NCBI GenBank assembly: GCA_024698715.1
Contig: JAILRA010000062.1
Span: 23,004 to 87,003, forward strand
Length of the DNA: 64,000 nt
Origin: Lachnospiraceae bacterium
GTDB taxonomy: Bacteria; Bacillota; Clostridia; Lachnospirales; Lachnospiraceae
Reading direction: 5' to 3'
The notes below the pieces were generated by a model. It was not told the origin of the DNA. It worked only from the letters and a program-made list of their open reading frames with translations, and ran no database searches. The translations under genes were made by a program, and so were the position numbers. Shown piece by piece: positions 1 to 64,000 of the stretch. Numbering within the stretch: the first letter of the stretch is position 1; each line of letters opens with the position of its first letter.

Positions 1-320
1 ATAAGGCACTCGCAGCCGGAATAGATATCGACAAGATCATTCTCGACCCCGGTATTGGTTTTGCCAAAACATATGAACAGAACCTCAGCATCATTCATCA
101 TATAGATGACATCAAAGATCTCGGATGCCCGATACTTATCGGTACAAGCAGAAAATCAGTTATCGGTCTGACACTTGATCTTCCGATATTCGAACGTGTC
201 GAAGGAACCATTGCGACTACGGTCATAGCATGTATGAAGGGTGTTAATTTCGTCAGGGTTCATGATGTAAGGGAAAATGTCAGAGCCATCAGAATGACGG
301 AAGCTATTCTGAATGCCTGA
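1..320 (+). CDS. folP: Dihydropteroate synthase, C-terminal part
   Basis: The window opens inside this gene; only the last ~105 codons are present (frame begins at base 3, stop TGA 318-320). FolP condenses p-aminobenzoate with hydroxymethyl-dihydropterin diphosphate in folate synthesis. The visible part has the family's DPGIGFAKT segment (pterin and phosphate contacts), LGCPILIGTSRKS and a late VHDV motif, all in normal order to the natural C-terminus. It converges on the minus-strand folBK, the enzymes for the two preceding steps, so the two folate loci lie face to face instead of in one operon. The family call is firm. Confidence 0.93.
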   Translation, partial: KALAAGIDIDKIILDPGIGFAKTYEQNLSIIHHIDDIKDLGCPILIGTSRKSVIGLTLDLPIFERVEGTIATTVIACMKGVNFVRVHDVRENVRAIRMTEAILNA

Positions 321-366
321 TCGGGATCGATATACGGATCTTTGAATATTGAAACACAAAATAAAG

Positions 367-412
367 AAACGCAATTCATTTCGTGTATAAACGGAAAAGA
401 ATTGCGTTTTTT
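367..412. terminator. Rho-independent terminator between folP and folBK
   Basis: An 11-bp perfect stem pairs AAACGCAATTC (367-377) with GAATTGCGTTT (399-409), and the T-run continues to 412. It lies between two convergent genes. The T-run fits the plus strand best; on the minus strand it could act more weakly for folBK. Confidence 0.85.
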
Positions 413-458
413 GTATGAATGCCGACCTGATGAAATTTTCAGGTGAACCGAAAGTTTT

Positions 459-1277
459 TTATTTAGATTTCAACCTGTTCAAAAGTTCCGATGCAGTTAA
501 CATAAGTCTGGGGTGAATGACATACGGATCGATCTCGCAAAGGGGTTCCAAAACAAAAGATCTGTTTATCATATCAGCATGGGGGATGATAAGATTGTCG
601 GTTGACATAACAAGATCATCATAAAGGATTATATCCAGATCGAGAGTCCTCGGACCCCAGTGTATCTTTCTTTCCCTTCCGGCTTCGTTTTCTTCAATAT
701 GAATTCTTGCGAGAAGTTCTTCGGGAGAGTAGAGAGTATGTATCTTGAATACACAGTTTAAAAAATCATCCTGTTCGGTCACACCGTAAGGCTTGGTCTC
801 AATAAGCTTTGAAACGGAAATGATATTTATGCATTCGTCCGATTCGAGATTGGCGATCGCGTCTTCGATATATGCTTCACGGTCGCCCATATTGGAACCT
901 GCCGAAATATATGCGGTATGCCTGCTTCTTTCGACTTTAAGGGATACGGTGTCAAATTTCATCGGGATAGGAGCATCGGGCTTACATATCTCCAATGTGA
1001 CTTTTTGTATTTTGGAAAAATTAAGAAGAAGTTTTCTTGAAAGCTCGTTAACGAGAGTTTCGAGAAGATTTACCTGATTTACGACCATATAGTCTTTGAT
1101 GAAATCACAGACTTTGGCATAATCCAGAGTGTCTTCGATATCATCGCTCATACCCGATGTCAGAGTATCGGTATCAAATTCCGCATTAATGATAAAACGC
1201 TGTCCTTTGAGTTTCTCATTTTCGTATACACCGTGGTGCGCGAAAACTTCAAGACCCCGAATGATGATCTTATCCAT
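459..1277 (-). CDS. folBK: Bifunctional dihydroneopterin aldolase / HPPK
   Basis: A 272-residue fusion of two folate enzymes. Residues 1-118 are FolB (MDKIIIRGLEVFAHHGVYENE start, GQRF, ELSRKLL region), which cleaves dihydroneopterin to hydroxymethyl-dihydropterin. Residues ~120-272 are FolK (ISAGSNMGDRE, RKIHWGPRTLDLDIILYDD, FVLEPL), which pyrophosphorylates that product for FolP. The HPPK metal site DLDIILYDD is intact. It starts 39 bp after the DUF5050 gene on the same strand, so it is probably the last gene of the moxR operon, an unusual context for a folate gene. A GGAGGGG-type ribosome site precedes the ATG. Confidence 0.93.
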   Translation of the reverse strand: MDKIIIRGLEVFAHHGVYENEKLKGQRFIINAEFDTDTLTSGMSDDIEDTLDYAKVCDFIKDYMVVNQVNLLETLVNELSRKLLLNFSKIQKVTLEICKPDAPIPMKFDTVSLKVERSRHTAYISAGSNMGDREAYIEDAIANLESDECINIISVSKLIETKPYGVTEQDDFLNCVFKIHTLYSPEELLARIHIEENEAGRERKIHWGPRTLDLDIILYDDLVMSTDNLIIPHADMINRSFVLEPLCEIDPYVIHPRLMLTASELLNRLKSK

Positions 1278-1316
1278 TCCAACCCCTCCTTTGAATATTT
1301 GATCAAATGTATTTAA

Positions 1317-2360
1317 TCAGTCGAAAACAGCGGAAATCGCCGCATCGAATTCGGTAACGTTTATGCTTCCGTAAGCCGGTGTTTTGTATGTGATGGTATT
1401 ATTTTCAAACGGCTGGAAATAAACGTATCTGTCGGTCAGGTTAATGGCCGTATAGTTACCGCTCTTGATAATCTCTTCGCTTGATCCGTCTATGGTAATA
1501 CGTTTGAGACAGGGATTTTTGGCATCATTTTTCTGGTAATAAATATAATCCGTATTGAGATTGAAACAGTCAACTCTGTCTTTTGTGAGGATCTCGACAT
1601 TTTCATCGGAGATCGAATATCTGCATAATCGGTAATTATGATCTATATCCATAAAATAAATATAATTACCCATACGGATCGGATTCCACATATTGATTCT
1701 TACATATTCGGTAATGCTGTCATCCGCGGTATCGAGTATCATAAGAAAGTGATTGCTTTCATTGTTCGTGAAATAGATCACATCCCCGTATACTCCGGCG
1801 GGATTGATGATGGAATTCGAAAGATCGATATCATTTTTTCCGTCGGTACTCATTTTGCTTAAATGAACACCTTTAACTTTATCGTAATCCAAAAAATAGA
1901 TACTGTTGTCAATGAGGATCATTTCGAGTGACGGATCTCTGGTAAGAGTAACTCCCGATCTGCCGTTTTTCTTGCAGCGGTTGATACCCATGACTCTTCT
2001 TAAGAAACCAAGACCCGTGGAAGTGGAAGAGTCGGCCATGTAATAATAAATATATTTGCCGGCCACATTGATATACTGTACTTTTGCGTTGAGTATTTTT
2101 TTGACTTCGGTTTCATCGGGATTCATACTGTATAAAGAACCGCTGTCATATGAATTGGCAAAATAAACTTTGCCGTCATTTTCGCAAAAAAGACCCTGAT
2201 TGTAGATGTTTCCCGCAGTGTTTCCGACTGTTCCCTGAGGATTCTTCGGAACCTTGTTGGGGTATCTGGAGACAATGGAAAAACTGACGGCAAACAAAAC
2301 AAGTGCTGCCGATATGATTATCAGGGGTATAAAGCCTTTGTTCTTTTTCTTTTTGGACAT
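1317..2360 (-). CDS. Membrane-anchored DUF5050-type beta-propeller protein
   Basis: 347 residues. A lysine-rich start (MSKKKKNKG) leads into one hydrophobic segment (~residues 11-30), then an extracytoplasmic region. That region is made of short repeated modules with IYYY, VYFANS, IYFLDYD and YIYYQKN patterns, typical of DUF5050 proteins, which are read as surface beta-propellers of unknown function. The N-terminal segment has no lipobox cysteine, so it is a membrane anchor rather than a lipoprotein. It lies between the transglutaminase and folBK genes, 22 bp after the former, and is likely co-transcribed. No catalytic motif was recognised. Confidence 0.75.
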   Translation of the reverse strand: MSKKKKNKGFIPLIIISAALVLFAVSFSIVSRYPNKVPKNPQGTVGNTAGNIYNQGLFCENDGKVYFANSYDSGSLYSMNPDETEVKKILNAKVQYINVAGKYIYYYMADSSTSTGLGFLRRVMGINRCKKNGRSGVTLTRDPSLEMILIDNSIYFLDYDKVKGVHLSKMSTDGKNDIDLSNSIINPAGVYGDVIYFTNNESNHFLMILDTADDSITEYVRINMWNPIRMGNYIYFMDIDHNYRLCRYSISDENVEILTKDRVDCFNLNTDYIYYQKNDAKNPCLKRITIDGSSEEIIKSGNYTAINLTDRYVYFQPFENNTITYKTPAYGSINVTEFDAAISAVFD

Positions 2361-2382
2361 ACTGCCTCTTTTCCGTGCCTGA

Positions 2383-4725
2383 TTATGAATACATTATTCT
2401 TTCGTAGTATTCAAACAGTTTTTCGGTGTCGATCTCTTTTTTCTTTTTATGAGTGTTGTTGTAATATGCAATGTACAGATCGTAGCTCTCTTTGACATCA
2501 TCGGGAAGAGGGTTTTTCTTTTTGATGAAACCTTTCCTTCGCAGCATCTTTACAAGCTTATTGTATTCGTACATTACCAGATTGTATTCATCATTATTCG
2601 CTTTATAAACAGCGAGTTTTATTCTTAATATAATTAATCTTACTATCAGATATAAGACAAATGCAACCGCTACTACGGAAAAAACAACAAAAAGAGTGGA
2701 AGCAACCGAGGAAGTGTTGATATCGAACATTTCCAGGATGCTTTTTGCGCTGAAATTCGTATTGTTCTGATTTTGTCCAAAGTTTCCGAGACTCTCATAG
2801 TTCAATGTATTGGATGAGAGTGAACTGAACAAGAATCCGAAATCGTACAGTGACGGTGAAACGTCATCGTCGCCGAAAGAGGGGATCGTCGCTTCAAAAG
2901 GAACGAAACCGTATCCGTCAAGGTAGATCTCTATCCAGGCATGAGCATATGAGTCGTTGACGGGAACCTTGATAACGTTTTCGATCTCGGTAAGGCTTTC
3001 TCCGGAATACCATTCGGAATAGTCATTATCTGTGAGGATCGCATCGTCATATACAAGTGAAATGGGAATACAGTATCCTTCACAGTATCTTGCCGGGACG
3101 CCCATTTCACGCAAAAGCATGACTGTTGCCGAAGCGAAATGAGCACAAAAACCGCGCTTTTGGGAATTAAGGAAATATTCGACATAGTCTCTTCGATAAG
3201 TCGGAGTGCTTCCCGGAGACATCGTATAATCGAAATTCTTGAAGAAATATGAGTAAACGGCATTGAAACAGGCGATCCTGTACCGGTTGACATCTGTTTC
3301 TTCGATCGTATCAAAAGGTTCGATCACGTTATCGAGAGTTTCTTTGAGATAATCGGGTACTTCCAGACACTGGGTATAGACATAGTCATAATATTCGGGA
3401 TCTTTGAGAAGTTCGTCTTCAACCGGTGCTTCAAAATCTTTTAATCTTAAATACGGAGTATAGGAAACATAATAAAGATCGTTTCTTCCTTCGGCGTATT
3501 CCAGATCTTTTCTGCCGGAAAAATAAGGTAAAAACGTATTTTCGAGTCCTCCGTCAATATTTTCTATTTCCATTTTTGCATGATTGTTAAGATTATAATC
3601 ACGCGTGTTCTCAAAATCGGAAAAATCTTTTTCCGACTCAAACCATTCGCTTCGGGTATATATGGTTCCCGTATAGGCTTTAAGGTAAACAGTATCGAAA
3701 TTGATGGGTACAAAAGAAACGTTAAGGTCGGTTTCAAAATCCGGACGGACCTGACTGACGCCGCCGAGTTTTCCGTTTGCAAGACCGCCGGTGGAAGAAT
3801 AGGCATCGAACAGTCCGCTCAAACCTGTCTGTATATATATCTTGACATATTCTTCAGTCTGTTTTCTGATTACGTTTCCGGCAACTTTGGGCCCCGGTGT
3901 GCTGGCGGGAATGAACAGGATCACGGTTAAAATAACGGAAACCGCAAGAGAAATGACCAGTGAGGTCATGAAAACCGGAGTGTCCGCCTGATACGAATAC
4001 GTATTTTCTTTTCGCCGTTTGAATCTTAAAAACTCATGAGTGCGTTTACCTTTAACCTGCATTCTGGAATGACCGGATAACTGCAGGAAGATTATGCATG
4101 TATAGACGAAGAGAAGGCCGAATAAATATGTTATGGGCGGGATCTTCTGAATGAAAACTGGTATTTCGATAAAAGGAAAGGTTACAAGTGCGGTTTCACC
4201 GGCATTCATGTAACCCGAGATCGCAACGTTTAAAAGTATGGCAATGAATGCGCCCATAAAAAGAGCCGCAAACGTAACCGTAAGATATCTGTCCGCAACA
4301 AGTTCCTGTGCTTCTCTGACGGTGGACAGTGCAAAATAGTCGGAATAGTTTTCGAAAATGATATTGATAACGGCCTGAAAGCCCGAATAAACGGGCGCAT
4401 AGTATCGTGCCAGTTCTATCGTGAAAGCGAGGAACAGGACTATATAGAAAAGATAGAATACGAATTTGTTGTAATAGAGCATGGATACATAAGCCGAGAA
4501 AAATATAAAGGCAATGATGATTACCGGCTTGTTGTAACTTATTTCAAAGGCATCGAGAAGACCGCAGATCGAACAGTAAGTTGCAATAAAGATCAGAAAA
4601 CCTTTAAAAAGGCACAGGAAAAGACGGTTGCTCTGCTTTTGCTGAGTAATCTCACCAACAACCAGATGATTGTCGTTTATTTCTTTTTTGTAGATAAGTT
4701 TTTCGATGCGGGAAAGCATGATCAT
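2383..4725 (-). CDS. TgpA-like membrane transglutaminase
   Basis: 780 residues. About six hydrophobic helices lie in residues 35-220 and one at ~253-275. Then comes an extracytoplasmic transglutaminase core with Cys in KRGFCAHFASA (~529) and His in SYAHAWIEIYLDGYGF (~594). The third triad position reads FVPFEAT, with Glu where many members have Asp. A final helix (~672-697) precedes a cytoplasmic DUF4129-like tail. These proteins are usually encoded with MoxR and DUF58, as here. The ATG overlaps the DUF58 stop (ATGA). The substrate is unknown; cell-envelope protein crosslinking or cleavage is only a guess from the family. Confidence 0.88.
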   Translation of the reverse strand: MIMLSRIEKLIYKKEINDNHLVVGEITQQKQSNRLFLCLFKGFLIFIATYCSICGLLDAFEISYNKPVIIIAFIFFSAYVSMLYYNKFVFYLFYIVLFLAFTIELARYYAPVYSGFQAVINIIFENYSDYFALSTVREAQELVADRYLTVTFAALFMGAFIAILLNVAISGYMNAGETALVTFPFIEIPVFIQKIPPITYLFGLLFVYTCIIFLQLSGHSRMQVKGKRTHEFLRFKRRKENTYSYQADTPVFMTSLVISLAVSVILTVILFIPASTPGPKVAGNVIRKQTEEYVKIYIQTGLSGLFDAYSSTGGLANGKLGGVSQVRPDFETDLNVSFVPINFDTVYLKAYTGTIYTRSEWFESEKDFSDFENTRDYNLNNHAKMEIENIDGGLENTFLPYFSGRKDLEYAEGRNDLYYVSYTPYLRLKDFEAPVEDELLKDPEYYDYVYTQCLEVPDYLKETLDNVIEPFDTIEETDVNRYRIACFNAVYSYFFKNFDYTMSPGSTPTYRRDYVEYFLNSQKRGFCAHFASATVMLLREMGVPARYCEGYCIPISLVYDDAILTDNDYSEWYSGESLTEIENVIKVPVNDSYAHAWIEIYLDGYGFVPFEATIPSFGDDDVSPSLYDFGFLFSSLSSNTLNYESLGNFGQNQNNTNFSAKSILEMFDINTSSVASTLFVVFSVVAVAFVLYLIVRLIILRIKLAVYKANNDEYNLVMYEYNKLVKMLRRKGFIKKKNPLPDDVKESYDLYIAYYNNTHKKKKEIDTEKLFEYYERIMYS

Positions 4726-5729
4726 TCACCGATCCTTATTTGTGTGCCTATTATATGTACTACTGTTGCAACCCTGTTGGAAGAACTGATAAAAGTGTTA
4801 AGTGCGTTTTCCCTTCCTTCGTAAAGGGGCTGACAGTAAAAATGCGTCATTGCTTCAAGCATTCCTTCTTCGTCGATCACCGTAAAAAACGAATAATCAC
4901 AGGTTTTGTCATTGTAAATGCAGACTTCGAATCTTTCTTTCTGCGTATACATTTTTTTGATACAGGATAAAAGAGAAGAGGAAGTTGCGTGTATCTCTTT
5001 TTCACAAAGCTCGGGCAGAAGGATGATAGCAAGAGTGGATGTATGAGCCATTTCTTTTACGAAAAGATCATCCAGTTTTGCTGACAGTTTCCAGTGGATC
5101 CTCTGAAGCCTGTCACCCGGTCTGTATTCGCGGATCTCTTTTACATCGCTTGAAATGTTTCCGATATTTTCGGATTCGGTAAATTCATCCGGGCCGTCTT
5201 TTGGAACTGCGGGAGGAAAGTCTCCTATATTTCTTTCCTGAGGCAGGATCGGAACGGAGGATTCAAAGGAAGGTTCAATGGTCTTTCGGACAATTGAAAG
5301 ATAATCAAACAGTGTGATCCTGTTGATCTTTAGAGTCACAAGTCCGATATTATATGATTCTACGGGTATGATGAACGAGTTTTCCTTTCTGTTTAAGGGA
5401 ACGGAGAGTTTATGAACGGTGGAATTCGGATAAAAACGGTTTTCAACGCTGAATTCCACATCTCCCGTAAAAAGACCGAGGCGGGCACTGTTTTTGTATT
5501 CGAGTCTGAATGAAGGCGAATTGGGTTCTTCGACATATTCGGATACCGGCGAGAGACTGAATTCGATCTTGTCATTCACTTTGACGAATATGATCATTGA
5601 GATCAGGGCAATAACAATGAGCATCAAAATAAAAAGCACGATAACGGGCTGTTCATAAATGAGAGCAATCGCACTTAAAAGCACGATTGCAAATATGTAG
5701 ATTATCAGTATTTTTACATTGATCTTCAT
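4722..5729 (-). CDS. DUF58 domain protein
   Basis: 335 residues. Two hydrophobic helices (~7-50) are followed by a soluble region with the DUF58 signature REYRPGDRLQRIHWKLSAK (~197-215). DUF58 proteins have a vWA-like fold and are standard partners of MoxR ATPases and TgpA-type transglutaminases. The gene begins 4 bp after the moxR stop and its own stop overlaps the next start, so the three are tightly coupled. The precise role is not known; MoxR-vWA pairs are generally thought to act like chaperones in assembling or activating a target. Confidence 0.9.
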   Translation of the reverse strand: MKINVKILIIYIFAIVLLSAIALIYEQPVIVLFILMLIVIALISMIIFVKVNDKIEFSLSPVSEYVEEPNSPSFRLEYKNSARLGLFTGDVEFSVENRFYPNSTVHKLSVPLNRKENSFIIPVESYNIGLVTLKINRITLFDYLSIVRKTIEPSFESSVPILPQERNIGDFPPAVPKDGPDEFTESENIGNISSDVKEIREYRPGDRLQRIHWKLSAKLDDLFVKEMAHTSTLAIILLPELCEKEIHATSSSLLSCIKKMYTQKERFEVCIYNDKTCDYSFFTVIDEEGMLEAMTHFYCQPLYEGRENALNTFISSSNRVATVVHIIGTQIRIGE

Positions 5730-5733
5730 GATA

Positions 5734-6663
5734 TCAGGGTACTTTTACGGATTCAAAAGCCAAATTAAGAGCACTTTCGATATTCATGCCGCATGCTTTT
5801 GCTTTGGTGGAAAGAATGATCCTGTGGTTGGCAATAGGATAGAAGACTTCTCTGAAATCCTCGGGAATAACGTAATCCCTGCCTTCCAGAAAAGCGTGGG
5901 CTTTGGCCATCTTGATCAAAGCGATACTGCCTCTGGGAGAAAGACCCAGTGAAAAAGTATCCGTATTTCTGGTAGCTTCGGTCAGTGAAACGGCATAATC
6001 GTAGAGGCTGTCTTTTATTTTCGTGTTTTCCACGGTTTCCTGATAGGAAATGATCTCATCCTTTGAAATAACGCGCTCCATCTTTTCGATGGTCTTATGT
6101 GAATCACCTTTGAGAATCGTAACGGCTGATTCGTGTGAAGGATATCCCATGGAGAGACGTACCATAAAACGGTCAAGTTGTGATTCGGGAAGCTTTTGCG
6201 TACCGGATGCACCTATCGGGTTCTGGGTAGCTATGACCATGAAAGGATTCGGAAGGTATCTTGTGACACCGTCAACAGTGGCATGACCTTCTTCCATTAC
6301 TTCCAAAAGCGCGGATTGCGTCTTGGGTGATGTTCTGTTTATCTCATCCGCCAAAAACAGATTCGTGTATACGGCTCCTTCTTTGAAAGTGAACTGGTTC
6401 GTTGTCTTGTCAAACATTGTAAAACCGGAAACGTCACTCGGAAGAACATCGGGAGTGAACTGCATTCTTTTGTAATCGAGATTCATGACCTTTGCCAGCG
6501 CGGTTACCAGAGTGGTCTTTCCTACACCGGGAATGTCTTCAAGCAGAATATGCCCTTTTGAAAAAACGGCACAAAGGACCATATCGATAACATCATCTTT
6601 TCCGTGAATCGCGGTTTTGATGGTGTTTTTCATTTCTTCGATCTTTTCGGGTTGATGATTCAT
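5734..6663 (-). CDS. MoxR-family AAA+ ATPase
   Basis: 309 residues, full length for the family. Walker A is GHILLEDIPGVGKTT (~32-46), Walker B LFLADEINRT (~104-113), followed by PKTQSALLEVMEE and the sensor-1 stretch ATQNPIG, then a lid domain with LGLSPRGSIAL. It is the first gene of the minus-strand operon with DUF58 and the transglutaminase. An AGAGG ribosome site lies just upstream of the ATG. A paralogue heads the similar operon at 58.7 kb. Confidence 0.93.
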   Translation of the reverse strand: MNHQPEKIEEMKNTIKTAIHGKDDVIDMVLCAVFSKGHILLEDIPGVGKTTLVTALAKVMNLDYKRMQFTPDVLPSDVSGFTMFDKTTNQFTFKEGAVYTNLFLADEINRTSPKTQSALLEVMEEGHATVDGVTRYLPNPFMVIATQNPIGASGTQKLPESQLDRFMVRLSMGYPSHESAVTILKGDSHKTIEKMERVISKDEIISYQETVENTKIKDSLYDYAVSLTEATRNTDTFSLGLSPRGSIALIKMAKAHAFLEGRDYVIPEDFREVFYPIANHRIILSTKAKACGMNIESALNLAFESVKVP

Positions 6664-6830
6664 TTTTTAGCCTCTTTTTGAAGTTTATAGTTAAAGAATA
6701 TTTTACTAAAATCGGAACTTTTTATCAATAATTTTTATCGTACGGGACAGCCCTGAAATTAAGCTTTGGAAACAGTAAAATAATATTTGAGACAATAAGT
6801 TTCGATTTGGTGTTTTTTTTGTTGATAAAG

Positions 6831-6860
6831 TTTGAAGAAAAAAGCGATTTGTGGTATTAT
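6831..6860 (+). promoter_or_regulatory. Putative sigma-A promoter for the EAL gene
   Basis: TTTGAA (6831-6836), an 18-bp spacer and TATTAT (6855-6860) lie 25 bp before the ATG at 6885. The intergenic region is shared with the divergent moxR operon, whose own promoter I could not place with confidence. Confidence 0.45.
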
Positions 6861-6884
6861 ATCCAAAAGAGATAATTGACAAAA

Positions 6885-9164
6885 ATGAAGAAAAATTTCG
6901 GCTCAGATAAAAGCATATCTCTTATTTTAAGAATTGCACTTACAGTATTGATAATATGTGTCGGTGCAACTTTTTTGCATGTCTATGATATTAAAAACGT
7001 TTTTGAGAAAAATACTCTCAAATCGTATGAAGGACATGTTGATACAGCTGTCGAGGAAGTCAAATACCAGATAGATATCCTGAAGAATATCATGAATTCC
7101 TTCGAAAAAAATATGGAGGGCGCTTCTCTCAACGAAGAGATAAATGATGTCATTCTCAGGCAGGAAATGTATGCAAAAGGATATACGTTCTATTATCTTG
7201 CACCCAATTCCGTTCTTGTAGGTTCCGAAGAAAACAAATATAACGATGATCTTTATAAGGCATTACAGAAAATATCGGCCTATTATTATACCGAGAATTA
7301 TGTTTGTCTTCCGGCAAAGAATTATTTCACGGATCCCGAATTCTGCGATTCGATCCTTGGCATTAAAAAGCTTCAGGATGAAAACGGCGGCGATTATTAT
7401 CTGATAGTTAAAAGAGACCTTTCGGGAATACTGAATATAGAAACTTTTGATTATCTTAACAGTATGGGATGTTTTGCCATTATAGAAGGCGACGGCGACG
7501 TCATCGCACATTCGGAAACATTCAACAAGTATCTGAGCGGCAATAACAACATTTATAATGCCATATACGCAAAGAGTTCCAAAACAAACAAAGCGCAGAA
7601 TCAGATCAATTTGATAAAAAAGAACATTTACAGCGAGATCAGCTTTTCGACAAAGATAGATGACGAAAACGGTGATAACCTGCTTGTTTACGCCGGCGAG
7701 ATCTCCAATTCGCACGATATGTATTATCTGTATTTCTTTGAAGCCAAAACCCTGAATAAGATGGTTCAGGGTGTTACTATCAGAAGTTTCATTATCTGTC
7801 TCTTTATGATCCTGGTCATGGTTGCCCTGATCATATTTGTGTGGATCACGCTTAACGAATCCAATGACCTTATCATAAAACTTGCTTATATCGACGAGGT
7901 AACGGAAGGATACAACTACAATTATTTCAGAAGACATGTTTCACAGATCCTGCAGAATAACCGTGAAACACCTTATCTCATGTTGAGATTCGATATCATG
8001 AACTTCCGTTATATCAACGAATCTTACGGACATGACAGGGCCGATAAAGTTCTGATGGCTACGGTAAAGCAGTTTGAAAAGGTATTCGATCCTCAGAGGG
8101 AACTCTGCGTCAGAGTCAATTCCGACCAGTTCGTTGCCATAGTCATAAACGACATAGAATTTGAAGAAAAATACATGCGTTATCTTAAAGGCATAAGCGA
8201 CAATGCAAATGAAGCCATGATCAAATATCCCATCAGACTTAAAATGGGTATGTATCAGGTCAGAAAGGAAGATCAGAATGTCGACCTTATGATCGACAGG
8301 GCCAATGCCGCGAGAAAATCGGTCGATGTCACGTCCAATAATCTGACCGCCACATATTCCGACAATATCATTTCAAATATGAGAAAAGTCGATGCGATCG
8401 AGTCGGAAATGGACAAATCGCTTAAGAACGGTGAATTTAAGATATACATACAGCCCAAATGGGATATTGTCAAAGACGAGATCATGGGTGGCGAAGCTCT
8501 GGTAAGATGGATCAAAAATGACGGATCGATGGTTTATCCTTCGGATTTCATTCCCATCTTCGAATCCAACGGCTTTATCGAAACACTTGACTTTTATATG
8601 CTCGAACAGCTTTGCATAAAGATGAAGGAAATGAGGAAAGAGGGTAAGAAATACAGATTCTTCCCCATAAGTGTCAACCAGTCGAGAGTGCTTATCAATA
8701 ACCCCGATTATGTTAAGAATGTTGAAAAGACGCTCAAAAGATACGAAACGGATTTCTCTAAGATACAGCTGGAGATAACGGAAAATCTTTTCTTCGATCA
8801 GCAGGACAAGATGGTCGACGTAGTAGGTCAGCTTAAAAAACTCGGACTTGAACTTGCAATGGATGATTTCGGATCCGGTTATTCATCCCTTAATATACTT
8901 AAAGACGTTCCGTTTGACATACTTAAGATCGATAAGGATTTCTTTGACGAATCCATTATTTCGAAAGCCAGTTCCGTTATCCTCAAAAAGATATTCGAGA
9001 TGGCTGAAGAACTTGATATCGATGTTATCTGTGAAGGTGTTGAAACCAAGGAACAGGTTGAAATGTTAAAAGGCTTCGGGTGTCATGCGGTTCAGGGATA
9101 CTACTACGGAAAACCCATGCCCTGTGAAGAATTCATAGAAAAATACTGTCTGATCAAAGAGTAG
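6885..9164 (+). CDS. Membrane GGDEF-like/EAL protein, probable c-di-GMP phosphodiesterase
   Basis: 759 residues from the ATG at 6885; a TTG at 6876 is possible but sits only 3 bp from the AGAGA ribosome site. Helices at ~13-33 and ~300-322 frame an extracytoplasmic sensory region of Cache type. The GGDEF domain (~335-490) keeps the fold motif FRYINESYGHDRADKVL, but the signature loop reads VNSDQF instead of GGDEF, so cyclase activity is unlikely. The EAL domain (~510-757) is intact: EALVRW (~533), VNQSR, ENLFF, MDDFGSGYSSL (~659), KIDKDF and CEGVET. The expected activity is c-di-GMP hydrolysis under control of the outer sensor. queH follows 7 bp later. Confidence 0.9.
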   Translation: MKKNFGSDKSISLILRIALTVLIICVGATFLHVYDIKNVFEKNTLKSYEGHVDTAVEEVKYQIDILKNIMNSFEKNMEGASLNEEINDVILRQEMYAKGYTFYYLAPNSVLVGSEENKYNDDLYKALQKISAYYYTENYVCLPAKNYFTDPEFCDSILGIKKLQDENGGDYYLIVKRDLSGILNIETFDYLNSMGCFAIIEGDGDVIAHSETFNKYLSGNNNIYNAIYAKSSKTNKAQNQINLIKKNIYSEISFSTKIDDENGDNLLVYAGEISNSHDMYYLYFFEAKTLNKMVQGVTIRSFIICLFMILVMVALIIFVWITLNESNDLIIKLAYIDEVTEGYNYNYFRRHVSQILQNNRETPYLMLRFDIMNFRYINESYGHDRADKVLMATVKQFEKVFDPQRELCVRVNSDQFVAIVINDIEFEEKYMRYLKGISDNANEAMIKYPIRLKMGMYQVRKEDQNVDLMIDRANAARKSVDVTSNNLTATYSDNIISNMRKVDAIESEMDKSLKNGEFKIYIQPKWDIVKDEIMGGEALVRWIKNDGSMVYPSDFIPIFESNGFIETLDFYMLEQLCIKMKEMRKEGKKYRFFPISVNQSRVLINNPDYVKNVEKTLKRYETDFSKIQLEITENLFFDQQDKMVDVVGQLKKLGLELAMDDFGSGYSSLNILKDVPFDILKIDKDFFDESIISKASSVILKKIFEMAEELDIDVICEGVETKEQVEMLKGFGCHAVQGYYYGKPMPCEEFIEKYCLIKE

Positions 9165-9171
9165 CGGTTGT

Positions 9172-9864
9172 ATGGACCAGATAAACAGGAATCTGCCGGG
9201 CGATCACTATATCAGGCGGATGAACGAATCACTTTCTGCAATTGAAGAACCGAAAGTTTTACTGCATGTCTGCTGCGCTCCGTGCAGTAGTTTTTGTCTG
9301 CTGACTTTGAGAGAAGTTGCAAATATCGGTGTATATTATTATAATCCCAATATAACACTGAAAGACGAATACGATTTCAGATATTCCGAAGTAAAGAGAC
9401 TGGTTAAAATATATAATGAAGACCGTGATCTCAGACTTGAGAAAGAATGCAGGCAGATATCATTTACAAATAGTTATGTCAACCGTGAGATAACTATCGT
9501 TGAGGCGCCTTTTGAAAGCGAAAAGTATCTTGAGGCAGTGAAAGGATACGAGGATTGTCCCGAAAGGGGAGATCGGTGCGGTATCTGCTTTGAAATGCGT
9601 TTAAGGAAAACAGCGATCGAAGCAAAAAATAAAGGATATGATTTTTTTGCGACTTCTTTGACATTAAGTCCGTTAAAAGACGCTCATATTATCAATCATA
9701 TCGGAGAAAAGATCGGAAAAGAAGTTGACATAAAATACCTTCCGACTGATTTCAAGAAGAAGAACGGATATAAAAAATCCATAGAACTTTCGGCCAAATA
9801 CGATCTTTACAGACAGAATTACTGCGGATGCGTATTTTCCAAGAGGCAGGACATTGATCCGTGA
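9172..9864 (+). CDS. queH: Epoxyqueuosine reductase QueH
   Basis: 230 residues. It reduces epoxyqueuosine to queuosine in tRNA, the last step of queuosine synthesis, replacing QueG. The signature cysteines are present: VCCAPCSS (~26-33), CPERGDRCGICFEMR (~124-138) and the C-terminal NYCGCVFSK. These bind the iron-sulfur cluster and neighbouring iron in this family. SLTLSPLKD and FKKKNGYKKSIELS also match. It lies 7 bp after the EAL gene and before argS. queA, the preceding step, lies at 55.7 kb. Confidence 0.93.
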   Translation: MDQINRNLPGDHYIRRMNESLSAIEEPKVLLHVCCAPCSSFCLLTLREVANIGVYYYNPNITLKDEYDFRYSEVKRLVKIYNEDRDLRLEKECRQISFTNSYVNREITIVEAPFESEKYLEAVKGYEDCPERGDRCGICFEMRLRKTAIEAKNKGYDFFATSLTLSPLKDAHIINHIGEKIGKEVDIKYLPTDFKKKNGYKKSIELSAKYDLYRQNYCGCVFSKRQDIDP

Positions 9865-9929
9865 TACTTAAATCTTTTGAAATCCGGATTTCGGTATAAG
9901 ATCAAATAATAAATAGGAGTTTACATAAA

Positions 9930-11699
9930 ATGGAACAATTGTTAATCAAGCTTGGCAATGAAGTTGCCAAAGCGTTCAAAGAAGCGGGTTATGATGAGAA
10001 TCTCGGAAAGGTTACCGTTTCGAACAGACCCGATCTTTGCGAATATCAGTGCAACGGTGCCATGGCCGGAGCCAAGATCTACAAAAAAGCACCGACAATG
10101 ATCGCCAACGAAGTTGCTGAGATATTAAAGAGATCCGAAGTGTTTTCCAAAACGGAAGTATGTCCTCCGGGATTTATAAATCTGAACATCAGCGATAAAT
10201 ATCTGTGTGAATATGCAGGCGAGATGGCCTGTTCGGAAAAATACGGCGTTGATCAGCCTTCGGAAAAGAAGGTGTTCATGGTCGATTACGGCGGCCCCAA
10301 TGTTGCAAAGCCTCTTCATGTAGGTCATTTAAGAAGTGCCGTAATAGGAGAGAGCATAAAAAGGATCATCAGATATATGGGTCATGAAGCCATAGGTGAC
10401 ATTCATCTGGGCGACTGGGGACTTCAGATGGGTCTGGTAATTGCGGCTTACAAGGAAGCACATCCCAATCTTGTTTTCTTTGACGAGAGTTATGAAGGAG
10501 AGTATCCCCAAGAAGCTCCGTTTACCGTAACGGATCTCGAAGAGATATATCCGAAAGCCAGTGCAAGATCCAAGGAAGATGCGGCATTCAAGGATGAAGC
10601 AATGCTCTGCACCAAGAAACTGCAGGACGGAGTAAAAGGATACAGGGCATTCTGGAAACTTATCATGGAGGTTTCCATAGCCGATCTTAAGAAGAATTAC
10701 AATAATCTTAATGTAGAATTCGATCTCTGGAAGGGTGAATCCGATGTTTACGATCTGATCCCCGGAATGGTTGATTATCTTAAAGAAGGCGGATATGCGT
10801 ATATAAGCGACGGTGCTCTGGTAGTCGACGTCAAAGAAGAGACCGATACAAAAGAGATCCCTCCCTGTATGATCCTTAAATCCGACGGGGCTTCTTTATA
10901 CAATACGACCGATCTTGCCACGATCATGGAAAGAAGAAAGGAATATGATCCGGACTGCATAATATATCTTACGGATAAAAGACAGGATCTTTATTTCGAG
11001 CAGGTTTTCCGTTGTGCCAAAAAGACGGGACTCTGCGATTCCAAGACCAAGCTCGTACATATAGGATTCGGTACCGTCAACGGAAAGGACGGTAAACCTT
11101 TCAAGACAAGGGACGGCGGTGTTATGCGTCTTGAATATCTGGTTAAGGATATCAATGAAAAGATGTATGAAAAGATCATCAGCGGTCGTGAAATGAATGA
11201 GGAAGAAGCAAAGAAAGTTTCCGAGACAGTTGCACTTTCAGCTATAAAATACGGAGATCTTTCAAATCAGGCTTCCAAAGATTACATATTTGATACCGAA
11301 AGATTCATGTCCTTTGAAGGAGATACGGGACCGTATCTTCTTTATACGGTAGTAAGGATCAAATCCATCCTGAAAAAATATTCCGAAAACGGCGGTGATC
11401 TTAAAGAGTGCAGTATTAACGGAACGATATCCGATGAGACACATAAGAACCTTCTTATGAAGATCGCCGGATACAATGAAATGATGAATTCCGTTTTTGA
11501 AGAACTTGCACCGCACAGGATATGTGCTTATCTTTACGATCTGGCGAATGTATTCAATTCGTTTTATCATGAGAACAAGATCCTCACTCAGGAAGACGAA
11601 GAGTTAAAGAAGAACTATATCGGAGTTCTGAAACTCACTCTTGGTATCTGTGAGGATTGCATGCAGTGTCTCGGATTTGAGGCACCCGACAGGATGTAA
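9930..11699 (+). CDS. argS: Arginyl-tRNA synthetase
   Basis: 589 residues, a class I synthetase charging tRNA-Arg. An N-terminal tRNA-recognition domain (~1-110) is followed by the catalytic core with VDYGGPNVAKPLHVGHLRSA, where HVGH is the HIGH-type motif. SAIKYGDLSNQ and a C-terminal helical anticodon-binding domain (FEGDTGPYLLYTVVRI onward) follow. An AGGAG ribosome site lies 12 bp before the ATG. A 12-bp perfect hairpin follows 73 bp downstream. Confidence 0.96.
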   Translation: MEQLLIKLGNEVAKAFKEAGYDENLGKVTVSNRPDLCEYQCNGAMAGAKIYKKAPTMIANEVAEILKRSEVFSKTEVCPPGFINLNISDKYLCEYAGEMACSEKYGVDQPSEKKVFMVDYGGPNVAKPLHVGHLRSAVIGESIKRIIRYMGHEAIGDIHLGDWGLQMGLVIAAYKEAHPNLVFFDESYEGEYPQEAPFTVTDLEEIYPKASARSKEDAAFKDEAMLCTKKLQDGVKGYRAFWKLIMEVSIADLKKNYNNLNVEFDLWKGESDVYDLIPGMVDYLKEGGYAYISDGALVVDVKEETDTKEIPPCMILKSDGASLYNTTDLATIMERRKEYDPDCIIYLTDKRQDLYFEQVFRCAKKTGLCDSKTKLVHIGFGTVNGKDGKPFKTRDGGVMRLEYLVKDINEKMYEKIISGREMNEEEAKKVSETVALSAIKYGDLSNQASKDYIFDTERFMSFEGDTGPYLLYTVVRIKSILKKYSENGGDLKECSINGTISDETHKNLLMKIAGYNEMMNSVFEELAPHRICAYLYDLANVFNSFYHENKILTQEDEELKKNYIGVLKLTLGICEDCMQCLGFEAPDRM

Positions 11700-11772
11700 A
11701 AGTTCATTAAGTATTATTGCATACGGTCATTGGTTTTAATAAATATAATATTTTGATTTCGGTTTAATAGGT

Positions 11773-11803
11773 GTATCGTCACACACAGAAAGTGTGACGA
11801 TAC
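11773..11803 (+). terminator. Strong hairpin after argS
   Basis: A 12-bp perfect stem, GTATCGTCACAC (11773-11784) with GTGTGACGATAC (11792-11803), has a 7-nt loop. It is followed by ATATAATTT, not a clean T-run, so it may terminate weakly or protect the argS 3' end. The rest of the 180-bp gap up to the tRNA promoter holds nothing recognised. Confidence 0.55.
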
Positions 11804-11833
11804 GATATAATTTCCTGTGAATATAAAAAATCC

Positions 11834-11862
11834 TTGACATTTGTTTGATGATTTTGTATATT
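11834..11862 (+). promoter_or_regulatory. Sigma-A promoter for tRNA-Met
   Basis: A consensus TTGACA (11834-11839), a 17-bp spacer and TATATT (11857-11862) lie 18 bp before the first base of the tRNA. A strong, tRNA-dedicated promoter is the natural reading. Confidence 0.85.
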
Positions 11863-11879
11863 AAATAGGCAGTTGTTTC

Positions 11880-11953
11880 GGCGAGATGGCTCAACTGGCT
11901 AGAGCATCCGGTTCATACCCGGAAGGTTGAGGGTTCGAGTCCCCCTCTCGCTA
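11880..11953 (+). tRNA. tRNA-Met (anticodon CAT), elongator type
   Basis: A 74-nt cloverleaf: acceptor GGCGAGA (11880-11886) with TCTCGCT (11946-11952, one G-U), D arm GCTC/GAGC, anticodon arm TCCGG-TTCATAC-CCGGA, T arm GAGGG-TTCGAGT-CCCCC with one A-C mismatch, discriminator A. CCA is not encoded. The first acceptor pair is formed and the anticodon stem lacks the three G-C pairs of initiators, so it is elongator Met rather than fMet. A tRNA-Ile with lysidine cannot be formally excluded, but the body resembles elongator Met. Confidence 0.93.
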
Positions 11954-11958
11954 CTTTT

Positions 11959-11991
11959 AACACCGATTTATTCGGTGTTTTTCTTTTTTTT
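11959..11991 (+). terminator. Rho-independent terminator after tRNA-Met
   Basis: AACACCGA (11959-11966) pairs with TCGGTGTT (11972-11979) over a 5-nt loop, then a long T-rich run to 11991. It ends the tRNA transcript just before the VanZ gene. Confidence 0.9.
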
Positions 11992-12020
11992 GCACAGGAA
12001 ATTTTTTTTTAGAGGTTATT

Positions 12021-12500
12021 GTGAGTAAAAGTTTTAAAACATTGCTTTGGGCAATTTTCATTATATATTTATTTGTACTTTTGTTTGTTACACTGATCTA
12101 TAACAGAGCAGCGATGGTCTATTCGGATATTTCAATGTGGCAGTATGCCAGAAGGTTCAGCAATCTGATCCCGTTTAAGACTATTTCCATGTATTTAGAC
12201 TGGATAAGCGACGGAGACAGGAGCAACAATTCCATTCCATTGATCAATCTGGGAGTAAATATAATACTTCTTGTTCCCTTGGGATATCTGTTACCGAGCC
12301 TGATAAAGATATTCAGGAATCTTTTCGCTTACTTCGGCGGATGCATAGTGCTTCTTGCGATGATTGAATTCATTCAGCTGCTGACAAGAAGAGGATCTTT
12401 TGATATAGATGATTTTATACTGAACATATTCGGTGCGATCGTTGCTTTCTTTATATGGAAACTCAGCACATCAAAGAACGTAAAAAGTGAAAAGAGCTGA
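12021..12500 (+). CDS. VanZ-family membrane protein
   Basis: 159 residues from a GTG start, chosen because AGAGG sits 5 bp upstream. There are four hydrophobic helices: ~6-27, ~75-95, ~96-120 and ~130-150. Family landmarks are NLIPFKTI, the IPLINLGVNIILLVPLGYLLP stretch and EFIQLLTRRGSFDIDDFILNIFG. VanZ-like proteins are membrane proteins of mostly unknown function; the namesake gives low-level teicoplanin resistance. It lies 14 bp before the ABC exporter pair and may share its transcript. Confidence 0.88.
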   Translation: MSKSFKTLLWAIFIIYLFVLLFVTLIYNRAAMVYSDISMWQYARRFSNLIPFKTISMYLDWISDGDRSNNSIPLINLGVNIILLVPLGYLLPSLIKIFRNLFAYFGGCIVLLAMIEFIQLLTRRGSFDIDDFILNIFGAIVAFFIWKLSTSKNVKSEKS

Positions 12501-12514
12501 AACAGGAGACGAAA

Positions 12515-14281
12515 ATGTTTAAAACACTTTTAAAACACGTTAAGAATTATTCCCTTCCTTCGATACTGACTCCTGTCTGTATGATCCTGGAAGTAATATT
12601 TGAAACGATCATCCCCATGTGTATGGGACTTATGGTCACCTATGGAATAGAAGGAAACGACAATACCGGGGATATGGATTATATCCTCAAAATGGGCGGG
12701 ATCATGGTCATCCTGGTAATAGGTGCTTTGGTTTCCGGTATTCTCGGGGCGGTATTCGGTTCGGTTGCATCATGCGGTCTTGCCAAGAATCTCAGGAAGG
12801 ACATGTATGAAAATATTCAGTCCTTCAGTTTTTCCAATATTGACAAATTTTCCACTGCGGGACTTATCACCAGACTTACCACTGACGTAACAAATATTCA
12901 GAATGCTTATCAGATGCTTTTGAGAATGGCTTTCAGAGCACCCGTAAGTATGATCTTTGCGCTTTTTATGTCATATCTTGTTAATGTGAAGATCGCAAAT
13001 ATATATCTTATCGCCACGATATTCCTTTCGATCGGTCTTGCGATAATCATGCTTAACGCAAGGAAATATTTTTCGAAGGTTTTCGAAAAATACGACGATC
13101 TGAATGAGACCATTCAGGAGAATGTCAATGCCATAAGAGTGGTTAAGGCTTTCGTAAGAGAAGATTACGAATCGGAAGAACTCAAAAAGGCTGCAGGCAA
13201 TATCTACAAGATGTTCGTTAAAGCAGAGAACGTTGTTATATGGAACTCGCCTCTCATGCAGTTTACCATGTATGTGACAATGATCTTTATCAGCTGGTTC
13301 GGAGCTCATCTTGTCGTATCGACAGAACTTGAAGTCGGAGAACTTCTGACGCTCTTTACATATTGTATGAACATCCTCGGAAACCTTATGATGTTCTCGT
13401 TTGTCTTCGTTATGCTTACTCTTTCCGCAGCGAGCGGCAAGAGAATTGCGGAAGTCCTTAATGAGGACAGCGAACTTAAGGATCCGGAGAATCCCGTTTA
13501 TGAAGTAAAAGACGGAAGTGTGCAGTTTAAAAACGTCTGCTTTACCTACAAAAAGGGCAGCGGTAAAAATGTATTGAACAATATCAATCTTGATATAAAA
13601 TCCGGTGAGACCATAGGAATAATCGGCGGTACCGGATCGGCAAAATCCAGTCTGATAAGCCTTATAAACAGACTTTATGATGTTACCGAAGGAGAACTGA
13701 AAGTCGGAGGGGTAAATGTCAAAGACTACAGCATGGAATCCCTGAGAAATCAGGTTTCTGTCGTTCTGCAGAAAAACATCCTGTTTTCCGGCAGCATATA
13801 TGACAATCTCCGCTGGGGCAATCCCGATGCGACGGATGAAGAATGCCGCGAAGCATGCAATCTTGCCTGTGCGGATGATTTTATCGAATCATTCCCCGAC
13901 GGATACAATACCAGGATTGAGCAGGGCGGAACAAATGTTTCCGGCGGTCAGAAGCAGAGAATCTGTATCGCGAGGGCACTGCTTAAAAAACCCAAGATCA
14001 TAATATTTGACGATTCGACTTCGGCAGTCGACACGGCTACCGATGCACGGATCAGAAAATCATTAAAGGAAGCGATCCCGGGAACAACGAAATTTATCAT
14101 TGCACAGAGGATCTCATCTGTTCAGGATGCGGACAGGATAATCGTTATGGAAGAAGGCGAGGTTAATGGCTTCGGTACTCACGAAGAACTTCTCGCTAAT
14201 AACGAAATCTATAAGGATGTTTATGAATCTCAGACCGGAGCCAATGCCGATTTCGACGAAATGAAAGGGGGTGCAATCTGA
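12515..14281 (+). CDS. ABC exporter half-transporter, degenerate-site subunit
   Basis: 588 residues: six transmembrane helices (~15-310) then an ATPase domain. Walker A reads GGTGSAKSS (~370), with Ala for the third glycine. The signature VSGGQKQR (~474) is canonical. Walker B reads IIIFDDSTSAVD (~495), with Asp in place of the catalytic Glu. This is the pattern of the degenerate-site partner in heterodimeric exporters of the TM287/288 and BmrCD type. The stop overlaps the next gene's ATG by one base, supporting paired expression. Drug or lipid export is possible; the substrate is unknown. Confidence 0.92.
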   Translation: MFKTLLKHVKNYSLPSILTPVCMILEVIFETIIPMCMGLMVTYGIEGNDNTGDMDYILKMGGIMVILVIGALVSGILGAVFGSVASCGLAKNLRKDMYENIQSFSFSNIDKFSTAGLITRLTTDVTNIQNAYQMLLRMAFRAPVSMIFALFMSYLVNVKIANIYLIATIFLSIGLAIIMLNARKYFSKVFEKYDDLNETIQENVNAIRVVKAFVREDYESEELKKAAGNIYKMFVKAENVVIWNSPLMQFTMYVTMIFISWFGAHLVVSTELEVGELLTLFTYCMNILGNLMMFSFVFVMLTLSAASGKRIAEVLNEDSELKDPENPVYEVKDGSVQFKNVCFTYKKGSGKNVLNNINLDIKSGETIGIIGGTGSAKSSLISLINRLYDVTEGELKVGGVNVKDYSMESLRNQVSVVLQKNILFSGSIYDNLRWGNPDATDEECREACNLACADDFIESFPDGYNTRIEQGGTNVSGGQKQRICIARALLKKPKIIIFDDSTSAVDTATDARIRKSLKEAIPGTTKFIIAQRISSVQDADRIIVMEEGEVNGFGTHEELLANNEIYKDVYESQTGANADFDEMKGGAI

Positions 14282-16203
14282 TGGCAAGAGAGAGCAAACC
14301 CATTCAGATGGGAAGAAACAGAGGAATGGGACCTAAACCCAAACTCGATCACCCCATGAAAACATTTTTAAGACTTGTACGTTATTCATACGGAAGATAT
14401 CCGATCCCTTCCGTTATCGTATTTATCTGTATCATTTTTTCAACCATTACGCAGATAAAGGGAATGATGTTCTTACAGGTACTGATCGATGATTACATCA
14501 AACCTCTTACGCAGGTGGATGTGCCCGATTACACCGGACTTTTGCATGCACTGTTAAAGATCGCCATTCTTTTTGCACTGGCAGGTCTTTCAACATTTAC
14601 TTACAACAAGATAATGGTTTATGTTGCACAGGGAACCATGAAAAAACTCCGTATCGATCTGTTTACGCATATGGAAAAACTTCCCATAAAATATTTCGAT
14701 ACTCATTCGCACGGCGATATCATGTCGATTTATACGAACGATATCGATACCACAAGACAGATGATAGCACAAGCGATCATCCAGCTGGTTGCGAGTCTGG
14801 TAACGATAATCGGTACTTTCATAAGCCTTTTGAGACTGAGCCCGAGACTTACTCTTGTTTCGATCGCTATGATTGGACTTACATTTATCTCGACAAGGAT
14901 AATCGCAGGCAAATCGGCAGGATTCTTCGTTTCGCAGCAAAAGAATCTCGGTGCAGTGAATGGTTACATCGAAGAAATGATGGAAGGTCAGAAAGTTGTA
15001 AAGGTCTTTTGCAGGGAAGATATATGTGAAAAAGAATTCGACGATCTGAACGAGGAATTGTATAAAACCGCATCCACGGCAGGAAAACTTATAAATATCC
15101 TCGGACCGGTTAACGGACAGCTCGGTAATCTGAGTTTCGTATTAATATCGATAATCGGCGGTTTCTTTGCGATAAAAGGAATCGGAGGACTCACCATAGG
15201 TGTTCTGGGAAGTTATCTTATGCTTAACAAGAGCGTTAACATGCCCATCATGCAGATCTCTCAGCAGTTTAATACCATAGTAATGGCTCTGGCAGGTGCT
15301 GACAGAGTATTCAAGCTTCTTGACGAACCCGTTGAAGAAGATGAAGGATACGTAACTTTGGTAAATGCCGTAAAGGAAAACGGTGAGATAAAGGAAAGCG
15401 AAAAAGAAACAGGTCTCTGGGCTTGGAAACATTACCATAAAGCCGACGATACCACGACTTATGTTGAGCTTAAGGGCAATGTGGTCCTTGATGATGTTGA
15501 TTTCGGATATACCGAAGAAAAAATGGTTCTGCATAATATTGATATTTTTGCAAAACCCGGACAGAAGATCGCTTTTGTAGGATCGACCGGTGCGGGCAAA
15601 ACCACGATCACGAACCTTATAAACAGATTTTACGATATTCAGGACGGAAAGATCCGTTATGATGGTATAAACGTAAACAAGATCAAAAAAGCAGACTTAA
15701 GAAAATCCCTCGGAATGGTTCTTCAGGATACGCATCTTTTTACCGGAACCGTAATGGAAAATATCAGATACGGCAAACTTGATGCTACCGACGAAGAAGT
15801 CATCGCGGCTGCAAAACTTGCGAATGCGCACGGATTCATCGAAAGACTTCCTCAGGGATACAATACGATGCTCAAAGGTGATGCGGCATCTCTTTCACAG
15901 GGACAAAGACAGCTTTTGTCCATTGCGAGAGCAGCCATAGCAAATCCTCCCGTACTTATCCTGGATGAGGCTACAAGTTCCATCGATACAAGAACCGAGA
16001 AGCTTGTTCAGGAAGGCATGGATAAGCTTATGAGCGGACGTACCACTTTTGTTATAGCTCACAGACTTTCCACCGTAAAGAATTCCGACTGTATCATGGT
16101 CCTTGAAGGCGGTCATATAGTGGAACGCGGAACACATGACGAACTGATCGAGCAAAAAGGCAAGTATTACGCTCTTTATACGGGCATGCACGAGTCTGCA
16201 TGA
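14281..16203 (+). CDS. ABC exporter half-transporter, catalytic-site subunit
   Basis: 640 residues. The transmembrane domain (~45-340) is followed by an insert (~350-395, with WAWKHYHKADDTTTY) seen in YheH-like subunits, and an ATPase domain. Walker A GSTGAGKTT (~433) and Walker B LILDEATSSID (~558) are canonical with catalytic Glu. The signature reads LSQGQRQ (~537) instead of LSGGQ. That altered signature would pair with the Asp-bearing Walker B of the upstream subunit, so both deviations fall in one composite ATP site. A basic N-terminal tail (~1-40) precedes the first helix. Confidence 0.93.
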   Translation: MARESKPIQMGRNRGMGPKPKLDHPMKTFLRLVRYSYGRYPIPSVIVFICIIFSTITQIKGMMFLQVLIDDYIKPLTQVDVPDYTGLLHALLKIAILFALAGLSTFTYNKIMVYVAQGTMKKLRIDLFTHMEKLPIKYFDTHSHGDIMSIYTNDIDTTRQMIAQAIIQLVASLVTIIGTFISLLRLSPRLTLVSIAMIGLTFISTRIIAGKSAGFFVSQQKNLGAVNGYIEEMMEGQKVVKVFCREDICEKEFDDLNEELYKTASTAGKLINILGPVNGQLGNLSFVLISIIGGFFAIKGIGGLTIGVLGSYLMLNKSVNMPIMQISQQFNTIVMALAGADRVFKLLDEPVEEDEGYVTLVNAVKENGEIKESEKETGLWAWKHYHKADDTTTYVELKGNVVLDDVDFGYTEEKMVLHNIDIFAKPGQKIAFVGSTGAGKTTITNLINRFYDIQDGKIRYDGINVNKIKKADLRKSLGMVLQDTHLFTGTVMENIRYGKLDATDEEVIAAAKLANAHGFIERLPQGYNTMLKGDAASLSQGQRQLLSIARAAIANPPVLILDEATSSIDTRTEKLVQEGMDKLMSGRTTFVIAHRLSTVKNSDCIMVLEGGHIVERGTHDELIEQKGKYYALYTGMHESA

Positions 16204-16216
16204 CATATAAAATCAC

Positions 16217-16246
16217 TTTACAGAGAAAGTGCAAATATAGTATAAT
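16217..16246 (+). promoter_or_regulatory. Putative promoter for mrp and the DUF5717 cluster
   Basis: TTTACA (16217-16222), an 18-bp spacer and TATAAT (16241-16246) lie 57 bp before the mrp ATG. A short hairpin (CACTTT/AAAGTG) overlaps the -35 side and could end the ABC transcript, although it has no T-run. Confidence 0.55.
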
Positions 16247-16302
16247 AATAAAATATGACACACTATATATGCTGTTTTTAGCAAAACTTGGAGGAAATAT
16301 TC

Positions 16303-17124
16303 ATGAGTGAATGTACACATGACTGTTCCACATGTTCATCGAACTGTGCGGACAGAGAAAGTGAAAGTTTACTGCAGCCCTGCAACGAACTTTCACATAT
16401 AAGAAAAGTAATAGCTGTAGTATCGGGTAAGGGCGGTGTAGGAAAATCTCTTGTTACATCCTTACTCGCAGTAAACATGAAAAGAGAAGGTTATCAGGTT
16501 GGTATTCTTGATGCCGATATCACAGGACCCTCGATTCCGAAAATGTTCGGTATCACAGGAAAATGTGAGGGAAGCGAACAGGGCATTTATCCCGTAAGAA
16601 GCAAACTTGATACAGATGTTATTTCGATCAACTGTCTTCTGGAGAACGAAACCGATCCCGTTGTATGGAGAGGTCCTGTTATCGCAGGTACGGTAACACA
16701 GTTCTGGACAGATGTTATCTGGGGAGATAAGGATTTTCTTTTCGTTGACATGCCTCCCGGAACCGGCGATGTACCTCTGACGGTATTTCAGTCGATCCCC
16801 GTTGACGGCATCATCGTAGTGGCTTCTCCTCAGGAACTTGTCGGAATGATTGTAGAGAAAGCTGTTAAGATGGCGGATCTTATGAAGATTCCCGTACTCG
16901 GAATCGTTGAAAACATGTCATATTTCGAGTGTCCGAACTGTAATGAAAAGCATTATATTTTCGGAGAATCCGGAATCGAAGAGATCGCAAAGAAACACGA
17001 CATACAGAATCTGGCTCGAATTCCCATCAATCCAAAACTTGCGGCTGCAGCCGACAAGGGAATGATTGAACTTTATGAAGGCGACTGGTTAAACGATATG
17101 ACTGCCGCCCTCAAAGAAATCTGA
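16303..17124 (+). CDS. mrp: Mrp/NBP35-type ATP-binding iron-sulfur carrier
   Basis: 273 residues from the ATG at 16303, set by GGAGG at 16290-16294. The N-terminus carries Cys 4, 8, 11 and 15, an NBP35-like cluster site. The P-loop is the deviant VVSGKGGVGKS form. DADITGPSIPKMFG, WRGPV, FVDMPPGTGD and a CPNC pair in YFECPNC follow. These proteins hold and transfer [4Fe-4S] clusters to target enzymes. The gene is 22 bp upstream of the DUF5717 gene, so it may be transcribed with the unknown cluster. Confidence 0.92.
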   Translation: MSECTHDCSTCSSNCADRESESLLQPCNELSHIRKVIAVVSGKGGVGKSLVTSLLAVNMKREGYQVGILDADITGPSIPKMFGITGKCEGSEQGIYPVRSKLDTDVISINCLLENETDPVVWRGPVIAGTVTQFWTDVIWGDKDFLFVDMPPGTGDVPLTVFQSIPVDGIIVVASPQELVGMIVEKAVKMADLMKIPVLGIVENMSYFECPNCNEKHYIFGESGIEEIAKKHDIQNLARIPINPKLAAAADKGMIELYEGDWLNDMTAALKEI

Positions 17125-17146
17125 TTGATTATGTGAGGTGAATTTC

Positions 17147-20100
17147 GTGAAAAGAACCGTACTTTCCATGGCTGAAGAAAACTTTGACTTTTCCGTTCAT
17201 GACGGGAATGTTACTTTTTCGACCGAAAGAATAGAGTTCGTTTTTGACAGTGATACCGAAAGAAACGGTTCTTTTAAACTATATTGCGAAAGTGAAACCC
17301 CCGTACTCGGAGTCTGCCAGGCCAATAATCCCAGAATGAGAGTCAACAATCCTCAGTTCAGGGGATTTGAGGCGGAAATTGATTTTACATTTGATTCGAC
17401 CGGCATGGAGCCCGGCGATGTATCAAAGGGAGAGTTTATTCTTCTTACGGATAAAGGAGAATATTCTCTTCCTTTTATTTGTATCAGGGAAACGGGATAT
17501 ATCAATTCCACTCTCGGACATATCAAAAACCTTTTCCATTTTGCCAATCTTGCGAGAACCAACTGGAACGAGGCGGTCAATGTCTTTTATTCAAACGATT
17601 TCATTTCCCTTATAAACGGAAGTGACGGACAGTACAAAAGTCTTTACAGAGGCTTGAGCGAAAACGTTTTAAACGAACAGAATATTGACGAGTTTCTTGT
17701 AGCCATAAGGAAAAAAGACAGGATCACTTACAAGGTTGATGACAAAGATATCGTGATCGTTAATCCCAAGAATGAGATCACAAAGAGGATAACGGTCAAT
17801 AAGAATACGTGGGGCTATGTCAACATTGACATCAAGTCCGACGGTAATTTTGTTTTCCTTCCCTGCAATCATTTTTCGGGAGATGATTTTGAGGATGACG
17901 AACTCGAGATCGAAGTCAAGATAATACCCGAATTCCTGAAAAAGGGAAGAAATTTCGGAAAGATAACCATTATCACTCCGAGAGAATCCTTCACGGTAAA
18001 TATAATCGTTGACAATGAATGCTGCGATGTTTTGAAACTTGAGAATCATATGTTCAACAAAGCTCTGGATTCTCTTTTAAGACTGTATCTTGATTTTTCT
18101 TTCGACAGGATATCACAGGATACCTGGTGCAAGGAAAGTCTTAAGATCGCTGAAGGAATCAACGGAACAAACGAACACAATATACTTGCAGGCCTTTTTA
18201 AGGCACAGATATATATTATCAGCAAAAAAGACAAGGAAGCGTCGAGAATACTTGACGGAATAGATGAGATAATCGAAAACGAAAGGCTTTCAAACGAGAC
18301 TTACGGATATTATCTGTATATTACAAGCCTTCTTTCAAAAGAAGCGGATATCGTCAGCAAATCCCTTCGTAAGATCAAAAAATTCTATGCCAAAGATATG
18401 GGCAATTCGGTTTTGTCCTGGCTTATTTTATATCTTACCGAAGACTTCTATTCAAAGAGCGACAAGAAACTTGAGTTTCTTGTAGAACAGTTCAGATTAG
18501 GCAATAATTCGCCTCTTCTTTATGTCGAAGGCATAAATATCTTAAATGATAATCCGTCTCTTCTGATGAAACTGGATGATTACGAAGAAGCGGTACTTCG
18601 TTTCGGTCTTAAATACAAAGCCATCAGTGCGAATCTGGGAGAGAGGATCCAGTTCTTTGTTTCCAGACTGAAAGAATTCAAGCCTTTATGGTTTGAGATC
18701 CTCAAATATCAGTATGCATATATGCCCAGCAAAGAACTTCTCAATACGATAGTATCGTACCTTTGCAAGGGAAATAAGATCGGTGAGGAATATTTTGAAT
18801 GGTATTCGCTCGGCGTTCAGGCAGAACTCAGGATCACAAGACTTTATGAGTTTTACATGGACTGTCTGCCTCAGGGATATGACAAAGATCTGCCGCAGAT
18901 GGTAATGATGTATTTTGCTTACCAGAATGACCTTGATTACAGAAAGAAAGCATTTCTTTATCACAATGTTCTGACAAGAAAATCAAAATATCCCGAAATT
19001 GCCGTTTCATACAGAGAAACTCTTGAAGCATTTGCAAGAGAGCAGATCAAAGACAGACATATAAATGAGGATATGCTGTTCATTTACGCCAAAGTCATGA
19101 ATCCCGAATTTGTTACCGAGGATATAGCCAATGAATGCGTAACTTTACAGTTTATTAGAAGAGTAACGGTTCCCTCGGGAATGAGGAGAGTCATTCTTAT
19201 ACATGACAAGGTTATCGGAGAACAGAAATTCACTCCCGAAGGCGGTTATGTATACTGTCCGATCTATTCCAGGGATTTCAGACTGTTTTATGAAGATATA
19301 TACGGCAACAGAATGGTAGTTCCCGAAGAAAACATATCCGGTGCCATCCTGAACAATCCGATGCTGCTCGAAAAGATCGCTCATATGGTTTCGGACAAGA
19401 TTGGGATCATCATGTGCAGAGTGGAGAGTTCTTATTCATACGAAACGATCACGGATGACAATGTTTTCGATTATGAAAGACTCTTACATTCGGATATAAT
19501 CACATATACATACAAGAAGATCATAGTCAAAAATCTTCTGACTTACTATTTTGAAAACGATTATTATTCTGAACTTGAAGAAATATTAAATACAGTTAAA
19601 CCCGAGATCTTCGAAGGAAGCGAAAAAGGAACTTTCCTTCAGATCCTGATAGCCCGCGGAATGTATGACACCGCATTTTCGGTATTGAACAGATTCGGAA
19701 CCGAACATGTGGAAATAAAGAGTATTTTGCGTCTGGTATCCAGACTTCTCGAAAGAACCGATTTCGAGGAAAACGAGATGCTTATTTCATATGCCCAGTA
19801 TGTTTACAGATCGGGCAAGTATGACGGCAATATCCTCGCATATCTGGAACAGCATTTCAGAGGCAACGTAAAAGAACTTAAGAACCTGTACAAGGACTGC
19901 GAGGCATTCGGACTCGATACTTATATTCTCATAGAAAACATTATCATTCAGATACTGTTTACGAATGTATTTTGTTCTGACAAGATCAAATATCTTGATG
20001 CGTTCATAGAGATGCAGGGTACCTACGGTCTTGAAAAAGCATTTCTCGCTCAGTGTGCATACGATTATTTTGTAAAAGACACAATAACGGACGATTATAT

Positions 20101-20701
20101 TTTCGAAAGAATAGAGAAGCACCTCAAAGAAGGTGAAAAATTAAACAGAGTCACCAAACTTGCTCTTTTGAAGAATTATTCGTTTGTTGAAAAAGAGAAC
20201 TGGAACAAAGCTCTTATCGACAGGATCGTCAACGAAGAACTTGAAAAAAAGATATGCTTCCCGTTCTTCATGACTTTTGAATCGATCGTTAGAAATCTTC
20301 AGAGTTATTCTGATTATTCTTTCGTGGAATACAGAGGTAATCCCAACGGACATGTTGTGATCCATTACTGTGTTGAACACGATGACGGTGTGGCTACCGA
20401 ATACAGAAAAGAGGAGATGAATCATCTTTACGGAGGAATATTCGTAAAGGCATTCATTCTTTTCTGCGGAGAGACGGTTCAGTATTATATCACTGAAGAA
20501 AACAGGAATGTTGAACAGCTCACACAAAGCTCTGTACTGACACGACCCGAAGCGGAAACGGAAAGCAAGCCCTGGAGATTTACGGCTCTCAACGACTGTA
20601 TCATCGCAAAGCAGCTTGATGACTATGTTACGGTTGAAAACGATCTGGTTTCCTATATGGAAAAAGATTTTCTGACCAAGGAACTCTTTAAGATTATCTG
20701 A
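17147..20701 (+). CDS. DUF5717 family large protein
   Basis: 1184 residues from GTG 17147, preferred over GTG 17138 because the AGGTGA ribosome site overlaps the latter. There is no signal peptide or membrane helix, so it is probably cytoplasmic. Two beta-rich regions (~5-115 and ~215-320) resemble tandem beta-sandwiches. Then come long helical repeats (~325-1070) interrupted by a beta-rich island (~675-740, RRVILIHDKVIGEQKFTPEGG), and a final beta-rich end. I recognise it as DUF5717, a family known mainly from Lachnospiraceae with no assigned function. It is 16 bp from the DUF5716 gene. A scaffold or solenoid role is inference from the repeats. Confidence 0.8.
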   Translation: MKRTVLSMAEENFDFSVHDGNVTFSTERIEFVFDSDTERNGSFKLYCESETPVLGVCQANNPRMRVNNPQFRGFEAEIDFTFDSTGMEPGDVSKGEFILLTDKGEYSLPFICIRETGYINSTLGHIKNLFHFANLARTNWNEAVNVFYSNDFISLINGSDGQYKSLYRGLSENVLNEQNIDEFLVAIRKKDRITYKVDDKDIVIVNPKNEITKRITVNKNTWGYVNIDIKSDGNFVFLPCNHFSGDDFEDDELEIEVKIIPEFLKKGRNFGKITIITPRESFTVNIIVDNECCDVLKLENHMFNKALDSLLRLYLDFSFDRISQDTWCKESLKIAEGINGTNEHNILAGLFKAQIYIISKKDKEASRILDGIDEIIENERLSNETYGYYLYITSLLSKEADIVSKSLRKIKKFYAKDMGNSVLSWLILYLTEDFYSKSDKKLEFLVEQFRLGNNSPLLYVEGINILNDNPSLLMKLDDYEEAVLRFGLKYKAISANLGERIQFFVSRLKEFKPLWFEILKYQYAYMPSKELLNTIVSYLCKGNKIGEEYFEWYSLGVQAELRITRLYEFYMDCLPQGYDKDLPQMVMMYFAYQNDLDYRKKAFLYHNVLTRKSKYPEIAVSYRETLEAFAREQIKDRHINEDMLFIYAKVMNPEFVTEDIANECVTLQFIRRVTVPSGMRRVILIHDKVIGEQKFTPEGGYVYCPIYSRDFRLFYEDIYGNRMVVPEENISGAILNNPMLLEKIAHMVSDKIGIIMCRVESSYSYETITDDNVFDYERLLHSDIITYTYKKIIVKNLLTYYFENDYYSELEEILNTVKPEIFEGSEKGTFLQILIARGMYDTAFSVLNRFGTEHVEIKSILRLVSRLLERTDFEENEMLISYAQYVYRSGKYDGNILAYLEQHFRGNVKELKNLYKDCEAFGLDTYILIENIIIQILFTNVFCSDKIKYLDAFIEMQGTYGLEKAFLAQCAYDYFVKDTITDDYIFERIEKHLKEGEKLNRVTKLALLKNYSFVEKENWNKALIDRIVNEELEKKICFPFFMTFESIVRNLQSYSDYSFVEYRGNPNGHVVIHYCVEHDDGVATEYRKEEMNHLYGGIFVKAFILFCGETVQYYITEENRNVEQLTQSSVLTRPEAETESKPWRFTALNDCIIAKQLDDYVTVENDLVSYMEKDFLTKELFKII

Positions 20702-20717
20702 TTTACGAGGAAGATAA

Positions 20718-22010
20718 ATGATTTCCGAAATTAAAGAAGTTTTTGACAAAATAAACAGAGACAGATACGTGATCGGACTCGATATCAACGATTCGTTCGC
20801 TCAGGTTTCGGTATGCAAGGTGGATTCCGACAATCCCACAACTATCAGCGTATCGGAAGATACGGACGAATTCAATGTCGAGCTCTATATGCTCAAAAGA
20901 AGGACCGACGGTGTCTGGCTTTTCGGTAAGGAAGCGAAAGAAGCTGAGGAAGACGGAGTTCTTGTAAGCAATCTTTTTGAGAGAGCAAGACTTAAGAAGA
21001 CCGTCAGGATCGACAGGGAAGAATATCTTGCAAAAGATATATTTCTTTTGTTTTTAAAGAAAGTCCTTCTGATGTTCCCGGGAATGATGACGCCCGATAA
21101 GATCATATCGATCACCATCACGTTAAAGGATGCGGATTCCGATACCATCATGATGCTTCAGGAACTGCCTTCGATGCTCAAGGTAAATCCCGAGATCCTT
21201 CATTTCATTACCTACGAAGAGAGCTTTTATTATTACATGCTCTATCAGCCCGGAGAACTGCAGAATCATAATATACTTCTTTATGATTCGTCGGGAGAAA
21301 AGCTTCGTTCTTATTCTTTGATGAGAAATTATTTTAAAACGCCCGGAGTTGCTACCGTTGACGTTAAGGAATACATCAATTTTTCCACCGAAAGTCCCGC
21401 TGAATACGACAGAAGGGAAAAAGATGCGCTGTTTTTGCGAATTTCGACTGAGATATGCAATTCGACCGTTTACTCAGGTGTTTACCTCATCGGAAATCTT
21501 TTCTATTCCGAATGGTCTTCGGAATCTCTTCAGTATTTATGCAAGGGAAGAAAGGTTTTCAAGGGTAATAATCTTTTCTCCAAAGGTGCATGCTATGCTG
21601 CCAAGGAAAAGCATAATCCTTCGGGAAGAGAAGATAAGATCAAATATCTTGGAAATGACAGACTCAAAGTTACCATCGGAGTGGAAACCGATGATGATCC
21701 CAAAGAGCAGATACCTCTTATCGAGGCGGGTTCTCAATGGTTCGAATCCATCGGAAAATGCGAACTCATTCTGAAAGAAACGGATAAGATCAATATTTAT
21801 CTGTCATATGTATACAATAATGTTTTTACAAAAGGCGAGATCACTTTACCCGGTCTTATAACATCGAGTAACAGGATCACCAGAGTTTCGATAGAAGTTA
21901 AGATGACAAACGAGAATACCGTACTTTTCAAAGTATGGGATATGGGATTCGGTGAATTGTTCCCCTCCACGGGAAAAGACTGGGAACAGGAATTAAAATT
22001 GGAAGGATGA
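20718..22010 (+). CDS. DUF5716 family protein, Hsp70/actin-like fold proposed
   Basis: 430 residues, no membrane segment. Residues ~16-35 (YVIGLDINDSFAQVSVCKVD) match a phosphate-1 motif of the actin/Hsp70 superfamily. ILLYDSSGEKLRSYSL (~183-198) fits phosphate-2, and VYLIGNLFYSEW (~255) with NNLFSKGACYAAKE (~283-296) fits the adenosine motif and following helix. Residues ~305-430 resemble the Hsp70 substrate-binding beta domain in motif order: KVTIGVET, IPLIEAGSQW, INIYLSYVYNN, GEITLPGL, RVSIEVKMTNENTVLFKVWD. The nucleotide domain is shorter than in DnaK and no helical lid follows. The family is DUF5716; the Hsp70 link is my inference. Confidence 0.72.
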   Translation: MISEIKEVFDKINRDRYVIGLDINDSFAQVSVCKVDSDNPTTISVSEDTDEFNVELYMLKRRTDGVWLFGKEAKEAEEDGVLVSNLFERARLKKTVRIDREEYLAKDIFLLFLKKVLLMFPGMMTPDKIISITITLKDADSDTIMMLQELPSMLKVNPEILHFITYEESFYYYMLYQPGELQNHNILLYDSSGEKLRSYSLMRNYFKTPGVATVDVKEYINFSTESPAEYDRREKDALFLRISTEICNSTVYSGVYLIGNLFYSEWSSESLQYLCKGRKVFKGNNLFSKGACYAAKEKHNPSGREDKIKYLGNDRLKVTIGVETDDDPKEQIPLIEAGSQWFESIGKCELILKETDKINIYLSYVYNNVFTKGEITLPGLITSSNRITRVSIEVKMTNENTVLFKVWDMGFGELFPSTGKDWEQELKLEG

Positions 22011-22014
22011 TTTT

Positions 22015-22845
22015 ATGGGAAAGGTATATAAACCCATATCGGGAAAAGCCGGCAAACCTTTTTTTCTGGACAGGATCTGCACTCAGGTATATTCTGCCGA
22101 TGAACTGATATACTGTCTCGGAGAAAATCCCGAACTTCTCACCGTTGACATGTTCGGAAAGGAACTTTGCCAGTGGCTTGAGGAAGACTGCAATGCCGGA
22201 GAACTTGCCGAAATGATAGCAAGACTTGTCAAATCGAAGGCTGACATCATAAAGATAGTAACCGCTCTTTTAAACAGCGCTGCTTTTATCTCACAGGATG
22301 AGATCAGAAGGATCGTTAAGATCATTAAGGATGAGGAAGGAAGCAGCGAATTCGACAAGAGAAAAGCAAGAGGCGATTTTTTCCTTACAAAAGAACGTTA
22401 TGAATATGCAATCAGGGAATATGAAACATTGCTGTCGACACTGAATAACGAAGAGTCGGACCGTGTTGCAAATATTTATCACAATATGGGTGTTGCAAAA
22501 GCAAGACTGTTTTTGTTTGAACAGGCTTCCGAGGATTTTCTTCGTGCTTATGACTGTAACGAAGAACCGATCCATTATTATGCATATATCGCAACCCTGC
22601 GTTTTACGCTTACCGACAGGGATTATGTAAGAACCATCGGAAATGACGCGAAAATGAGGGAAGTGACCCTTAAGCTTGAAGAGGATCTGGACAACGCCAA
22701 GAAAAAGTTTTTGGAAAGTCCCGAATATACGGATTTCCTTAACAAGAAAGAAGAGAGCAAAGAAGGCGGAAGATATGCTTTCTGCAGTTTTCTCGACATG
22801 AAACTCAACGAAAAGAAAGAAGAGTATAACAAATACGTTTATTAA
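22015..22845 (+). CDS. TPR-like helical protein of the DUF5716 cluster
   Basis: 276 residues, starting 5 bp after DUF5716 (clear coupling). The N-terminus (GKVYKPISGKAGKPFFLDRICTQ and nearby SADELIYCLGENPELL) is a small mixed domain. The middle (~120-195) has two helix-turn-helix units with TPR spacing: ARGDFFLTKERYEYAIREYE and RVANIYHNMGVAKARLFLFE, then ASEDFLRAYDCN. The end is charged and helical. No enzyme motif is visible. TPR proteins often serve as Hsp70 partners, which fits the neighbour, but this is inference. The exact family is unknown to me. Confidence 0.68.
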   Translation: MGKVYKPISGKAGKPFFLDRICTQVYSADELIYCLGENPELLTVDMFGKELCQWLEEDCNAGELAEMIARLVKSKADIIKIVTALLNSAAFISQDEIRRIVKIIKDEEGSSEFDKRKARGDFFLTKERYEYAIREYETLLSTLNNEESDRVANIYHNMGVAKARLFLFEQASEDFLRAYDCNEEPIHYYAYIATLRFTLTDRDYVRTIGNDAKMREVTLKLEEDLDNAKKKFLESPEYTDFLNKKEESKEGGRYAFCSFLDMKLNEKKEEYNKYVY

Positions 22846-22854
22846 AGGGACAGT

Positions 22855-24000
22855 ATGGGATTTTTAAAAAATCTTTTTAAAAAAAGAGAAAAAATCGAAG
22901 AAAATTCCCCGCTTGACTTTTTCGATTCTCAGATCCACAACGATGAGGAACGAAGAAAGTATGTTTCGACCGCCTTCATGCAGATGAAGGAAATCTCGTC
23001 AGAAATAGACGATCTGCGACTGGAATACAGTGCGATCACACAGTTTTTAAATGACTGTGATGAGATCGACAAGATTCCCGAGGAAGTCAAGATCCCGATA
23101 GAAGATGCGGCCAATGAGATACTGACCGTTAAAACCAATAAAGAAAAGTACTATCTTGAAAAACCTTTAATGGATGAAGATATGTACAACAGAATGGACA
23201 AGATAGAAGATGAGTTTCCCGAGATCTACAATAAGATCAAAGATGCGGAAGAATTCCAGGGAAAGATAAAATCGGATCTGAAAAAAGTCGAAGGAGAAAA
23301 ACAGGCTTATTTTTACAGACGTCATGAACTGAATGCGATGCTTAAAAACATAATAGGGGTTATCGTCATCGCACTGGTTGCGTTTGCTGTCTGCAATATA
23401 ATCCTGATTGTTCTGGCGATCGCGCTTAATATGGATGTAAAGATAGGCTTCCTTCTTTCCGTTACTATCCTCATAGTGGTTTACTCACTGCTTTTCATGA
23501 AAGGAAATGACTTGAGAAAGGAGTCCGATAAACTGGACAGAACGATCATCAAGATCATTCAGCTTCAGAATTCCGTAAAGATCAGACTTGTAAACAATAC
23601 CAATCTTCTGGATTATCTGTATTTAAAATACAATACCGATTCTTCAAAAGAACTTAAGAAGAATTTTGATCTTTTTTCTGAAGAAAAACACAGGCGTGAA
23701 CAGTATGAACGGGCTAATAAAGATCTGCCTGCAGCCAAGAGAAAACTCATGAATCTTTTAAGGAATCTGCCTCTTTACGATCCGGTATCCTGGGTTCATA
23801 CGCCGGAAGCGCTCGTCAATCGTAACGAACTGGTTGAGATCCGTCATGAAATGATAGGAAGAAGACAAAAGCTTCGTGAACAGATCGAAGAAAACACGAA
23901 GAGTGCAGAAAAGATCCGTGATGAAATAAAAGAAATGATCAGACGTTATCCCAAATATTCCGTTGAACTTATGAATATGATGAGGGATTTTGACAAATAA
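22855..24000 (+). CDS. Coiled-coil membrane protein of the DUF5716 cluster
   Basis: 381 residues, 9 bp after the TPR gene. Residues ~1-160 are charged and predicted coiled coil, two adjacent transmembrane helices follow (~163-188 and ~196-218), and the C-terminal part (~220-381) is again coiled coil with many Lys, Glu and Arg. With two helices both coiled-coil arms would lie on the same side, probably the cytoplasm. That would make it a membrane anchor or tether for the other cluster proteins. No known domain was recognised. Confidence 0.65.
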   Translation: MGFLKNLFKKREKIEENSPLDFFDSQIHNDEERRKYVSTAFMQMKEISSEIDDLRLEYSAITQFLNDCDEIDKIPEEVKIPIEDAANEILTVKTNKEKYYLEKPLMDEDMYNRMDKIEDEFPEIYNKIKDAEEFQGKIKSDLKKVEGEKQAYFYRRHELNAMLKNIIGVIVIALVAFAVCNIILIVLAIALNMDVKIGFLLSVTILIVVYSLLFMKGNDLRKESDKLDRTIIKIIQLQNSVKIRLVNNTNLLDYLYLKYNTDSSKELKKNFDLFSEEKHRREQYERANKDLPAAKRKLMNLLRNLPLYDPVSWVHTPEALVNRNELVEIRHEMIGRRQKLREQIEENTKSAEKIRDEIKEMIRRYPKYSVELMNMMRDFDK

Positions 24001-24031
24001 AAAAGAAAGTTATTTAAGGAAGGAACTTGCA

Positions 24032-25468
24032 ATGAATACAGATGTTTATGTATCACCTCTCTCGGAAAGATATGCTTCAAAAGAGATGCAGTATATTTTT
24101 TCGCCCGACATGAAGTTTTCCACATGGAGAAGGCTGTGGATCGCTCTGGCCGAGACGGAAATGGAACTCGGACTTACTCAGATCACACCCGATATGATCG
24201 AGGAAATGAAGGCTCATGTTAAGGATATCAATTACGATGTTGCCAAAGAAAGAGAAAAACTCGTTAGACATGATGTTATGAGTCATGTTTATGCTTTCGG
24301 ATGTCAGTGTCCCAAGGCCAAAGGTATCATCCATCTTGGTGCGACAAGCTGCTATGTAGGTGATAATACCGATATAATCGTTATGAACGAAGCTTTAAAG
24401 CTTGTAAGAAAAAAACTTCTTAACGTAATATCCAATCTTTCCAAATTTGCGGAAGAGTATAAGGATCTTCCCACACTTGCATTTACTCATTTCCAGCCCG
24501 CTCAGCCTACGACACTTGGCAAGAGAGCTACACTTTGGATAAATGAATTTATGATGGATCTTGAAGATCTCGATTATGTTCAGAGCACTCTTAAACTTCT
24601 GGGCTCCAAAGGAACAACGGGAACACAGGCAAGCTTCCTTGAACTTTTCAACAACGATCAGGAAACGATCGATAAGATCGATCCTATGATAGCCGAGAAA
24701 ATGGGATTTAAAAACTGTTATCCCGTTTCAGGTCAGACATATTCAAGAAAAGTGGATTCTAGAGTACTGAATATTCTCGGAGGAATAGCACAGTCCGCTA
24801 CCAAAATGAGTAACGATATCAGACTGCTCCAGCATTTAAAAGAAGTTGAAGAACCGTTTGAAAAGAATCAGATCGGATCTTCTGCAATGGCATATAAGAG
24901 AAACCCCATGAGAAGCGAAAGAATTGCATCTCTTTCAAGATACGTTATCGCAGATACACTTAATCCCGCGATCACGGCTGCCACACAGTGGTTTGAGAGA
25001 ACACTCGACGATTCTGCAAACAAGAGACTTTCCATTCCCGAAGGTTTCCTTGCGATAGACGGTATTCTCGATCTTTGCATGAATGTTACGGACGGACTTA
25101 AGGTATATCCTAAAGTAATCGAAAAGAGACTTATGTCCGAGCTTCCTTTCATGGCAACCGAGAACATCATGATGGATGCGGTTAAGGCAGGCGGAGACAG
25201 ACAGGAACTTCACGAGAAGATAAGAGTTGCTTCCATGGAAGCCGGCAGAAGGATCAAAGAAGAAGGAAAAGACAATGAGCTTCCTTCGCTCATAGCACAA
25301 GATCCCGCTTTCGGAATCGGTGAAGAAGAGATCAAATCCATTCTCAAACCCGAACTTTATACCGGAAGAGCAAAGATACAGGTTGAAAACTATCTCAGGA
25401 ATTATGTAAACCCGATTCTTGATGCCAACAAAGAATATCTCGGAGCAACTTCGGAGATAAATGTATAG
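24032..25468 (+). CDS. purB: Adenylosuccinate lyase
   Basis: 478 codons from ATG 24032, chosen because AAGGAAGGA lies just upstream; an in-frame TTG at 23990 would overlap the previous gene. It splits adenylosuccinate and SAICAR to release fumarate in purine synthesis. Motifs present include SPLSERYAS, HDVMSHVYAFG, LGATSCYVGDN, THFQPAQPTTLGKR and the flexible signature loop GSSAMAYKRNPMRSERI, where the two Ser are catalytic. It lies 31 bp after the coiled-coil gene and may be the tail of that operon. Confidence 0.95.
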   Translation: MNTDVYVSPLSERYASKEMQYIFSPDMKFSTWRRLWIALAETEMELGLTQITPDMIEEMKAHVKDINYDVAKEREKLVRHDVMSHVYAFGCQCPKAKGIIHLGATSCYVGDNTDIIVMNEALKLVRKKLLNVISNLSKFAEEYKDLPTLAFTHFQPAQPTTLGKRATLWINEFMMDLEDLDYVQSTLKLLGSKGTTGTQASFLELFNNDQETIDKIDPMIAEKMGFKNCYPVSGQTYSRKVDSRVLNILGGIAQSATKMSNDIRLLQHLKEVEEPFEKNQIGSSAMAYKRNPMRSERIASLSRYVIADTLNPAITAATQWFERTLDDSANKRLSIPEGFLAIDGILDLCMNVTDGLKVYPKVIEKRLMSELPFMATENIMMDAVKAGGDRQELHEKIRVASMEAGRRIKEEGKDNELPSLIAQDPAFGIGEEEIKSILKPELYTGRAKIQVENYLRNYVNPILDANKEYLGATSEINV

Positions 25469-25562
25469 TATATTTTTAATCAGAATGATTAAGCTTTCGT
25501 ATACGACGGATTTTTAATATGGTATTATAAACAAATTTATATACAACTTGGAGGACACGAAA

Positions 25563-26906
25563 ATGAAATATTTCGGAACTGACGGATTCAGAGGAAGAGT
25601 AAATGAGACTCTTACGGTAGATCATGCGATCAAGATCGGAAAATTCCTCGGTTATTATTTTTCGAATACACTCGGAAACGTAAGATGCGTAATAGGTAAG
25701 GATACAAGAAAATCCGGTTATATGTATGAGTACGGACTTGTTGCGGGACTTACAGCTACAGGTGTTGATGTATCGCTTCTTCATGTTACAACAACTCCTT
25801 CGATCTCATACATTACCAGAACAGAGAAGTTTGATTTCGGTATTATGATCACCGCGAGCCACAATCCTTATTATGATAACGGTATCAAGGTTATCGACAG
25901 GGACGGTTTCAAGATGAGCGACAAGATACTTGAGCTTGTTGAAGAGTATATTGACAGTAAAGTGGATATCGAACTTGCCAAAAACGAAAAGATCGGACGT
26001 GCTTCCGATTATATTCAGGGCAGAAACAAATATATTTCCTATCTCGCTCAGATACCCACTCATTCATTCAGAGGATACAAAGTAGGTCTTGACTGTGCAA
26101 ACGGCGCATCCTTCATGATCGCAAAGAATGTATTTGACATGCTAGGTGCCGAAACATATGTTATCAACAATCAGCCCGACGGACTCAACATCAACAGGGA
26201 TTGCGGTTCAACACATATTGAATCTTTACAGGCACTTGTTAAGGAAAAAGGACTTGATATAGGATTTGCATTTGACGGCGATTCCGACAGATGTCTTGCG
26301 GTAGACGAAAACGGAGAGATTGTTGACGGAGACATGATCATTTATATCTACGGCTGCTATCTGAAAGAAAGAAATCAGCTTGTTAAGGATACGGTTGTTA
26401 CAACAGTTATGTCTAACATCGGTCTTACCAAGGCTCTTGCTGCAAAAGGAATCAAAAACGTACAGACTCCCGTAGGAGATAAATACGTATCTGCAGAGAT
26501 CCAGGCAGAAGGTTATTCAGTAGGCGGAGAGCAGTCAGGTCACGTAATCTTCAACAAATATGCTACGACCGGTGACGGTATTCTTACTGCCATCAAAGTG
26601 CTTGAGATCTGCATTGAAAAGAAATGTACTTTATCATCACTTGTTTCCGATGTAACGATCTTCCCTCAGCTTCTCATCAACGTAAGAGTTGAAAAGATGG
26701 ATGAAGTTCTCGAAAGACCTGAACTTAAGGCTGTTACCGACGGAATACTTGAAAAACTCGCTGATACCGGAAGGATCGTGCTTCGCAAATCGGGAACGGA
26801 ACCTGTGGTAAGGATCATGGTTGAAGCGCAGACCGATGAAGAATGTGAGAAATACTGCAATGAGATCAAGGATAAGCTTCTTGAATTATCCGAAAGCATG
26901 AAATAA
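25563..26906 (+). CDS. glmM: Phosphoglucosamine mutase
   Basis: 447 residues from ATG 25563; GGAGG at 25549-25553 marks the start. It interconverts glucosamine-6-P and glucosamine-1-P for UDP-GlcNAc and peptidoglycan synthesis. The catalytic phosphoserine loop is TASHNPYYDNGIK, metal loop DGDSDR, sugar loop GEQSGH and phosphate loop RKSGTEPVVRIM. The length is normal. The 79-bp gap upstream is AT-rich with a possible TATTAT box at ~25522, but no convincing -35. Confidence 0.95.
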   Translation: MKYFGTDGFRGRVNETLTVDHAIKIGKFLGYYFSNTLGNVRCVIGKDTRKSGYMYEYGLVAGLTATGVDVSLLHVTTTPSISYITRTEKFDFGIMITASHNPYYDNGIKVIDRDGFKMSDKILELVEEYIDSKVDIELAKNEKIGRASDYIQGRNKYISYLAQIPTHSFRGYKVGLDCANGASFMIAKNVFDMLGAETYVINNQPDGLNINRDCGSTHIESLQALVKEKGLDIGFAFDGDSDRCLAVDENGEIVDGDMIIYIYGCYLKERNQLVKDTVVTTVMSNIGLTKALAAKGIKNVQTPVGDKYVSAEIQAEGYSVGGEQSGHVIFNKYATTGDGILTAIKVLEICIEKKCTLSSLVSDVTIFPQLLINVRVEKMDEVLERPELKAVTDGILEKLADTGRIVLRKSGTEPVVRIMVEAQTDEECEKYCNEIKDKLLELSESMK

Positions 26907-26945
26907 TATTTTTAGCTGAAAAATTTAAGACAGGGGGGTAAAGTT

Positions 26946-28376
26946 ATGGGTATTCAGTTTAAGAAAAAGCTTAAGAGTGCTGTTTGTCTTGCACTGTCAC
27001 TGATGATGATCGCAGGTTTGATCCAAATCACATCATTTCCGGCAAGTGCTGACGGAAATGTCGTCGATATCTTCGATGATGTTCAGGAAGGACAGTGGTA
27101 TGTTAATGCCGTTCAGTTTGTTTACGACAGAGGTATCATGATCGGAACAAGTGCCAACATATTCGGAGTTTCAAATAAACTTCAGCGTGAACAGTTTGCA
27201 CAGGTTCTTTACAGTATGGCAGGAAAGCCCGCAGTTGCCGCAGATGCCGAGAATCCTTTTAAAGATGTGCCGAATAATCCGGGATATCCGAGAGACGCCA
27301 TTCTCTGGGCATTTTCCGAAGGCATAGTAGCCGGAAACGGTGACGGAAATTTCGGTGTCAGTCAGCCCATACAAAGACAGGCGATAGCTGCAATGCTTTA
27401 CAAATATGCGCAGTTTTATGGATATGATCTGACTGTGAACGAAACTGCCATTGACGGATTTGCCGATAAGGATAAAGTATCCGCATGGGCCGTTAATTCC
27501 ATTAAATGGGCCGTCACACAGGGTGTTATTTCCGGAAAATCCGGCAATCTCCTTGATCCTTTGGGAAACGGAACAAGAGCGGAATGCGCTCAGATGATAA
27601 TGAAACTCATAAAGATCAATACCGAATACGGAGAACTGCCGAAGGTCGGCGATATCGTTACTTTTGGCAGATATGAACAGGATAATAATCTTGAAAACGG
27701 AAAAGAACCCATTGAATGGCAGGTTTTGGATATCGATACCGAAAACAGGAGAGTATTTGTATTAAGTAAATACGCATTGGATCAGGTAGATTGGAATTCT
27801 GACTGGAATAATGATGCTACATGGGCCACATGTTCATTAAGAAACTGGATGAACAATGATTTTAAGAATGAAGCATTTTCATTTGCAGAATTGAACAGGA
27901 TTCCTACGGTAACTGTTTCGACAGAAGATAACAAATATTTCCATACCTCCGGCGGCGAGGATTCACAGGATCAGATTTTCAGTATCAGCGTTGAAGAAAT
28001 GGAAAAATATCTTGGACCGTATAATATATATTCCGAAGATTTGATGTGGGGAATGAACCAGAATTTAATCTGTGCAGTTACACCGTATGCACAGTCAAAA
28101 GGAGTATGGAATGGGACTATTACCGAGGAGGAGTACTGGAGTGACAATACTAACTGGTATAATCCCGTAACCAGAACTTTTGACTTGCAAATACATGATA
28201 TTTATACCGAGGATGTAATAGGAGTGACAGGCTCTTTATGGTGGCTTCGTACTCCCGGAATGAATAGCAGAAGAGGCTTGTTTATTCGTTCAAACGGTGA
28301 CGGAGGCTCTAACTGCCGTACCGATACTTATACCCCATATACCGCAGCTCGTCCTGCTATGTGGATACAGTATTAA
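26946..28376 (+). CDS. Secreted SLH-domain protein with C-terminal DUF6273
   Basis: 476 residues. A signal peptide (~1-36, KKKLKSAVCLALSLMMIAGL to ASADG) is followed by three SLH repeats, each with W-x-A and TRAE/QREQ-type ends (~45-95, ~102-160, ~168-220). SLH repeats bind pyruvylated cell-wall polymers. The remainder (~230-476) is a DUF6273-type domain: VTFGRYEQ, PIEWQVLDID, LRNWMNN, SLWWLRTPG, RPAMWI. Its function is unknown; it is common in surface proteins of gut Firmicutes and looks like a lectin-type or recognition domain. A GGGGGG stretch provides the ribosome site. Confidence 0.88.
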   Translation: MGIQFKKKLKSAVCLALSLMMIAGLIQITSFPASADGNVVDIFDDVQEGQWYVNAVQFVYDRGIMIGTSANIFGVSNKLQREQFAQVLYSMAGKPAVAADAENPFKDVPNNPGYPRDAILWAFSEGIVAGNGDGNFGVSQPIQRQAIAAMLYKYAQFYGYDLTVNETAIDGFADKDKVSAWAVNSIKWAVTQGVISGKSGNLLDPLGNGTRAECAQMIMKLIKINTEYGELPKVGDIVTFGRYEQDNNLENGKEPIEWQVLDIDTENRRVFVLSKYALDQVDWNSDWNNDATWATCSLRNWMNNDFKNEAFSFAELNRIPTVTVSTEDNKYFHTSGGEDSQDQIFSISVEEMEKYLGPYNIYSEDLMWGMNQNLICAVTPYAQSKGVWNGTITEEEYWSDNTNWYNPVTRTFDLQIHDIYTEDVIGVTGSLWWLRTPGMNSRRGLFIRSNGDGGSNCRTDTYTPYTAARPAMWIQY

Positions 28377-28425
28377 AAAGCTGATGGTTTATTAAGATAT
28401 AATATCAGGTAATATAATAGTAATT

Positions 28426-28466
28426 CGCACGTAGTTTTCATTTTCCGAAAATTACGTGCGTTTTTT
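28426..28466 (+). terminator. Terminator after the SLH-DUF6273 gene
   Basis: CGCACGTA (28426-28433) pairs with TACGTGCG (28453-28460), extended inward by GTTTTC/GAAAAT, then six T. Its left arm plus following bases (13 nt) recurs exactly at 34691-34703 inside the hairpin array. Confidence 0.88.
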
Positions 28467-28486
28467 ACTAATTTTGAAGAAAGAAA

Positions 28487-28522
28487 TACGGGTGTTAGGG
28501 ATTTTTTGCAATTACACCCGTA
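28487..28522. other. Perfect 9-bp hairpin in the intergenic region
   Basis: TACGGGTGT (28487-28495) pairs with ACACCCGTA (28514-28522). No T-run follows. It may be a second weak terminator or an RNA 3' structure. The stretch from 28523 to 28710 is AT-rich and shows nothing I can name. Confidence 0.5.
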
Positions 28523-28710
28523 GTATACAGAGATTGGTTTAAACTATTTGTAAAATGAACTATCAAAATTGACAAAAATTTAAATATGCATATAAAAAAC
28601 TGATTGTTGATATCTGTGAATAAATCTTATGATTTTTAATAAAATAATGAGAAGACGAAGAAGAATTAAATTATTTACTTGATAAGTATTATATAATTGT
28701 GTTTTAATTG

Positions 28711-28790
28711 ATATGCGGTTCGAAAACGAAAAGTATGATGAGTGTATATAATATATACTTCATTCAATATGCGGCTCGTGGAACGAAAAG
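28711..28790 (+). repeat. Two direct copies of a 23-24 nt motif around a hairpin
   Basis: Copy 1 (28711-28733) and copy 2 (28767-28790) both begin ATATGCGG, then hold a small stem-loop (TTCG-AAAA-CGAA in one, TCGT-GGA-ACGA in the other) and end in GAAAAG or CGAAAAG. Between them, 28736-28766 can fold into a long AT-rich hairpin with G-U pairs. The arrangement suggests a tandem RNA or DNA recognition element. It lies about 90 bp before the small ORF of the mgtE leader. I do not recognise it as a known riboswitch. Confidence 0.5.
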
Positions 28791-28880
28791 CAAAATAAAT
28801 ATCTGATATGCCAAATGATTTATGTTTCAATAAGCATAACTAAATTTGCATATTAAGAAATAAATTAAGGAGGAAATGAT

Positions 28881-28976
28881 ATGGACTATCGAAGTAGCAG
28901 TACCGACGCAGGCGCGGACCGAACGTGCGGAAACGAAGACCATTTCGTTTCCTGTTTTAGTAAAAGGAATGCGTAA
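28881..28976 (+). CDS. Possible 31-residue leader peptide before mgtE
   Basis: An ATG at 28881 lies 7 bp after a perfect AGGAGG (28868-28873) and opens a 31-codon frame (MDYRSSSTDAGADRTCG start, SCFSKRNA end). A second ATG at 28876 opens a 56-codon frame in another phase, but is only 2 bp from the AGGAGG. The strong ribosome site with so short a frame, followed by paired hairpins and a transporter gene, fits a regulatory leader peptide. No homologue is known to me. Either frame could be the real one, or neither. Confidence 0.45.
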   Translation: MDYRSSSTDAGADRTCGNEDHFVSCFSKRNA

Positions 28977-29003
28977 GGGATTAACGGTCAAAACGTACGC
29001 ATC
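28929..29003 (+). promoter_or_regulatory. Two hairpins in the mgtE leader
   Basis: GGAAACGAA (28929-28937) pairs perfectly with TTCGTTTCC (28944-28952). Next, GGAATGCGT (28966-28974) pairs with ACGCATCC ending at 29003 with one bulged base; its first arm covers the end of the 31-codon frame. Ribosome movement on the small frame would open these structures. It does not match the M-box magnesium riboswitch core as I know it. The stretch 29004-29129 can form a further GGGAT/ATCCC pairing but is otherwise featureless. Confidence 0.45.
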
Positions 29004-29129
29004 CTGTCAGTCGGGCAGAGGGATTTTATCATCACTGCGCGATTGAATACATTACAAAGATCCCGTTTCGGTTATGTCTGCATCGGTGAATTAATTCCTG
29101 TGAGATATTTTCATAAAGGAGGAGGACCG

Positions 29130-30509
29130 ATGGCAGAAACAAAAGATGTATCTATTATAGTGAGCACTTTGCTTACTCTTCTTGAAGAAAAGAAATACCC
29201 TACCATAAAAGAAATACTGGTTACCATGAATCCGGCGGATATAGCGGCGGCTTTTGAAGAAATGGATGAGAACAGACTTCCCATTCTTTTCAGACTTATT
29301 CCCAAAGAAACCGCAGCGGAAACATTTGTTGAAATGGAATCCGATCTGCAGGAACTTCTTATCCGCGGTTTTTCGGATTCGGAATTGAAAGAAGTCCTTG
29401 ATGAACTCTACGTCGATGATGCGGTTGATATCGTAGAGGAAATGCCCGCCAATGTTGTAAAAAGAATACTTGCGCAGGCGGATCCCGAACTCAGAAAGGA
29501 TATCAATGAAATACTAAGATATCCTGAGAACTCCGCAGGAAGCATCATGACCATCGAGTATGTAACCTTAAGACCGGATATGACGGTCAAAGAGGCAATA
29601 CTTCGTATAAGACGTACCGGATTTGACAAAGAGACGATATATACCTGTTACGTTACTTCATACAGTAAACTGATAGGTTTCCTGACAGTTAAGGATCTGC
29701 TTCTTGCTCAGGATGAAGATACACTGATCAAAGATATAATGGATCAGAATGTTATCTTTGCAAATACCCATGATGATCGAGAAGAAGTAGTTCAGATGCT
29801 TTCAAAGTACAATTTTATCGCACTTCCCGTTGTAGACTCGGAATTGAGACTTGTCGGAATCGTAACATTCGACGATGCTATGGATGTCATGGAAGATGAG
29901 GCTACCGAGGATATCGAGATCATGGCAGGTATGATGCCTTCCGACAAAACATATATCAAATCAAATGTTTTCGATCTTTTCAGGCACAGAATCCCCTGGC
30001 TTTTGCTTTTGATGGTATCCGCAACATTTACGGGACTTATCATCACAAAGTTTGAAAATGCTCTGGCTACACAGGTTGTTCTGACTGCATTTATCCCAAT
30101 GCTGATGGATACGGGCGGTAATTCCGGATCTCAGTCTTCGGTTACCGTTATCCGTGCATTATCGCTCGGAGAACTTGAATTTAAAGATCTTCTTACCGTT
30201 ATCTGGAAAGAGATTAGAACAGCAATCCTCTGCGGTGCGGCACTTTCGCTGGCCTGTTTTGCGAAGATAATGCTTGTCGACAGATTTTTGATGCATAATC
30301 CTGATGTTTCTTTTATTGTGGCATTGACAGTCTGTCTTACGATGGTATTGACTGTTTTGGTAGCCAAAGTTATCGGATGTACACTGCCTATGATAGCAAA
30401 GCGTCTCGGATTTGACCCTGCGGTTATGGCTTCACCTTTTATTACTACAATGGTAGATGCGATTTCGCTTCTTGTATATTTTACGATCGCGACGGTTTTA
30501 TTGTTTTAG
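29130..30509 (+). CDS. mgtE: Magnesium transporter MgtE
   Basis: 459 residues from ATG 29130, set by GGAGGA; upstream in-frame codons from 29043 lack a ribosome site. It is a Mg2+ channel of the inner membrane. The N domain (~1-125) has the MgtE superhelical repeats (PADIAAAFEEMDE, ELIRGFSDSEL-like). Two CBS domains (~130-250) sense magnesium. Five transmembrane helices (~285-459) hold the signature FIPMLMDTGGNSGSQSS and the pore region. The long leader suggests control by RNA structure. ispF follows 39 bp later. Confidence 0.95.
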   Translation: MAETKDVSIIVSTLLTLLEEKKYPTIKEILVTMNPADIAAAFEEMDENRLPILFRLIPKETAAETFVEMESDLQELLIRGFSDSELKEVLDELYVDDAVDIVEEMPANVVKRILAQADPELRKDINEILRYPENSAGSIMTIEYVTLRPDMTVKEAILRIRRTGFDKETIYTCYVTSYSKLIGFLTVKDLLLAQDEDTLIKDIMDQNVIFANTHDDREEVVQMLSKYNFIALPVVDSELRLVGIVTFDDAMDVMEDEATEDIEIMAGMMPSDKTYIKSNVFDLFRHRIPWLLLLMVSATFTGLIITKFENALATQVVLTAFIPMLMDTGGNSGSQSSVTVIRALSLGELEFKDLLTVIWKEIRTAILCGAALSLACFAKIMLVDRFLMHNPDVSFIVALTVCLTMVLTVLVAKVIGCTLPMIAKRLGFDPAVMASPFITTMVDAISLLVYFTIATVLLF

Positions 30510-30548
30510 AAGAGCAGTTGTTTGACCATTTGATTAAAGGAAAAAAGT

Positions 30549-31016
30549 ATGAGAGTAGGAATGGGATATGACGTTCATCGCCTGACAGAAGGAAGAGACC
30601 TTATAATCGGCGGTGTTAAAATTGAATATGAAAAAGGACTTCTCGGACATTCCGATGCGGATGTGCTTACACATGCAATTATGGATGCTCTTTTGGGAGC
30701 TGCCGGCTTGGGAGATATAGGATTGCATTTCCCTGATAATGCCGGAGAGTTTAAGGATATTTCTAGTATCATACTTCTTAAAAGGGTTAAAGATTTAATT
30801 GAAAAAGAAGGATATACGATAGGGAATATTGATGCAACGATAATTGCACAGGCGCCCAAAATGCGTCCGTATATTGATGAAATGAGAAGTATAATCGCCG
30901 ATGCCCTGAGTATTGATGTTAAACAGATCAATATCAAGGCTACAACAGAGGAACATCTCGGATTTACCGGAAGAGGCGAAGGAATTTCTGCCGAAGCGGT
31001 ATGTTTGCTTAATTGA
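30549..31016 (+). CDS. ispF: 2-C-methyl-D-erythritol 2,4-cyclodiphosphate synthase
   Basis: 155 residues, the usual length. It forms the cyclic diphosphate in the non-mevalonate isoprenoid pathway. The metal site GMGYDVHRL, the [19 protein letters not shown] block, [23 protein letters not shown] and [15 protein letters not shown] are all intact. An AAAGGA ribosome site precedes the ATG. The following 127-bp gap carries a small 7-bp hairpin (31037-31055) and nothing else clear. Confidence 0.96.
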
Positions 31017-31143
31017 TCATAAAATTCTGAGGATATAATCTCTTTGTCAGAGATTAACGATTGCTTTTAAGTAAATTTTATAAATATTAAGAGCGAATTT
31101 TTTTTATTGTTTTATATGTGAATTTTCGAAAGGAAACAAATAA

Positions 31144-31806
31144 ATGGAAGTAGAATTAAGGGTTGAAGGCCGAAATATGGTCTTTGCCGCCAAAGAAAAA
31201 GAGCAGGTCATTTCCACTCTTGCACTTTCACCCGATATCGGCGGAGACGGAACAACCGTATATCAGATTAAAAATGCGTTTACCAAAGGATTGTACAGAA
31301 GACGCGGATACATGGATGCGATACTAAAGGATGTATTTGCCTGTATGCTTTCCGAATGTGAACCTTTTGTTTTTCTCGGAACGAGGGAACCGAAGATATT
31401 TAAGAAATACGGTTTTGTGAACATACTTCCTCCAACCGATCCTTTTCCCGATACTCTCGGTAGAATAGTAGATGTAAGAAAATTCATGGGCTATTTTGAA
31501 AGCAACAAAGAATTTGTTATGTCCATGCGGATCATTGACGATATGCTCCCTGAAAATGACGGTATTTTTATGGTTCATTGCGGACCTGAAGGCGGAAGAC
31601 TAAACTGTGTGAAAATTGTCAATTCCGATATGACTAATGATGAAGGCGAAAAACTCGCTGCAGAAGTAAGTATCAGTGTGGATGATCTGATACAGTTCGG
31701 ATTCGGCCTTAAGAAAGCCAAAGAAGCGTTTAAAGCGACGGTTTCTTTTAAGGAAGAGGAGATTTGTACGAAGCTGGACGAGTTTGTGTTTAAACAGTCA
31801 GTATAA
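31144..31806 (+). CDS. GNAT-like N-acetyltransferase
   Basis: 220 residues. Residues ~20-110 follow a GNAT core: an early strand with STLALSPD, a GLYRRRGYMDAILKDVF helix that would be motif A (acetyl-CoA pyrophosphate loop), then EPFVFLGTREPKIFKKYGF as motif B. The C-terminal ~100 residues are less conserved and may be a second domain. The substrate is unknown. The motif-A loop reads GLYRRRGYM, close to but not exactly Q/RxxGxG/A. It ends before a strong terminator shared with the convergent GH3 gene. Confidence 0.65.
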   Translation: MEVELRVEGRNMVFAAKEKEQVISTLALSPDIGGDGTTVYQIKNAFTKGLYRRRGYMDAILKDVFACMLSECEPFVFLGTREPKIFKKYGFVNILPPTDPFPDTLGRIVDVRKFMGYFESNKEFVMSMRIIDDMLPENDGIFMVHCGPEGGRLNCVKIVNSDMTNDEGEKLAAEVSISVDDLIQFGFGLKKAKEAFKATVSFKEEEICTKLDEFVFKQSV

Positions 31807-31841
31807 TTATTTTGAATAAAATAAGAATTCGATATATTTAG

Positions 31842-31878
31842 AAAACGGGACTGAATCCAAGTGATTCAATCCCGTTTT
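31842..31878. terminator. Bidirectional terminator between GNAT and GH3 genes
   Basis: AAAACGGGA plus CTGAATC (31842-31857) pairs with GATTCAA plus TCCCGTTTT (31862-31877) with a single mismatch. The A-run and T-run on either side fit termination on both strands, serving two convergent genes. Confidence 0.9.
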
Positions 31879-31910
31879 TAATTTGATCAAATTCAAGATA
31901 CATTAAATAT

Positions 31911-34199
31911 TTATTTAATGGCTTTATTGATTTTTTCCAGGAATTCGTCAATATCGTCATAACGGATATTGCCTCCTGTGAAGTATAAACCGCTTCTTAA
32001 AGGAGAATACATCATGCCGGCATATTCCATTTCTTCATTTATGGATTCCATTTCGACTTCGCTCTTTTCGCGATCGGGATTACCTTTGCCGATATATTCT
32101 TTTACAAGATCCGAAATTCTGGGATCGTCGAGCAGATCTTCGGTGATCGTATCATAATCATAACTGTCGGGAAGGATGGGAGTAGAAGTTATGTTAACTG
32201 ACTTCGAAAGGATGATGTTTCTTGAATCCTTACCGATCTCTATTTCATATGTTCCTGCAGGTACAACCCAGTCCTTAACGATTTCCTCGTAATAAGCGAA
32301 TGATCTTTTGCAAAGTTTGAATTCCACGGTTTTGGTTTCACCGGGTTTAAGACTGATCTTTTCAAAACCTTTAAATTCTCTGATCGGTCTTAAGACTTTT
32401 GTATCGCAGTTTTTAACGTAAAGCTGTACAACCTCTTTTGATTCGACAGAACCTGTATTAGTTATGTCAACCAAAACTTTTAATTCATCATTCTCGTTTA
32501 TGTTTTCGGAAGACAGACGAAGATTATCATATTTAAATTCCGTATAACTCAAACCGAATCCGAACGGGAATAGAACATTCATTTTCTTCTTGTCGTAATA
32601 TCTGTATCCGACAAAAATATCCTCAGCATAGTTAACATTGTTCTTGCATCCCGGAAAGTTGAGATATGACGGATTGTCTTCAAGTCTTATCGGGAATGTT
32701 TCAGCGAGACGTCCGCTCGGAGATTTATCGCCGAATATGATATCATACTGTGCACTTCCCACAGCCTGTCCACCGAGATAGCATTCAAGGATTGAATCCA
32801 CATCGTTAACAAATGGCATTTCAATGGGAGAACCGTTATGCAGAACTACAACGGTTTTTTTGGCCGCTTTGCTGACTTCAGCGATAACCTTAAGCTGGCA
32901 GGAAGGCATGCTCATATGTTTTCTGTCGTAACCTTCGGATTCGAAGATATCGGGAAGTCCTGCAAATATTAATGTTACATCAGCTTCTTTGGCAATTGAA
33001 ATCGCTTCTTCGCAGAGATTTTCATTAAAATCATCAGCGACGGGAGAGAAGCCTTTTGCAAATTTTATGTCAACCAATCCGTTTTCCTTGCATGCATCAA
33101 GAAATCCGGTTATTTTAGAACAGTTGATGTGAGCACTTCCTCCACCCTGAAATCTCGGTGTTTCTGCATATGCACCGACAACTGCTATCTTCATGTTTTT
33201 GTTCAAAGGCAACAGATTTCCTTCGTTCTTAAGGAGTACGAAAGTTTCGGCAGCAATGTCTCTGGCAATATCGTGATGTTTGTCGCGGTCAAAAGTATAG
33301 TCATCGCTGTTATTTATGTTGTCGTATGCATCAAATGTAAGCTTTAAGAGAGAAAAGACATTGTCGTCCAGGATCTTTTCATCGAGCTCACCTTTTTTAA
33401 CCGCTTCAACTATTAACTGATCGTTTTCACCGTATGAAGTGGGCATTTCGAGGTTAAGCCCGTTTTTGAGAGCTTTCACTCTGTTGCTTACAGCGCCCCA
33501 GTCACTGACGACATTGCCTTCAAAACCCCAGTCGTTACGAAGTATATCTGTTAACAGGTATTTGTTTTCGCTTGCGAGTTCACCGTTTATTCTGTTATAT
33601 GAACACATTACCGTCCAGGGCTTTGCATTTCTTACGGGTCCTTCGAACGCTGCAAGATATATCTCTCTGAAGGCTCTTTCGGAAAGATTGCTTGATGCCG
33701 AGAATCTTCTTGTTTCCATGTTATTTACAGCAAAATGCTTTATGGATGTACCGACATGTTTACTCTGAACGCCTTTAACATATGAAGTGGCCATTTCGGA
33801 TGCAAGATAGGGGTCTTCGGAAAGATATTCGAAATTTCTTCCGCAAAGAGGGGATCTTTTTATATTAACTGCCGGACCGAGTATCACCGCGACGTTTTCT
33901 GCACGGCATTCTTCACCGAGAGTCTCACCCATTTTTCCGTAAAGCTCCCTGTTGAAGGTTGCAGCCATTCCGACTCCTGCGGGGAAGCATACCGCTTTTA
34001 TGGACTCGTTCATTCCGAGATGATCTTCGATATTATCCTGTTTTCTCAAGCCTACGGGACCGTCGGAAACCATTATTCTAGGAACACCTTTTTCGGGTAT
34101 TTCCTTGGTAAGCCAGAATGTATTTCCCGAGCATAACGAAGCTTTTTCTTCAAGTGTCAGTTTTGAAATTATTTCTCTGATTTCTTCTGCTGATTTCAT
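31911..34199 (-). CDS. Glycoside hydrolase family 3 beta-glucosidase-like enzyme
   Basis: 762 residues from the ATG at 34199, chosen because GGAGGG lies upstream of it; an in-frame ATG at 34238 has no such site. There is no signal peptide, so it acts in the cytoplasm on imported oligosaccharides. The GH3 N-domain has PRIMVSDGPVGLRKQ and the nucleophile Asp in NVVSDWGAV (~233). The second domain carries KNEGNLLPLN, AYAETPRFQGGGSAHI and FPFGFGLSYTEF. A C-terminal Fn3-like domain (LYVKNCDTKVLRPIREFKGF) follows. The sugar specificity (glucose, xylose or other) cannot be read from sequence alone. Confidence 0.92.
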   Translation of the reverse strand: MKSAEEIREIISKLTLEEKASLCSGNTFWLTKEIPEKGVPRIMVSDGPVGLRKQDNIEDHLGMNESIKAVCFPAGVGMAATFNRELYGKMGETLGEECRAENVAVILGPAVNIKRSPLCGRNFEYLSEDPYLASEMATSYVKGVQSKHVGTSIKHFAVNNMETRRFSASSNLSERAFREIYLAAFEGPVRNAKPWTVMCSYNRINGELASENKYLLTDILRNDWGFEGNVVSDWGAVSNRVKALKNGLNLEMPTSYGENDQLIVEAVKKGELDEKILDDNVFSLLKLTFDAYDNINNSDDYTFDRDKHHDIARDIAAETFVLLKNEGNLLPLNKNMKIAVVGAYAETPRFQGGGSAHINCSKITGFLDACKENGLVDIKFAKGFSPVADDFNENLCEEAISIAKEADVTLIFAGLPDIFESEGYDRKHMSMPSCQLKVIAEVSKAAKKTVVVLHNGSPIEMPFVNDVDSILECYLGGQAVGSAQYDIIFGDKSPSGRLAETFPIRLEDNPSYLNFPGCKNNVNYAEDIFVGYRYYDKKKMNVLFPFGFGLSYTEFKYDNLRLSSENINENDELKVLVDITNTGSVESKEVVQLYVKNCDTKVLRPIREFKGFEKISLKPGETKTVEFKLCKRSFAYYEEIVKDWVVPAGTYEIEIGKDSRNIILSKSVNITSTPILPDSYDYDTITEDLLDDPRISDLVKEYIGKGNPDREKSEVEMESINEEMEYAGMMYSPLRSGLYFTGGNIRYDDIDEFLEKINKAIK

Positions 34200-34331
34200 A
34201 TAACCCTCCGTATTTTTTATTTTCATTAATTTTATCATTTATCGGCGCAAAATCATATAAAAACATATATAAAATTATTAAATAATATAACGTTTGGAAT
34301 AGTGTTTATTAATATTCACACTTTTCGCCAG

Positions 34332-34377
34332 CCCTATCTTTCAAACATTAAATTCCCTATCTATCAAACATTAAATT
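34332..34377. repeat. Two tandem copies of a 23-bp unit
   Basis: CCCTATCTTTCAAACATTAA... at 34332-34354 and its near copy at 34355-34377 (one base differs) lie directly inside the left terminal inverted repeat of the element. Confidence 0.85.
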
Positions 34378-34407
34378 TGCCTCGATCTTTGCCTGGAGTT
34401 TTAATCT

Positions 34408-34763
34408 TACGCGCGTTTCAAACTTTTCCTTCTAATCGCGCGTAGTTTTCTGACAGCGGGCTCTATTTCCTACGCGCATTTCAAGCTTCTCTTGTTTTTT
34501 GCACGTAGTATTTTTGACTTCGGGGTCTTTTTCTTACGCGCGTTTTAAGCTTCTCCTGCTAATCGCGCGTAGTTTTCTGACAGCGGGCTCTATTTCCTAC
34601 GCGCATTTCAAGCTTCTCTTGCTTTTTGCACGTAGTATTATTGACTTCGGGGTCTTTTTCTTACGCGCGTTTTAAGCTTTTCCTGCTAATCGCACGTAGT
34701 TTTATGACAGCGGGTTCTTTTTCCTACACGCGTTTTGAGCCGTTCTTGGATTCAGCGCGTAAT
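34408..34763. repeat. Six tandem 63/64-bp hairpin units
   Basis: Units begin with TACGCGC (or TACACGC) at 34408, 34471, 34535, 34598, 34662 and 34725. Two versions alternate. In the first, TACGCGCG pairs perfectly with CGCGCGTA about 21 nt later, with an inner AGC/GCT. In the second, TACGCGC pairs with GCACGTA with one mismatch. Between hairpins lies a linker with TGAC, GGG and a pyrimidine run. Both versions are related along their whole length, so a 63-bp unit first doubled into a ~127-bp unit that was then repeated. The last copy is degenerate. Confidence 0.85.
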
Positions 34764-35095
34764 AAATCGATTTACTTGTTTTATAAAACTAAATCCGAAA
34801 TAGAAAAACTCAAGAAGAAGTAACAGCAAATATAAGACATTACGTTATATTAAATGCAGATTCAGATGCAAGAAGCAGGCGGGAAGTCAATTCGGTTGTA
34901 TGAAGGTGAATGAAAGGATGGCGAAAAGTGTGAATAAAAACTAGTGTTTATTATGTGCTTCTTTTTTATCTTGTTATTGCTTATCAGAATTGGTAAAATA
35001 AAAGTTGTGGGTTTTACTGAGAACAATTATCCAGTGAAAAAATTCGACATTAAATATTGTAAATAATAAAAGAAATATAAAGGTTATGTTTTTGA

Positions 35096-35536
35096 ATGAG
35101 TGCCGGTGAATTGGATTTGACACATATAATTAAAAGGGATTTTGAACTTGCCGATGTGGATATTAATACATATTCGCCTCTTACTTTGGCATTTATAGGT
35201 GACGGTGTATATGAAATAATCATCAGAACTTTTCTTGTCGGCAAAGGCAATAAAGGAGTAAATGCGCTGGCAAAAGAAAAGAATTCTCTGGTTAATGCCG
35301 GAACACAAAGCCGTATAGCCGAATTCCTGAAAGAGTATTATACCGAAGAGGAAGCGGATATTTACAGAAGAGGCAAGAATGCCAAAACGGCAAATCATTC
35401 AAAGAATGCAGCGTACAGCGATTATCACAGAGCCACGGGACTGGAAGCTCTGTTCGGATATCTTTATCTGACTGACAGAGTTGAAAGAGCGGTGGAACTC
35501 ATGAAGATCGCATTGGATAATTTAGAGGAAATATAA
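35096..35536 (+). CDS. mrnC: Mini-ribonuclease III
   Basis: 146 residues. MrnC matures 23S rRNA ends and has the RNase III catalytic domain without the dsRNA-binding domain. Visible motifs are NTYSPLTLAFIGDGVYEIIIR (helix with the catalytic Asp), LVNAGTQSRI, EEEADIYRRGKNAK and YHRATGLEALFGYLYL (catalytic Glu region). The ribosome site AAAGG is about 11 bp from the ATG, a bit far. rlmB follows directly, then sigH, as in many Firmicutes. Confidence 0.93.
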   Translation: MSAGELDLTHIIKRDFELADVDINTYSPLTLAFIGDGVYEIIIRTFLVGKGNKGVNALAKEKNSLVNAGTQSRIAEFLKEYYTEEEADIYRRGKNAKTANHSKNAAYSDYHRATGLEALFGYLYLTDRVERAVELMKIALDNLEEI

Positions 35537-36280
35537 ATGGGATATAATGAATCGCTGGTCGAAGGAAGAAATGTGGTAATTGAGGCCTTCAGATCGGGAA
35601 AAAGCGTGGATAAGGTATATGTTCTGGACGGATGTCAGGACGGTCCGATCCTTACGATCAAAAGAGAAGCCAAAAAGACAGGTGCTTTGATCAAGTATGT
35701 CGACAAATCGCTTCTGGATAATATGTCACCGACCGGAAAACATCAGGGAGTGATCGCTGTTACGGCAGCATATGAATACGCTGATGTGTCCGAAATAATG
35801 GACAAAGCGAGAGAAAGCGGTGAACCGCCTTTTATTGTTATTCTCGATAACATAGAAGACCCTCACAATCTCGGTGCGATAATAAGAAGCGCACATCAGG
35901 CGGGAGCTCACGGAGTCATAATTCCCAAGAACAGAGCAGTGGGACTTACCGCTACGGTTGCAAGAACATCCGCAGGTGCACTGAATTATATTCCCGTGGC
36001 AAAGGTAACCAACATTTCAAAAACCATAGAGGATCTGAAAAAAGAGGGACTCTGGTTTGTATGTGCCGATATGGACGGCAAAATAATGTATGATCTGGAT
36101 CTTAAAGGCCCTATCGGTGTTGTTATCGGATCCGAAGGTGAAGGTGTTTCCAGACTTGTTAAGGAAAAATGCGATTTTGTCGCTTCAATTCCGATGAAAG
36201 GACAGATTGATTCTCTCAATGCTTCGGTTGCTGCCGGCATACTCTGCTTTGAGATAGTAAGACAACGGTTAAAAGGATAA
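35537..36280 (+). CDS. rlmB: 23S rRNA 2'-O-methyltransferase RlmB-like (TrmH/SpoU family)
   Basis: 247 residues, starting immediately after the mrnC stop. An N-terminal substrate-binding domain (NVVIEAFRSGKSVDKVYVLDG) leads into a SPOUT knot methyltransferase with ILDNIEDPHNLGAIIRSA (motif 1, catalytic Asn and Arg), GVVIGSEGEGVSRLV (motif 2) and IPMKGQIDSLNASVA (motif 3). RlmB methylates G2251 of 23S rRNA in E. coli; the target here is assumed from family and gene order. Confidence 0.92.
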   Translation: MGYNESLVEGRNVVIEAFRSGKSVDKVYVLDGCQDGPILTIKREAKKTGALIKYVDKSLLDNMSPTGKHQGVIAVTAAYEYADVSEIMDKARESGEPPFIVILDNIEDPHNLGAIIRSAHQAGAHGVIIPKNRAVGLTATVARTSAGALNYIPVAKVTNISKTIEDLKKEGLWFVCADMDGKIMYDLDLKGPIGVVIGSEGEGVSRLVKEKCDFVASIPMKGQIDSLNASVAAGILCFEIVRQRLKG

Positions 36281-36281
36281 A

Positions 36282-36899
36282 ATGGATTTAACGAATTTAC
36301 AGGATGAAGAACTTGTTCTTTTAAGTAAAAAAGACGACAGAGCGATGGACTATCTGCTCAACAAATATAAAGGCATGGTTCTTCTTTGCTCAAGATCTCT
36401 TTTCATTCTCGGAGGCGACAATCAGGATCTGGTTCAGGAGGGAATGATCGGGCTTTTCAAAGCCGTAAGGGATTTTGACGAACACAAGAATATAAAGTTT
36501 TCAACTTTTGCACAGATCTGTATTAAAAGAAATATTTATACCGCAATCAAGAATTACAACAGTCATAAACATGATCCGCTAAACCGGGGAGTATCAATCT
36601 CCATGACGGATGCATCTGACGACAGTTCCGATTACCTTGCAAATCTCTCGACGGACGATCTTGGATTGTCGGAGATCTACAATCCGGAAGATAAACTTAT
36701 CAATAAAGAAAAATATGATGAGATCATCGAATATATGGAAAAGGAACTTTCCAAACTTGAATATCAGGTTATGGATCTGTATGTGATAGGGCTTACAACG
36801 TCCGAGATAGCCAAGGTTTTGAAAAAGAATGAGAAAACCACGGACAACGCTCTTCAAAGAGCAAAAAGCAAGATAAGAAAGTTTTTGGAGGACAGATAA
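36282..36899 (+). CDS. sigH: Sigma-70 family sigma factor, SigH type
   Basis: 205 residues. Region 2 (~20-90) has YKGMVLLCSRSLFILGGDNQDLVQ then GMIGLFKAVRDFDEHKNIKFSTFA, close to Spo0H/SigH. Region 4 (~150-205) has LSKLEYQVMDLYVIGLTTSEI as its helix-turn-helix. The mrnC-rlmB-sigH order supports SigH. In Bacillus it drives post-exponential and early sporulation genes; in non-sporulating relatives its targets are unclear. The linker between regions is longer than usual (~100-145, with DASDDSSDYLANLSTDD). It overlaps tightly with the next gene, whose ATG follows the stop directly. Confidence 0.9.
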   Translation: MDLTNLQDEELVLLSKKDDRAMDYLLNKYKGMVLLCSRSLFILGGDNQDLVQEGMIGLFKAVRDFDEHKNIKFSTFAQICIKRNIYTAIKNYNSHKHDPLNRGVSISMTDASDDSSDYLANLSTDDLGLSEIYNPEDKLINKEKYDEIIEYMEKELSKLEYQVMDLYVIGLTTSEIAKVLKKNEKTTDNALQRAKSKIRKFLEDR

Positions 36900-37130
36900 A
36901 TGATCAATCCCGCAGCTATACTTACAATCAAGAAACAGTGGCATGAATTTTCGGGAAGACATCCCAAATTCGTTGCCTTTTTACATACCATTAAGTCTAA
37001 AGGACTTGCTGAAGACACCGTTATCGATCTGAAGGTAACGCTTCCGAACGGAGAAGTGTATCAGTCCAATTTAAAGCTTACCGCAGAAGATGTTGAAGCT
37101 ATTAAGAATTTCGTGGGAAGTCAGAGCTGA
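36900..37130 (+). CDS. Small conserved-looking protein after sigH
   Basis: 76 residues; the ATG follows the sigH stop with no gap, and GGAGG lies at the end of sigH. The sequence opens with helices (ILTIKKQWHEFSGRHPKFVAFL), then strands (TVIDLKVTLPNGEVYQSNLKL) and a final helix (TAEDVEAIKNFVG). No known domain was recognised. Position and coupling suggest a function tied to sigH, for example an accessory or anti-sigma role, but nothing in the sequence proves it. Confidence 0.7.
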   Translation: MINPAAILTIKKQWHEFSGRHPKFVAFLHTIKSKGLAEDTVIDLKVTLPNGEVYQSNLKLTAEDVEAIKNFVGSQS

Positions 37131-37164
37131 ATTAGTTGATATTTGCCAATCGGGGATTTGCGGA

Positions 37165-38229
37165 ATGAGAGTTGCTACCGATGAAGAGGATGCTTTACTT
37201 AGAAACATATCCGATCTTCAGACTAAAATATACAATACCGAAAACGATATAATGATATATGAGAGTCAGATAAAAGGCTATAAAGAACAAAGACGTCAGA
37301 TGACGACCAAGTTTTTTACGGTTCTTTTTATTCTGGCTTTTGTTTTACTTATCAGTTTCGGATATTTGATACATTTATTCCATAATCCTTCTTTAACGAT
37401 CGCACTTTTTTTGGGCTCCGGCGGACTCGGATTTTTTGCCACAGGATTTCTTATTTATTCTATTTTGTATTTTATTAAATATTTTGCTTCCACATCACGT
37501 ACAGAATTCTGGTTTAATATGGCCGAGAAAATGATGATCGATAATATTACCGGAATGGAACTTGCAAACTCCACCAAGCTTATTCAGAGCAGGAACGAAG
37601 TAAAAAATGACAGGGATGTTCTTGATACCAAAATGAAAGAATATCTTGATCTGAAGGATAAAAATGACAAAATCTTCAAAAAAGAACTGGAAGCGGGAAC
37701 GAAAAAAGCCGGCTTTAATTTTGAAGCGTTTAACTCATATACCGAAGTTAATAACGATCTGATCATATTTAATAAAAAACGTGTGGATCTGAATATTTTA
37801 AACAATAGAATAACAAATGCCGAGAAAGATATTCAGGATATGTTTGAAAAAGAAAAAAATTGTCAAAAAAGTATACGACTGTTTTTTATTGCTCTGCTTC
37901 TTTTGATACTTGCAACGGGTGGGCTTTTCGTTCTTTCCTTACGTTTGAGCGATTCCATTGAATTGTGGATGATCCATATAGCCATAGTTATTTTCATATT
38001 GATTCTGGGTATTGCGGTAATAATCGGTGCCGTGAATTTTATGGTGAATCTGCCGTATGTATCCGATTCAGGTTTTGCGAAACTCGTGGCAGACAAACTC
38101 GGTCTAGATCATACCAAAGCGGATCTGAACGATTTGATCGAACAAATGAAAAGAGATGATGAACAGACGATCAGACTGAAAGAAGAAATTCAAACATTAA
38201 AAAAGAAAATAAATGAGGATAAAGAATAA
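37165..38229 (+). CDS. Four-helix membrane protein with central coiled coil
   Basis: 354 residues from ATG 37165, preferred because GGGGA lies 9 bp upstream and earlier in-frame codons overlap the previous gene. The N-terminal ~50 residues are helical and charged. Two transmembrane helices (~54-76, ~84-110) are followed by a ~130-residue charged region with coiled-coil character (~115-245), two more helices (~250-270, ~278-303) and a charged tail with a second coiled coil. The build recalls the coiled-coil protein at 22.9 kb, but I see no clear sequence relation. No function can be assigned. Confidence 0.65.
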   Translation: MRVATDEEDALLRNISDLQTKIYNTENDIMIYESQIKGYKEQRRQMTTKFFTVLFILAFVLLISFGYLIHLFHNPSLTIALFLGSGGLGFFATGFLIYSILYFIKYFASTSRTEFWFNMAEKMMIDNITGMELANSTKLIQSRNEVKNDRDVLDTKMKEYLDLKDKNDKIFKKELEAGTKKAGFNFEAFNSYTEVNNDLIIFNKKRVDLNILNNRITNAEKDIQDMFEKEKNCQKSIRLFFIALLLLILATGGLFVLSLRLSDSIELWMIHIAIVIFILILGIAVIIGAVNFMVNLPYVSDSGFAKLVADKLGLDHTKADLNDLIEQMKRDDEQTIRLKEEIQTLKKKINEDKE

Positions 38230-38253
38230 AAATCAGGAAGGGGATATTTTATT

Positions 38254-41109
38254 ATGAAAACGAAATTAAGATTAGGTTTATTGTCTGTTTTCGGTTTATG
38301 TCTATTGTTATGTATGGGGTTAATGCCCATTTTTTCATTGACGGCAAAAGCTGAAAAACTGACAACGGGGTCGGGCACTGAGGATGATCCGTATGTGGTT
38401 GACAATTGGGATGAACTTAAGTCAAAAATGGCACAGGGAGGCGTCATTCGTTTGGGACATGATCTTTGGTCGGATGATTCTGAGCTTTCGGATTCCGATA
38501 AAATGTTGGTGGTTCCAAAGGACAAGATTGTTAAACTCTATATGGATTTTAAAGTAATTGACAGAGGTCTTAAGTCACAGTCACCTGTTGAAGAAGGAAA
38601 TGTTATTCTCGTAGACGGTGGTGAACTTTATATTTATAACGGTACTGTTTATGGCGGAAATACAACCGGAAACGGCGGTGGAATTGTTGTTAATGACGGA
38701 AAACTCTTTCTTAATAAAGTTGATGTTGTCGGAAATAAAGCTGTCGGAAACGGCGGTGGTATTTTTGTAAATAACGGGGAATTATATCTGAATGATGGTG
38801 TTGTCAATGAAAACAAAGCCGAAGGAAACGGCGGTGGAATATATTTATCATCAGGATACTTTGAATTTAATGGCGGCGAAATCGGTAATAATGAAGCAGA
38901 CGGATATGGTGGAGGAATTTATACAGCGGCAAATAAAAATGTTATAAAAGCTGGATTAGTGCATAGAAATATTTCCGGATTATACGGCGGTGGTGTTTTC
39001 CTAGGCGGTGATAATTCTGAATTTACATTACAAGAAGATAATGAATTAACTCAAATATTTTTTAACAAAGCTCAGAGAGGCGGAGGACTGGCATCTTCAG
39101 GATCAAACAGTTTTTATATTCTGGGCGGATTAATATCTAGAAACAATGCAACCGGTGATGATAACGGATGTTTCGGCGGAGGGATTTACAGCGGAAACGG
39201 AAACAGCATTTTCATTAGCGGTGGGGGAATAACAGGAAATACAGTTGATGACAGCAAATCATCAGGGAATGTAAACGGTGGCGGAATTTATAAAGAAGGT
39301 ATTGGAACGATTAATATATCAGGAAGGCCATATATTCTTGATAACCATAAAGGAGAAGAAGATAACAATTTATATTTAAAAAAAGGTCAGAAAATAAATG
39401 TTACCGGTCTTTTTGAAAGTCATGCACGTATTGGCGTTATTACAGAGGAGAAACCTGTATTAGATAATTCTGTTACAATAACAACAGGATATTCCGAGTA
39501 TAATAAAGACCATGAACCTAATGAGTTTTTTGTCGACGATACAAGGAAATATCTGATTGAAGAAAATCTTGGGGAAGCTTCGGTTGCTTATAATTTTAAT
39601 GGCGGATTTGGTCTTTTTATTTCGGGAATGGAGGTGACATCTGACAATAAGGATGATCTGACTGTAATAGATGGGGTTACTGTTACAAAAGAAGGCGGGT
39701 ATGCGAAATATGATGATTCGACCAACACACTGAAACTTAAAGATGTTACAATTAACGGAAGCAACAGTAGTGATATAATCGGATTTCCTGTTTGCTATTA
39801 TAATGAATATAATCAATTTGAAATTGAAGTAGACGGGAAAGTAGTTATAAGTGACTGTGATACTGAAACTGGAGTTCCTTTTGACAGGGTAAACGATTCA
39901 AAAGGTTTGGCTTTCGGAATAAACAAGAATCCGAATGAACCCAAAAATGCAAATTCATTTTTTATAAGACTGGCAAAGGATTCGGAATTGACGGTTAAAG
40001 CTGGAAAGGCTGTGAGCGGAAGTTCTTCAAGTTCAACGGGTATTTTTTCAAATTCAATTGGAGGGCTTTATGTCAGGGGAGAAGGAACATTGACTGTGGT
40101 TTCAGATAATGCAGTTAATTCCGAGGGGATTCATCATAATGGACTATTTAATGTTGATGATAATGCAAAAGTTGATATAAGAACATATAATGATTCAACG
40201 GATTCGATTGTTCAGCATGCATCTGGAATTTATGCCGATAAAATACAGACTATATTAGGAAATATTTTAACAAAAGTCGGATGTGCTTCAACATCGGCTG
40301 TTTCTCTTAATTCAGACATGATTTTGATTGTTAATGGAACTGTTGAAGCCTCCGTAAATGCCAAAGCAAATGAGGCAAGAGCACTTAAAACATCGCCAGA
40401 GTTTGAATTAATAGAACAGCTGGCATATGCAAGCATTAATGCTGACGGAAGCAACCGCGAGATTTATTCGAGTGAAAAGAATGATTCATACAGATGGGTT
40501 AAATGTTGGGGAGGAGTAAATCCGCCGGTATATGAAATTTTTGATGATATAGATGAAACTGACTGGTATGTAAAATATGTTCAATATGTATTTGACAACA
40601 GAATCATGACCGGAAAAGGAGTTAAATTCGGACCGAATGATCCCGTAAAACGTGAGGAATTTGCTCAGGTATTATACAGCCATTCAGGAAAACCCGAAGT
40701 GAATATTGAAAATCCCTTTACGGATGTTAAAGATTCCTGGTATACCAAATCAGTACTTTGGGCATATAAAAATGGTATTGCCGCAGGTAAAGTCAAAGAC
40801 GGAAACAGAGTGTTCGGAATCGGAGAGAATATAACCCGTGAAGAAATGGCATTAATGCTTTATAAATATGCAAAACTTAAGAAATTTAATACTGATCGCA
40901 CTGTGGGAAGTACAGAAGGATATAAAGACAGCGAAAAGATCAGCAGCTGGTCAAAAGAGGCAATGGAATGGGCGATTACACAGGGCATTATTTCAGGTAA
41001 AGGCGGAAAGGGCGCACCAAAGAGTGAACTGAGTCTTGATCCCCAGGGAAATGCCACAAGAGCCGAGTGCGCGACCATGGTCATGAATCTTTTGGAAAAA
41101 AATAATTAA
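38254..41109 (+). CDS. Large secreted protein with beta-helix-like repeats and C-terminal SLH domains
   Basis: 951 residues. A signal peptide (~1-33, LRLGLLSVFGLCLLLCMG, cut near AKAE) precedes a repeat region (~110-360) with many GNGGGI, YGGGI and GGGVF turns typical of parallel beta-helix surface proteins. The middle (~450-740) is Ser/Asp/Asn-rich with no known motif. Three SLH repeats close it: ~765-815 (DDIDETDWYVKYVQYVF), ~820-880 and ~890-948 (ending TRAECATMVMNLLEKN), which anchor it to the wall. By eye its codon use is more AT-rich than neighbouring genes. Adhesion or polysaccharide binding is possible but unproven. Confidence 0.85.
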   Translation: MKTKLRLGLLSVFGLCLLLCMGLMPIFSLTAKAEKLTTGSGTEDDPYVVDNWDELKSKMAQGGVIRLGHDLWSDDSELSDSDKMLVVPKDKIVKLYMDFKVIDRGLKSQSPVEEGNVILVDGGELYIYNGTVYGGNTTGNGGGIVVNDGKLFLNKVDVVGNKAVGNGGGIFVNNGELYLNDGVVNENKAEGNGGGIYLSSGYFEFNGGEIGNNEADGYGGGIYTAANKNVIKAGLVHRNISGLYGGGVFLGGDNSEFTLQEDNELTQIFFNKAQRGGGLASSGSNSFYILGGLISRNNATGDDNGCFGGGIYSGNGNSIFISGGGITGNTVDDSKSSGNVNGGGIYKEGIGTINISGRPYILDNHKGEEDNNLYLKKGQKINVTGLFESHARIGVITEEKPVLDNSVTITTGYSEYNKDHEPNEFFVDDTRKYLIEENLGEASVAYNFNGGFGLFISGMEVTSDNKDDLTVIDGVTVTKEGGYAKYDDSTNTLKLKDVTINGSNSSDIIGFPVCYYNEYNQFEIEVDGKVVISDCDTETGVPFDRVNDSKGLAFGINKNPNEPKNANSFFIRLAKDSELTVKAGKAVSGSSSSSTGIFSNSIGGLYVRGEGTLTVVSDNAVNSEGIHHNGLFNVDDNAKVDIRTYNDSTDSIVQHASGIYADKIQTILGNILTKVGCASTSAVSLNSDMILIVNGTVEASVNAKANEARALKTSPEFELIEQLAYASINADGSNREIYSSEKNDSYRWVKCWGGVNPPVYEIFDDIDETDWYVKYVQYVFDNRIMTGKGVKFGPNDPVKREEFAQVLYSHSGKPEVNIENPFTDVKDSWYTKSVLWAYKNGIAAGKVKDGNRVFGIGENITREEMALMLYKYAKLKKFNTDRTVGSTEGYKDSEKISSWSKEAMEWAITQGIISGKGGKGAPKSELSLDPQGNATRAECATMVMNLLEKNN

Positions 41110-41124
41110 TGTACAGACTATCCA

Positions 41125-41161
41125 ACACCTGATTCGATACCAAAGACAACGAATCAGGTGT
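41125..41161 (+). terminator. Hairpin after the large SLH gene
   Basis: A 12-bp perfect stem pairs ACACCTGATTCG (41125-41136) with CGAATCAGGTGT (41150-41161). No T-run follows, so termination would be weak or Rho-linked. The region from here to the T-box holds a possible promoter: TTGACA 41217-41222 and a poor -10 (TAGTTT) at 41240. Confidence 0.6.
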
Positions 41162-41276
41162 GGAAGGTATAAAAAATTTAAAGGATAGTGTTAATATAGA
41201 AATAAAAAATATATGATTGACAATAAAAAAAATATGTGATAGTTTTAAAAAAGTTAAATAAGTTTTATAAAAACTG

Positions 41277-41517
41277 TGACGAAGACTGCGTTTGATGTCG
41301 AATTTTCAGAGAGTCGTCGGTTTGGTGTGAGACGACAATTCAATTCATTTGGCTATCCCTTCCGAGTTGGAATTCCGAAATGTTAAGAGTAGACAATTCC
41401 CGTTATGCTGCGTTAAGGCACTTGGCTTGTTGGAGTCAGAAGAGGAGGCACTTTAAAAGTGCAATTTGAGTGGTACCGCGGGTTAGCCCGTCTCAAGCAA
41501 TTGAGACGGGTTTTTTT
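41277..41517 (+). promoter_or_regulatory. T-box leader before the XRE-cupin-AMP-ligase gene
   Basis: The apical AGAGAG (41308-41313) with a GTCGTC/GACGAC stem, AAGAGTAG before the linker, the T-box GAGTGGTACCGCG (41468-41480) and a terminator with a 10-bp perfect stem, GCAA loop and seven T (41487-41517) are all present. Such leaders read uncharged tRNA. The specifier loop is around TGGCTATCC (41355-41363); the codon could be GCT, GGC, ATC or another, and I could not fix the register. The next gene starts 117 bp downstream and is not a synthetase, transporter or amino-acid biosynthesis gene of a known class. Confidence 0.9.
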
Positions 41518-41634
41518 AACGAGAATGACGAAGTCGTGCAGCAATCCGTCATCGCGTAACACTGGAAAACTCGATTCTTCACAGGATTTCAACGTGTAAT
41601 ATTAACACTTTGATCGCAAAGAAAAGGAGACAAA

Positions 41635-43935
41635 ATGAGCGAAACAAATCAGAATCTTGAATTTAAAATCCATGAAGTGGTACGAAGAATCAGGGATTTG
41701 AGGGAAGTTCTTAATCTTTCCGAAGAAGATCTTGCCGGCAAAATCGGTTTGGATGTTGAACAGTACAGACTGTACGAATCTGGAGAAGAAGATTTTCCTT
41801 TCACATTCATTTATAAAATTGCCAATGCCTGCAAGGTTGATATGAATGACCTTTTAACAGGTGAATCACCCGCGCTTAGCGAATATATTGTCACAAGAAA
41901 AGGCGAAGGAGCCGAAATCTTCAGACGTGAAGGATTTACATATAAAAACCTTGCTCCCAATTTTAAGAATAAACTTGCTGAGCCTTTTTATGTAAAGATT
42001 CCTTATTCGGAAGAAGCTCTTTATCCGCCTTATCATTTTAATACACATATCGGACAGGAAATGGATATCGTCATCAAAGGCAATCTTAAGATGATGGTTG
42101 GCGATTCGGTTGAAATCCTTCATGAAGGCGATTCGATCTATTATGATTCTTCAACGCCTCATAACGAGATCGCCCTCGGCGGAGAAGATTGCGAGATCTA
42201 TGCTATCGTTATGAATCCCGAAAAGAAAGGCCTTTCGGAAGTTAAAGATAAAGTCAGAAAGAATGCGACAACAAATGTTGATCTTGCAAAACTTCTGAAT
42301 CCCGTATACGAGAAATTCGTAGAGACAACCGTTGATGAAAACGGAATCGTAAATTCGGTTAAGTTCAAAAACGATGATACATTCAATTTTGCATATGACA
42401 TCGTTGACGAAATGGCTAAGAAGAATCCTTCGAAGACTGCCATGGTTTATCTTTCCGAACTTAAGGAAAAGAGAAGATTTACCTTTAAGGAAATGTCAGA
42501 ATATTCAAATCAGACTGCAAATTACTTCAAGTCTCTCGGAATTGAAAAAGGAGACAAGGTTCTCGTAGTACTCAAGAGACATTATCAGTTCTGGTTTACG
42601 ATCCTTGCCCTTCATAAGATCGGTGCGGTCATCATTCCCGCAACACATCTTTTAAAGGATCATGATTTTGAATACAGATTCAATTCGGCTCATTGTAAGG
42701 CTATCGTTTGTACAGGTACCGGTGATGTTGCGGATCAGGCGGATTTCGGTTCAAAGAACTGTCCGGATCTTAAGATAAAAGTACTTGTAGACGGTCTTCA
42801 GAGAAAAGGATGGCACAATTTTAACGAAGAAATGCCCAAGTTCTCAAAAGAATGGGAAAAACCCGAAGATTATGCATGCGGAAACGATACAATGCTCATG
42901 TTCTTCACATCGGGTACAACCGGATATCCCAAGATCGCGGCTCATAACTTCAAGTATCCTTTAGGACACTTCCTTACTGCCAAATACTGGCATAACGTAG
43001 ATCCCAACGGATTGCATTTCACGATCGCAGATACAGGCTGGGGAAAAGCTCTCTGGGGCAAACTCTACGGACAGTGGATGTGCGAAGCAGCTACATTTGT
43101 TTATGACTTTGAAAAGTTTAAGGCTGAAGACATTCTTCCTCTTTTCAAAGAATTCAATATCACTACATTCTGTGCACCTACAACAATGTACAGATTCTTC
43201 ATCAAGGAAGATCTGTCGAAATATGATTTGAGTTCCATCAAATATGCTACCGTTGCCGGTGAAGCAATGAACCCTGAAGTTTACAATCAGTTCCTTAAAG
43301 CAACCGGTGTACGTATTATGGAAGGATTCGGTCAGACAGAGACAACGCTTTCCATTGCAAACTTCGTAGGAGAGAGCAATAAAGTAGGATCAATGGGAAG
43401 ACCTTCACCCATGTATGACCTCGATATCGTTGACTACGACGGAAATCCCTGCAAGGTCGGTGAAACCGGTGAGATCGTCATCAGTACGCAAAACGGTGTT
43501 CCCAACGGTCTTTTCATGGGATATTTCGAAGACGAAGAGAAGACCAAAGAAGTATGGCATGACGGATTCTATCATACAGGTGATACGGCATGGAAAGATG
43601 AAGACGGATTCTATTGGTATGTCGGAAGAACGGACGACGTTATCAAATCTTCCGGATACCGTATCGGACCGTTCGAGATCGAAAGCGTTATCATGGAACT
43701 TCCTTATGTACTTGAGTGTGCAGTTGTAGCAGCACCCGATGAAGTCAGAGGTCAGGTTGTAAAAGCAAACATCGTTCTTACAAAGGGTACAGAAGGAACA
43801 GATGAATTAAAGAAAGAAATCCAGACTTATGTTAAAGAGCATACGGCTCCTTACAAATATCCGAGAATCGTCGAATTCAGAGATGAGTTACCCAAGACGA
43901 TTTCCGGAAAGATCAGAAGAGTGGATTTAAGATAG
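41635..43935 (+). CDS. XRE-cupin-acyl-CoA synthetase fusion
   Basis: 766 residues with three parts. An XRE-type helix-turn-helix lies at ~10-70 (REVLNLSEEDLAGKIGLDVEQYRLYESG). A small cupin is at ~115-190 (HIGQEMDIVIKGNLKMMVG, STPHNEIALGG). An AMP-forming ligase fills ~215-766, with MLMFFTSGTTGYPKIAAH, IADTGWGKALWG, GFGQTETTLS, YHTGDTAWKDEDGFYWYVGR and the catalytic Lys in PKTISGKIRR. The ligase is closest in motif to medium-chain acyl-CoA synthetases. XRE-cupin proteins are usually regulators that sense a ligand; fused here, they may sense the ligase's substrate or product. The gene is preceded by a T-box leader. Confidence 0.9.
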   Translation: MSETNQNLEFKIHEVVRRIRDLREVLNLSEEDLAGKIGLDVEQYRLYESGEEDFPFTFIYKIANACKVDMNDLLTGESPALSEYIVTRKGEGAEIFRREGFTYKNLAPNFKNKLAEPFYVKIPYSEEALYPPYHFNTHIGQEMDIVIKGNLKMMVGDSVEILHEGDSIYYDSSTPHNEIALGGEDCEIYAIVMNPEKKGLSEVKDKVRKNATTNVDLAKLLNPVYEKFVETTVDENGIVNSVKFKNDDTFNFAYDIVDEMAKKNPSKTAMVYLSELKEKRRFTFKEMSEYSNQTANYFKSLGIEKGDKVLVVLKRHYQFWFTILALHKIGAVIIPATHLLKDHDFEYRFNSAHCKAIVCTGTGDVADQADFGSKNCPDLKIKVLVDGLQRKGWHNFNEEMPKFSKEWEKPEDYACGNDTMLMFFTSGTTGYPKIAAHNFKYPLGHFLTAKYWHNVDPNGLHFTIADTGWGKALWGKLYGQWMCEAATFVYDFEKFKAEDILPLFKEFNITTFCAPTTMYRFFIKEDLSKYDLSSIKYATVAGEAMNPEVYNQFLKATGVRIMEGFGQTETTLSIANFVGESNKVGSMGRPSPMYDLDIVDYDGNPCKVGETGEIVISTQNGVPNGLFMGYFEDEEKTKEVWHDGFYHTGDTAWKDEDGFYWYVGRTDDVIKSSGYRIGPFEIESVIMELPYVLECAVVAAPDEVRGQVVKANIVLTKGTEGTDELKKEIQTYVKEHTAPYKYPRIVEFRDELPKTISGKIRRVDLR

Positions 43936-43965
43936 AGTTGAAGTATCGGAGGGCAGGTTTTTTGT

Positions 43966-43994
43966 GAATCACAGGAATTGTCCCCTCGGTTCAA
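43966..43994. repeat. GTCCCCTCGGTTC-type interspersed motif
   Basis: The complement reads GAACCGAGGGGACAATTCC followed by TGTGATTC. I recognise this motif as one scattered in many Clostridia genomes, related to the REP-like GGGGAC motifs in the array that follows. One copy is present here. Confidence 0.6.
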
Positions 43995-44000
43995 AAAGAG

Positions 44001-44027
44001 GGAAGCGGGATTTACCGCTTCCTTTTT
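44001..44027 (+). terminator. Terminator after the fusion gene
   Basis: GGAAGCGG (44001-44008) pairs with CCGCTTCC (44015-44022) and five T follow. AAAAAG upstream makes it partly symmetric. Confidence 0.85.
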
Positions 44028-44030
44028 GCG

Positions 44031-44188
44031 AAAATGGACCATGAACTCCGTCCCCCTGGTCCACTTTGCGGAAAATGGACCTAGAACTCCGTCCCCCGGT
44101 CCACTTTGCAGAAAATGGACCTAGAACTCCGTCCCCCTGGTCCACTTTGCGGAAAATGGACCTAGAACTCCGTCCCCCTGGTCCATTT
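44031..44188. repeat. Four tandem REP-like palindromic units
   Basis: Units of 40-41 bp start with AAAATGGACC at 44031, 44072, 44112 and 44153. In each, TGGACC pairs with GGTCCA across a loop holding GAACTCCGTCCCCC. The complement GGGGGACGGAGTTC belongs to the GGGGACGG class of repeats seen near RAYT-type transposases in Firmicutes. No transposase lies in this window. The rest of the 362-bp gap up to gpmI is AT-rich with no gene. Confidence 0.85.
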
Positions 44189-44297
44189 ATGAAAAAAAAG
44201 ATAGATAAATAAATAACAATATGATATTATCTTAAAGTAGATTAAAAACAGGTTAGAACAAACTAACCGTATATATAAATAAAAAAGGAGATTTATT

Positions 44298-45851
44298 ATG
44301 GCAAATGCACCGAAAGTATTATTGATTCTTGACGGATACGGTTTAAATGATAAGACCGAAGGAAATGCCGTAGCTCAGGCTAAAACGCCGGTTATGGATA
44401 AACTCATGAAAGAATGCCCTTTTGTTAAAGGTAATGCATCAGGTATGGCAGTAGGACTTCCCGACGGTCAGATGGGTAACTCCGAAGTAGGACACCTTAA
44501 CATGGGTGCAGGAAGAATCGTATATCAGGAACTTACAAGAATTACAAAAGAGATCCAGGACGGAACATTCTTTGAAAATCCCGGACTTATGGAAGCTGTA
44601 GACAATTGTAAGAAGAACAATTCCGCGCTTCATATGTACGGACTTGTTTCGGACGGCGGTGTACACAGCCACAACACACATATTTACGGACTTCTTGAAC
44701 TTGCAAAGAGAAACGGTCTTGATAAAGTATTTGTTCACTGCTTCCTTGACGGACGTGATACACCTCCTGCAAGCGGAAAAGATTTCGTTGCCGAACTCGA
44801 AGGCAAGATGAAAGAGATTGGTGTAGGTAAGGTCGGTGTTATTTCCGGACGTTACTACGCTATGGACAGAGACAACAACTATGACCGTATTGAGAAAGCT
44901 TATGATGCACTTACAAAAGGCGAGGGCATTAAGGCTGATTCCGCTACGGGAGCTATTCAGGCTTCTTACGATAACGGCGTAACCGATGAATTCATGATCC
45001 CTACTGTAGTTTGCGAGAACGGTGAACCCGTTGCAACTGTTAAAGACGGCGATTCTATCATCTTCTTTAACTTCAGACCTGACAGAGCAAGAGAGATCAC
45101 AAGAGCATTCTGTGATGATGATTTCAAGGGATTTGACAGAAAGAGGCTTGATATCAAATATGTTTGCTTTACGGAATATGATCCCACAATCCCCAACAAG
45201 TCAGTAGCTTTCCATAAAGTAGAAGTTACAAATACATTCGGAGAGTGGCTTGCTGCCAACGGACTTAAGCAGGCAAGAATTGCAGAGACAGAGAAGTATG
45301 CACATGTTACATTCTTCTTTAACGGCGGCGTGGAAACACCCAACGAAGGCGAAGACAGAATCCTTGTTAACTCACCCAAGTATGTTCCCACATATGACAA
45401 GAAGCCCAGAATGAGTGCATACACGGTATGTGATAAATTAAGCGAAGCAATCACCGCAAAGAACGAAGACGGTTCTTCAAAATATGATGTTATCATCTGT
45501 AACTTCGCTAACCCTGACATGGTTGGTCATACAGGCGTTCTTGAAGCTGCAATCGAAGCGATCGAAGTAATCGACAAGTGTGTTGGTGAGATCGTTAACT
45601 TTGTAAAAGAAGTAGGCGGAACAATGTTCATCTGTGCTGACCACGGAAACGCAGAGCAGCTTATCGATTACGAAACAGGCGAACCTTTCACAGCACATAC
45701 AACAAATCCCGTTCCTTTCATTCTCGTAAACGGACCCGAAGGAAAGAAACTTCGCGAGGACGGATGCCTTGCAGATATCGTTCCCACGATCATTGAACTT
45801 ATGGGAATGGAACAGCCCAAGGAAATGACAGGAAAATCACTTCTGGTGTAA
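44298..45851 (+). CDS. gpmI: Cofactor-independent phosphoglycerate mutase
   Basis: 517 residues, standard length. It interconverts 3- and 2-phosphoglycerate in glycolysis using a Mn-bound phosphoserine. LLILDGYGL (metal Asp), GQMGNSEVGHLNMGAGR (catalytic Ser ~61), HCFLDGRDTPP, GRYYAMDRDNNYDR, FADHGN-type CADHGNAEQ and HTTNPVPF are intact. GGAG lies just upstream. A terminator follows 25 bp after the stop. Confidence 0.97.
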   Translation: MANAPKVLLILDGYGLNDKTEGNAVAQAKTPVMDKLMKECPFVKGNASGMAVGLPDGQMGNSEVGHLNMGAGRIVYQELTRITKEIQDGTFFENPGLMEAVDNCKKNNSALHMYGLVSDGGVHSHNTHIYGLLELAKRNGLDKVFVHCFLDGRDTPPASGKDFVAELEGKMKEIGVGKVGVISGRYYAMDRDNNYDRIEKAYDALTKGEGIKADSATGAIQASYDNGVTDEFMIPTVVCENGEPVATVKDGDSIIFFNFRPDRAREITRAFCDDDFKGFDRKRLDIKYVCFTEYDPTIPNKSVAFHKVEVTNTFGEWLAANGLKQARIAETEKYAHVTFFFNGGVETPNEGEDRILVNSPKYVPTYDKKPRMSAYTVCDKLSEAITAKNEDGSSKYDVIICNFANPDMVGHTGVLEAAIEAIEVIDKCVGEIVNFVKEVGGTMFICADHGNAEQLIDYETGEPFTAHTTNPVPFILVNGPEGKKLREDGCLADIVPTIIELMGMEQPKEMTGKSLLV

Positions 45852-45875
45852 TAACCGGTCAATAAGCAAGTATAC

Positions 45876-45913
45876 AAACCTGCAGATATTGTTTTTGATA
45901 TTTGCAGGTTTTA
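45876..45913 (+). terminator. Terminator after gpmI
   Basis: AAACCTGCA (45876-45884) pairs with TGCAGGTTT (45903-45911), extended by GATAT-type pairs, with T bases following. A possible promoter for secG follows: TTGCAA 45929-45934 and TAATAT 45952-45957 with 17 bp between. Confidence 0.82.
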
Positions 45914-46009
45914 CTTATAAAATATACCTTGCAAAAAATATCCTGTTATGATAATATACAGAAGCGGTTGTTTGTTTGACCGAAAAGATTTAGAATTTAA
46001 GGATGAGAA

Positions 46010-46258
46010 ATGCAACAAATTATTAAAATAATCGTAATGGTAATATTTATTCTTATATGTGTAGCGCTTACATTCCTGGTACTTATGCAGGAAGGTAAAC
46101 AACAAGGCCTGGGCGCCATAGGAGGTATCGCAGATTCCTACTGGGGCAAAAACAAAGGTCGTTCGATGGAAGGTGTTATGGTTAAGGTTACCACATGGCT
46201 TGCTGTAGCTTTTATGGTGATCGCTTTACTGCTTAACATCCCCATTATTTTCGGATAA
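46010..46258 (+). CDS. secG: Preprotein translocase subunit SecG
   Basis: 82 residues with two transmembrane helices (~4-26, ~56-79) joined by the family loop ([21 protein letters not shown]). SecG assists SecYE in protein export. The order secG, then smpB and ssrA is common in Firmicutes, but rnr (RNase R), often between secG and smpB, is missing here. A terminator follows at once. Confidence 0.93.
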
Positions 46259-46270
46259 ATGTTGAGATCG

Positions 46271-46295
46271 GCGCTTCCGTAAGGAAGCGCTTTTT
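46271..46295 (+). terminator. Terminator after secG
   Basis: GCGCTTCC (46271-46278), loop GTAA, GGAAGCGC (46283-46290) and five T: an ideal intrinsic terminator. Confidence 0.95.
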
Positions 46296-46413
46296 ATATA
46301 TACAGGCTCGTAAAAAGAAAATGTCGTCTTCGACGATGCACGGGCCGTACGCGAGCAGTGTGATTTCATCACTCATACTCAATCGTACAGGTCTTAAGAA
46401 AAAGGTATTTTTT

Positions 46414-46881
46414 ATGGCACAGGAAAATATAAAAATAATTGCAAATAACAAAAAAGCATATCATGATTATTTTGTGGATGAAACTTTTGAAGCCGGAATA
46501 GTTCTTGTCGGAACAGAAGTAAAATCCCTCCGTATGGGTAAATGTTCCATCAAAGAATCGTTTATAGGTATCGATAATGGTGAACTTTTCATTTACGGTA
46601 TGAATATTTCTCCTTACGAAAAAGGTAATATTTTTAATAAGGATCCTTTGAGAAACCGTAAACTTCTGGTTCATAAAGCCGAGATCTCAAAACTTTCCGG
46701 TAAAATCAAAGAAAAAGGATTTACACTCATTCCGCTTAAGGTTTATTTTTCAAAAGGAAAGGCAAAAATAGAGTTCGGTCTCTGCAGAGGCAAGAAATTG
46801 TACGACAAAAGAGAAAGTATTGCCAAAAAGGATTATGAAAGAGAGACGAGAAGAGATTTTAAGAATGCTCAGAATATGTAA
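46414..46881 (+). CDS. smpB: SsrA-binding protein SmpB
   Basis: 155 residues from ATG 46414 ([14 protein letters not shown]), with AAAAAGG about 9 bp upstream; earlier in-frame codons from 46321 run through a leader with a TCGTC-TTC-GACGA hairpin. SmpB binds tmRNA and rescues stalled ribosomes. Motifs: [69 protein letters not shown] and a basic C-terminal tail. The partner RNA gene ssrA lies 109 bp downstream on the same strand. Confidence 0.96.
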
Positions 46882-46907
46882 TAAAAAATGTTATTTTATA
46901 AAATGTT

Positions 46908-46936
46908 TTGGAAAAATCTTTTCTGTCTGATATAAT
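46908..46936 (+). promoter_or_regulatory. Promoter for ssrA
   Basis: TTGGAA (46908-46913), a 17-bp spacer and a consensus TATAAT (46931-46936) lie about 55 bp before the mature 5' end, leaving room for a processed leader. Confidence 0.75.
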
Positions 46937-46990
46937 ATTATTATAGATTTTAACCGAATATATATTCGGATGAAATAAACAATTGAATAA

Positions 46991-47331
46991 GGGCCAGTAA
47001 TGGTTTCGACAGGGGTTTTGCACCTTTAGAAGCTATCCGTAAGTGACGCGTCAGTTCACAAACCTAAATATAAACGCTGATAATAACAAATTAGCTTTCG
47101 CTGCCTAATCGCAGCGTGTCCGTGGTATCAGTACCTGTCTTGATATCTTAGGGCATCATCCTTGACAGGAAACGACGTTAAGTTTGTTCCGGCTTGACGG
47201 GCGTATAAGGAACTACCGAGTTGCAAAGTCTGTCAAACGTCTTTGCGATGAGGGAATCTTGAAGTTTGACTGTGATAGGAGAAGGAGAGGGAATCTGCTT
47301 TTGGACACGGGTTCGACTCCCGTCTGGTCCA
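46991..47331 (+). ncRNA. ssrA: Transfer-messenger RNA (tmRNA)
   Basis: About 341 nt. The 5' end GGGCCAG pairs with CTGGTCC at the 3' end to form the tRNA-like acceptor, with one G-U. TGGTTTCGACAGG near the start and a T arm (ACGGG-TTCGACT-CCCGT) near the end are typical. The tag frame 47076-47108 reads ADNNKLAFAA then stop TAA, a normal hydrophobic proteolysis tag. CCA is not encoded. Pseudoknot regions lie between. It is paired with smpB upstream. Confidence 0.96.
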
Positions 47332-47418
47332 CTTTTTCAAGGCATTTTTAATGTTACAATTATTAATGCCATTTATTATTTTTATAATAATTATTAAATT
47401 TATCTTTTGGGGGAGAGT

Positions 47419-49098
47419 ATGGGACAAAAACATTTTCTTAATTTGAAAAGAATGCTTATTCTTATGGCATTGGTACCTCTTACAAGTTCTATCGTTATTC
47501 TTGGATTGATCAGCAATAAGATTGCGGTTAATTCTCTCGAGAAAAATATCAGGGAAGAATTGAAACTGGCTTCGACCGGATTAAAAGAATATTATCAGTA
47601 TGATCTGATAAACGAAAATGACCTTGTTAACGGCTTTTGCGAATACGATACGGATTATATCGACAGAATGGCTGAAACAGGCATTGATTTTACATTGTTT
47701 AAAGATGATGTAAGATTTATGACATCCATAAGAGATGTTAAAACGGGACTCAGGATCGAAGGTACCAAAGCATCCGAAGCTGTCTGGGCAGCCGTAAAGA
47801 ACGGTGAAGATTATTTTTCCGATGATGTTAAAATAAATAATACCAGATATTTTGTTTACTACATGCCGCTTAAGGGCGCCAATAATAATGTAGTGGGTAT
47901 GGCTTTCTCCGGTAAACCCGCGACTGATGTAAGAAAAGCCGAATTGACCATAAATATTTCGATCATTATTACCGGTGTAATTCTTGAGTTTATATTTTTG
48001 GTTATTGTGATCATCATTTCAATTAAAGTCGCAAATCCCATTAAGAAAACATCACTGGCTATTCATGAGATCGCAGACGGTAATATTAATACTACGGTAA
48101 ATCTGAAATCGAATCTCGAAGAGAGTGCAATGCTCATTGAATCGACTCAGAAACTTTCGAAAGTTCTTACCGAATCAATAAATGATATCAGAAACAAATA
48201 TGATCAACTGAAAGATACCATAGCCAATTCTTCAAATCTTGCACGTACTTCATCGGAAGGCACAAGCCAGATATCAGAATCCATGAGCGGTCTCGCAAAT
48301 ACAACGGAGACTATGGCTGACAGCGTTCAGGGAATCAACGAGAATGTTATTTCCATGGGCGGAATGATCGAAGGTATCGTATCCAATACGGATCATTTGA
48401 ACCTCAGTTCGCGTAATATGACGGCAGCCAATAACGAAGCCGGAGACTGCATCAGAAAGATGAGCGAGAGCTCTCAGAGATCACTTGATGCGATTGAGAG
48501 TATTTCGGAAAAGATCAATGATACTAACAATTCGGTAGGCGAAATAGATGAGATGATGAATCTCATCACCAATATAGCTTCTCAGACGAATCTTCTTGCT
48601 CTGAATGCTTCCATTGAAGCTGCAAGAGCAGGTGAAGCAGGCAAAGGATTCGGTGTTGTTGCTGAAGAGATCAAAAATCTTGCGGAGCAGTCAAATCAGT
48701 CTGCAGCAAAGATCAGGGATGCAGTTATTCAGATATTCAAAAAATCCGACGAGTGCGTAAAAGACTCCGAAAAGGTTAAAGAGATAATTAACGAACAGCG
48801 TGAACTTCTTGAGATCACACTTAAGAAATTTGACGAACTTGACGGCGAGATCAATAATTCGGTATGTGAAATCGATTCACTTTCCCGGGTTGCAAAAGAA
48901 CTGGATGTTATTAAGAACGGTCTTGTTGATGCTGTCAGCGATCTTTCAGCCATATCCGAAGAGACGGCTGCTACCAATCAGGAAGTTACCGCTTCAATTG
49001 AATCGATCGCAGATAATGTTCGTTGCGTAAGTGATGAAAGTTCTCATATGAACGATCTGTCAGACGGATTAAAAGATGCGATCGCATATTTTAAATAA
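47419..49098 (+). CDS. Methyl-accepting chemotaxis protein with Cache-type sensor
   Basis: 559 residues from ATG 47419; GGGGGAG is the ribosome site, inside a longer TTG frame. Helix ~11-33, an extracytoplasmic single-Cache-like domain (~40-175, [34 protein letters not shown]), helix ~183-208, HAMP (~209-260) and a signalling domain. The hairpin tip [20 protein letters not shown] plus [18 protein letters not shown] is canonical and binds CheA and CheW. It lacks a C-terminal CheR-binding pentapeptide. The ligand is unknown. No che genes lie nearby. Confidence 0.93.
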
Positions 49099-49111
49099 TA
49101 CTGTTTTGAAA

Positions 49112-49140
49112 TTGATTTTTTTACATAAATATTGTATAAT
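49112..49140 (+). promoter_or_regulatory. Promoter for the 6S-like RNA
   Basis: TTGATT (49112-49117), a 17-bp spacer and TATAAT (49135-49140). The predicted start at about 49147 falls just before the long-range closing stem of the RNA. Confidence 0.7.
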
Positions 49141-49149
49141 AATAAAAAC

Positions 49150-49312
49150 CTGAAATATGACGACTTGTTATTTTGACCCTACAATACTTTAAACGGGATT
49201 CCTATATCTTTAATCCTATGTCAGGCCAAATTTGTTTTATCCATTGGAAGGCAGAAGTTTATTTGCGGACACCCACCTAGCCTTTAGCTAGGAGTCAAAA
49301 TACGAGATCATG
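49150..49312 (+). ncRNA. Structured RNA, probably 6S (SsrS)-like
   Basis: About 160 nt with its own sigma-A promoter. The ends pair over a long range: TATTTTGAC (49169-49177) with GTCAAAATA (49294-49302), with weaker pairing outward to the two ATGA/TCAT ends. Inside are AACGGGATTCC, a TTGGAAGGCAGAAG stretch, GCGGACACCCACC and a CCTAG/CTAGG hairpin. I associate these blocks with Firmicute 6S RNAs, and size and closed-rod shape fit, but this is from memory. The alternative is a 5' leader of the YihY gene that starts at its 3' edge. Confidence 0.55.
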
Positions 49313-49327
49313 TTTCGGGTCATTATT

Positions 49328-50176
49328 ATGAAGAAATTTAAAGCATTTTTTAACGGTTACATGGAAATATCGATGATGTATCGGCAAACTAATGCGAGAT
49401 TATTTGCATCGAGTGTTGCCTTTTTTGTGTTTCTGGCGATATTTCCCACCGTTCTTCTTGTTTTTTCGATAATCCCTTTTACACCATTGTCTGAAGCGAA
49501 TATTCTTGCTTTTCTGGGAAAGGTTCTTCCCGAAGTACTGGATTCCCTTACGATCAATATCATAAAACAATTATACGGTCATTCGCCGACGATCTTATCG
49601 ATCACGACATTGATACTTTTGTGGTCATCTGCAAAAGGCATCCAGGGGATCAAGAGCGGACTGAACGTAATAAACGGATGCGCCGAATTGTCCAATTTCA
49701 TTATGTTAAGACTAAGGGCGATCCTTTATTCTCTGGGGTTTGCCATGTTGATCGTCATTATGGTTGCAGTGATCGTATTTATTAACTATGTATATGAACT
49801 GCTCGGACAGTATTTCGGTTTCCATTTCGGATGGCTTGAAGCAATATTTAATTTCCGATTCCTGGTACAGTGGATCTTTTGTGCATTTGTTTTGTGCTTT
49901 GTTTATGCATGGGTTCCGGACAAAAAAACGAGACCCCGCAAACAGTGGAAGGGTGCGCTTTTTACCGGTACCACATGGACTGCATTTAACTGGGCATTTA
50001 ACTTTTATCTTATGAAATTTTCGACCTTTAACCTTTACGGTTCCATGGCGACGGTCATAATCCTTCTTATCTGGGTATACACGCTTGCGGTTCTGTTTAT
50101 GTACGGCGGAATCATCAATGTGTATTTTAACTCAAAGAGAGAGGAAGGAAGGCTTACCAAGGAAGAAGCCGCGTGA
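49328..50176 (+). CDS. YihY/virulence factor BrkB family membrane protein
   Basis: 282 residues from ATG 49328; ATG 49310 is also in frame but would overlap the RNA, and neither has a clear ribosome site. Six hydrophobic helices: ~25-50, ~90-110, ~135-160, ~175-195, ~210-230, ~240-265. Family landmarks: ASSVAFFVFLAIFPTVLLVF, LLWSSAKGIQGIKSGLN, YAWVPDKKTRPRKQWKGALF and FNLYGSMATVIILLIWVYT. The family is widespread; its function is not settled (once named RNase BN in error). No operon partner is visible. Confidence 0.9.
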   Translation: MKKFKAFFNGYMEISMMYRQTNARLFASSVAFFVFLAIFPTVLLVFSIIPFTPLSEANILAFLGKVLPEVLDSLTINIIKQLYGHSPTILSITTLILLWSSAKGIQGIKSGLNVINGCAELSNFIMLRLRAILYSLGFAMLIVIMVAVIVFINYVYELLGQYFGFHFGWLEAIFNFRFLVQWIFCAFVLCFVYAWVPDKKTRPRKQWKGALFTGTTWTAFNWAFNFYLMKFSTFNLYGSMATVIILLIWVYTLAVLFMYGGIINVYFNSKREEGRLTKEEAA

Positions 50177-50248
50177 AATATCAGACATTGGATATGTTAA
50201 ACATTTTGGATTTACGGTATGCGGTTTTTCGAGGATTTAAAATTCCTG

Positions 50249-50278
50249 TTGACTGTATCGGTATTTCTTGAATATAAT
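50249..50278 (+). promoter_or_regulatory. Promoter for the pheST leader
   Basis: TTGACT (50249-50254), an 18-bp spacer and TATAAT (50273-50278), about 50 bp before the first paired part of the T-box leader. Confidence 0.75.
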
Positions 50279-50327
50279 AACTCTATGATTTCATATTCGA
50301 GAATGAATATGCATATTTTATATAGAA

Positions 50328-50647
50328 CGGCATTGATGGTGCAAAAGTCCGTATTATTCTTTCAGAGAGAGAAAGTGATCCGCTGAAAGCTTTCTTAAGA
50401 CAATGTTACGTGATCAATTTCACACCGGAGCCTGCAAATTGAAAGACTACAGAAATTCATTAAAGGAAAATGACAGGATTTAATTGTTGTTTTACTTAGG
50501 GATTTCAGATGAGTAGGTTTGCACGTATGAAGGCGTTAACTGAAATGAGAGCATTTGGTTTACATAAAAATAATTATGCTAACTGAATGAATATGGGTGG
50601 TACCGCGTAAATAACGTCCCGTAAGAATTTATCTTACGGGAATTTTT
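50328..50647 (+). promoter_or_regulatory. T-box leader of pheST, Phe specifier
   Basis: AGAGAG (50362-50369 region), a specifier codon TTC (50419-50421) followed by A and the CACC arm of stem I, ATGAGTAGG near 50511, the T-box GGGTGGTACCGCG (50595-50607) and a terminator with 10-bp stem TCCCGTAAGA/TCTTACGGGA (50617-50641) plus T-run. TTC (Phe) agrees with the genes downstream. Uncharged tRNA-Phe would favour read-through into pheST. Confidence 0.95.
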
Positions 50648-50714
50648 GTTTTTATAATCCGATATTTTTAAACGTGTAAGTAAATTTAGTTTTTAATACA
50701 GAGGAGAGAAGGAT

Positions 50715-51746
50715 ATGAACGAAAAATTATCTTCAATCAAACAGGAGATTCTCGACAGTATCGAGAAATCCGCAGTTTCCAGAGCGACTGCTTTTGAATT
50801 GAGAAAACAGTATCTTGATTCGAAAACCGGTCAGATTGGTCAGCTCATGAAGGAGATGAAGAACATTCCCAATGAGGAAAAGGCCGAGTACGGAAAACAG
50901 GTTAATGAACTTAAAAACTGGGCTACCGAAGTTTTTGAAGAACTTGATGCCAAAATGAAAGATAAAGAATTAAAAGAGAGATACGAGAAAGAGAAGATTG
51001 ATGTTACTATCGATGCCGACTCTGACAAAAAAGGAAATCTTCATCCGATCACTCAGATGAGAAACCAGCTTATCGATGTATTTGCGGGAATGGGATTTTC
51101 AATCTACGAAGGAACTGAGATCGAGAACGATTATTATAACTTCACTGCACTTAACACTCCTGCGGATCATCCCGCGAGAGACATGCAGGATACGTTCTAT
51201 CTGTCTCCCGAATTTCTTTTAAGAACCCAGACTTCATCCGGACAGATCCATGTTATGGAGAATACCAAGCCTCCTATCAAGATCCTGTCTCCCGGTAAAG
51301 TTTTCAGAAGCGATGATGATGCGACGCATTCACCCATGTTCACTCAGATGGAAGGTCTTGTGGTTGATAAGAAGATCACACTTTGCGACCTTAAGGGAAT
51401 GCTTGATAACTTCGTAAAGAAGATTTACGGCGAAGATACAACTACAAGATTACGTCCTTCATACTTCCCATTCACAGAGCCTTCAGTAGAAGTAGATGTA
51501 AGCTGCTTCGAATGCGGCGGTAAGGGCTGTAAACTTTGCAAGGGTACAGGCTGGATAGAGATCCTTGGTGCAGGTATCGTTAACAAGAAGGTACTTGAGA
51601 ACTGCGGTATAGATTCTGAAGAATATTCAGGTCTTGCATTCGGTATCGGTATTGAGAGAACAGCAATGCTTAAGTACGGTATCAATAACATCAAGTTGTT
51701 ATTTGAATCAGACTTAAATGTTCTTAAGCAGATTGATGATAACTAA
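50715..51746 (+). CDS. pheS: Phenylalanyl-tRNA synthetase alpha subunit
   Basis: 343 residues. An N-terminal coiled coil (~1-90) binds tRNA; the class II core has [14 protein letters not shown] (motif 1 area), [33 protein letters not shown] (motif 2 area), [12 protein letters not shown] and [18 protein letters not shown] (motif 3). A Cys-rich hairpin ([17 protein letters not shown]) is typical of Firmicute PheS. A GAGGAGAGAAGG ribosome site precedes the ATG. pheT follows 43 bp later. Confidence 0.97.
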
Positions 51747-51789
51747 GATTAATTACGAAATATTGATATATATTTGAGAGGATAAAAAT

Positions 51790-54210
51790 ATGTTAGTAAC
51801 TTTGAGTTGGTTAAAAGAATATGTAGATATTAATGATATCGAACCTTCAGTTCTTGAAGAGAAGCTTTTCTCCTGCGGATTTGAAGTAGAAGAAGTAATT
51901 GAAATCGGTAAAGATATATCGGGTGTTGTAGTTGGTCTTGTAAAAGAATGCGAGCCTATTCCCGATACACATCTTCATGTATGTAAAGTTGATGTCGGAC
52001 AGCCGGAACTTTTACAGATCTGCTGTGGTGCGGATAATGTATGTACAGGTAAGAAATTCCCCGTTGCATTGGACGGAGCGAGCGTAATCGCAACAGCAAA
52101 AGATCATAAGACGGTTGAAGGCGTAATGACGATCAAAAAAGGCAAACTTCGCGGATATGATTCGGAAGGCATGCTTTGTTCGGGTGTTGAGATTGGTGTT
52201 TCGGAAGGTATGTATCCCGGAGCATCATATAACGGATTACTTGTGCTTGATGATTCATGTGAAGTTGGTGCGGATGTAAAACCCATAGTCGGAATTGATG
52301 ATTATATTTTCGATGTTTCCATCACCGCAAACAGACCTGACTGTCAGTGCATTACCGGTATTGCAAGAGAAGTTGCTGCAGTTTTGAACAGAGAATACAA
52401 AGCTCCTGCTCTTGATTATCATGAAGACAGTGTTACTAAGGATGGTTTCAGCGTTGAAGTTATCGCTCCCGATATCTGCCCGAGATACATCGGACATTAT
52501 GTTCATGATGTAGTTATCAAAGAATCTCCTCTCTGGATGCAGAGAAGACTTGCACTTGTAGGTCAGACACCTATTTCGAATATGGTTGACATAACAAACT
52601 ATGTATCTCTTGAAATGGGTCAGCCCATGCATGCTTTTGACTGTGACTATATCGAAGGAAACAAGATCGTAGTCAGACGTGCGGATGATAAAGAAAAGAT
52701 CGTTACCCTCGACGAACAGGAATATGAACTTACAAACAATAACCTCGTTATCTGCGACGGTGTAAAACCTGTTGCCATAGCAGGTGTTATGGGCGGTCTT
52801 AATTCGGAGATCAGAGATACAACCAAGGAAGTTTTATTCGAGTCTGCAAAGTTTGCAAGAGACAATATCAGAAAGACTTCAAGAGTACTCGGTAAGAGAA
52901 CGGATGCTTCCGCCAAATACGAAAAGGGTGTTGATGAATATTCAACATTCAACGCAATGAAGAGAGCTCTTCATCTTGTAGAAGAATTAGAGTGCGGTAA
53001 AGTTTCATGCACTCATGTAGATGTTAATACGGGCAATTCAATTGAGCCCAAGGAAATGAAGGTCAGCATCGCCAAGGTTAACAGAGTACTAGGTATAGAA
53101 GTTCCCACTGATGATATTGTAAGAATCCTTAAGAATCTTTCATTCGATCCCAAGGTTAACGGTGACGAACTGACACTTATGATCCCCGCATACAGAGAAG
53201 ATATGGAAAGTTATCCCGATGTTGCCGAGGAAGTCATCAGAATGTACGGATACGAGCATATCACGGATACATTCCTTGCAGATGCTCAGGTTACAATGGG
53301 CGGACTTAATGCCAAACAGAAAAAAGAAATTAAACTCAAAAAAGATCTTTGTGCACAGGGAGCATATGAATGTATTCATTACTCATTCATTTCTCCTTCG
53401 GATTTCATTCTTTTGAATCTTTCTGATGATGCGGATGAAAGAAAAGCGATCAAGATCTTAAATCCCATAAACGAAGATCTGTCCGTTATGAGAACAACAC
53501 TTGCACCTTCAATGCTTCATGCGGTTTCAAGAAATCAGAAGAAGGGTAATCTTGAAGGAAAACTTTTCGAAGCAGGATCAAGATTTATCGCAAAGAGCCT
53601 GCCTTTATCTGAGTATCCCGATGAAAAGCAGACACTCTGCATAGCGATCTTCGGAGAAAAATACGATTTTTATTCGTTAAAGAGTATTGTTAATTCCGTA
53701 GCCGATTCTTTCTTCACGAGTTTCAAATTTGAAGCCGGCGAGAAAGCATTCCTGCATCCCTTTCAGACTGCTTTGGTTAAAGAAGGCGATAATACTATCG
53801 GCTACCTCGGAAAAGTATCATACGAAGTTGCAGAAAAACTCGATCTTAGAACTGATGCATATATCTGCGAGATCGATCTTGATTATCTTTACGCACTTGA
53901 TACAAAGGCATCCTACAAGCCGTTAAGCAAATTTGCATCCGTTAACAGAGACCTTGCACTTTTGATGAACAAGGATGTAGCCTGCGGTACGGTTGAAGAT
54001 ACGATTAAAGATGCGTGCAAATATGTGACTGACGTAAAACTCTTTGATGTATATGAAGGCGAGAACATTCCTTCAGACAAGAAGAGCCTTGCGTTCTCCA
54101 TAACATTCACGCCCGGAGAGCAGGATTTCGAAGCAGACAGCGTTGATAAATACGTTAAGAAGATTCTCGGTAACCTTAAATACAAACTGGATGTCGATAT
54201 CAGAAGCTGA
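51790..54210 (+). CDS. pheT: Phenylalanyl-tRNA synthetase beta subunit
   Basis: 806 residues. LVTLSWLKEYVDI opens the N-terminal domain, with an EMAP-like tRNA-binding region (~40-150, GLVKECEPIPDTHLHVCKVD). B3/B4 editing domain (~205-375, ANRPDCQCITGIAREVAAVL and NMVDITNYVSLEMGQPMHAFD), B5 (~400-470), a catalytic-like core (~480-690), and a C-terminal anticodon-binding domain (~715-806, SKFASVNRDLALLMNKDV). It is under the same Phe T-box as pheS. Confidence 0.97.
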   Translation: MLVTLSWLKEYVDINDIEPSVLEEKLFSCGFEVEEVIEIGKDISGVVVGLVKECEPIPDTHLHVCKVDVGQPELLQICCGADNVCTGKKFPVALDGASVIATAKDHKTVEGVMTIKKGKLRGYDSEGMLCSGVEIGVSEGMYPGASYNGLLVLDDSCEVGADVKPIVGIDDYIFDVSITANRPDCQCITGIAREVAAVLNREYKAPALDYHEDSVTKDGFSVEVIAPDICPRYIGHYVHDVVIKESPLWMQRRLALVGQTPISNMVDITNYVSLEMGQPMHAFDCDYIEGNKIVVRRADDKEKIVTLDEQEYELTNNNLVICDGVKPVAIAGVMGGLNSEIRDTTKEVLFESAKFARDNIRKTSRVLGKRTDASAKYEKGVDEYSTFNAMKRALHLVEELECGKVSCTHVDVNTGNSIEPKEMKVSIAKVNRVLGIEVPTDDIVRILKNLSFDPKVNGDELTLMIPAYREDMESYPDVAEEVIRMYGYEHITDTFLADAQVTMGGLNAKQKKEIKLKKDLCAQGAYECIHYSFISPSDFILLNLSDDADERKAIKILNPINEDLSVMRTTLAPSMLHAVSRNQKKGNLEGKLFEAGSRFIAKSLPLSEYPDEKQTLCIAIFGEKYDFYSLKSIVNSVADSFFTSFKFEAGEKAFLHPFQTALVKEGDNTIGYLGKVSYEVAEKLDLRTDAYICEIDLDYLYALDTKASYKPLSKFASVNRDLALLMNKDVACGTVEDTIKDACKYVTDVKLFDVYEGENIPSDKKSLAFSITFTPGEQDFEADSVDKYVKKILGNLKYKLDVDIRS

Positions 54211-54273
54211 TCAAATGCGTATGATAATCCTTTAGTTGTATAAGTTAGATGAAAAAAAAGGAGCACGGTATTT

Positions 54274-55698
54274 ATGGAAAACAAATGTGTTTGGAATAAA
54301 TATAACGCTACTCAGTTAAAAGAACTTGATTCATTTACAAAAGAATATGTGGATTTTATTTCGGATTGCAAGACTGAGAGAGAATGCGTTGAAAAAATAG
54401 TTAATGAGATAGAAAAAGAAGGCTATACCGATATTAATAAAGTTATTAAATCGGGTAAAAAGCTGAAAGCAGGTGATAAGGTTTATTCCGTGAAGATGAA
54501 TAAGTCGATCATCATGATGAATGTCGGAACGGATAAACTCGAAGACGGTGTTAACATCCTCGGAGCCCACATCGATTCACCACGTCTTGACGTAAAGTCA
54601 AATCCTTTATATGAGGATTCGGGAATCGCATACCTTGATACCCATTATTACGGCGGCATCAAAAAATATCAGTGGGTTACGATCCCTCTTGCGATCCACG
54701 GAGTTGTTGCCAAAAAAGACGGTACAAGCGTTATCGTTAATCTGGGTGAAGAAGAGGACGATCCCGTATTCTTCATTTCAGATCTTCTTATCCACCTTTC
54801 TCAGGATCAGCTTGAGAAGAAAGCTTCGAAAGTAATAGAAGGCGAAGCACTGGATATCATTATCGGTAACAGGCCTCTTGCAAAAGAAGATAAGAAGAGC
54901 AGTTCGAAATCAAAAGACAAGGAAGAGAAAGAAGAGAAGGAAGCTGTAAAGAAATCTGTTCTGGATATTCTCAAAAAATACTATGACATTGAAGAAGAAG
55001 ATTTTCTTTCGGCCGAACTGGAGATTGTTCCTGCAGGAAGAGCCAGAGAAGCCGGATTTGACCGTTCAATGGTCCTCGGTTACGGACAGGATGACAGAGT
55101 ATGTTCGTTCCCTTCATACAAAGCAATGTTAAAGGTTAAGAAGGTTAAAAGAACTGCAGTATGTATTCTGACCGACAAAGAAGAGATCGGTTCCGTAGGT
55201 GCTACGGGAATGCAGTCCCAGCTTTTTGAAAACGTAATGGCTGAATTACTGAATCTCTGCGATGATTATTCCGAGATCAAACTCAAGAGAATGCTCGCAA
55301 ATTCTAATATGCTCTCAAGTGATGTTTCAAGTGCATTCGATCCTTCCTATGCCTCAAGCTTCGATAAGAAGAACGTTGCATACCTTGGAAGAGGTCTTGT
55401 GCTCTGCAAATTTACCGGCTCCCGTGGAAAATCGGGATCCAATGATGCCAATGCCGAATATCTTGGCGCAATCAGAAGTATTTTCGCCAAAGACGATATT
55501 TCCTTCCAGCTTGCGGAACTAGGCAAAGTTGACCTTGGCGGTGGCGGAACGATCGCATATATGCTTGCCAAATACGGTATGAACGTTATCGACTGCGGTG
55601 TTGCCGTATTAAATATGCATGCGCCTTATGAAGCTACAAGCAAGGCGGATATCTACGAAACATATCGCGGATATATTTCATTTATAAAGAATATGTAA
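54274..55698 (+). CDS. M18 family aminopeptidase
   Basis: 474 residues. Metal and active-site motifs: GAHIDSPRLDVK (~91-102), DTHYYGGIKKYQWV, TDKEEIGSVGATGMQS, SGSRGKSGSNDANAE and the C-terminal NMHAPYEATSK. The enzyme is a cytoplasmic dodecameric Zn aminopeptidase preferring N-terminal Asp/Glu in characterised members. A Lys/Glu/Ser-rich insert (~205-235, KKSSSKSKDKEEKEEKEAV) looks like a lineage-specific loop. GGAG lies 14 bp before the ATG. Confidence 0.93.
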   Translation: MENKCVWNKYNATQLKELDSFTKEYVDFISDCKTERECVEKIVNEIEKEGYTDINKVIKSGKKLKAGDKVYSVKMNKSIIMMNVGTDKLEDGVNILGAHIDSPRLDVKSNPLYEDSGIAYLDTHYYGGIKKYQWVTIPLAIHGVVAKKDGTSVIVNLGEEEDDPVFFISDLLIHLSQDQLEKKASKVIEGEALDIIIGNRPLAKEDKKSSSKSKDKEEKEEKEAVKKSVLDILKKYYDIEEEDFLSAELEIVPAGRAREAGFDRSMVLGYGQDDRVCSFPSYKAMLKVKKVKRTAVCILTDKEEIGSVGATGMQSQLFENVMAELLNLCDDYSEIKLKRMLANSNMLSSDVSSAFDPSYASSFDKKNVAYLGRGLVLCKFTGSRGKSGSNDANAEYLGAIRSIFAKDDISFQLAELGKVDLGGGGTIAYMLAKYGMNVIDCGVAVLNMHAPYEATSKADIYETYRGYISFIKNM

Positions 55699-55707
55699 TT
55701 TTATGCC

Positions 55708-56745
55708 ATGGAATTAAAAAAATCAGATTTTTATTACGATCTTCCCGAAGAACTCATCGCGCAGGACCCTCTTGCCGACAGAAGTTCTTCAAGACTTCTT
55801 AAACTGAATAAAAATACCGGCGAATTCTCGCATCATCATTTCAGTGATATTATCGATTTCCTTCATGAAGGCGACTGTCTTGTACTTAATAACACGAAGG
55901 TTATTCCCGCAAGACTTTTCGGTGTAAGAGAAGGAACCGGTGCAAGTGTTGAGTTTTTGCTTTTAAAGAGACTTTCCGATACCGACTGGGAATGTCTGGT
56001 CAAACCCGGAAAAAAGGCTAAAGTCGGATACAGATTCACATACGGGGACGGAATTCTTAATAGCGAGATAGTTGACATAACTCCAGAAGGAAACAGGATA
56101 ATCAGATTTGAATTTGACGGAATATGGGAGGAAATACTCGACAGACTCGGTGAAATGCCGCTTCCTCCGTATATTACACATAAACTTCAGGATAAGAACA
56201 GATATCAGACTGTTTATGCCAAATTTGACGGTTCTGCAGCGGCACCGACCGCAGGACTTCATTTTACGAACGAGCTTCTTGAAAAGATAAGCAATAAGGG
56301 CGTGAAAATCGCTTATGTTACGCTTCATGTGGGACTCGGAACGTTCAGACCCGTAAAGGAAGACAATATTCTGGATCATCATATGCATTCCGAATGGTAT
56401 CAGGTGACTAAAGAAGCAGCCGATACGATAAATGAAACCCAAAAGGCCGGAGGCAGGATAATCTGCGTGGGAACCACAAGCTGCCGCACCATTGAGTCCG
56501 CTTCGGATGAAAACGGTATGGTCAGAGCGGAGAGTAAAGATACGAGTATCTTTATTTACCCGGGATATAAGTTTAAGGTTCTTGACTGTCTTATAACCAA
56601 TTTTCATTTGCCCGAATCCACACTTATAATGCTTGTTTCGGCACTTGCCGGCAGGGAAAATGTTTTAAATGCTTATGAAGAGGCCGTTAAAGAGAAATAT
56701 CGTTTCTTTTCATTCGGTGATGCCATGTTTATAACAAACGAGTAA
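55708..56745 (+). CDS. queA: tRNA preQ1(34) S-adenosylmethionine ribosyltransferase-isomerase
   Basis: 345 residues, 9 bp after the aminopeptidase. QueA moves the ribosyl part of SAM to preQ1 in tRNA, giving epoxyqueuosine, which QueH (9.2 kb) then reduces. Motifs: [69 protein letters not shown] and [14 protein letters not shown]. No clear ribosome site is seen; coupling with the aminopeptidase is likely. Confidence 0.96.
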
Positions 56746-56764
56746 CAGGGAATTCAAAGAATTT

Positions 56765-58510
56765 ATGGAAGATAAAAAAACTAAAAAAATATCTTTTAAA
56801 AAGATCCTGAGATTTTTATTATTTGTTCTTGCGGGATTTTCTGCTGCTGCTCTGATCTTTTTTCTGGTTACCCATAAGATCATTTTTGACGGCATCGATC
56901 TGATAAGTAAAACAAGCAGAAACGACGTTTATAACGATGAATATGATTACGGAGAAGTGCATCTGACAAAAGAACAGATGCTGACGGATTTTGAATATTT
57001 TTACGATCACTTATATACCGATTCGCTTGTAAGAGAGCAGGCTGAAAAATATCTTGATATTGATTATTCTGCTCTTCATGATTCATACAGAGAAAGAATT
57101 GAAGATTGCAAGGATGAATTTGAATTTTTCTCGATAATGACCAGTCTTAATGCCAAACTTCCCGGAGCACATGATTATGTATCGGCACCCGGTCGGGATA
57201 TGTCGGATACTACAGGTTTTCCTTTGTCATATGAACTTGTCACCGATGAAGTTGTAAATACGAATTTTGCTTACTATTCTCAGTTTGAAGACAGAATGTT
57301 TTCGTATTATGAGAAATATATTTATATGGTGTATTTAAACGGCGATTATGTTGCTATCTACGAAGGGTTTAATGAAGAAGAACTGATACCCGGGATAGAA
57401 AATGCAAAACTTGTTTCTTTAAACGGAAAAGAAGTTAAAGATGTTCTGCCGGAACTTGATACAATACATAAATTCAGTTACGATGCCATGAACGACAGCA
57501 TGTATGTACATGAACTGATCTTTAATGACGGCGTCGGTAATAAATATGATGCTGTTCTGCAATTAGCTGACGGGACTCTCGTAAATAAGGAACTGTACTG
57601 TTCATGTGAATTCACTACGGCTTTATATTTCAGAGACAGAAGATATCCCGATCATTATGCTGCAGATTCGGAAACCGAAACATCAGAAACAGAAACGACG
57701 GAAACTGCAAGCGAGGAAGAAACCGATTCCGAAGTCAGTGTTTCAAGATGCTATTCCATACAAAAAGATCCAGAAAGAAATCTCGTTATCGTTTCAATTG
57801 CTTACTGCGACAGTTTTGATTCCGAGTATGCATTCAATGACATTACTGAGGCTCTTGATGAAGTTGATGCCAAAAGCGTAATAATTGACAACAGATCGAA
57901 TAAGGGCGGAAACTGTAATTTTGTTATAAAAGGCATATGCCCGGCATTATTTAATTACGATTACAAATTAATAAGTTATGCCAGATCACCGATAAATGAC
58001 ATGACCGATTTATTGTACGGTAACTCTTTTTATAAAACATTTTTCGAACACGGACTGAAAAAACATATCGACTGCTACGAGTACTACGAGGATTTTTCAT
58101 TTAAAGGCAAGGCAAAAAAGAAATACGATATTTATGTATTGAACGGAAACAGCACGTTTTCTTCGGGTGATATTCTTGCGGGAATCATGAGTGAACAACC
58201 CGATGTTATTCTCATCGGAAACAATACAGGAGGAGAGGGCTTCAGCGGACATCCCTTAAATTATTATCTCCCCGAAAGTAAAATTCCGTATACAATGGCG
58301 TTCAGCGTCTCTGAGAAATTCCCTGATGATAATTATCTGGGAATCGTACCCGATGTATATGCGGCTAACGGCTGGGAAAACTGGCTGGTAAGGAACGAAT
58401 TGAAAAAATCTCTGGGGTCCGACGGTAATATTTTATCCTATGAAGCCAGAATGATCTGGGACGATGTAATGATCGAAGCCGTCAATATGATCGATTCAAA
58501 GAATCAATAA
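56765..58510 (+). CDS. Membrane-anchored S41-like peptidase domain protein
   Basis: 581 residues. One helix (~17-40) anchors an outer part. The C-terminal half matches the tail-specific protease fold: VIIDNRSNKGGN (~378), VLNGNSTFSSGDILAGIM (~459-476, with the expected catalytic Ser) and ILIGNNTGGEG (~484). At the Lys of the usual Ser-Lys pair (GKG-type) the sequence has Glu (GGEG), so it either uses another base or is inactive. A Glu/Thr/Ser-rich linker lies at ~301-325. No PDZ domain is evident. It follows queA by 19 bp. Confidence 0.72.
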   Translation: MEDKKTKKISFKKILRFLLFVLAGFSAAALIFFLVTHKIIFDGIDLISKTSRNDVYNDEYDYGEVHLTKEQMLTDFEYFYDHLYTDSLVREQAEKYLDIDYSALHDSYRERIEDCKDEFEFFSIMTSLNAKLPGAHDYVSAPGRDMSDTTGFPLSYELVTDEVVNTNFAYYSQFEDRMFSYYEKYIYMVYLNGDYVAIYEGFNEEELIPGIENAKLVSLNGKEVKDVLPELDTIHKFSYDAMNDSMYVHELIFNDGVGNKYDAVLQLADGTLVNKELYCSCEFTTALYFRDRRYPDHYAADSETETSETETTETASEEETDSEVSVSRCYSIQKDPERNLVIVSIAYCDSFDSEYAFNDITEALDEVDAKSVIIDNRSNKGGNCNFVIKGICPALFNYDYKLISYARSPINDMTDLLYGNSFYKTFFEHGLKKHIDCYEYYEDFSFKGKAKKKYDIYVLNGNSTFSSGDILAGIMSEQPDVILIGNNTGGEGFSGHPLNYYLPESKIPYTMAFSVSEKFPDDNYLGIVPDVYAANGWENWLVRNELKKSLGSDGNILSYEARMIWDDVMIEAVNMIDSKNQ

Positions 58511-58568
58511 TTCATTATTTTATCAAGTGTTTTTTTATAATTTGTCTGTTGATAATTATATAAAAGAG

Positions 58569-58609
58569 TGTCATATTTGTTGTAATATTGAATAAATATG
58601 GCATTTTTT
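58569..58609 (+). terminator. Terminator after the S41-like gene
   Basis: TGTCATATTT (58569-58578) pairs with AAATATGGCA (58594-58603), including one G-U, and six T follow. The remaining gap to moxR is AT-rich without a clear promoter. Confidence 0.75.
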
Positions 58610-58686
58610 ATTTGTATATTGTTTATTTTGATTTGCAACGGAATAAATCAAATACTTAAAACTTTTTAGACAAGAAAGGATAAATC

Positions 58687-59640
58687 ATGAATATTACTCA
58701 GGCAAAAGAAAAGATTGAATTGATCAGAGACAATATCGGAAAGGTAATAGTCGGAAAAGACGAAGTTATTAAAAATGTTTTGATCTGCCTTATTGCCGAC
58801 GGACATGTCCTTTTGGAAGATCTGCCCGGAACAGGTAAAACAATGCTTGCAAAATCACTGTCTTTATCCATCAATTCCGGTTTTTCCCGTATCCAGTTTA
58901 CTCCGGACCTGCTCCCTGCCGATATCATCGGACTTAATGTTTATAACAGAGCTACGGAAAAATTCAATTTTGTCGAAGGCCCGATCATAACCAATATCCT
59001 TCTGGCTGATGAAATAAACAGAGCGACACCCAGAACACAGTCGGCTCTTCTGGAAGCCATGCAGGAAAGACAGGTAACCGTGGACGGTGAAACCAGAAAA
59101 CTTGATAATCCCTTCTTTGTAATAGCTACACAAAACCCTGTTGAAACCGCGGGAACTTTTCCGCTTCCCGAAGCTGAACTCGACAGATTTATGATGGAAC
59201 TTTCGCTCGGAAATCTTTCTTTGGACGAAGAAATCAAGATGTTGAAAAGATTCGAGAACGATGAACCTATTGAAACGCTTGAAAGCGTAGTTGATTCGGC
59301 TGACATCTTAGAGATAAGGGAATTGCTGAAAGAGATAAGCATTCATGACGATCTTATAAAATACATTGCTCAGATCTGCAAAGTGACGAGGGAAGATTCC
59401 GGAACATATATGGGAGTCAGCCCCAGAGGATCGCTTGCGCTCTTAAAAGCAGCCAAAACTTCCGCTCTTGTTGACGGAAGAGATTATGTTTTACCCGATG
59501 ATATAAAGAATCTTATCAAACCGGTTCTTTTGCACAGGATATTATTTATTAACAGAAAAGACAGGACATCCAGAGAACAGTATCTCAATTCTCTTGTAAG
59601 TCGTGTGGAAGTACCCAGTGAAAACTTTAATACAAAATAA
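58687..59640 (+). CDS. MoxR-family AAA+ ATPase (second copy)
   Basis: 317 residues. Walker A GHVLLEDLPGTGKTM (~39-53), Walker B ILLADEINRAT (~110-120), sensor ATQNPVETAG and lid GVSPRGSLALLKAAK. Same family as the copy at 5.7 kb, but only moderately similar along its length, so an old paralogue. It heads a three-gene operon with DUF58 and a membrane protein. GAAAGGA is the ribosome site. Confidence 0.93.
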   Translation: MNITQAKEKIELIRDNIGKVIVGKDEVIKNVLICLIADGHVLLEDLPGTGKTMLAKSLSLSINSGFSRIQFTPDLLPADIIGLNVYNRATEKFNFVEGPIITNILLADEINRATPRTQSALLEAMQERQVTVDGETRKLDNPFFVIATQNPVETAGTFPLPEAELDRFMMELSLGNLSLDEEIKMLKRFENDEPIETLESVVDSADILEIRELLKEISIHDDLIKYIAQICKVTREDSGTYMGVSPRGSLALLKAAKTSALVDGRDYVLPDDIKNLIKPVLLHRILFINRKDRTSREQYLNSLVSRVEVPSENFNTK

Positions 59641-59658
59641 TTCAAAGGCGAGAATCGG

Positions 59659-60783
59659 ATGAGACTGCTGATTGTACTTTTGATCGGTTTTATTCTGTAT
59701 ATTATTCAGAATATCGTATTCAGAAAAAACTGGTCCAAAGGTTTACAGGTGAATATTGATTTTGAAGAACCCATAGTAAGAGAAGGCGACAAGAATGCAC
59801 TTGTCGAGGTGATAAAGAATGACAAATTTCTTCTTTTGCCCGTTCTTCAGCTGAAATTCTCGATCACGCGTACTTTTCATTTTCCAAAAGAGAAGAATGC
59901 GACGGTTACGGATCAGTATTACAGAAGTGATTATTTTACCTGCCGGCCTTTTCAGATAATTACAAGAAAATATGCTTTTCGTGCCACCAAAAGAGGCGAA
60001 TATAAGATCACATCCATCGATCTTATCTGCAAAGATATTTTTATGAACAAAAGTAATTTTGCGACTTCCAATGAGTATTCGTCTGTTCTGGTTTTACCTG
60101 CAAAGATAAGAAAAGAAGATCTGCCGGATGACATCATTAGATTTACCGGTGATGTTGTCAAAAAGATCAAGATCAATGAGGATCCGTTTGAATTCAGATC
60201 GATAAGGGAATATCAGCCTTACGATCCGATGAATCACATCAACTGGAAGGCTACGGCAAAGAGTGATGTTTTGCATGTAAATACATTCAATTCCACCAAC
60301 AGAAAAAACGTAGTCATTCTTTTGAATCTTGATATGAATCTCGTCAGAAACAGCGAGAATCTTGCCGAATGGTCAATAAGGATTGCTTCCTGTCTGGCGG
60401 ACAGTTTTCTTGAAGAGCAGATACCCGTTGCATTATATACAAACGGTTCGGATTATGAAACCGACGAAATGATCTCGGTAGAAGCAGGTTGCGATGACGG
60501 ACATTTAAGAAATATCGATATTGCTCTAGCAAGGATCAAGATCAAGGATGTATGTCCGTCGTTCATCAAGCTTATGGATGAACATATTGAATGTGATACG
60601 GATAACGAATATGTTATTGTTTCGAATTATCGTAAAGAGGATTTTGTAGATAAATTCGACGAATTACGCAAACGCGGTGCAAAGTTCACTGTTATCGTTC
60701 CCGATTACTCTTATGTTAATATTTCTCCTTTTTCTTCAAACGGTCCTGATTCGTTTAAGTGGAATATCGATGAGGAGATGTAA
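59659..60783 (+). CDS. DUF58 domain protein (second copy)
   Basis: 374 residues. Only one short hydrophobic N-terminal segment (~1-15), unlike the two helices of the copy at 4.7 kb. The signature is EFRSIREYQPYDPMNHINWKA (~182-202), where PGD of the other copy reads PYD. The C-terminal region (~215-374) is the vWA-like part. It lies 18 bp after moxR. Function is inferred from the MoxR partnership only. Confidence 0.88.
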   Translation: MRLLIVLLIGFILYIIQNIVFRKNWSKGLQVNIDFEEPIVREGDKNALVEVIKNDKFLLLPVLQLKFSITRTFHFPKEKNATVTDQYYRSDYFTCRPFQIITRKYAFRATKRGEYKITSIDLICKDIFMNKSNFATSNEYSSVLVLPAKIRKEDLPDDIIRFTGDVVKKIKINEDPFEFRSIREYQPYDPMNHINWKATAKSDVLHVNTFNSTNRKNVVILLNLDMNLVRNSENLAEWSIRIASCLADSFLEEQIPVALYTNGSDYETDEMISVEAGCDDGHLRNIDIALARIKIKDVCPSFIKLMDEHIECDTDNEYVIVSNYRKEDFVDKFDELRKRGAKFTVIVPDYSYVNISPFSSNGPDSFKWNIDEEM

Positions 60784-60814
60784 TATTTTTGCAGAAGGGA
60801 ATTAAGTAAAGTTT

Positions 60815-62005
60815 ATGAAAAACAGAAAATATTATATTTTAGCTGAAATTGCCAATTTCATAATGTTTTATCTGTTTTATATCACACTGACCGAACTCTG
60901 GAATGTTTTTTTGAAAAGACAATTCTCGATCGTTCTTCCGGTCGGTGTATTTCTGATACTTTTTTTCTCGTATTTTATCAGAGTATCTTTAAAGAGACTT
61001 CCAACTATAATTGATAATGTTGTGGTCTATACTTTGGCTCATATTGTTCCCATATTTCTGATATTCCTTTTACCTTTGGATGTACAGTTCAGGCTTGTTC
61101 TCGGACTGTTTTATATGTATGTTCTCATCGCGGATCTGAGAGCCTGGTTTGTGACAAAAGGAGAGGGATTTGCCTATATTAACATAGGCTTTGTTGTTGC
61201 TCCTGCGATCGCCTATCTCGTAGCGGATATCCGGGGTAGCAAATTTGCAATGACTTATTTCTTTGTTGTCGGCATTTTGTTTATGCTTACGTTTTACTTA
61301 AGACTTTTCTTTGAAAATGCGTTTCTTCTTGCGGTTGAAAAGAAAAACAACGATAAGATGCCATTCGATGACATGTTGAAAAACGATTCGAAACTTGCCA
61401 TTCCTTTTATTATTATTTCTATCGTTGTAATGGTTATTGCAAAGATCGATGCACTTGATAAATGGTCATTGTTCTTATACCTGAAATTTGCCAAATTAAT
61501 CGGATTTTTGCTTACCAAATTCGGTGAATTTCTTGATTACATTTATGCGATTCTTTTCATGCATGATGAAGAGGTTGAGCCGCTTGTAATTGGTTTAGAA
61601 GAAGAGATTGTTTACGAAGATAATGTAGTATTTAATGTAATTGCGTACGGACTTTATATAATTCTTGCCGCTTTCTTGATCTTCATACTGGTTCGTGTCA
61701 TCATAGCCATTGTTAAAACCATAATGGTTAAGAAAGAAATACAGACTCAGCTTATCGAAGACGAAGACATGATCGAGATAAGAGAAAAAATAGTCAGAAA
61801 GAAGTCTGAAAAGAAAGAGAAGATATCAAAGATCAGAAGGATGTACAAAAAGGCTATTGAGAAAAACATTAAGAAGGGCTATGAACTGAAGAAATATCAG
61901 ACTCCGAGGGAGAGAGCGGATGATATTGAAAAACTGATGAATGAAAATATACATGAACTTAATGTAATGTACGAAAAAGATAGATACGGAAAGAACGCTG
62001 ATTAA
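60815..62005 (+). CDS. Membrane protein with DUF4129-like tail
   Basis: 396 residues. About seven helices: four to six in ~8-190 and others at ~198-218 and ~273-300. The tail (~330-396) reads RRMYKKAIEKNIKKGYELKK then TPRERADDIEKL and MYEKDRYG, the layout of DUF4129 tails found on TgpA-type transglutaminases. No transglutaminase core is present, so this operon is a MoxR-DUF58 set with a membrane subunit lacking the enzyme domain. Function unknown. Confidence 0.75.
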   Translation: MKNRKYYILAEIANFIMFYLFYITLTELWNVFLKRQFSIVLPVGVFLILFFSYFIRVSLKRLPTIIDNVVVYTLAHIVPIFLIFLLPLDVQFRLVLGLFYMYVLIADLRAWFVTKGEGFAYINIGFVVAPAIAYLVADIRGSKFAMTYFFVVGILFMLTFYLRLFFENAFLLAVEKKNNDKMPFDDMLKNDSKLAIPFIIISIVVMVIAKIDALDKWSLFLYLKFAKLIGFLLTKFGEFLDYIYAILFMHDEEVEPLVIGLEEEIVYEDNVVFNVIAYGLYIILAAFLIFILVRVIIAIVKTIMVKKEIQTQLIEDEDMIEIREKIVRKKSEKKEKISKIRRMYKKAIEKNIKKGYELKKYQTPRERADDIEKLMNENIHELNVMYEKDRYGKNAD

Positions 62006-62046
62006 AGACCTTCTTGTAGTATTATAAAGAAAAAGGAGGTCTTTTT
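62004..62046 (+). terminator. Hairpin overlapping the cas1 ribosome site
   Basis: AAAGACCT (62004-62011) pairs with AGGTCTTT (62037-62044), with T to 62046. The right arm covers part of AAGGAGG (62033-62039), the cas1 ribosome site, and cas1 begins at 62050. It can be read as a terminator for the moxR operon or as a structure limiting cas1 translation, or both. Confidence 0.6.
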
Positions 62047-62049
62047 CTT

Positions 62050-62952
62050 ATGCCGTTTCGAACATTGGAAATAACAAAACCATCAGAAATTCATATCAAT
62101 TTCGGACAATTGGAAATAACACAGGAAGAAAAAATTTTTGTACCAATTGAGGACTTATATCAAATTACTGCACTCGGACCCAATATCCGGTTGTCAACGA
62201 TGGACCTTTCAATTCTATCTCAAAACAATGTATCTATTATGACTTTGGATGAAAAATATCTTCCGACTGCTATTGTTTTGCCGTTCTCTGGAAATTCCAG
62301 ACAATCGCAGATAATGCATGCTCAGGTATCTTATTCGGAAGAAAAATATAAAACTTTATGGGAACAAATAATTAAGAGGAAAGTAGAGAATCAGTCGAGG
62401 AATCTAACTCTGCTTGGATTAGATGGTGCTGAAAAAATTGCTACATATTCACAAGGTATCAGTGCGGATAATGTTGACTATATAGAGGCTATTTCGGCCA
62501 AGGAATATTTTCAGAAATACCATTGTGGTCTTAATCGTCGTGGGGATGATCCCGTCAACAATAGATTGAATTATGGTTATGCTATCGTACGAAGTGCTAT
62601 AGCAAGAAGTTTGGTTTGCACAGGTTTTCATCCTGCATTTGGTATTCATCATAATAACCAGTTAAATGCATTTAATCTCGCTGACGATTTAATAGAGCCT
62701 TATCGTGCCATAGTTGATCAGACAGCATATTATAATATTGGGCCAAACGAGCGGCTTAATAAGGCAGAGCGAAAAGAATTATCCGGAGTTTTATTTAATG
62801 CTTGTTTGTTGGATGGTACAAAAGTAAATCTTATTTCCGCCATAGAATTGATGTGTGAAAGTCTTAAGAGGATTATTTTAGATGGGTCTTCCGAGAAACT
62901 TCAGTTGCCGACCATTCTTGCTATTGAGAAGATGGAGGGTATCACTGAATGA
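62050..62952 (+). CDS. cas1: CRISPR-associated integrase Cas1, type II
   Basis: 300 residues. Cas1 with Cas2 inserts new spacers. Conserved residues fit type II Cas1: Glu in DYIEAISAKEYFQKY (~146), then RRGDDPVNNRLNYGYAIVRSA, His in TGFHPAFGIHHNNQLNAFNL, and LADDLIEPYRAIVD. The sequence is closest in motif to type II-C. No cas9, csn2 or cas4 lies in this window, either upstream (a moxR operon) or downstream (phage genes). Codon use looks more AT-rich than the neighbours, which suggests transfer. The stop overlaps cas2. Confidence 0.93.
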   Translation: MPFRTLEITKPSEIHINFGQLEITQEEKIFVPIEDLYQITALGPNIRLSTMDLSILSQNNVSIMTLDEKYLPTAIVLPFSGNSRQSQIMHAQVSYSEEKYKTLWEQIIKRKVENQSRNLTLLGLDGAEKIATYSQGISADNVDYIEAISAKEYFQKYHCGLNRRGDDPVNNRLNYGYAIVRSAIARSLVCTGFHPAFGIHHNNQLNAFNLADDLIEPYRAIVDQTAYYNIGPNERLNKAERKELSGVLFNACLLDGTKVNLISAIELMCESLKRIILDGSSEKLQLPTILAIEKMEGITE

Positions 62953-63254
62953 GAATAATTATTATCTTAAGCCCGACAAATAAATGGGGAACCAAGACAG
63001 AATATACAAATCTTCGGAAATTTCTGATTAAAGACGGTTATCTTCGTATTGCACCGGAAGTGTTTATGAGAATTGTTGCAAATAGAAAGAATTCCGAAAA
63101 ACATTTTAGACGAATTGAAGAATACGCTCCCAAGACCGGTACTGTTAGAATGATGCGACTGACCGAAAAGCAGTATGCAAATATTTATATGGTCACACAG
63201 GAAGATGATTTTCAAGAAAAAACAGTTGGGAAGAATTGTCAAATCATGTTATAA
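62949..63254 (+). CDS. cas2: CRISPR-associated protein Cas2, type II
   Basis: 101 residues; ATG overlaps the cas1 stop (ATGA). Cas2 is the central dimer of the Cas1-Cas2 integrase. TEYTNLRKFLIKDGYLRIAP, VFMRIVANRK and GTVRMMRLTEKQYANIYM match the type II family. The first strand reads RIIIILSPTNK, with Ser at the place of the usual metal-binding Asp of Cas2 (often FDLP). Cas2 nuclease activity is not needed for spacer uptake in characterised systems, so function may remain. A TATAAT box overlaps the stop. Confidence 0.9.
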   Translation: MRIIIILSPTNKWGTKTEYTNLRKFLIKDGYLRIAPEVFMRIVANRKNSEKHFRRIEEYAPKTGTVRMMRLTEKQYANIYMVTQEDDFQEKTVGKNCQIML

Positions 63255-63291
63255 TGATAATGAAAAGAAGTAAATGTCTGTATATAGTATT

Positions 63292-63327
63292 TTATAGATT
63301 TTATCAAACAAGATGTACTACTAAAAC
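63292..63327 (-). repeat. Single candidate CRISPR repeat or anti-repeat
   Basis: The minus strand reads GTTTTAGTAGTACATC and continues to 36 nt, the start and length of many type II repeats; the plus strand ends in TAAAAC. It lies 37 bp after cas2. Only one copy is present, so there is no array to confirm it. It could be a remaining repeat or a tracrRNA anti-repeat. Right next to it, 63325-63352 forms a 10-bp hairpin (AACGATACGC/GTGTATCGTT) without a T-run. Confidence 0.35.
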
Positions 63328-63413
63328 GATACGCAAAAAATAGTGTATCGTTCAACAAAAATTTTACAGGATTGTCAGAGAATATGAATGGAAAGCAATG
63401 GGTGGTGATATAA

Positions 63414-63605
63414 ATGGCATCAAATAAATATAGTTATTTATTTAATCCAAAAATTGAATCCAGTAAATTGACATTAATTTATTGTACATATTGTGTAAAG
63501 GTTCCCGAGAGTGACCGCAATGAATTAATGAATGCATATTTAGAAGCTTCAGATATTGCAGAGAAAAGAGAATTAAAAGAAGCTAAGCAAGGAATATATA
63601 GATAA
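63414..63605 (+). CDS. Small protein of unknown function, probably phage
   Basis: 63 residues with a GGGTGGTGAT ribosome site. The sequence has a beta-rich start (NKYSYLFNPKIESSKLTLIY), VKVPESDR, and an amphipathic helix ending KRELKEAKQGIYR. No family was recognised. Its position before two terminators and a scaffold gene suggests a small phage head-region protein. It could also belong to the CRISPR locus, though it does not resemble Csn2. Confidence 0.55.
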   Translation: MASNKYSYLFNPKIESSKLTLIYCTYCVKVPESDRNELMNAYLEASDIAEKRELKEAKQGIYR

Positions 63606-63607
63606 TC

Positions 63608-63634
63608 AGCACTTACGTAAGTAGGTGCTTTTTT
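63608..63634 (+). terminator. Terminator after the 63-residue gene
   Basis: AGCACTTAC (63608-63616), loop GTAA, GTAGGTGCT (63621-63629) and T to 63634; one G-U pair. Confidence 0.88.
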
Positions 63635-63639
63635 AATGG

Positions 63640-63655
63640 GTTGCACCGGTGCAAC
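63640..63655. other. Perfect 16-bp palindrome
   Basis: GTTGCACCGGTGCAAC is fully self-complementary with no loop and lies between two terminators. It has the form of a dimeric operator, for example for a LacI- or phage-type regulator, but no regulator gene is visible here. Confidence 0.5.
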
Positions 63656-63673
63656 TAATAAAATAGTTTAAAG

Positions 63674-63696
63674 AGCATCCGAAAGGGTGCTTTTTT
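63674..63696 (+). terminator. Second terminator before the scaffold gene
   Basis: AGCATCC (63674-63680), loop GAAA, GGGTGCT (63685-63691) and T to 63696. Tandem small terminators like these are common in the head region of temperate phages. Confidence 0.88.
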
Positions 63697-63746
63697 AATA
63701 CAAAAAATACGTTACGCAAACGGTAATTGCGGAAAGGAGATTACAC

Positions 63747-64000
63747 ATGGCAGAAGAAACTGTTAATCAGGTTACGCAGAGTGCAGAAGGAGAACAGAAA
63801 ACCTTCACGCAGGAAGAAGTAAATAGCATAGTAGCTGAACGTCTCGGAAGAGATCGTCAGAAATATGCTGATTACGATTCATTGAAGCAGAAGGCAGAAG
63901 AGTTCGACAGATTGCAGGAAGCAAACAAAACGGAGCTTCAGAAAGCTACGGAAAGAGCGGAAATTCTCGAGAAAGAACTTGCTGGCATTAAGAAAACAAA
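63747..64000 (+). CDS. Phage capsid scaffolding protein (DUF4355 type), partial
   Basis: 84 complete codons before the window ends. The ATG follows AAAGGAGA by 6 bp. FTQEEVNSIVAERLGRDRQK, then YADYDSLKQKAEEFDRLQE and a long charged coiled coil, are typical of phage head scaffolding proteins. Such genes normally sit between portal/minor head genes and the major capsid gene. The upstream packaging genes are absent here, so the prophage is either rearranged or truncated at its left side. Confidence 0.85.
   Translation, partial: MAEETVNQVTQSAEGEQKTFTQEEVNSIVAERLGRDRQKYADYDSLKQKAEEFDRLQEANKTELQKATERAEILEKELAGIKKT

Follow-up and report, generated by a model that had tools for sequence, protein, structure and literature searches.

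A conserved Lachnospiraceae gene cluster around a predicted lidless Hsp70 relative, and its four-Hsp70 counterpart in related families

The closest described systems to the locus studied here are Ssz1 in RAC, the DnaK-GrpE pair, the GAP1-N2 neighbourhoods and CoCoNuT. In the available excerpts of PMC7083937, Ssz1 is a lidless Hsp70 that binds peptides weakly without ATP hydrolysis and that forms a stable subunit of a larger assembly. DUF5716, the Hsp70 relative described below, resembles it in being lidless with a predicted NBD and SBDβ. Unlike Ssz1, however, DUF5716 is devoid of one NBD lobe and is encoded beside a solenoid and a TPR protein. Ssz1 moreover pairs with a J-domain protein, whereas a J-domain was found neither in the four proteins of the DUF5716 cluster nor in the ten scanned from two expanded operons. 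With DnaK-GrpE the locus shares the Hsp70 fold and, in an expanded operon of related families, three motif-intact Hsp70s and a protein ending in GrpE. It differs in that this operon carries four divergent Hsp70 paralogs, of which A, B and C have no lid and D bears a vWA domain, and in that its GrpE has about 500 additional N-terminal residues. The GAP1-N2 neighbourhoods, as far as the available part of PMC7159879 goes, likewise combine Hsp70, GrpE and a beta-domain/TPR protein, sometimes with a second Hsp70. They hold one or two Hsp70s, however, whereas we observed four, together with a core-gene distribution, and found no GTPase, GAP1 or DnaJ in the proteins scanned here. CnuD of CoCoNuT, in the excerpts of PMC11090510 at hand, is similar in joining a degenerate Hsp70-like NBD/SBD to helical repeats, but no McrB GTPase or nuclease was found at our locus, which is not a patchily spread defence locus. 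Neither a four-Hsp70 set nor such a core-gene distribution appears in these portions of PMC7159879 and PMC11090510.

The proteins of our locus are members of the Pfam families DUF5716 (PF18980) and DUF5717 (PF18984, PF18983), to which Pfam assigns no function. The open-licence PubMed Central text searched held no description of the cluster; DUF5717 was unmentioned there and DUF5716 occurred only in an unrelated context. The available main text of a paper on DnaK duplication (PMC11019930) contains neither 'lachnospir' nor 'clostridi'. The link of DUF5716/DUF5717 to Hsp70 and to a wider operon is added here. It places the cluster among the specialised Hsp70 systems, and the four-Hsp70 form may deserve more. 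We favour, with a probability of about 0.55, the reading that the cluster encodes the core of a protein-handling complex, in which DUF5716 would act as a clamp without ATP hydrolysis and keep a partner or client peptide in place on the DUF5717 scaffold.

The window, by which we mean the whole analysed stretch of 64,000 nucleotides, holds the cluster as follows:

17147..20701, + strand: DUF5717 gene, 1184 aa, PF18984 and PF18983
20718..22010, + strand: DUF5716 gene, 430 aa, PF18980; Hsp70 without lid, probably catalytically degenerate
22015..22845, + strand: gene of a TPR-like protein, 276 aa
22855..24000, + strand: gene of a two-TM coiled-coil protein, 381 aa; accessory, absent from some lineages

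The four adjacent, closely spaced genes of the preliminary description were indeed found in this place, all on the + strand and tightly packed. The intergenic distances are 16, 4 and 9 bp; the first and last agree with that description, which had given 5 bp for the middle one. The DUF5717 gene starts with a GTG at 17147, with AGGTG directly 5' of it; a second GTG lies in frame at 17138. A gene for an Mrp/NBP35-type ATPase (PF10609, 16288-17124) precedes the DUF5717 gene, and purB (ADSL_C match) follows downstream of the cluster.

Conservation of this arrangement was assessed over 86 loci: the best 80 of 562 confirmed stretches from a DUF5716 profile search, with titles that nearly all name Lachnospiraceae or a genus of this family, plus the window and five short loci from genome searches. 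Two of them (L001 and L005) are the window's own place again. DUF5716 was present in all 86, DUF5717 and the TPR gene in 85 each and the coiled-coil gene in 72. In all 84 loci with DUF5717, DUF5716 and the TPR gene these follow one another in identical order on one strand; in L001 and L018, where one of the three is missing, the available DNA ends there. A further 36 short loci contained the three genes as well, without exception, and 23 of them the coiled coil, the absence of which is uninformative in such short stretches. Since all 84 loci share order and strand, the order of the cluster is not chance. The proposal that these genes travel together and have the layout of a multi-part assembly is in agreement with these counts, and the genes were not found apart from each other in most genomes. 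The fourth member is less constant: the coiled-coil gene stood behind the TPR gene in 72 of the 82 loci that extend far enough (L001, L007, L019 and L022 end too early), and was absent from this place in ten (L008, L010, L012, L018, L020, L021, L027, L028, L070 and L079). A coiled-coil profile found no match in the whole genomes of eight of these ten (all but L008 and L018) and did match the genome of L034, used as control. Of the four-part set with a membrane tether proposed earlier, the three-gene core was therefore retained and the obligate character of the coiled coil was not.

The cluster is close to universal in the family. PF18980 was detected in 293 of 299 sampled Lachnospiraceae genomes (292 of 298 genera). 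Among the family genomes with at least 90% completeness and at most 5% contamination, 242 of 245 were positive; 286 of the 293 positive genomes had one match and seven had two. Three of the six negative genomes still contained DUF5717 (at contig ends in G396 and G426, whole in G444), and G327, G389 and G522 were without both. In the phylum sample (4/299) and the class sample (10/291) all positives were Lachnospiraceae, with no DUF5716 outside the order in the genomes sampled. The order sample yielded 71 positives among 146 genomes, comprising 15 of 15 Lachnospiraceae and 56 of 131 others. These others mostly had two PF18980 matches, often adjacent on one contig, which pointed to a larger operon. 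Both motility and spore formation vary among the Lachnospiraceae, and near-universal presence across such diverse lifestyles argues for a general cell function of the cluster.

This distribution also bears on a possible role in defence or conflict, be it of the Hsp70-GrpE-FNIII/TPR type associated with GAP1-N2 GTPases or by CoCoNuT-like RNA targeting. The neighbourhoods of HSP70, GrpE and FNIII-DnaJ/TPR in the available part of Kaur et al. 2020 (PMC7159879) invite such a comparison, as does CnuD, a degenerate Hsp70-like protein with HEAT-like repeats in the excerpts of PMC11090510. A gene that is nearly universal in the sampled family, with a single match in those 286 genomes, is hardly what this role would predict. 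The 20 flanking proteins scanned from expanded loci, like three window neighbours, contained no member of a GTPase, tubulin, nuclease or effector family. PADLOC, run on the four window proteins, returned only Cas11f for the TPR protein at the noise level of E 0.0085. We hold a defence role to be highly improbable and return to the clamp reading, which depends first of all on the nature of DUF5716.

Among the best structural matches of the predicted DUF5716 model (pLDDT 89.1, pTM 0.82) were, tied, DnaK and Ssz1, the yeast Hsp70 without a lid. In the structure comparison its residues 16-429, i.e. its full length, aligned with DnaK 2-504, which is in line with the actin/Hsp70-like assignment made from the sequence at the outset; the fold is not one unrelated to Hsp70/actin. 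Two parts can be distinguished:

20760..21617, + strand: DUF5716 aa 15-300, Hsp70-type NBD; catalytic Lys/Glu replaced, about 72 lobe residues absent
21669..22001, + strand: DUF5716 aa 318-428, predicted SBDβ; the protein stops here, no lid

The strands of the beta domain span residues 318-427 of the model. An SBDβ region is present in 120 of 120 DUF5716 sequences, with 103-104 of the 124 positions of DnaK 370-493 filled, and no alpha-helical lid was seen in DUF5716, the alignment stopping near DnaK residue 494. Plain searches were poor at making this link. PF18980 matches the window protein at E 1.3e-91, and PF00012 gave no match to it at E up to 1; the sequence alone as query returned nothing useful (best E 0.81), and the profile search DnaK chains only (E 0.13 and 0.68). 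The case rests therefore on structure, on the B proteins of the expanded operon as intermediates and on hhalign, which aligned DUF5716 with a profile of Hsp70-A/C/D over 402 columns (99.1%, E 9.5e-19). By predicted fold, SBDβ and sequence homology, DUF5716 belongs to the Hsp70 (PF00012) superfamily. FtsA, PilM or MreB as nearest fold were set aside, as the match extends through SBDβ and the B proteins add to it. These three are absent among the top VIA matches listed, an observation that is no test in itself.

The view of DUF5716 as an ATPase-like chaperone could not be upheld. The equivalents of the catalytic K70 and E171 and that of T11 are kept in none of 120 DUF5716 sequences, the third Gly of the second phosphate loop is found in 8 of 43, and an NBD lobe of about 72 residues is absent from all 120. 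With both catalytic residues exchanged and the lobe absent throughout, DUF5716 is likely no DnaK-type ATPase and does not look like a working ATPase. The equivalents of D8 (114/120) and D194 (95/120) remain in most sequences, so that nucleotide binding is possible and some activity is conceivable from sequence. The mean share of the commonest residue is 0.49 in SBDβ versus 0.49-0.60 in the parts of the NBD, and conservation peaks in the connect-2/adenosine segment (0.81). Since SBDβ is no better conserved than the rest, a retained peptide binding of DUF5716 stays putative.

DUF5717, covered over its whole length by PF18984 (E 2.3e-250) and PF18983 (E 2.1e-89), was modelled with AlphaFold2 (pLDDT 87.2, pTM 0.56). 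Hydropathy revealed no hydrophobic stretch above the threshold used for a TM segment. The model suggests three regions:

17189..17497, + strand: DUF5717 aa 15-117, predicted PapD/MSP/ASH-like Ig-type domain
17714..18019, + strand: DUF5717 aa 190-291, second predicted Ig-type beta domain
18020..20296, + strand: DUF5717 aa 292-1050, predicted TPR-like helical solenoid with a small beta insert

The TPR protein of the window alone gave a weak TPR_12 match in Pfam (E 0.0024, under the cut-off). Used as a profile it was clearly TPR, with a best E of 1.8e-11 to an engineered TPR chain and, among many others, matches to co-chaperone TPRs; its counterparts in the expanded operons are longer, with about 390 aa and clear TPRs versus 276 aa in the window. 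Pfam found no family over the cut-off for the coiled-coil protein of the window, which has one hydrophobic hairpin between long arms:

23326..23508, + strand: coiled-coil protein aa 158-218, TM hairpin by hydropathy and sequence

Both ends of the hairpin are likely cytosolic, since basic residues flank it on each side. These features can be read in a purely structural way, with dead DUF5716 as a rigid connector without client and the complex organising envelope or division near the membrane. Conservation indeed has no peak in SBDβ and is strongest in the connect-2/adenosine segment, a TM hairpin partner accompanies the core in 72 of 82 loci, and the Ig-type domains of the DUF5717 model resemble ASH/MSP domains of cytoskeletal proteins, although they also resemble PapD chaperones. 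Against a mere connector stands the SBDβ region, present in every one of the 120 sequences, and the three catalytic-looking Hsp70s and the GrpE of the relatives speak for client cycling at the origin. We consider the structural reading unlikely and keep to that of a clamp, for which the relatives are informative.

In other families of the order the DUF5716 ortholog is part of an operon of seven or eight parts. Twenty stretches were examined, from order-level genomes and two of the family, and parts were assigned via BLAST clusters and best match to L123. The order DUF5717 - Hsp70-A - GrpE - Hsp70-B - Hsp70-C - Hsp70-D - TPR, on one strand, with DUF5717 as one gene or two, was observed in 15 loci (L122-L129 and L131-L137, L123 and L131 being near-identical). 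Gaps are mostly short, with extra short genes in between in some, and in five (L124, L125, L132, L136, L137) a coiled coil like that of the window follows. The operon is broken up in L130, L138 and L141, which come from two genomes of one family, and L139 is a cluster of the Lachnospiraceae type. In L123, Pfam recognised HSP70 in A (E 5.1e-76), C (E 7.4e-63) and D (E 4.5e-96, with VWA at E 1.9e-10), the GrpE domain at aa 517-641 of the long GrpE (E 3e-13), TPR_2 in the TPR protein (E 5e-26) and, in B, both DUF5716_C (E 1.5e-26) and HSP70 (PF00012, E 1.4e-17). In L124 the GrpE protein matches PF01025 (E 2.2e-9), B matches PF18980 below the cut-off only, and the coiled coil has no Pfam match. 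Catalytic Lys, Glu and the GGG of the second loop are kept in every A, C and D sequence that covers them. Hsp70-B has the catalytic lysine in 0 of 17 sequences and the glutamate in 1 of 17, so that one dead subunit is present already within the large version.

The long GrpE occurred in 60 of 131 order genomes outside the Lachnospiraceae versus 0 of 15 inside; named holders among 38 homologues are Defluviitalea and MAGs labelled Epulopiscium. A separate family sample gave a GrpE match in 1 of 80 genomes, over 70 C-terminal residues, and in neither sample did the Lachnospiraceae cluster have a GrpE of its own beyond this short match. The long-GrpE profile found nothing in 291 class genomes, a sample without known positive; its positive control is the distinct order sample. 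Hsp70-D as query found Hsp70 in 244 of 249 genomes of the phylum, and the matches listed reach about residue 500 of 692, none into the vWA part. In a tree of 88 rows, 22 of them DUF5716, paralogs A, C and D each fell on one side of a branch and B needed two changes. DUF5716 grouped with the B protein of L125 (SH-aLRT 99), a position inside B if the tree is viewed from the A/C/D/DnaK side; long branches drew a warning from the tree program. DUF5716 is thus likely nested in the B branch and descended from subunit B. As it groups there, three catalytic Hsp70s and GrpE were likely lost in the Lachnospiraceae, and of the four Hsp70s the dead one remained. The simplest history would be a loss of A, C, D, GrpE and B's lobe on the way to this family. 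L125 has a GrpE of 279 aa and fragmented Hsp70-D and TPR genes. With its shortened GrpE and a B protein in which the lobe of 74 residues is in place, it looks like a possible stage toward the Lachnospiraceae form.

DUF5716 and the TPR protein might instead be an adaptor that passes clients to the housekeeping DnaK or HtpG. In the window genome PF00012 recognised one DnaK (two pieces in one frame) and otherwise two matches in MreB-sized frames of about 337 aa, and co-chaperone TPRs are among the many matches of the TPR profile. An htpG gene, recognised by eye, precedes the cluster in the same orientation in 19 of the 81 clustered loci. Many of the 81 are too short to show it, 59 having 4 kb or more of DNA upstream of DUF5717; in L029, L044 and L047 no predicted gene lies between (171, 11 and 211 bp). 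The purB cluster, however, is linked more often (52/81), so the htpG linkage may reflect chromosome order only, and a J-domain was not found in the parts scanned. Other neighbours are purF, purC and purA, also recognised by eye, and mrp, which is conserved as well. As partners, purB, purF, purC, purA, htpG and mrp were set aside since they look like stable chromosome order, htpG remaining a weak hint. We regard the adaptor as quite unlikely.

Under the clamp reading, DUF5716, DUF5717 and the TPR protein would form one complex. Scaffold and TPR protein would position the DUF5716 clamp, of which SBDβ would weakly bind a partner segment or client without ATP control, a low-affinity binding without hydrolysis such as that of Ssz1 in RAC. 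Where present, the coiled-coil hairpin protein may tether the complex to the membrane. In the large operon, the three catalytic Hsp70s, assisted by the GrpE encoded with them, would place clients on the scaffold or release them from it; in Lachnospiraceae this cycle may have been abandoned or handed to the housekeeping DnaK. More tentatively, at somewhat less than even odds, we propose that the order encodes a new chaperone machine of four Hsp70s (one inactive, one with a vWA domain that could catch peptides), a long GrpE, a TPR protein, a giant Ig-solenoid scaffold and an optional membrane tether, and that the Lachnospiraceae made it an ATP-independent, family-wide core device by discarding the engines.

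In conclusion, a near-universal cluster of the Lachnospiraceae could be tied to Hsp70 biology, a link for which no earlier mention was found in the literature searched. The loci form a natural series, from four Hsp70s with GrpE over a possible intermediate with shortened GrpE to one dead Hsp70, which makes it testable what remains of an Hsp70 assembly after removal of the ATP cycle. For this major gut lineage, the cluster provides a marker at the level of the family and a candidate for a core process.

Upstream of DUF5717, the window carries a gene for a Mrp/NBP35-type ATPase, listed here with three further window features, of which the membrane and secreted proteins were judged by eye:

6876-9164, membrane protein resembling a GGDEF-EAL cyclic-di-GMP enzyme
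16288-17124, gene for the Mrp/NBP35-type ATPase, separated from the DUF5717 gene downstream by 22 bp
26946-28376, secreted protein with apparent SLH-type repeats close to its N-terminus
46991-47332, tmRNA gene, tag ADNNKLAFAA

The protein cluster of this ATPase occurred at 14 of the 81 clustered loci and was found on the opposite strand in L024 and L026. An htpG-like (Hsp90) gene, assigned by eye, was located 5' of DUF5717 on the same strand in L029, L044, L047 and 16 further loci; in the three named loci, the two genes were separated by 11-211 bp without an intervening predicted gene.

In the expanded operon of L123, the Hsp70 part of the vWA protein Hsp70-D (L123:6495-8573) was matched by the PADLOC candidate model PDC-M61B (E 4.4e-7), which probably reflects general Hsp70 similarity.

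The expanded operon was split in L130, L138 and L141 (genomes G618 and G630, all of family f126), with several kb between its parts or with the parts distributed over separate contigs. L125 (G596:C25:31000-50900) retained full Hsp70-A and Hsp70-C, with GrpE shortened to 279 aa and the Hsp70-D and TPR genes fragmented. In the tree, the L125 Hsp70-B was the nearest to DUF5716 among the B proteins. L125 may represent an intermediate state.
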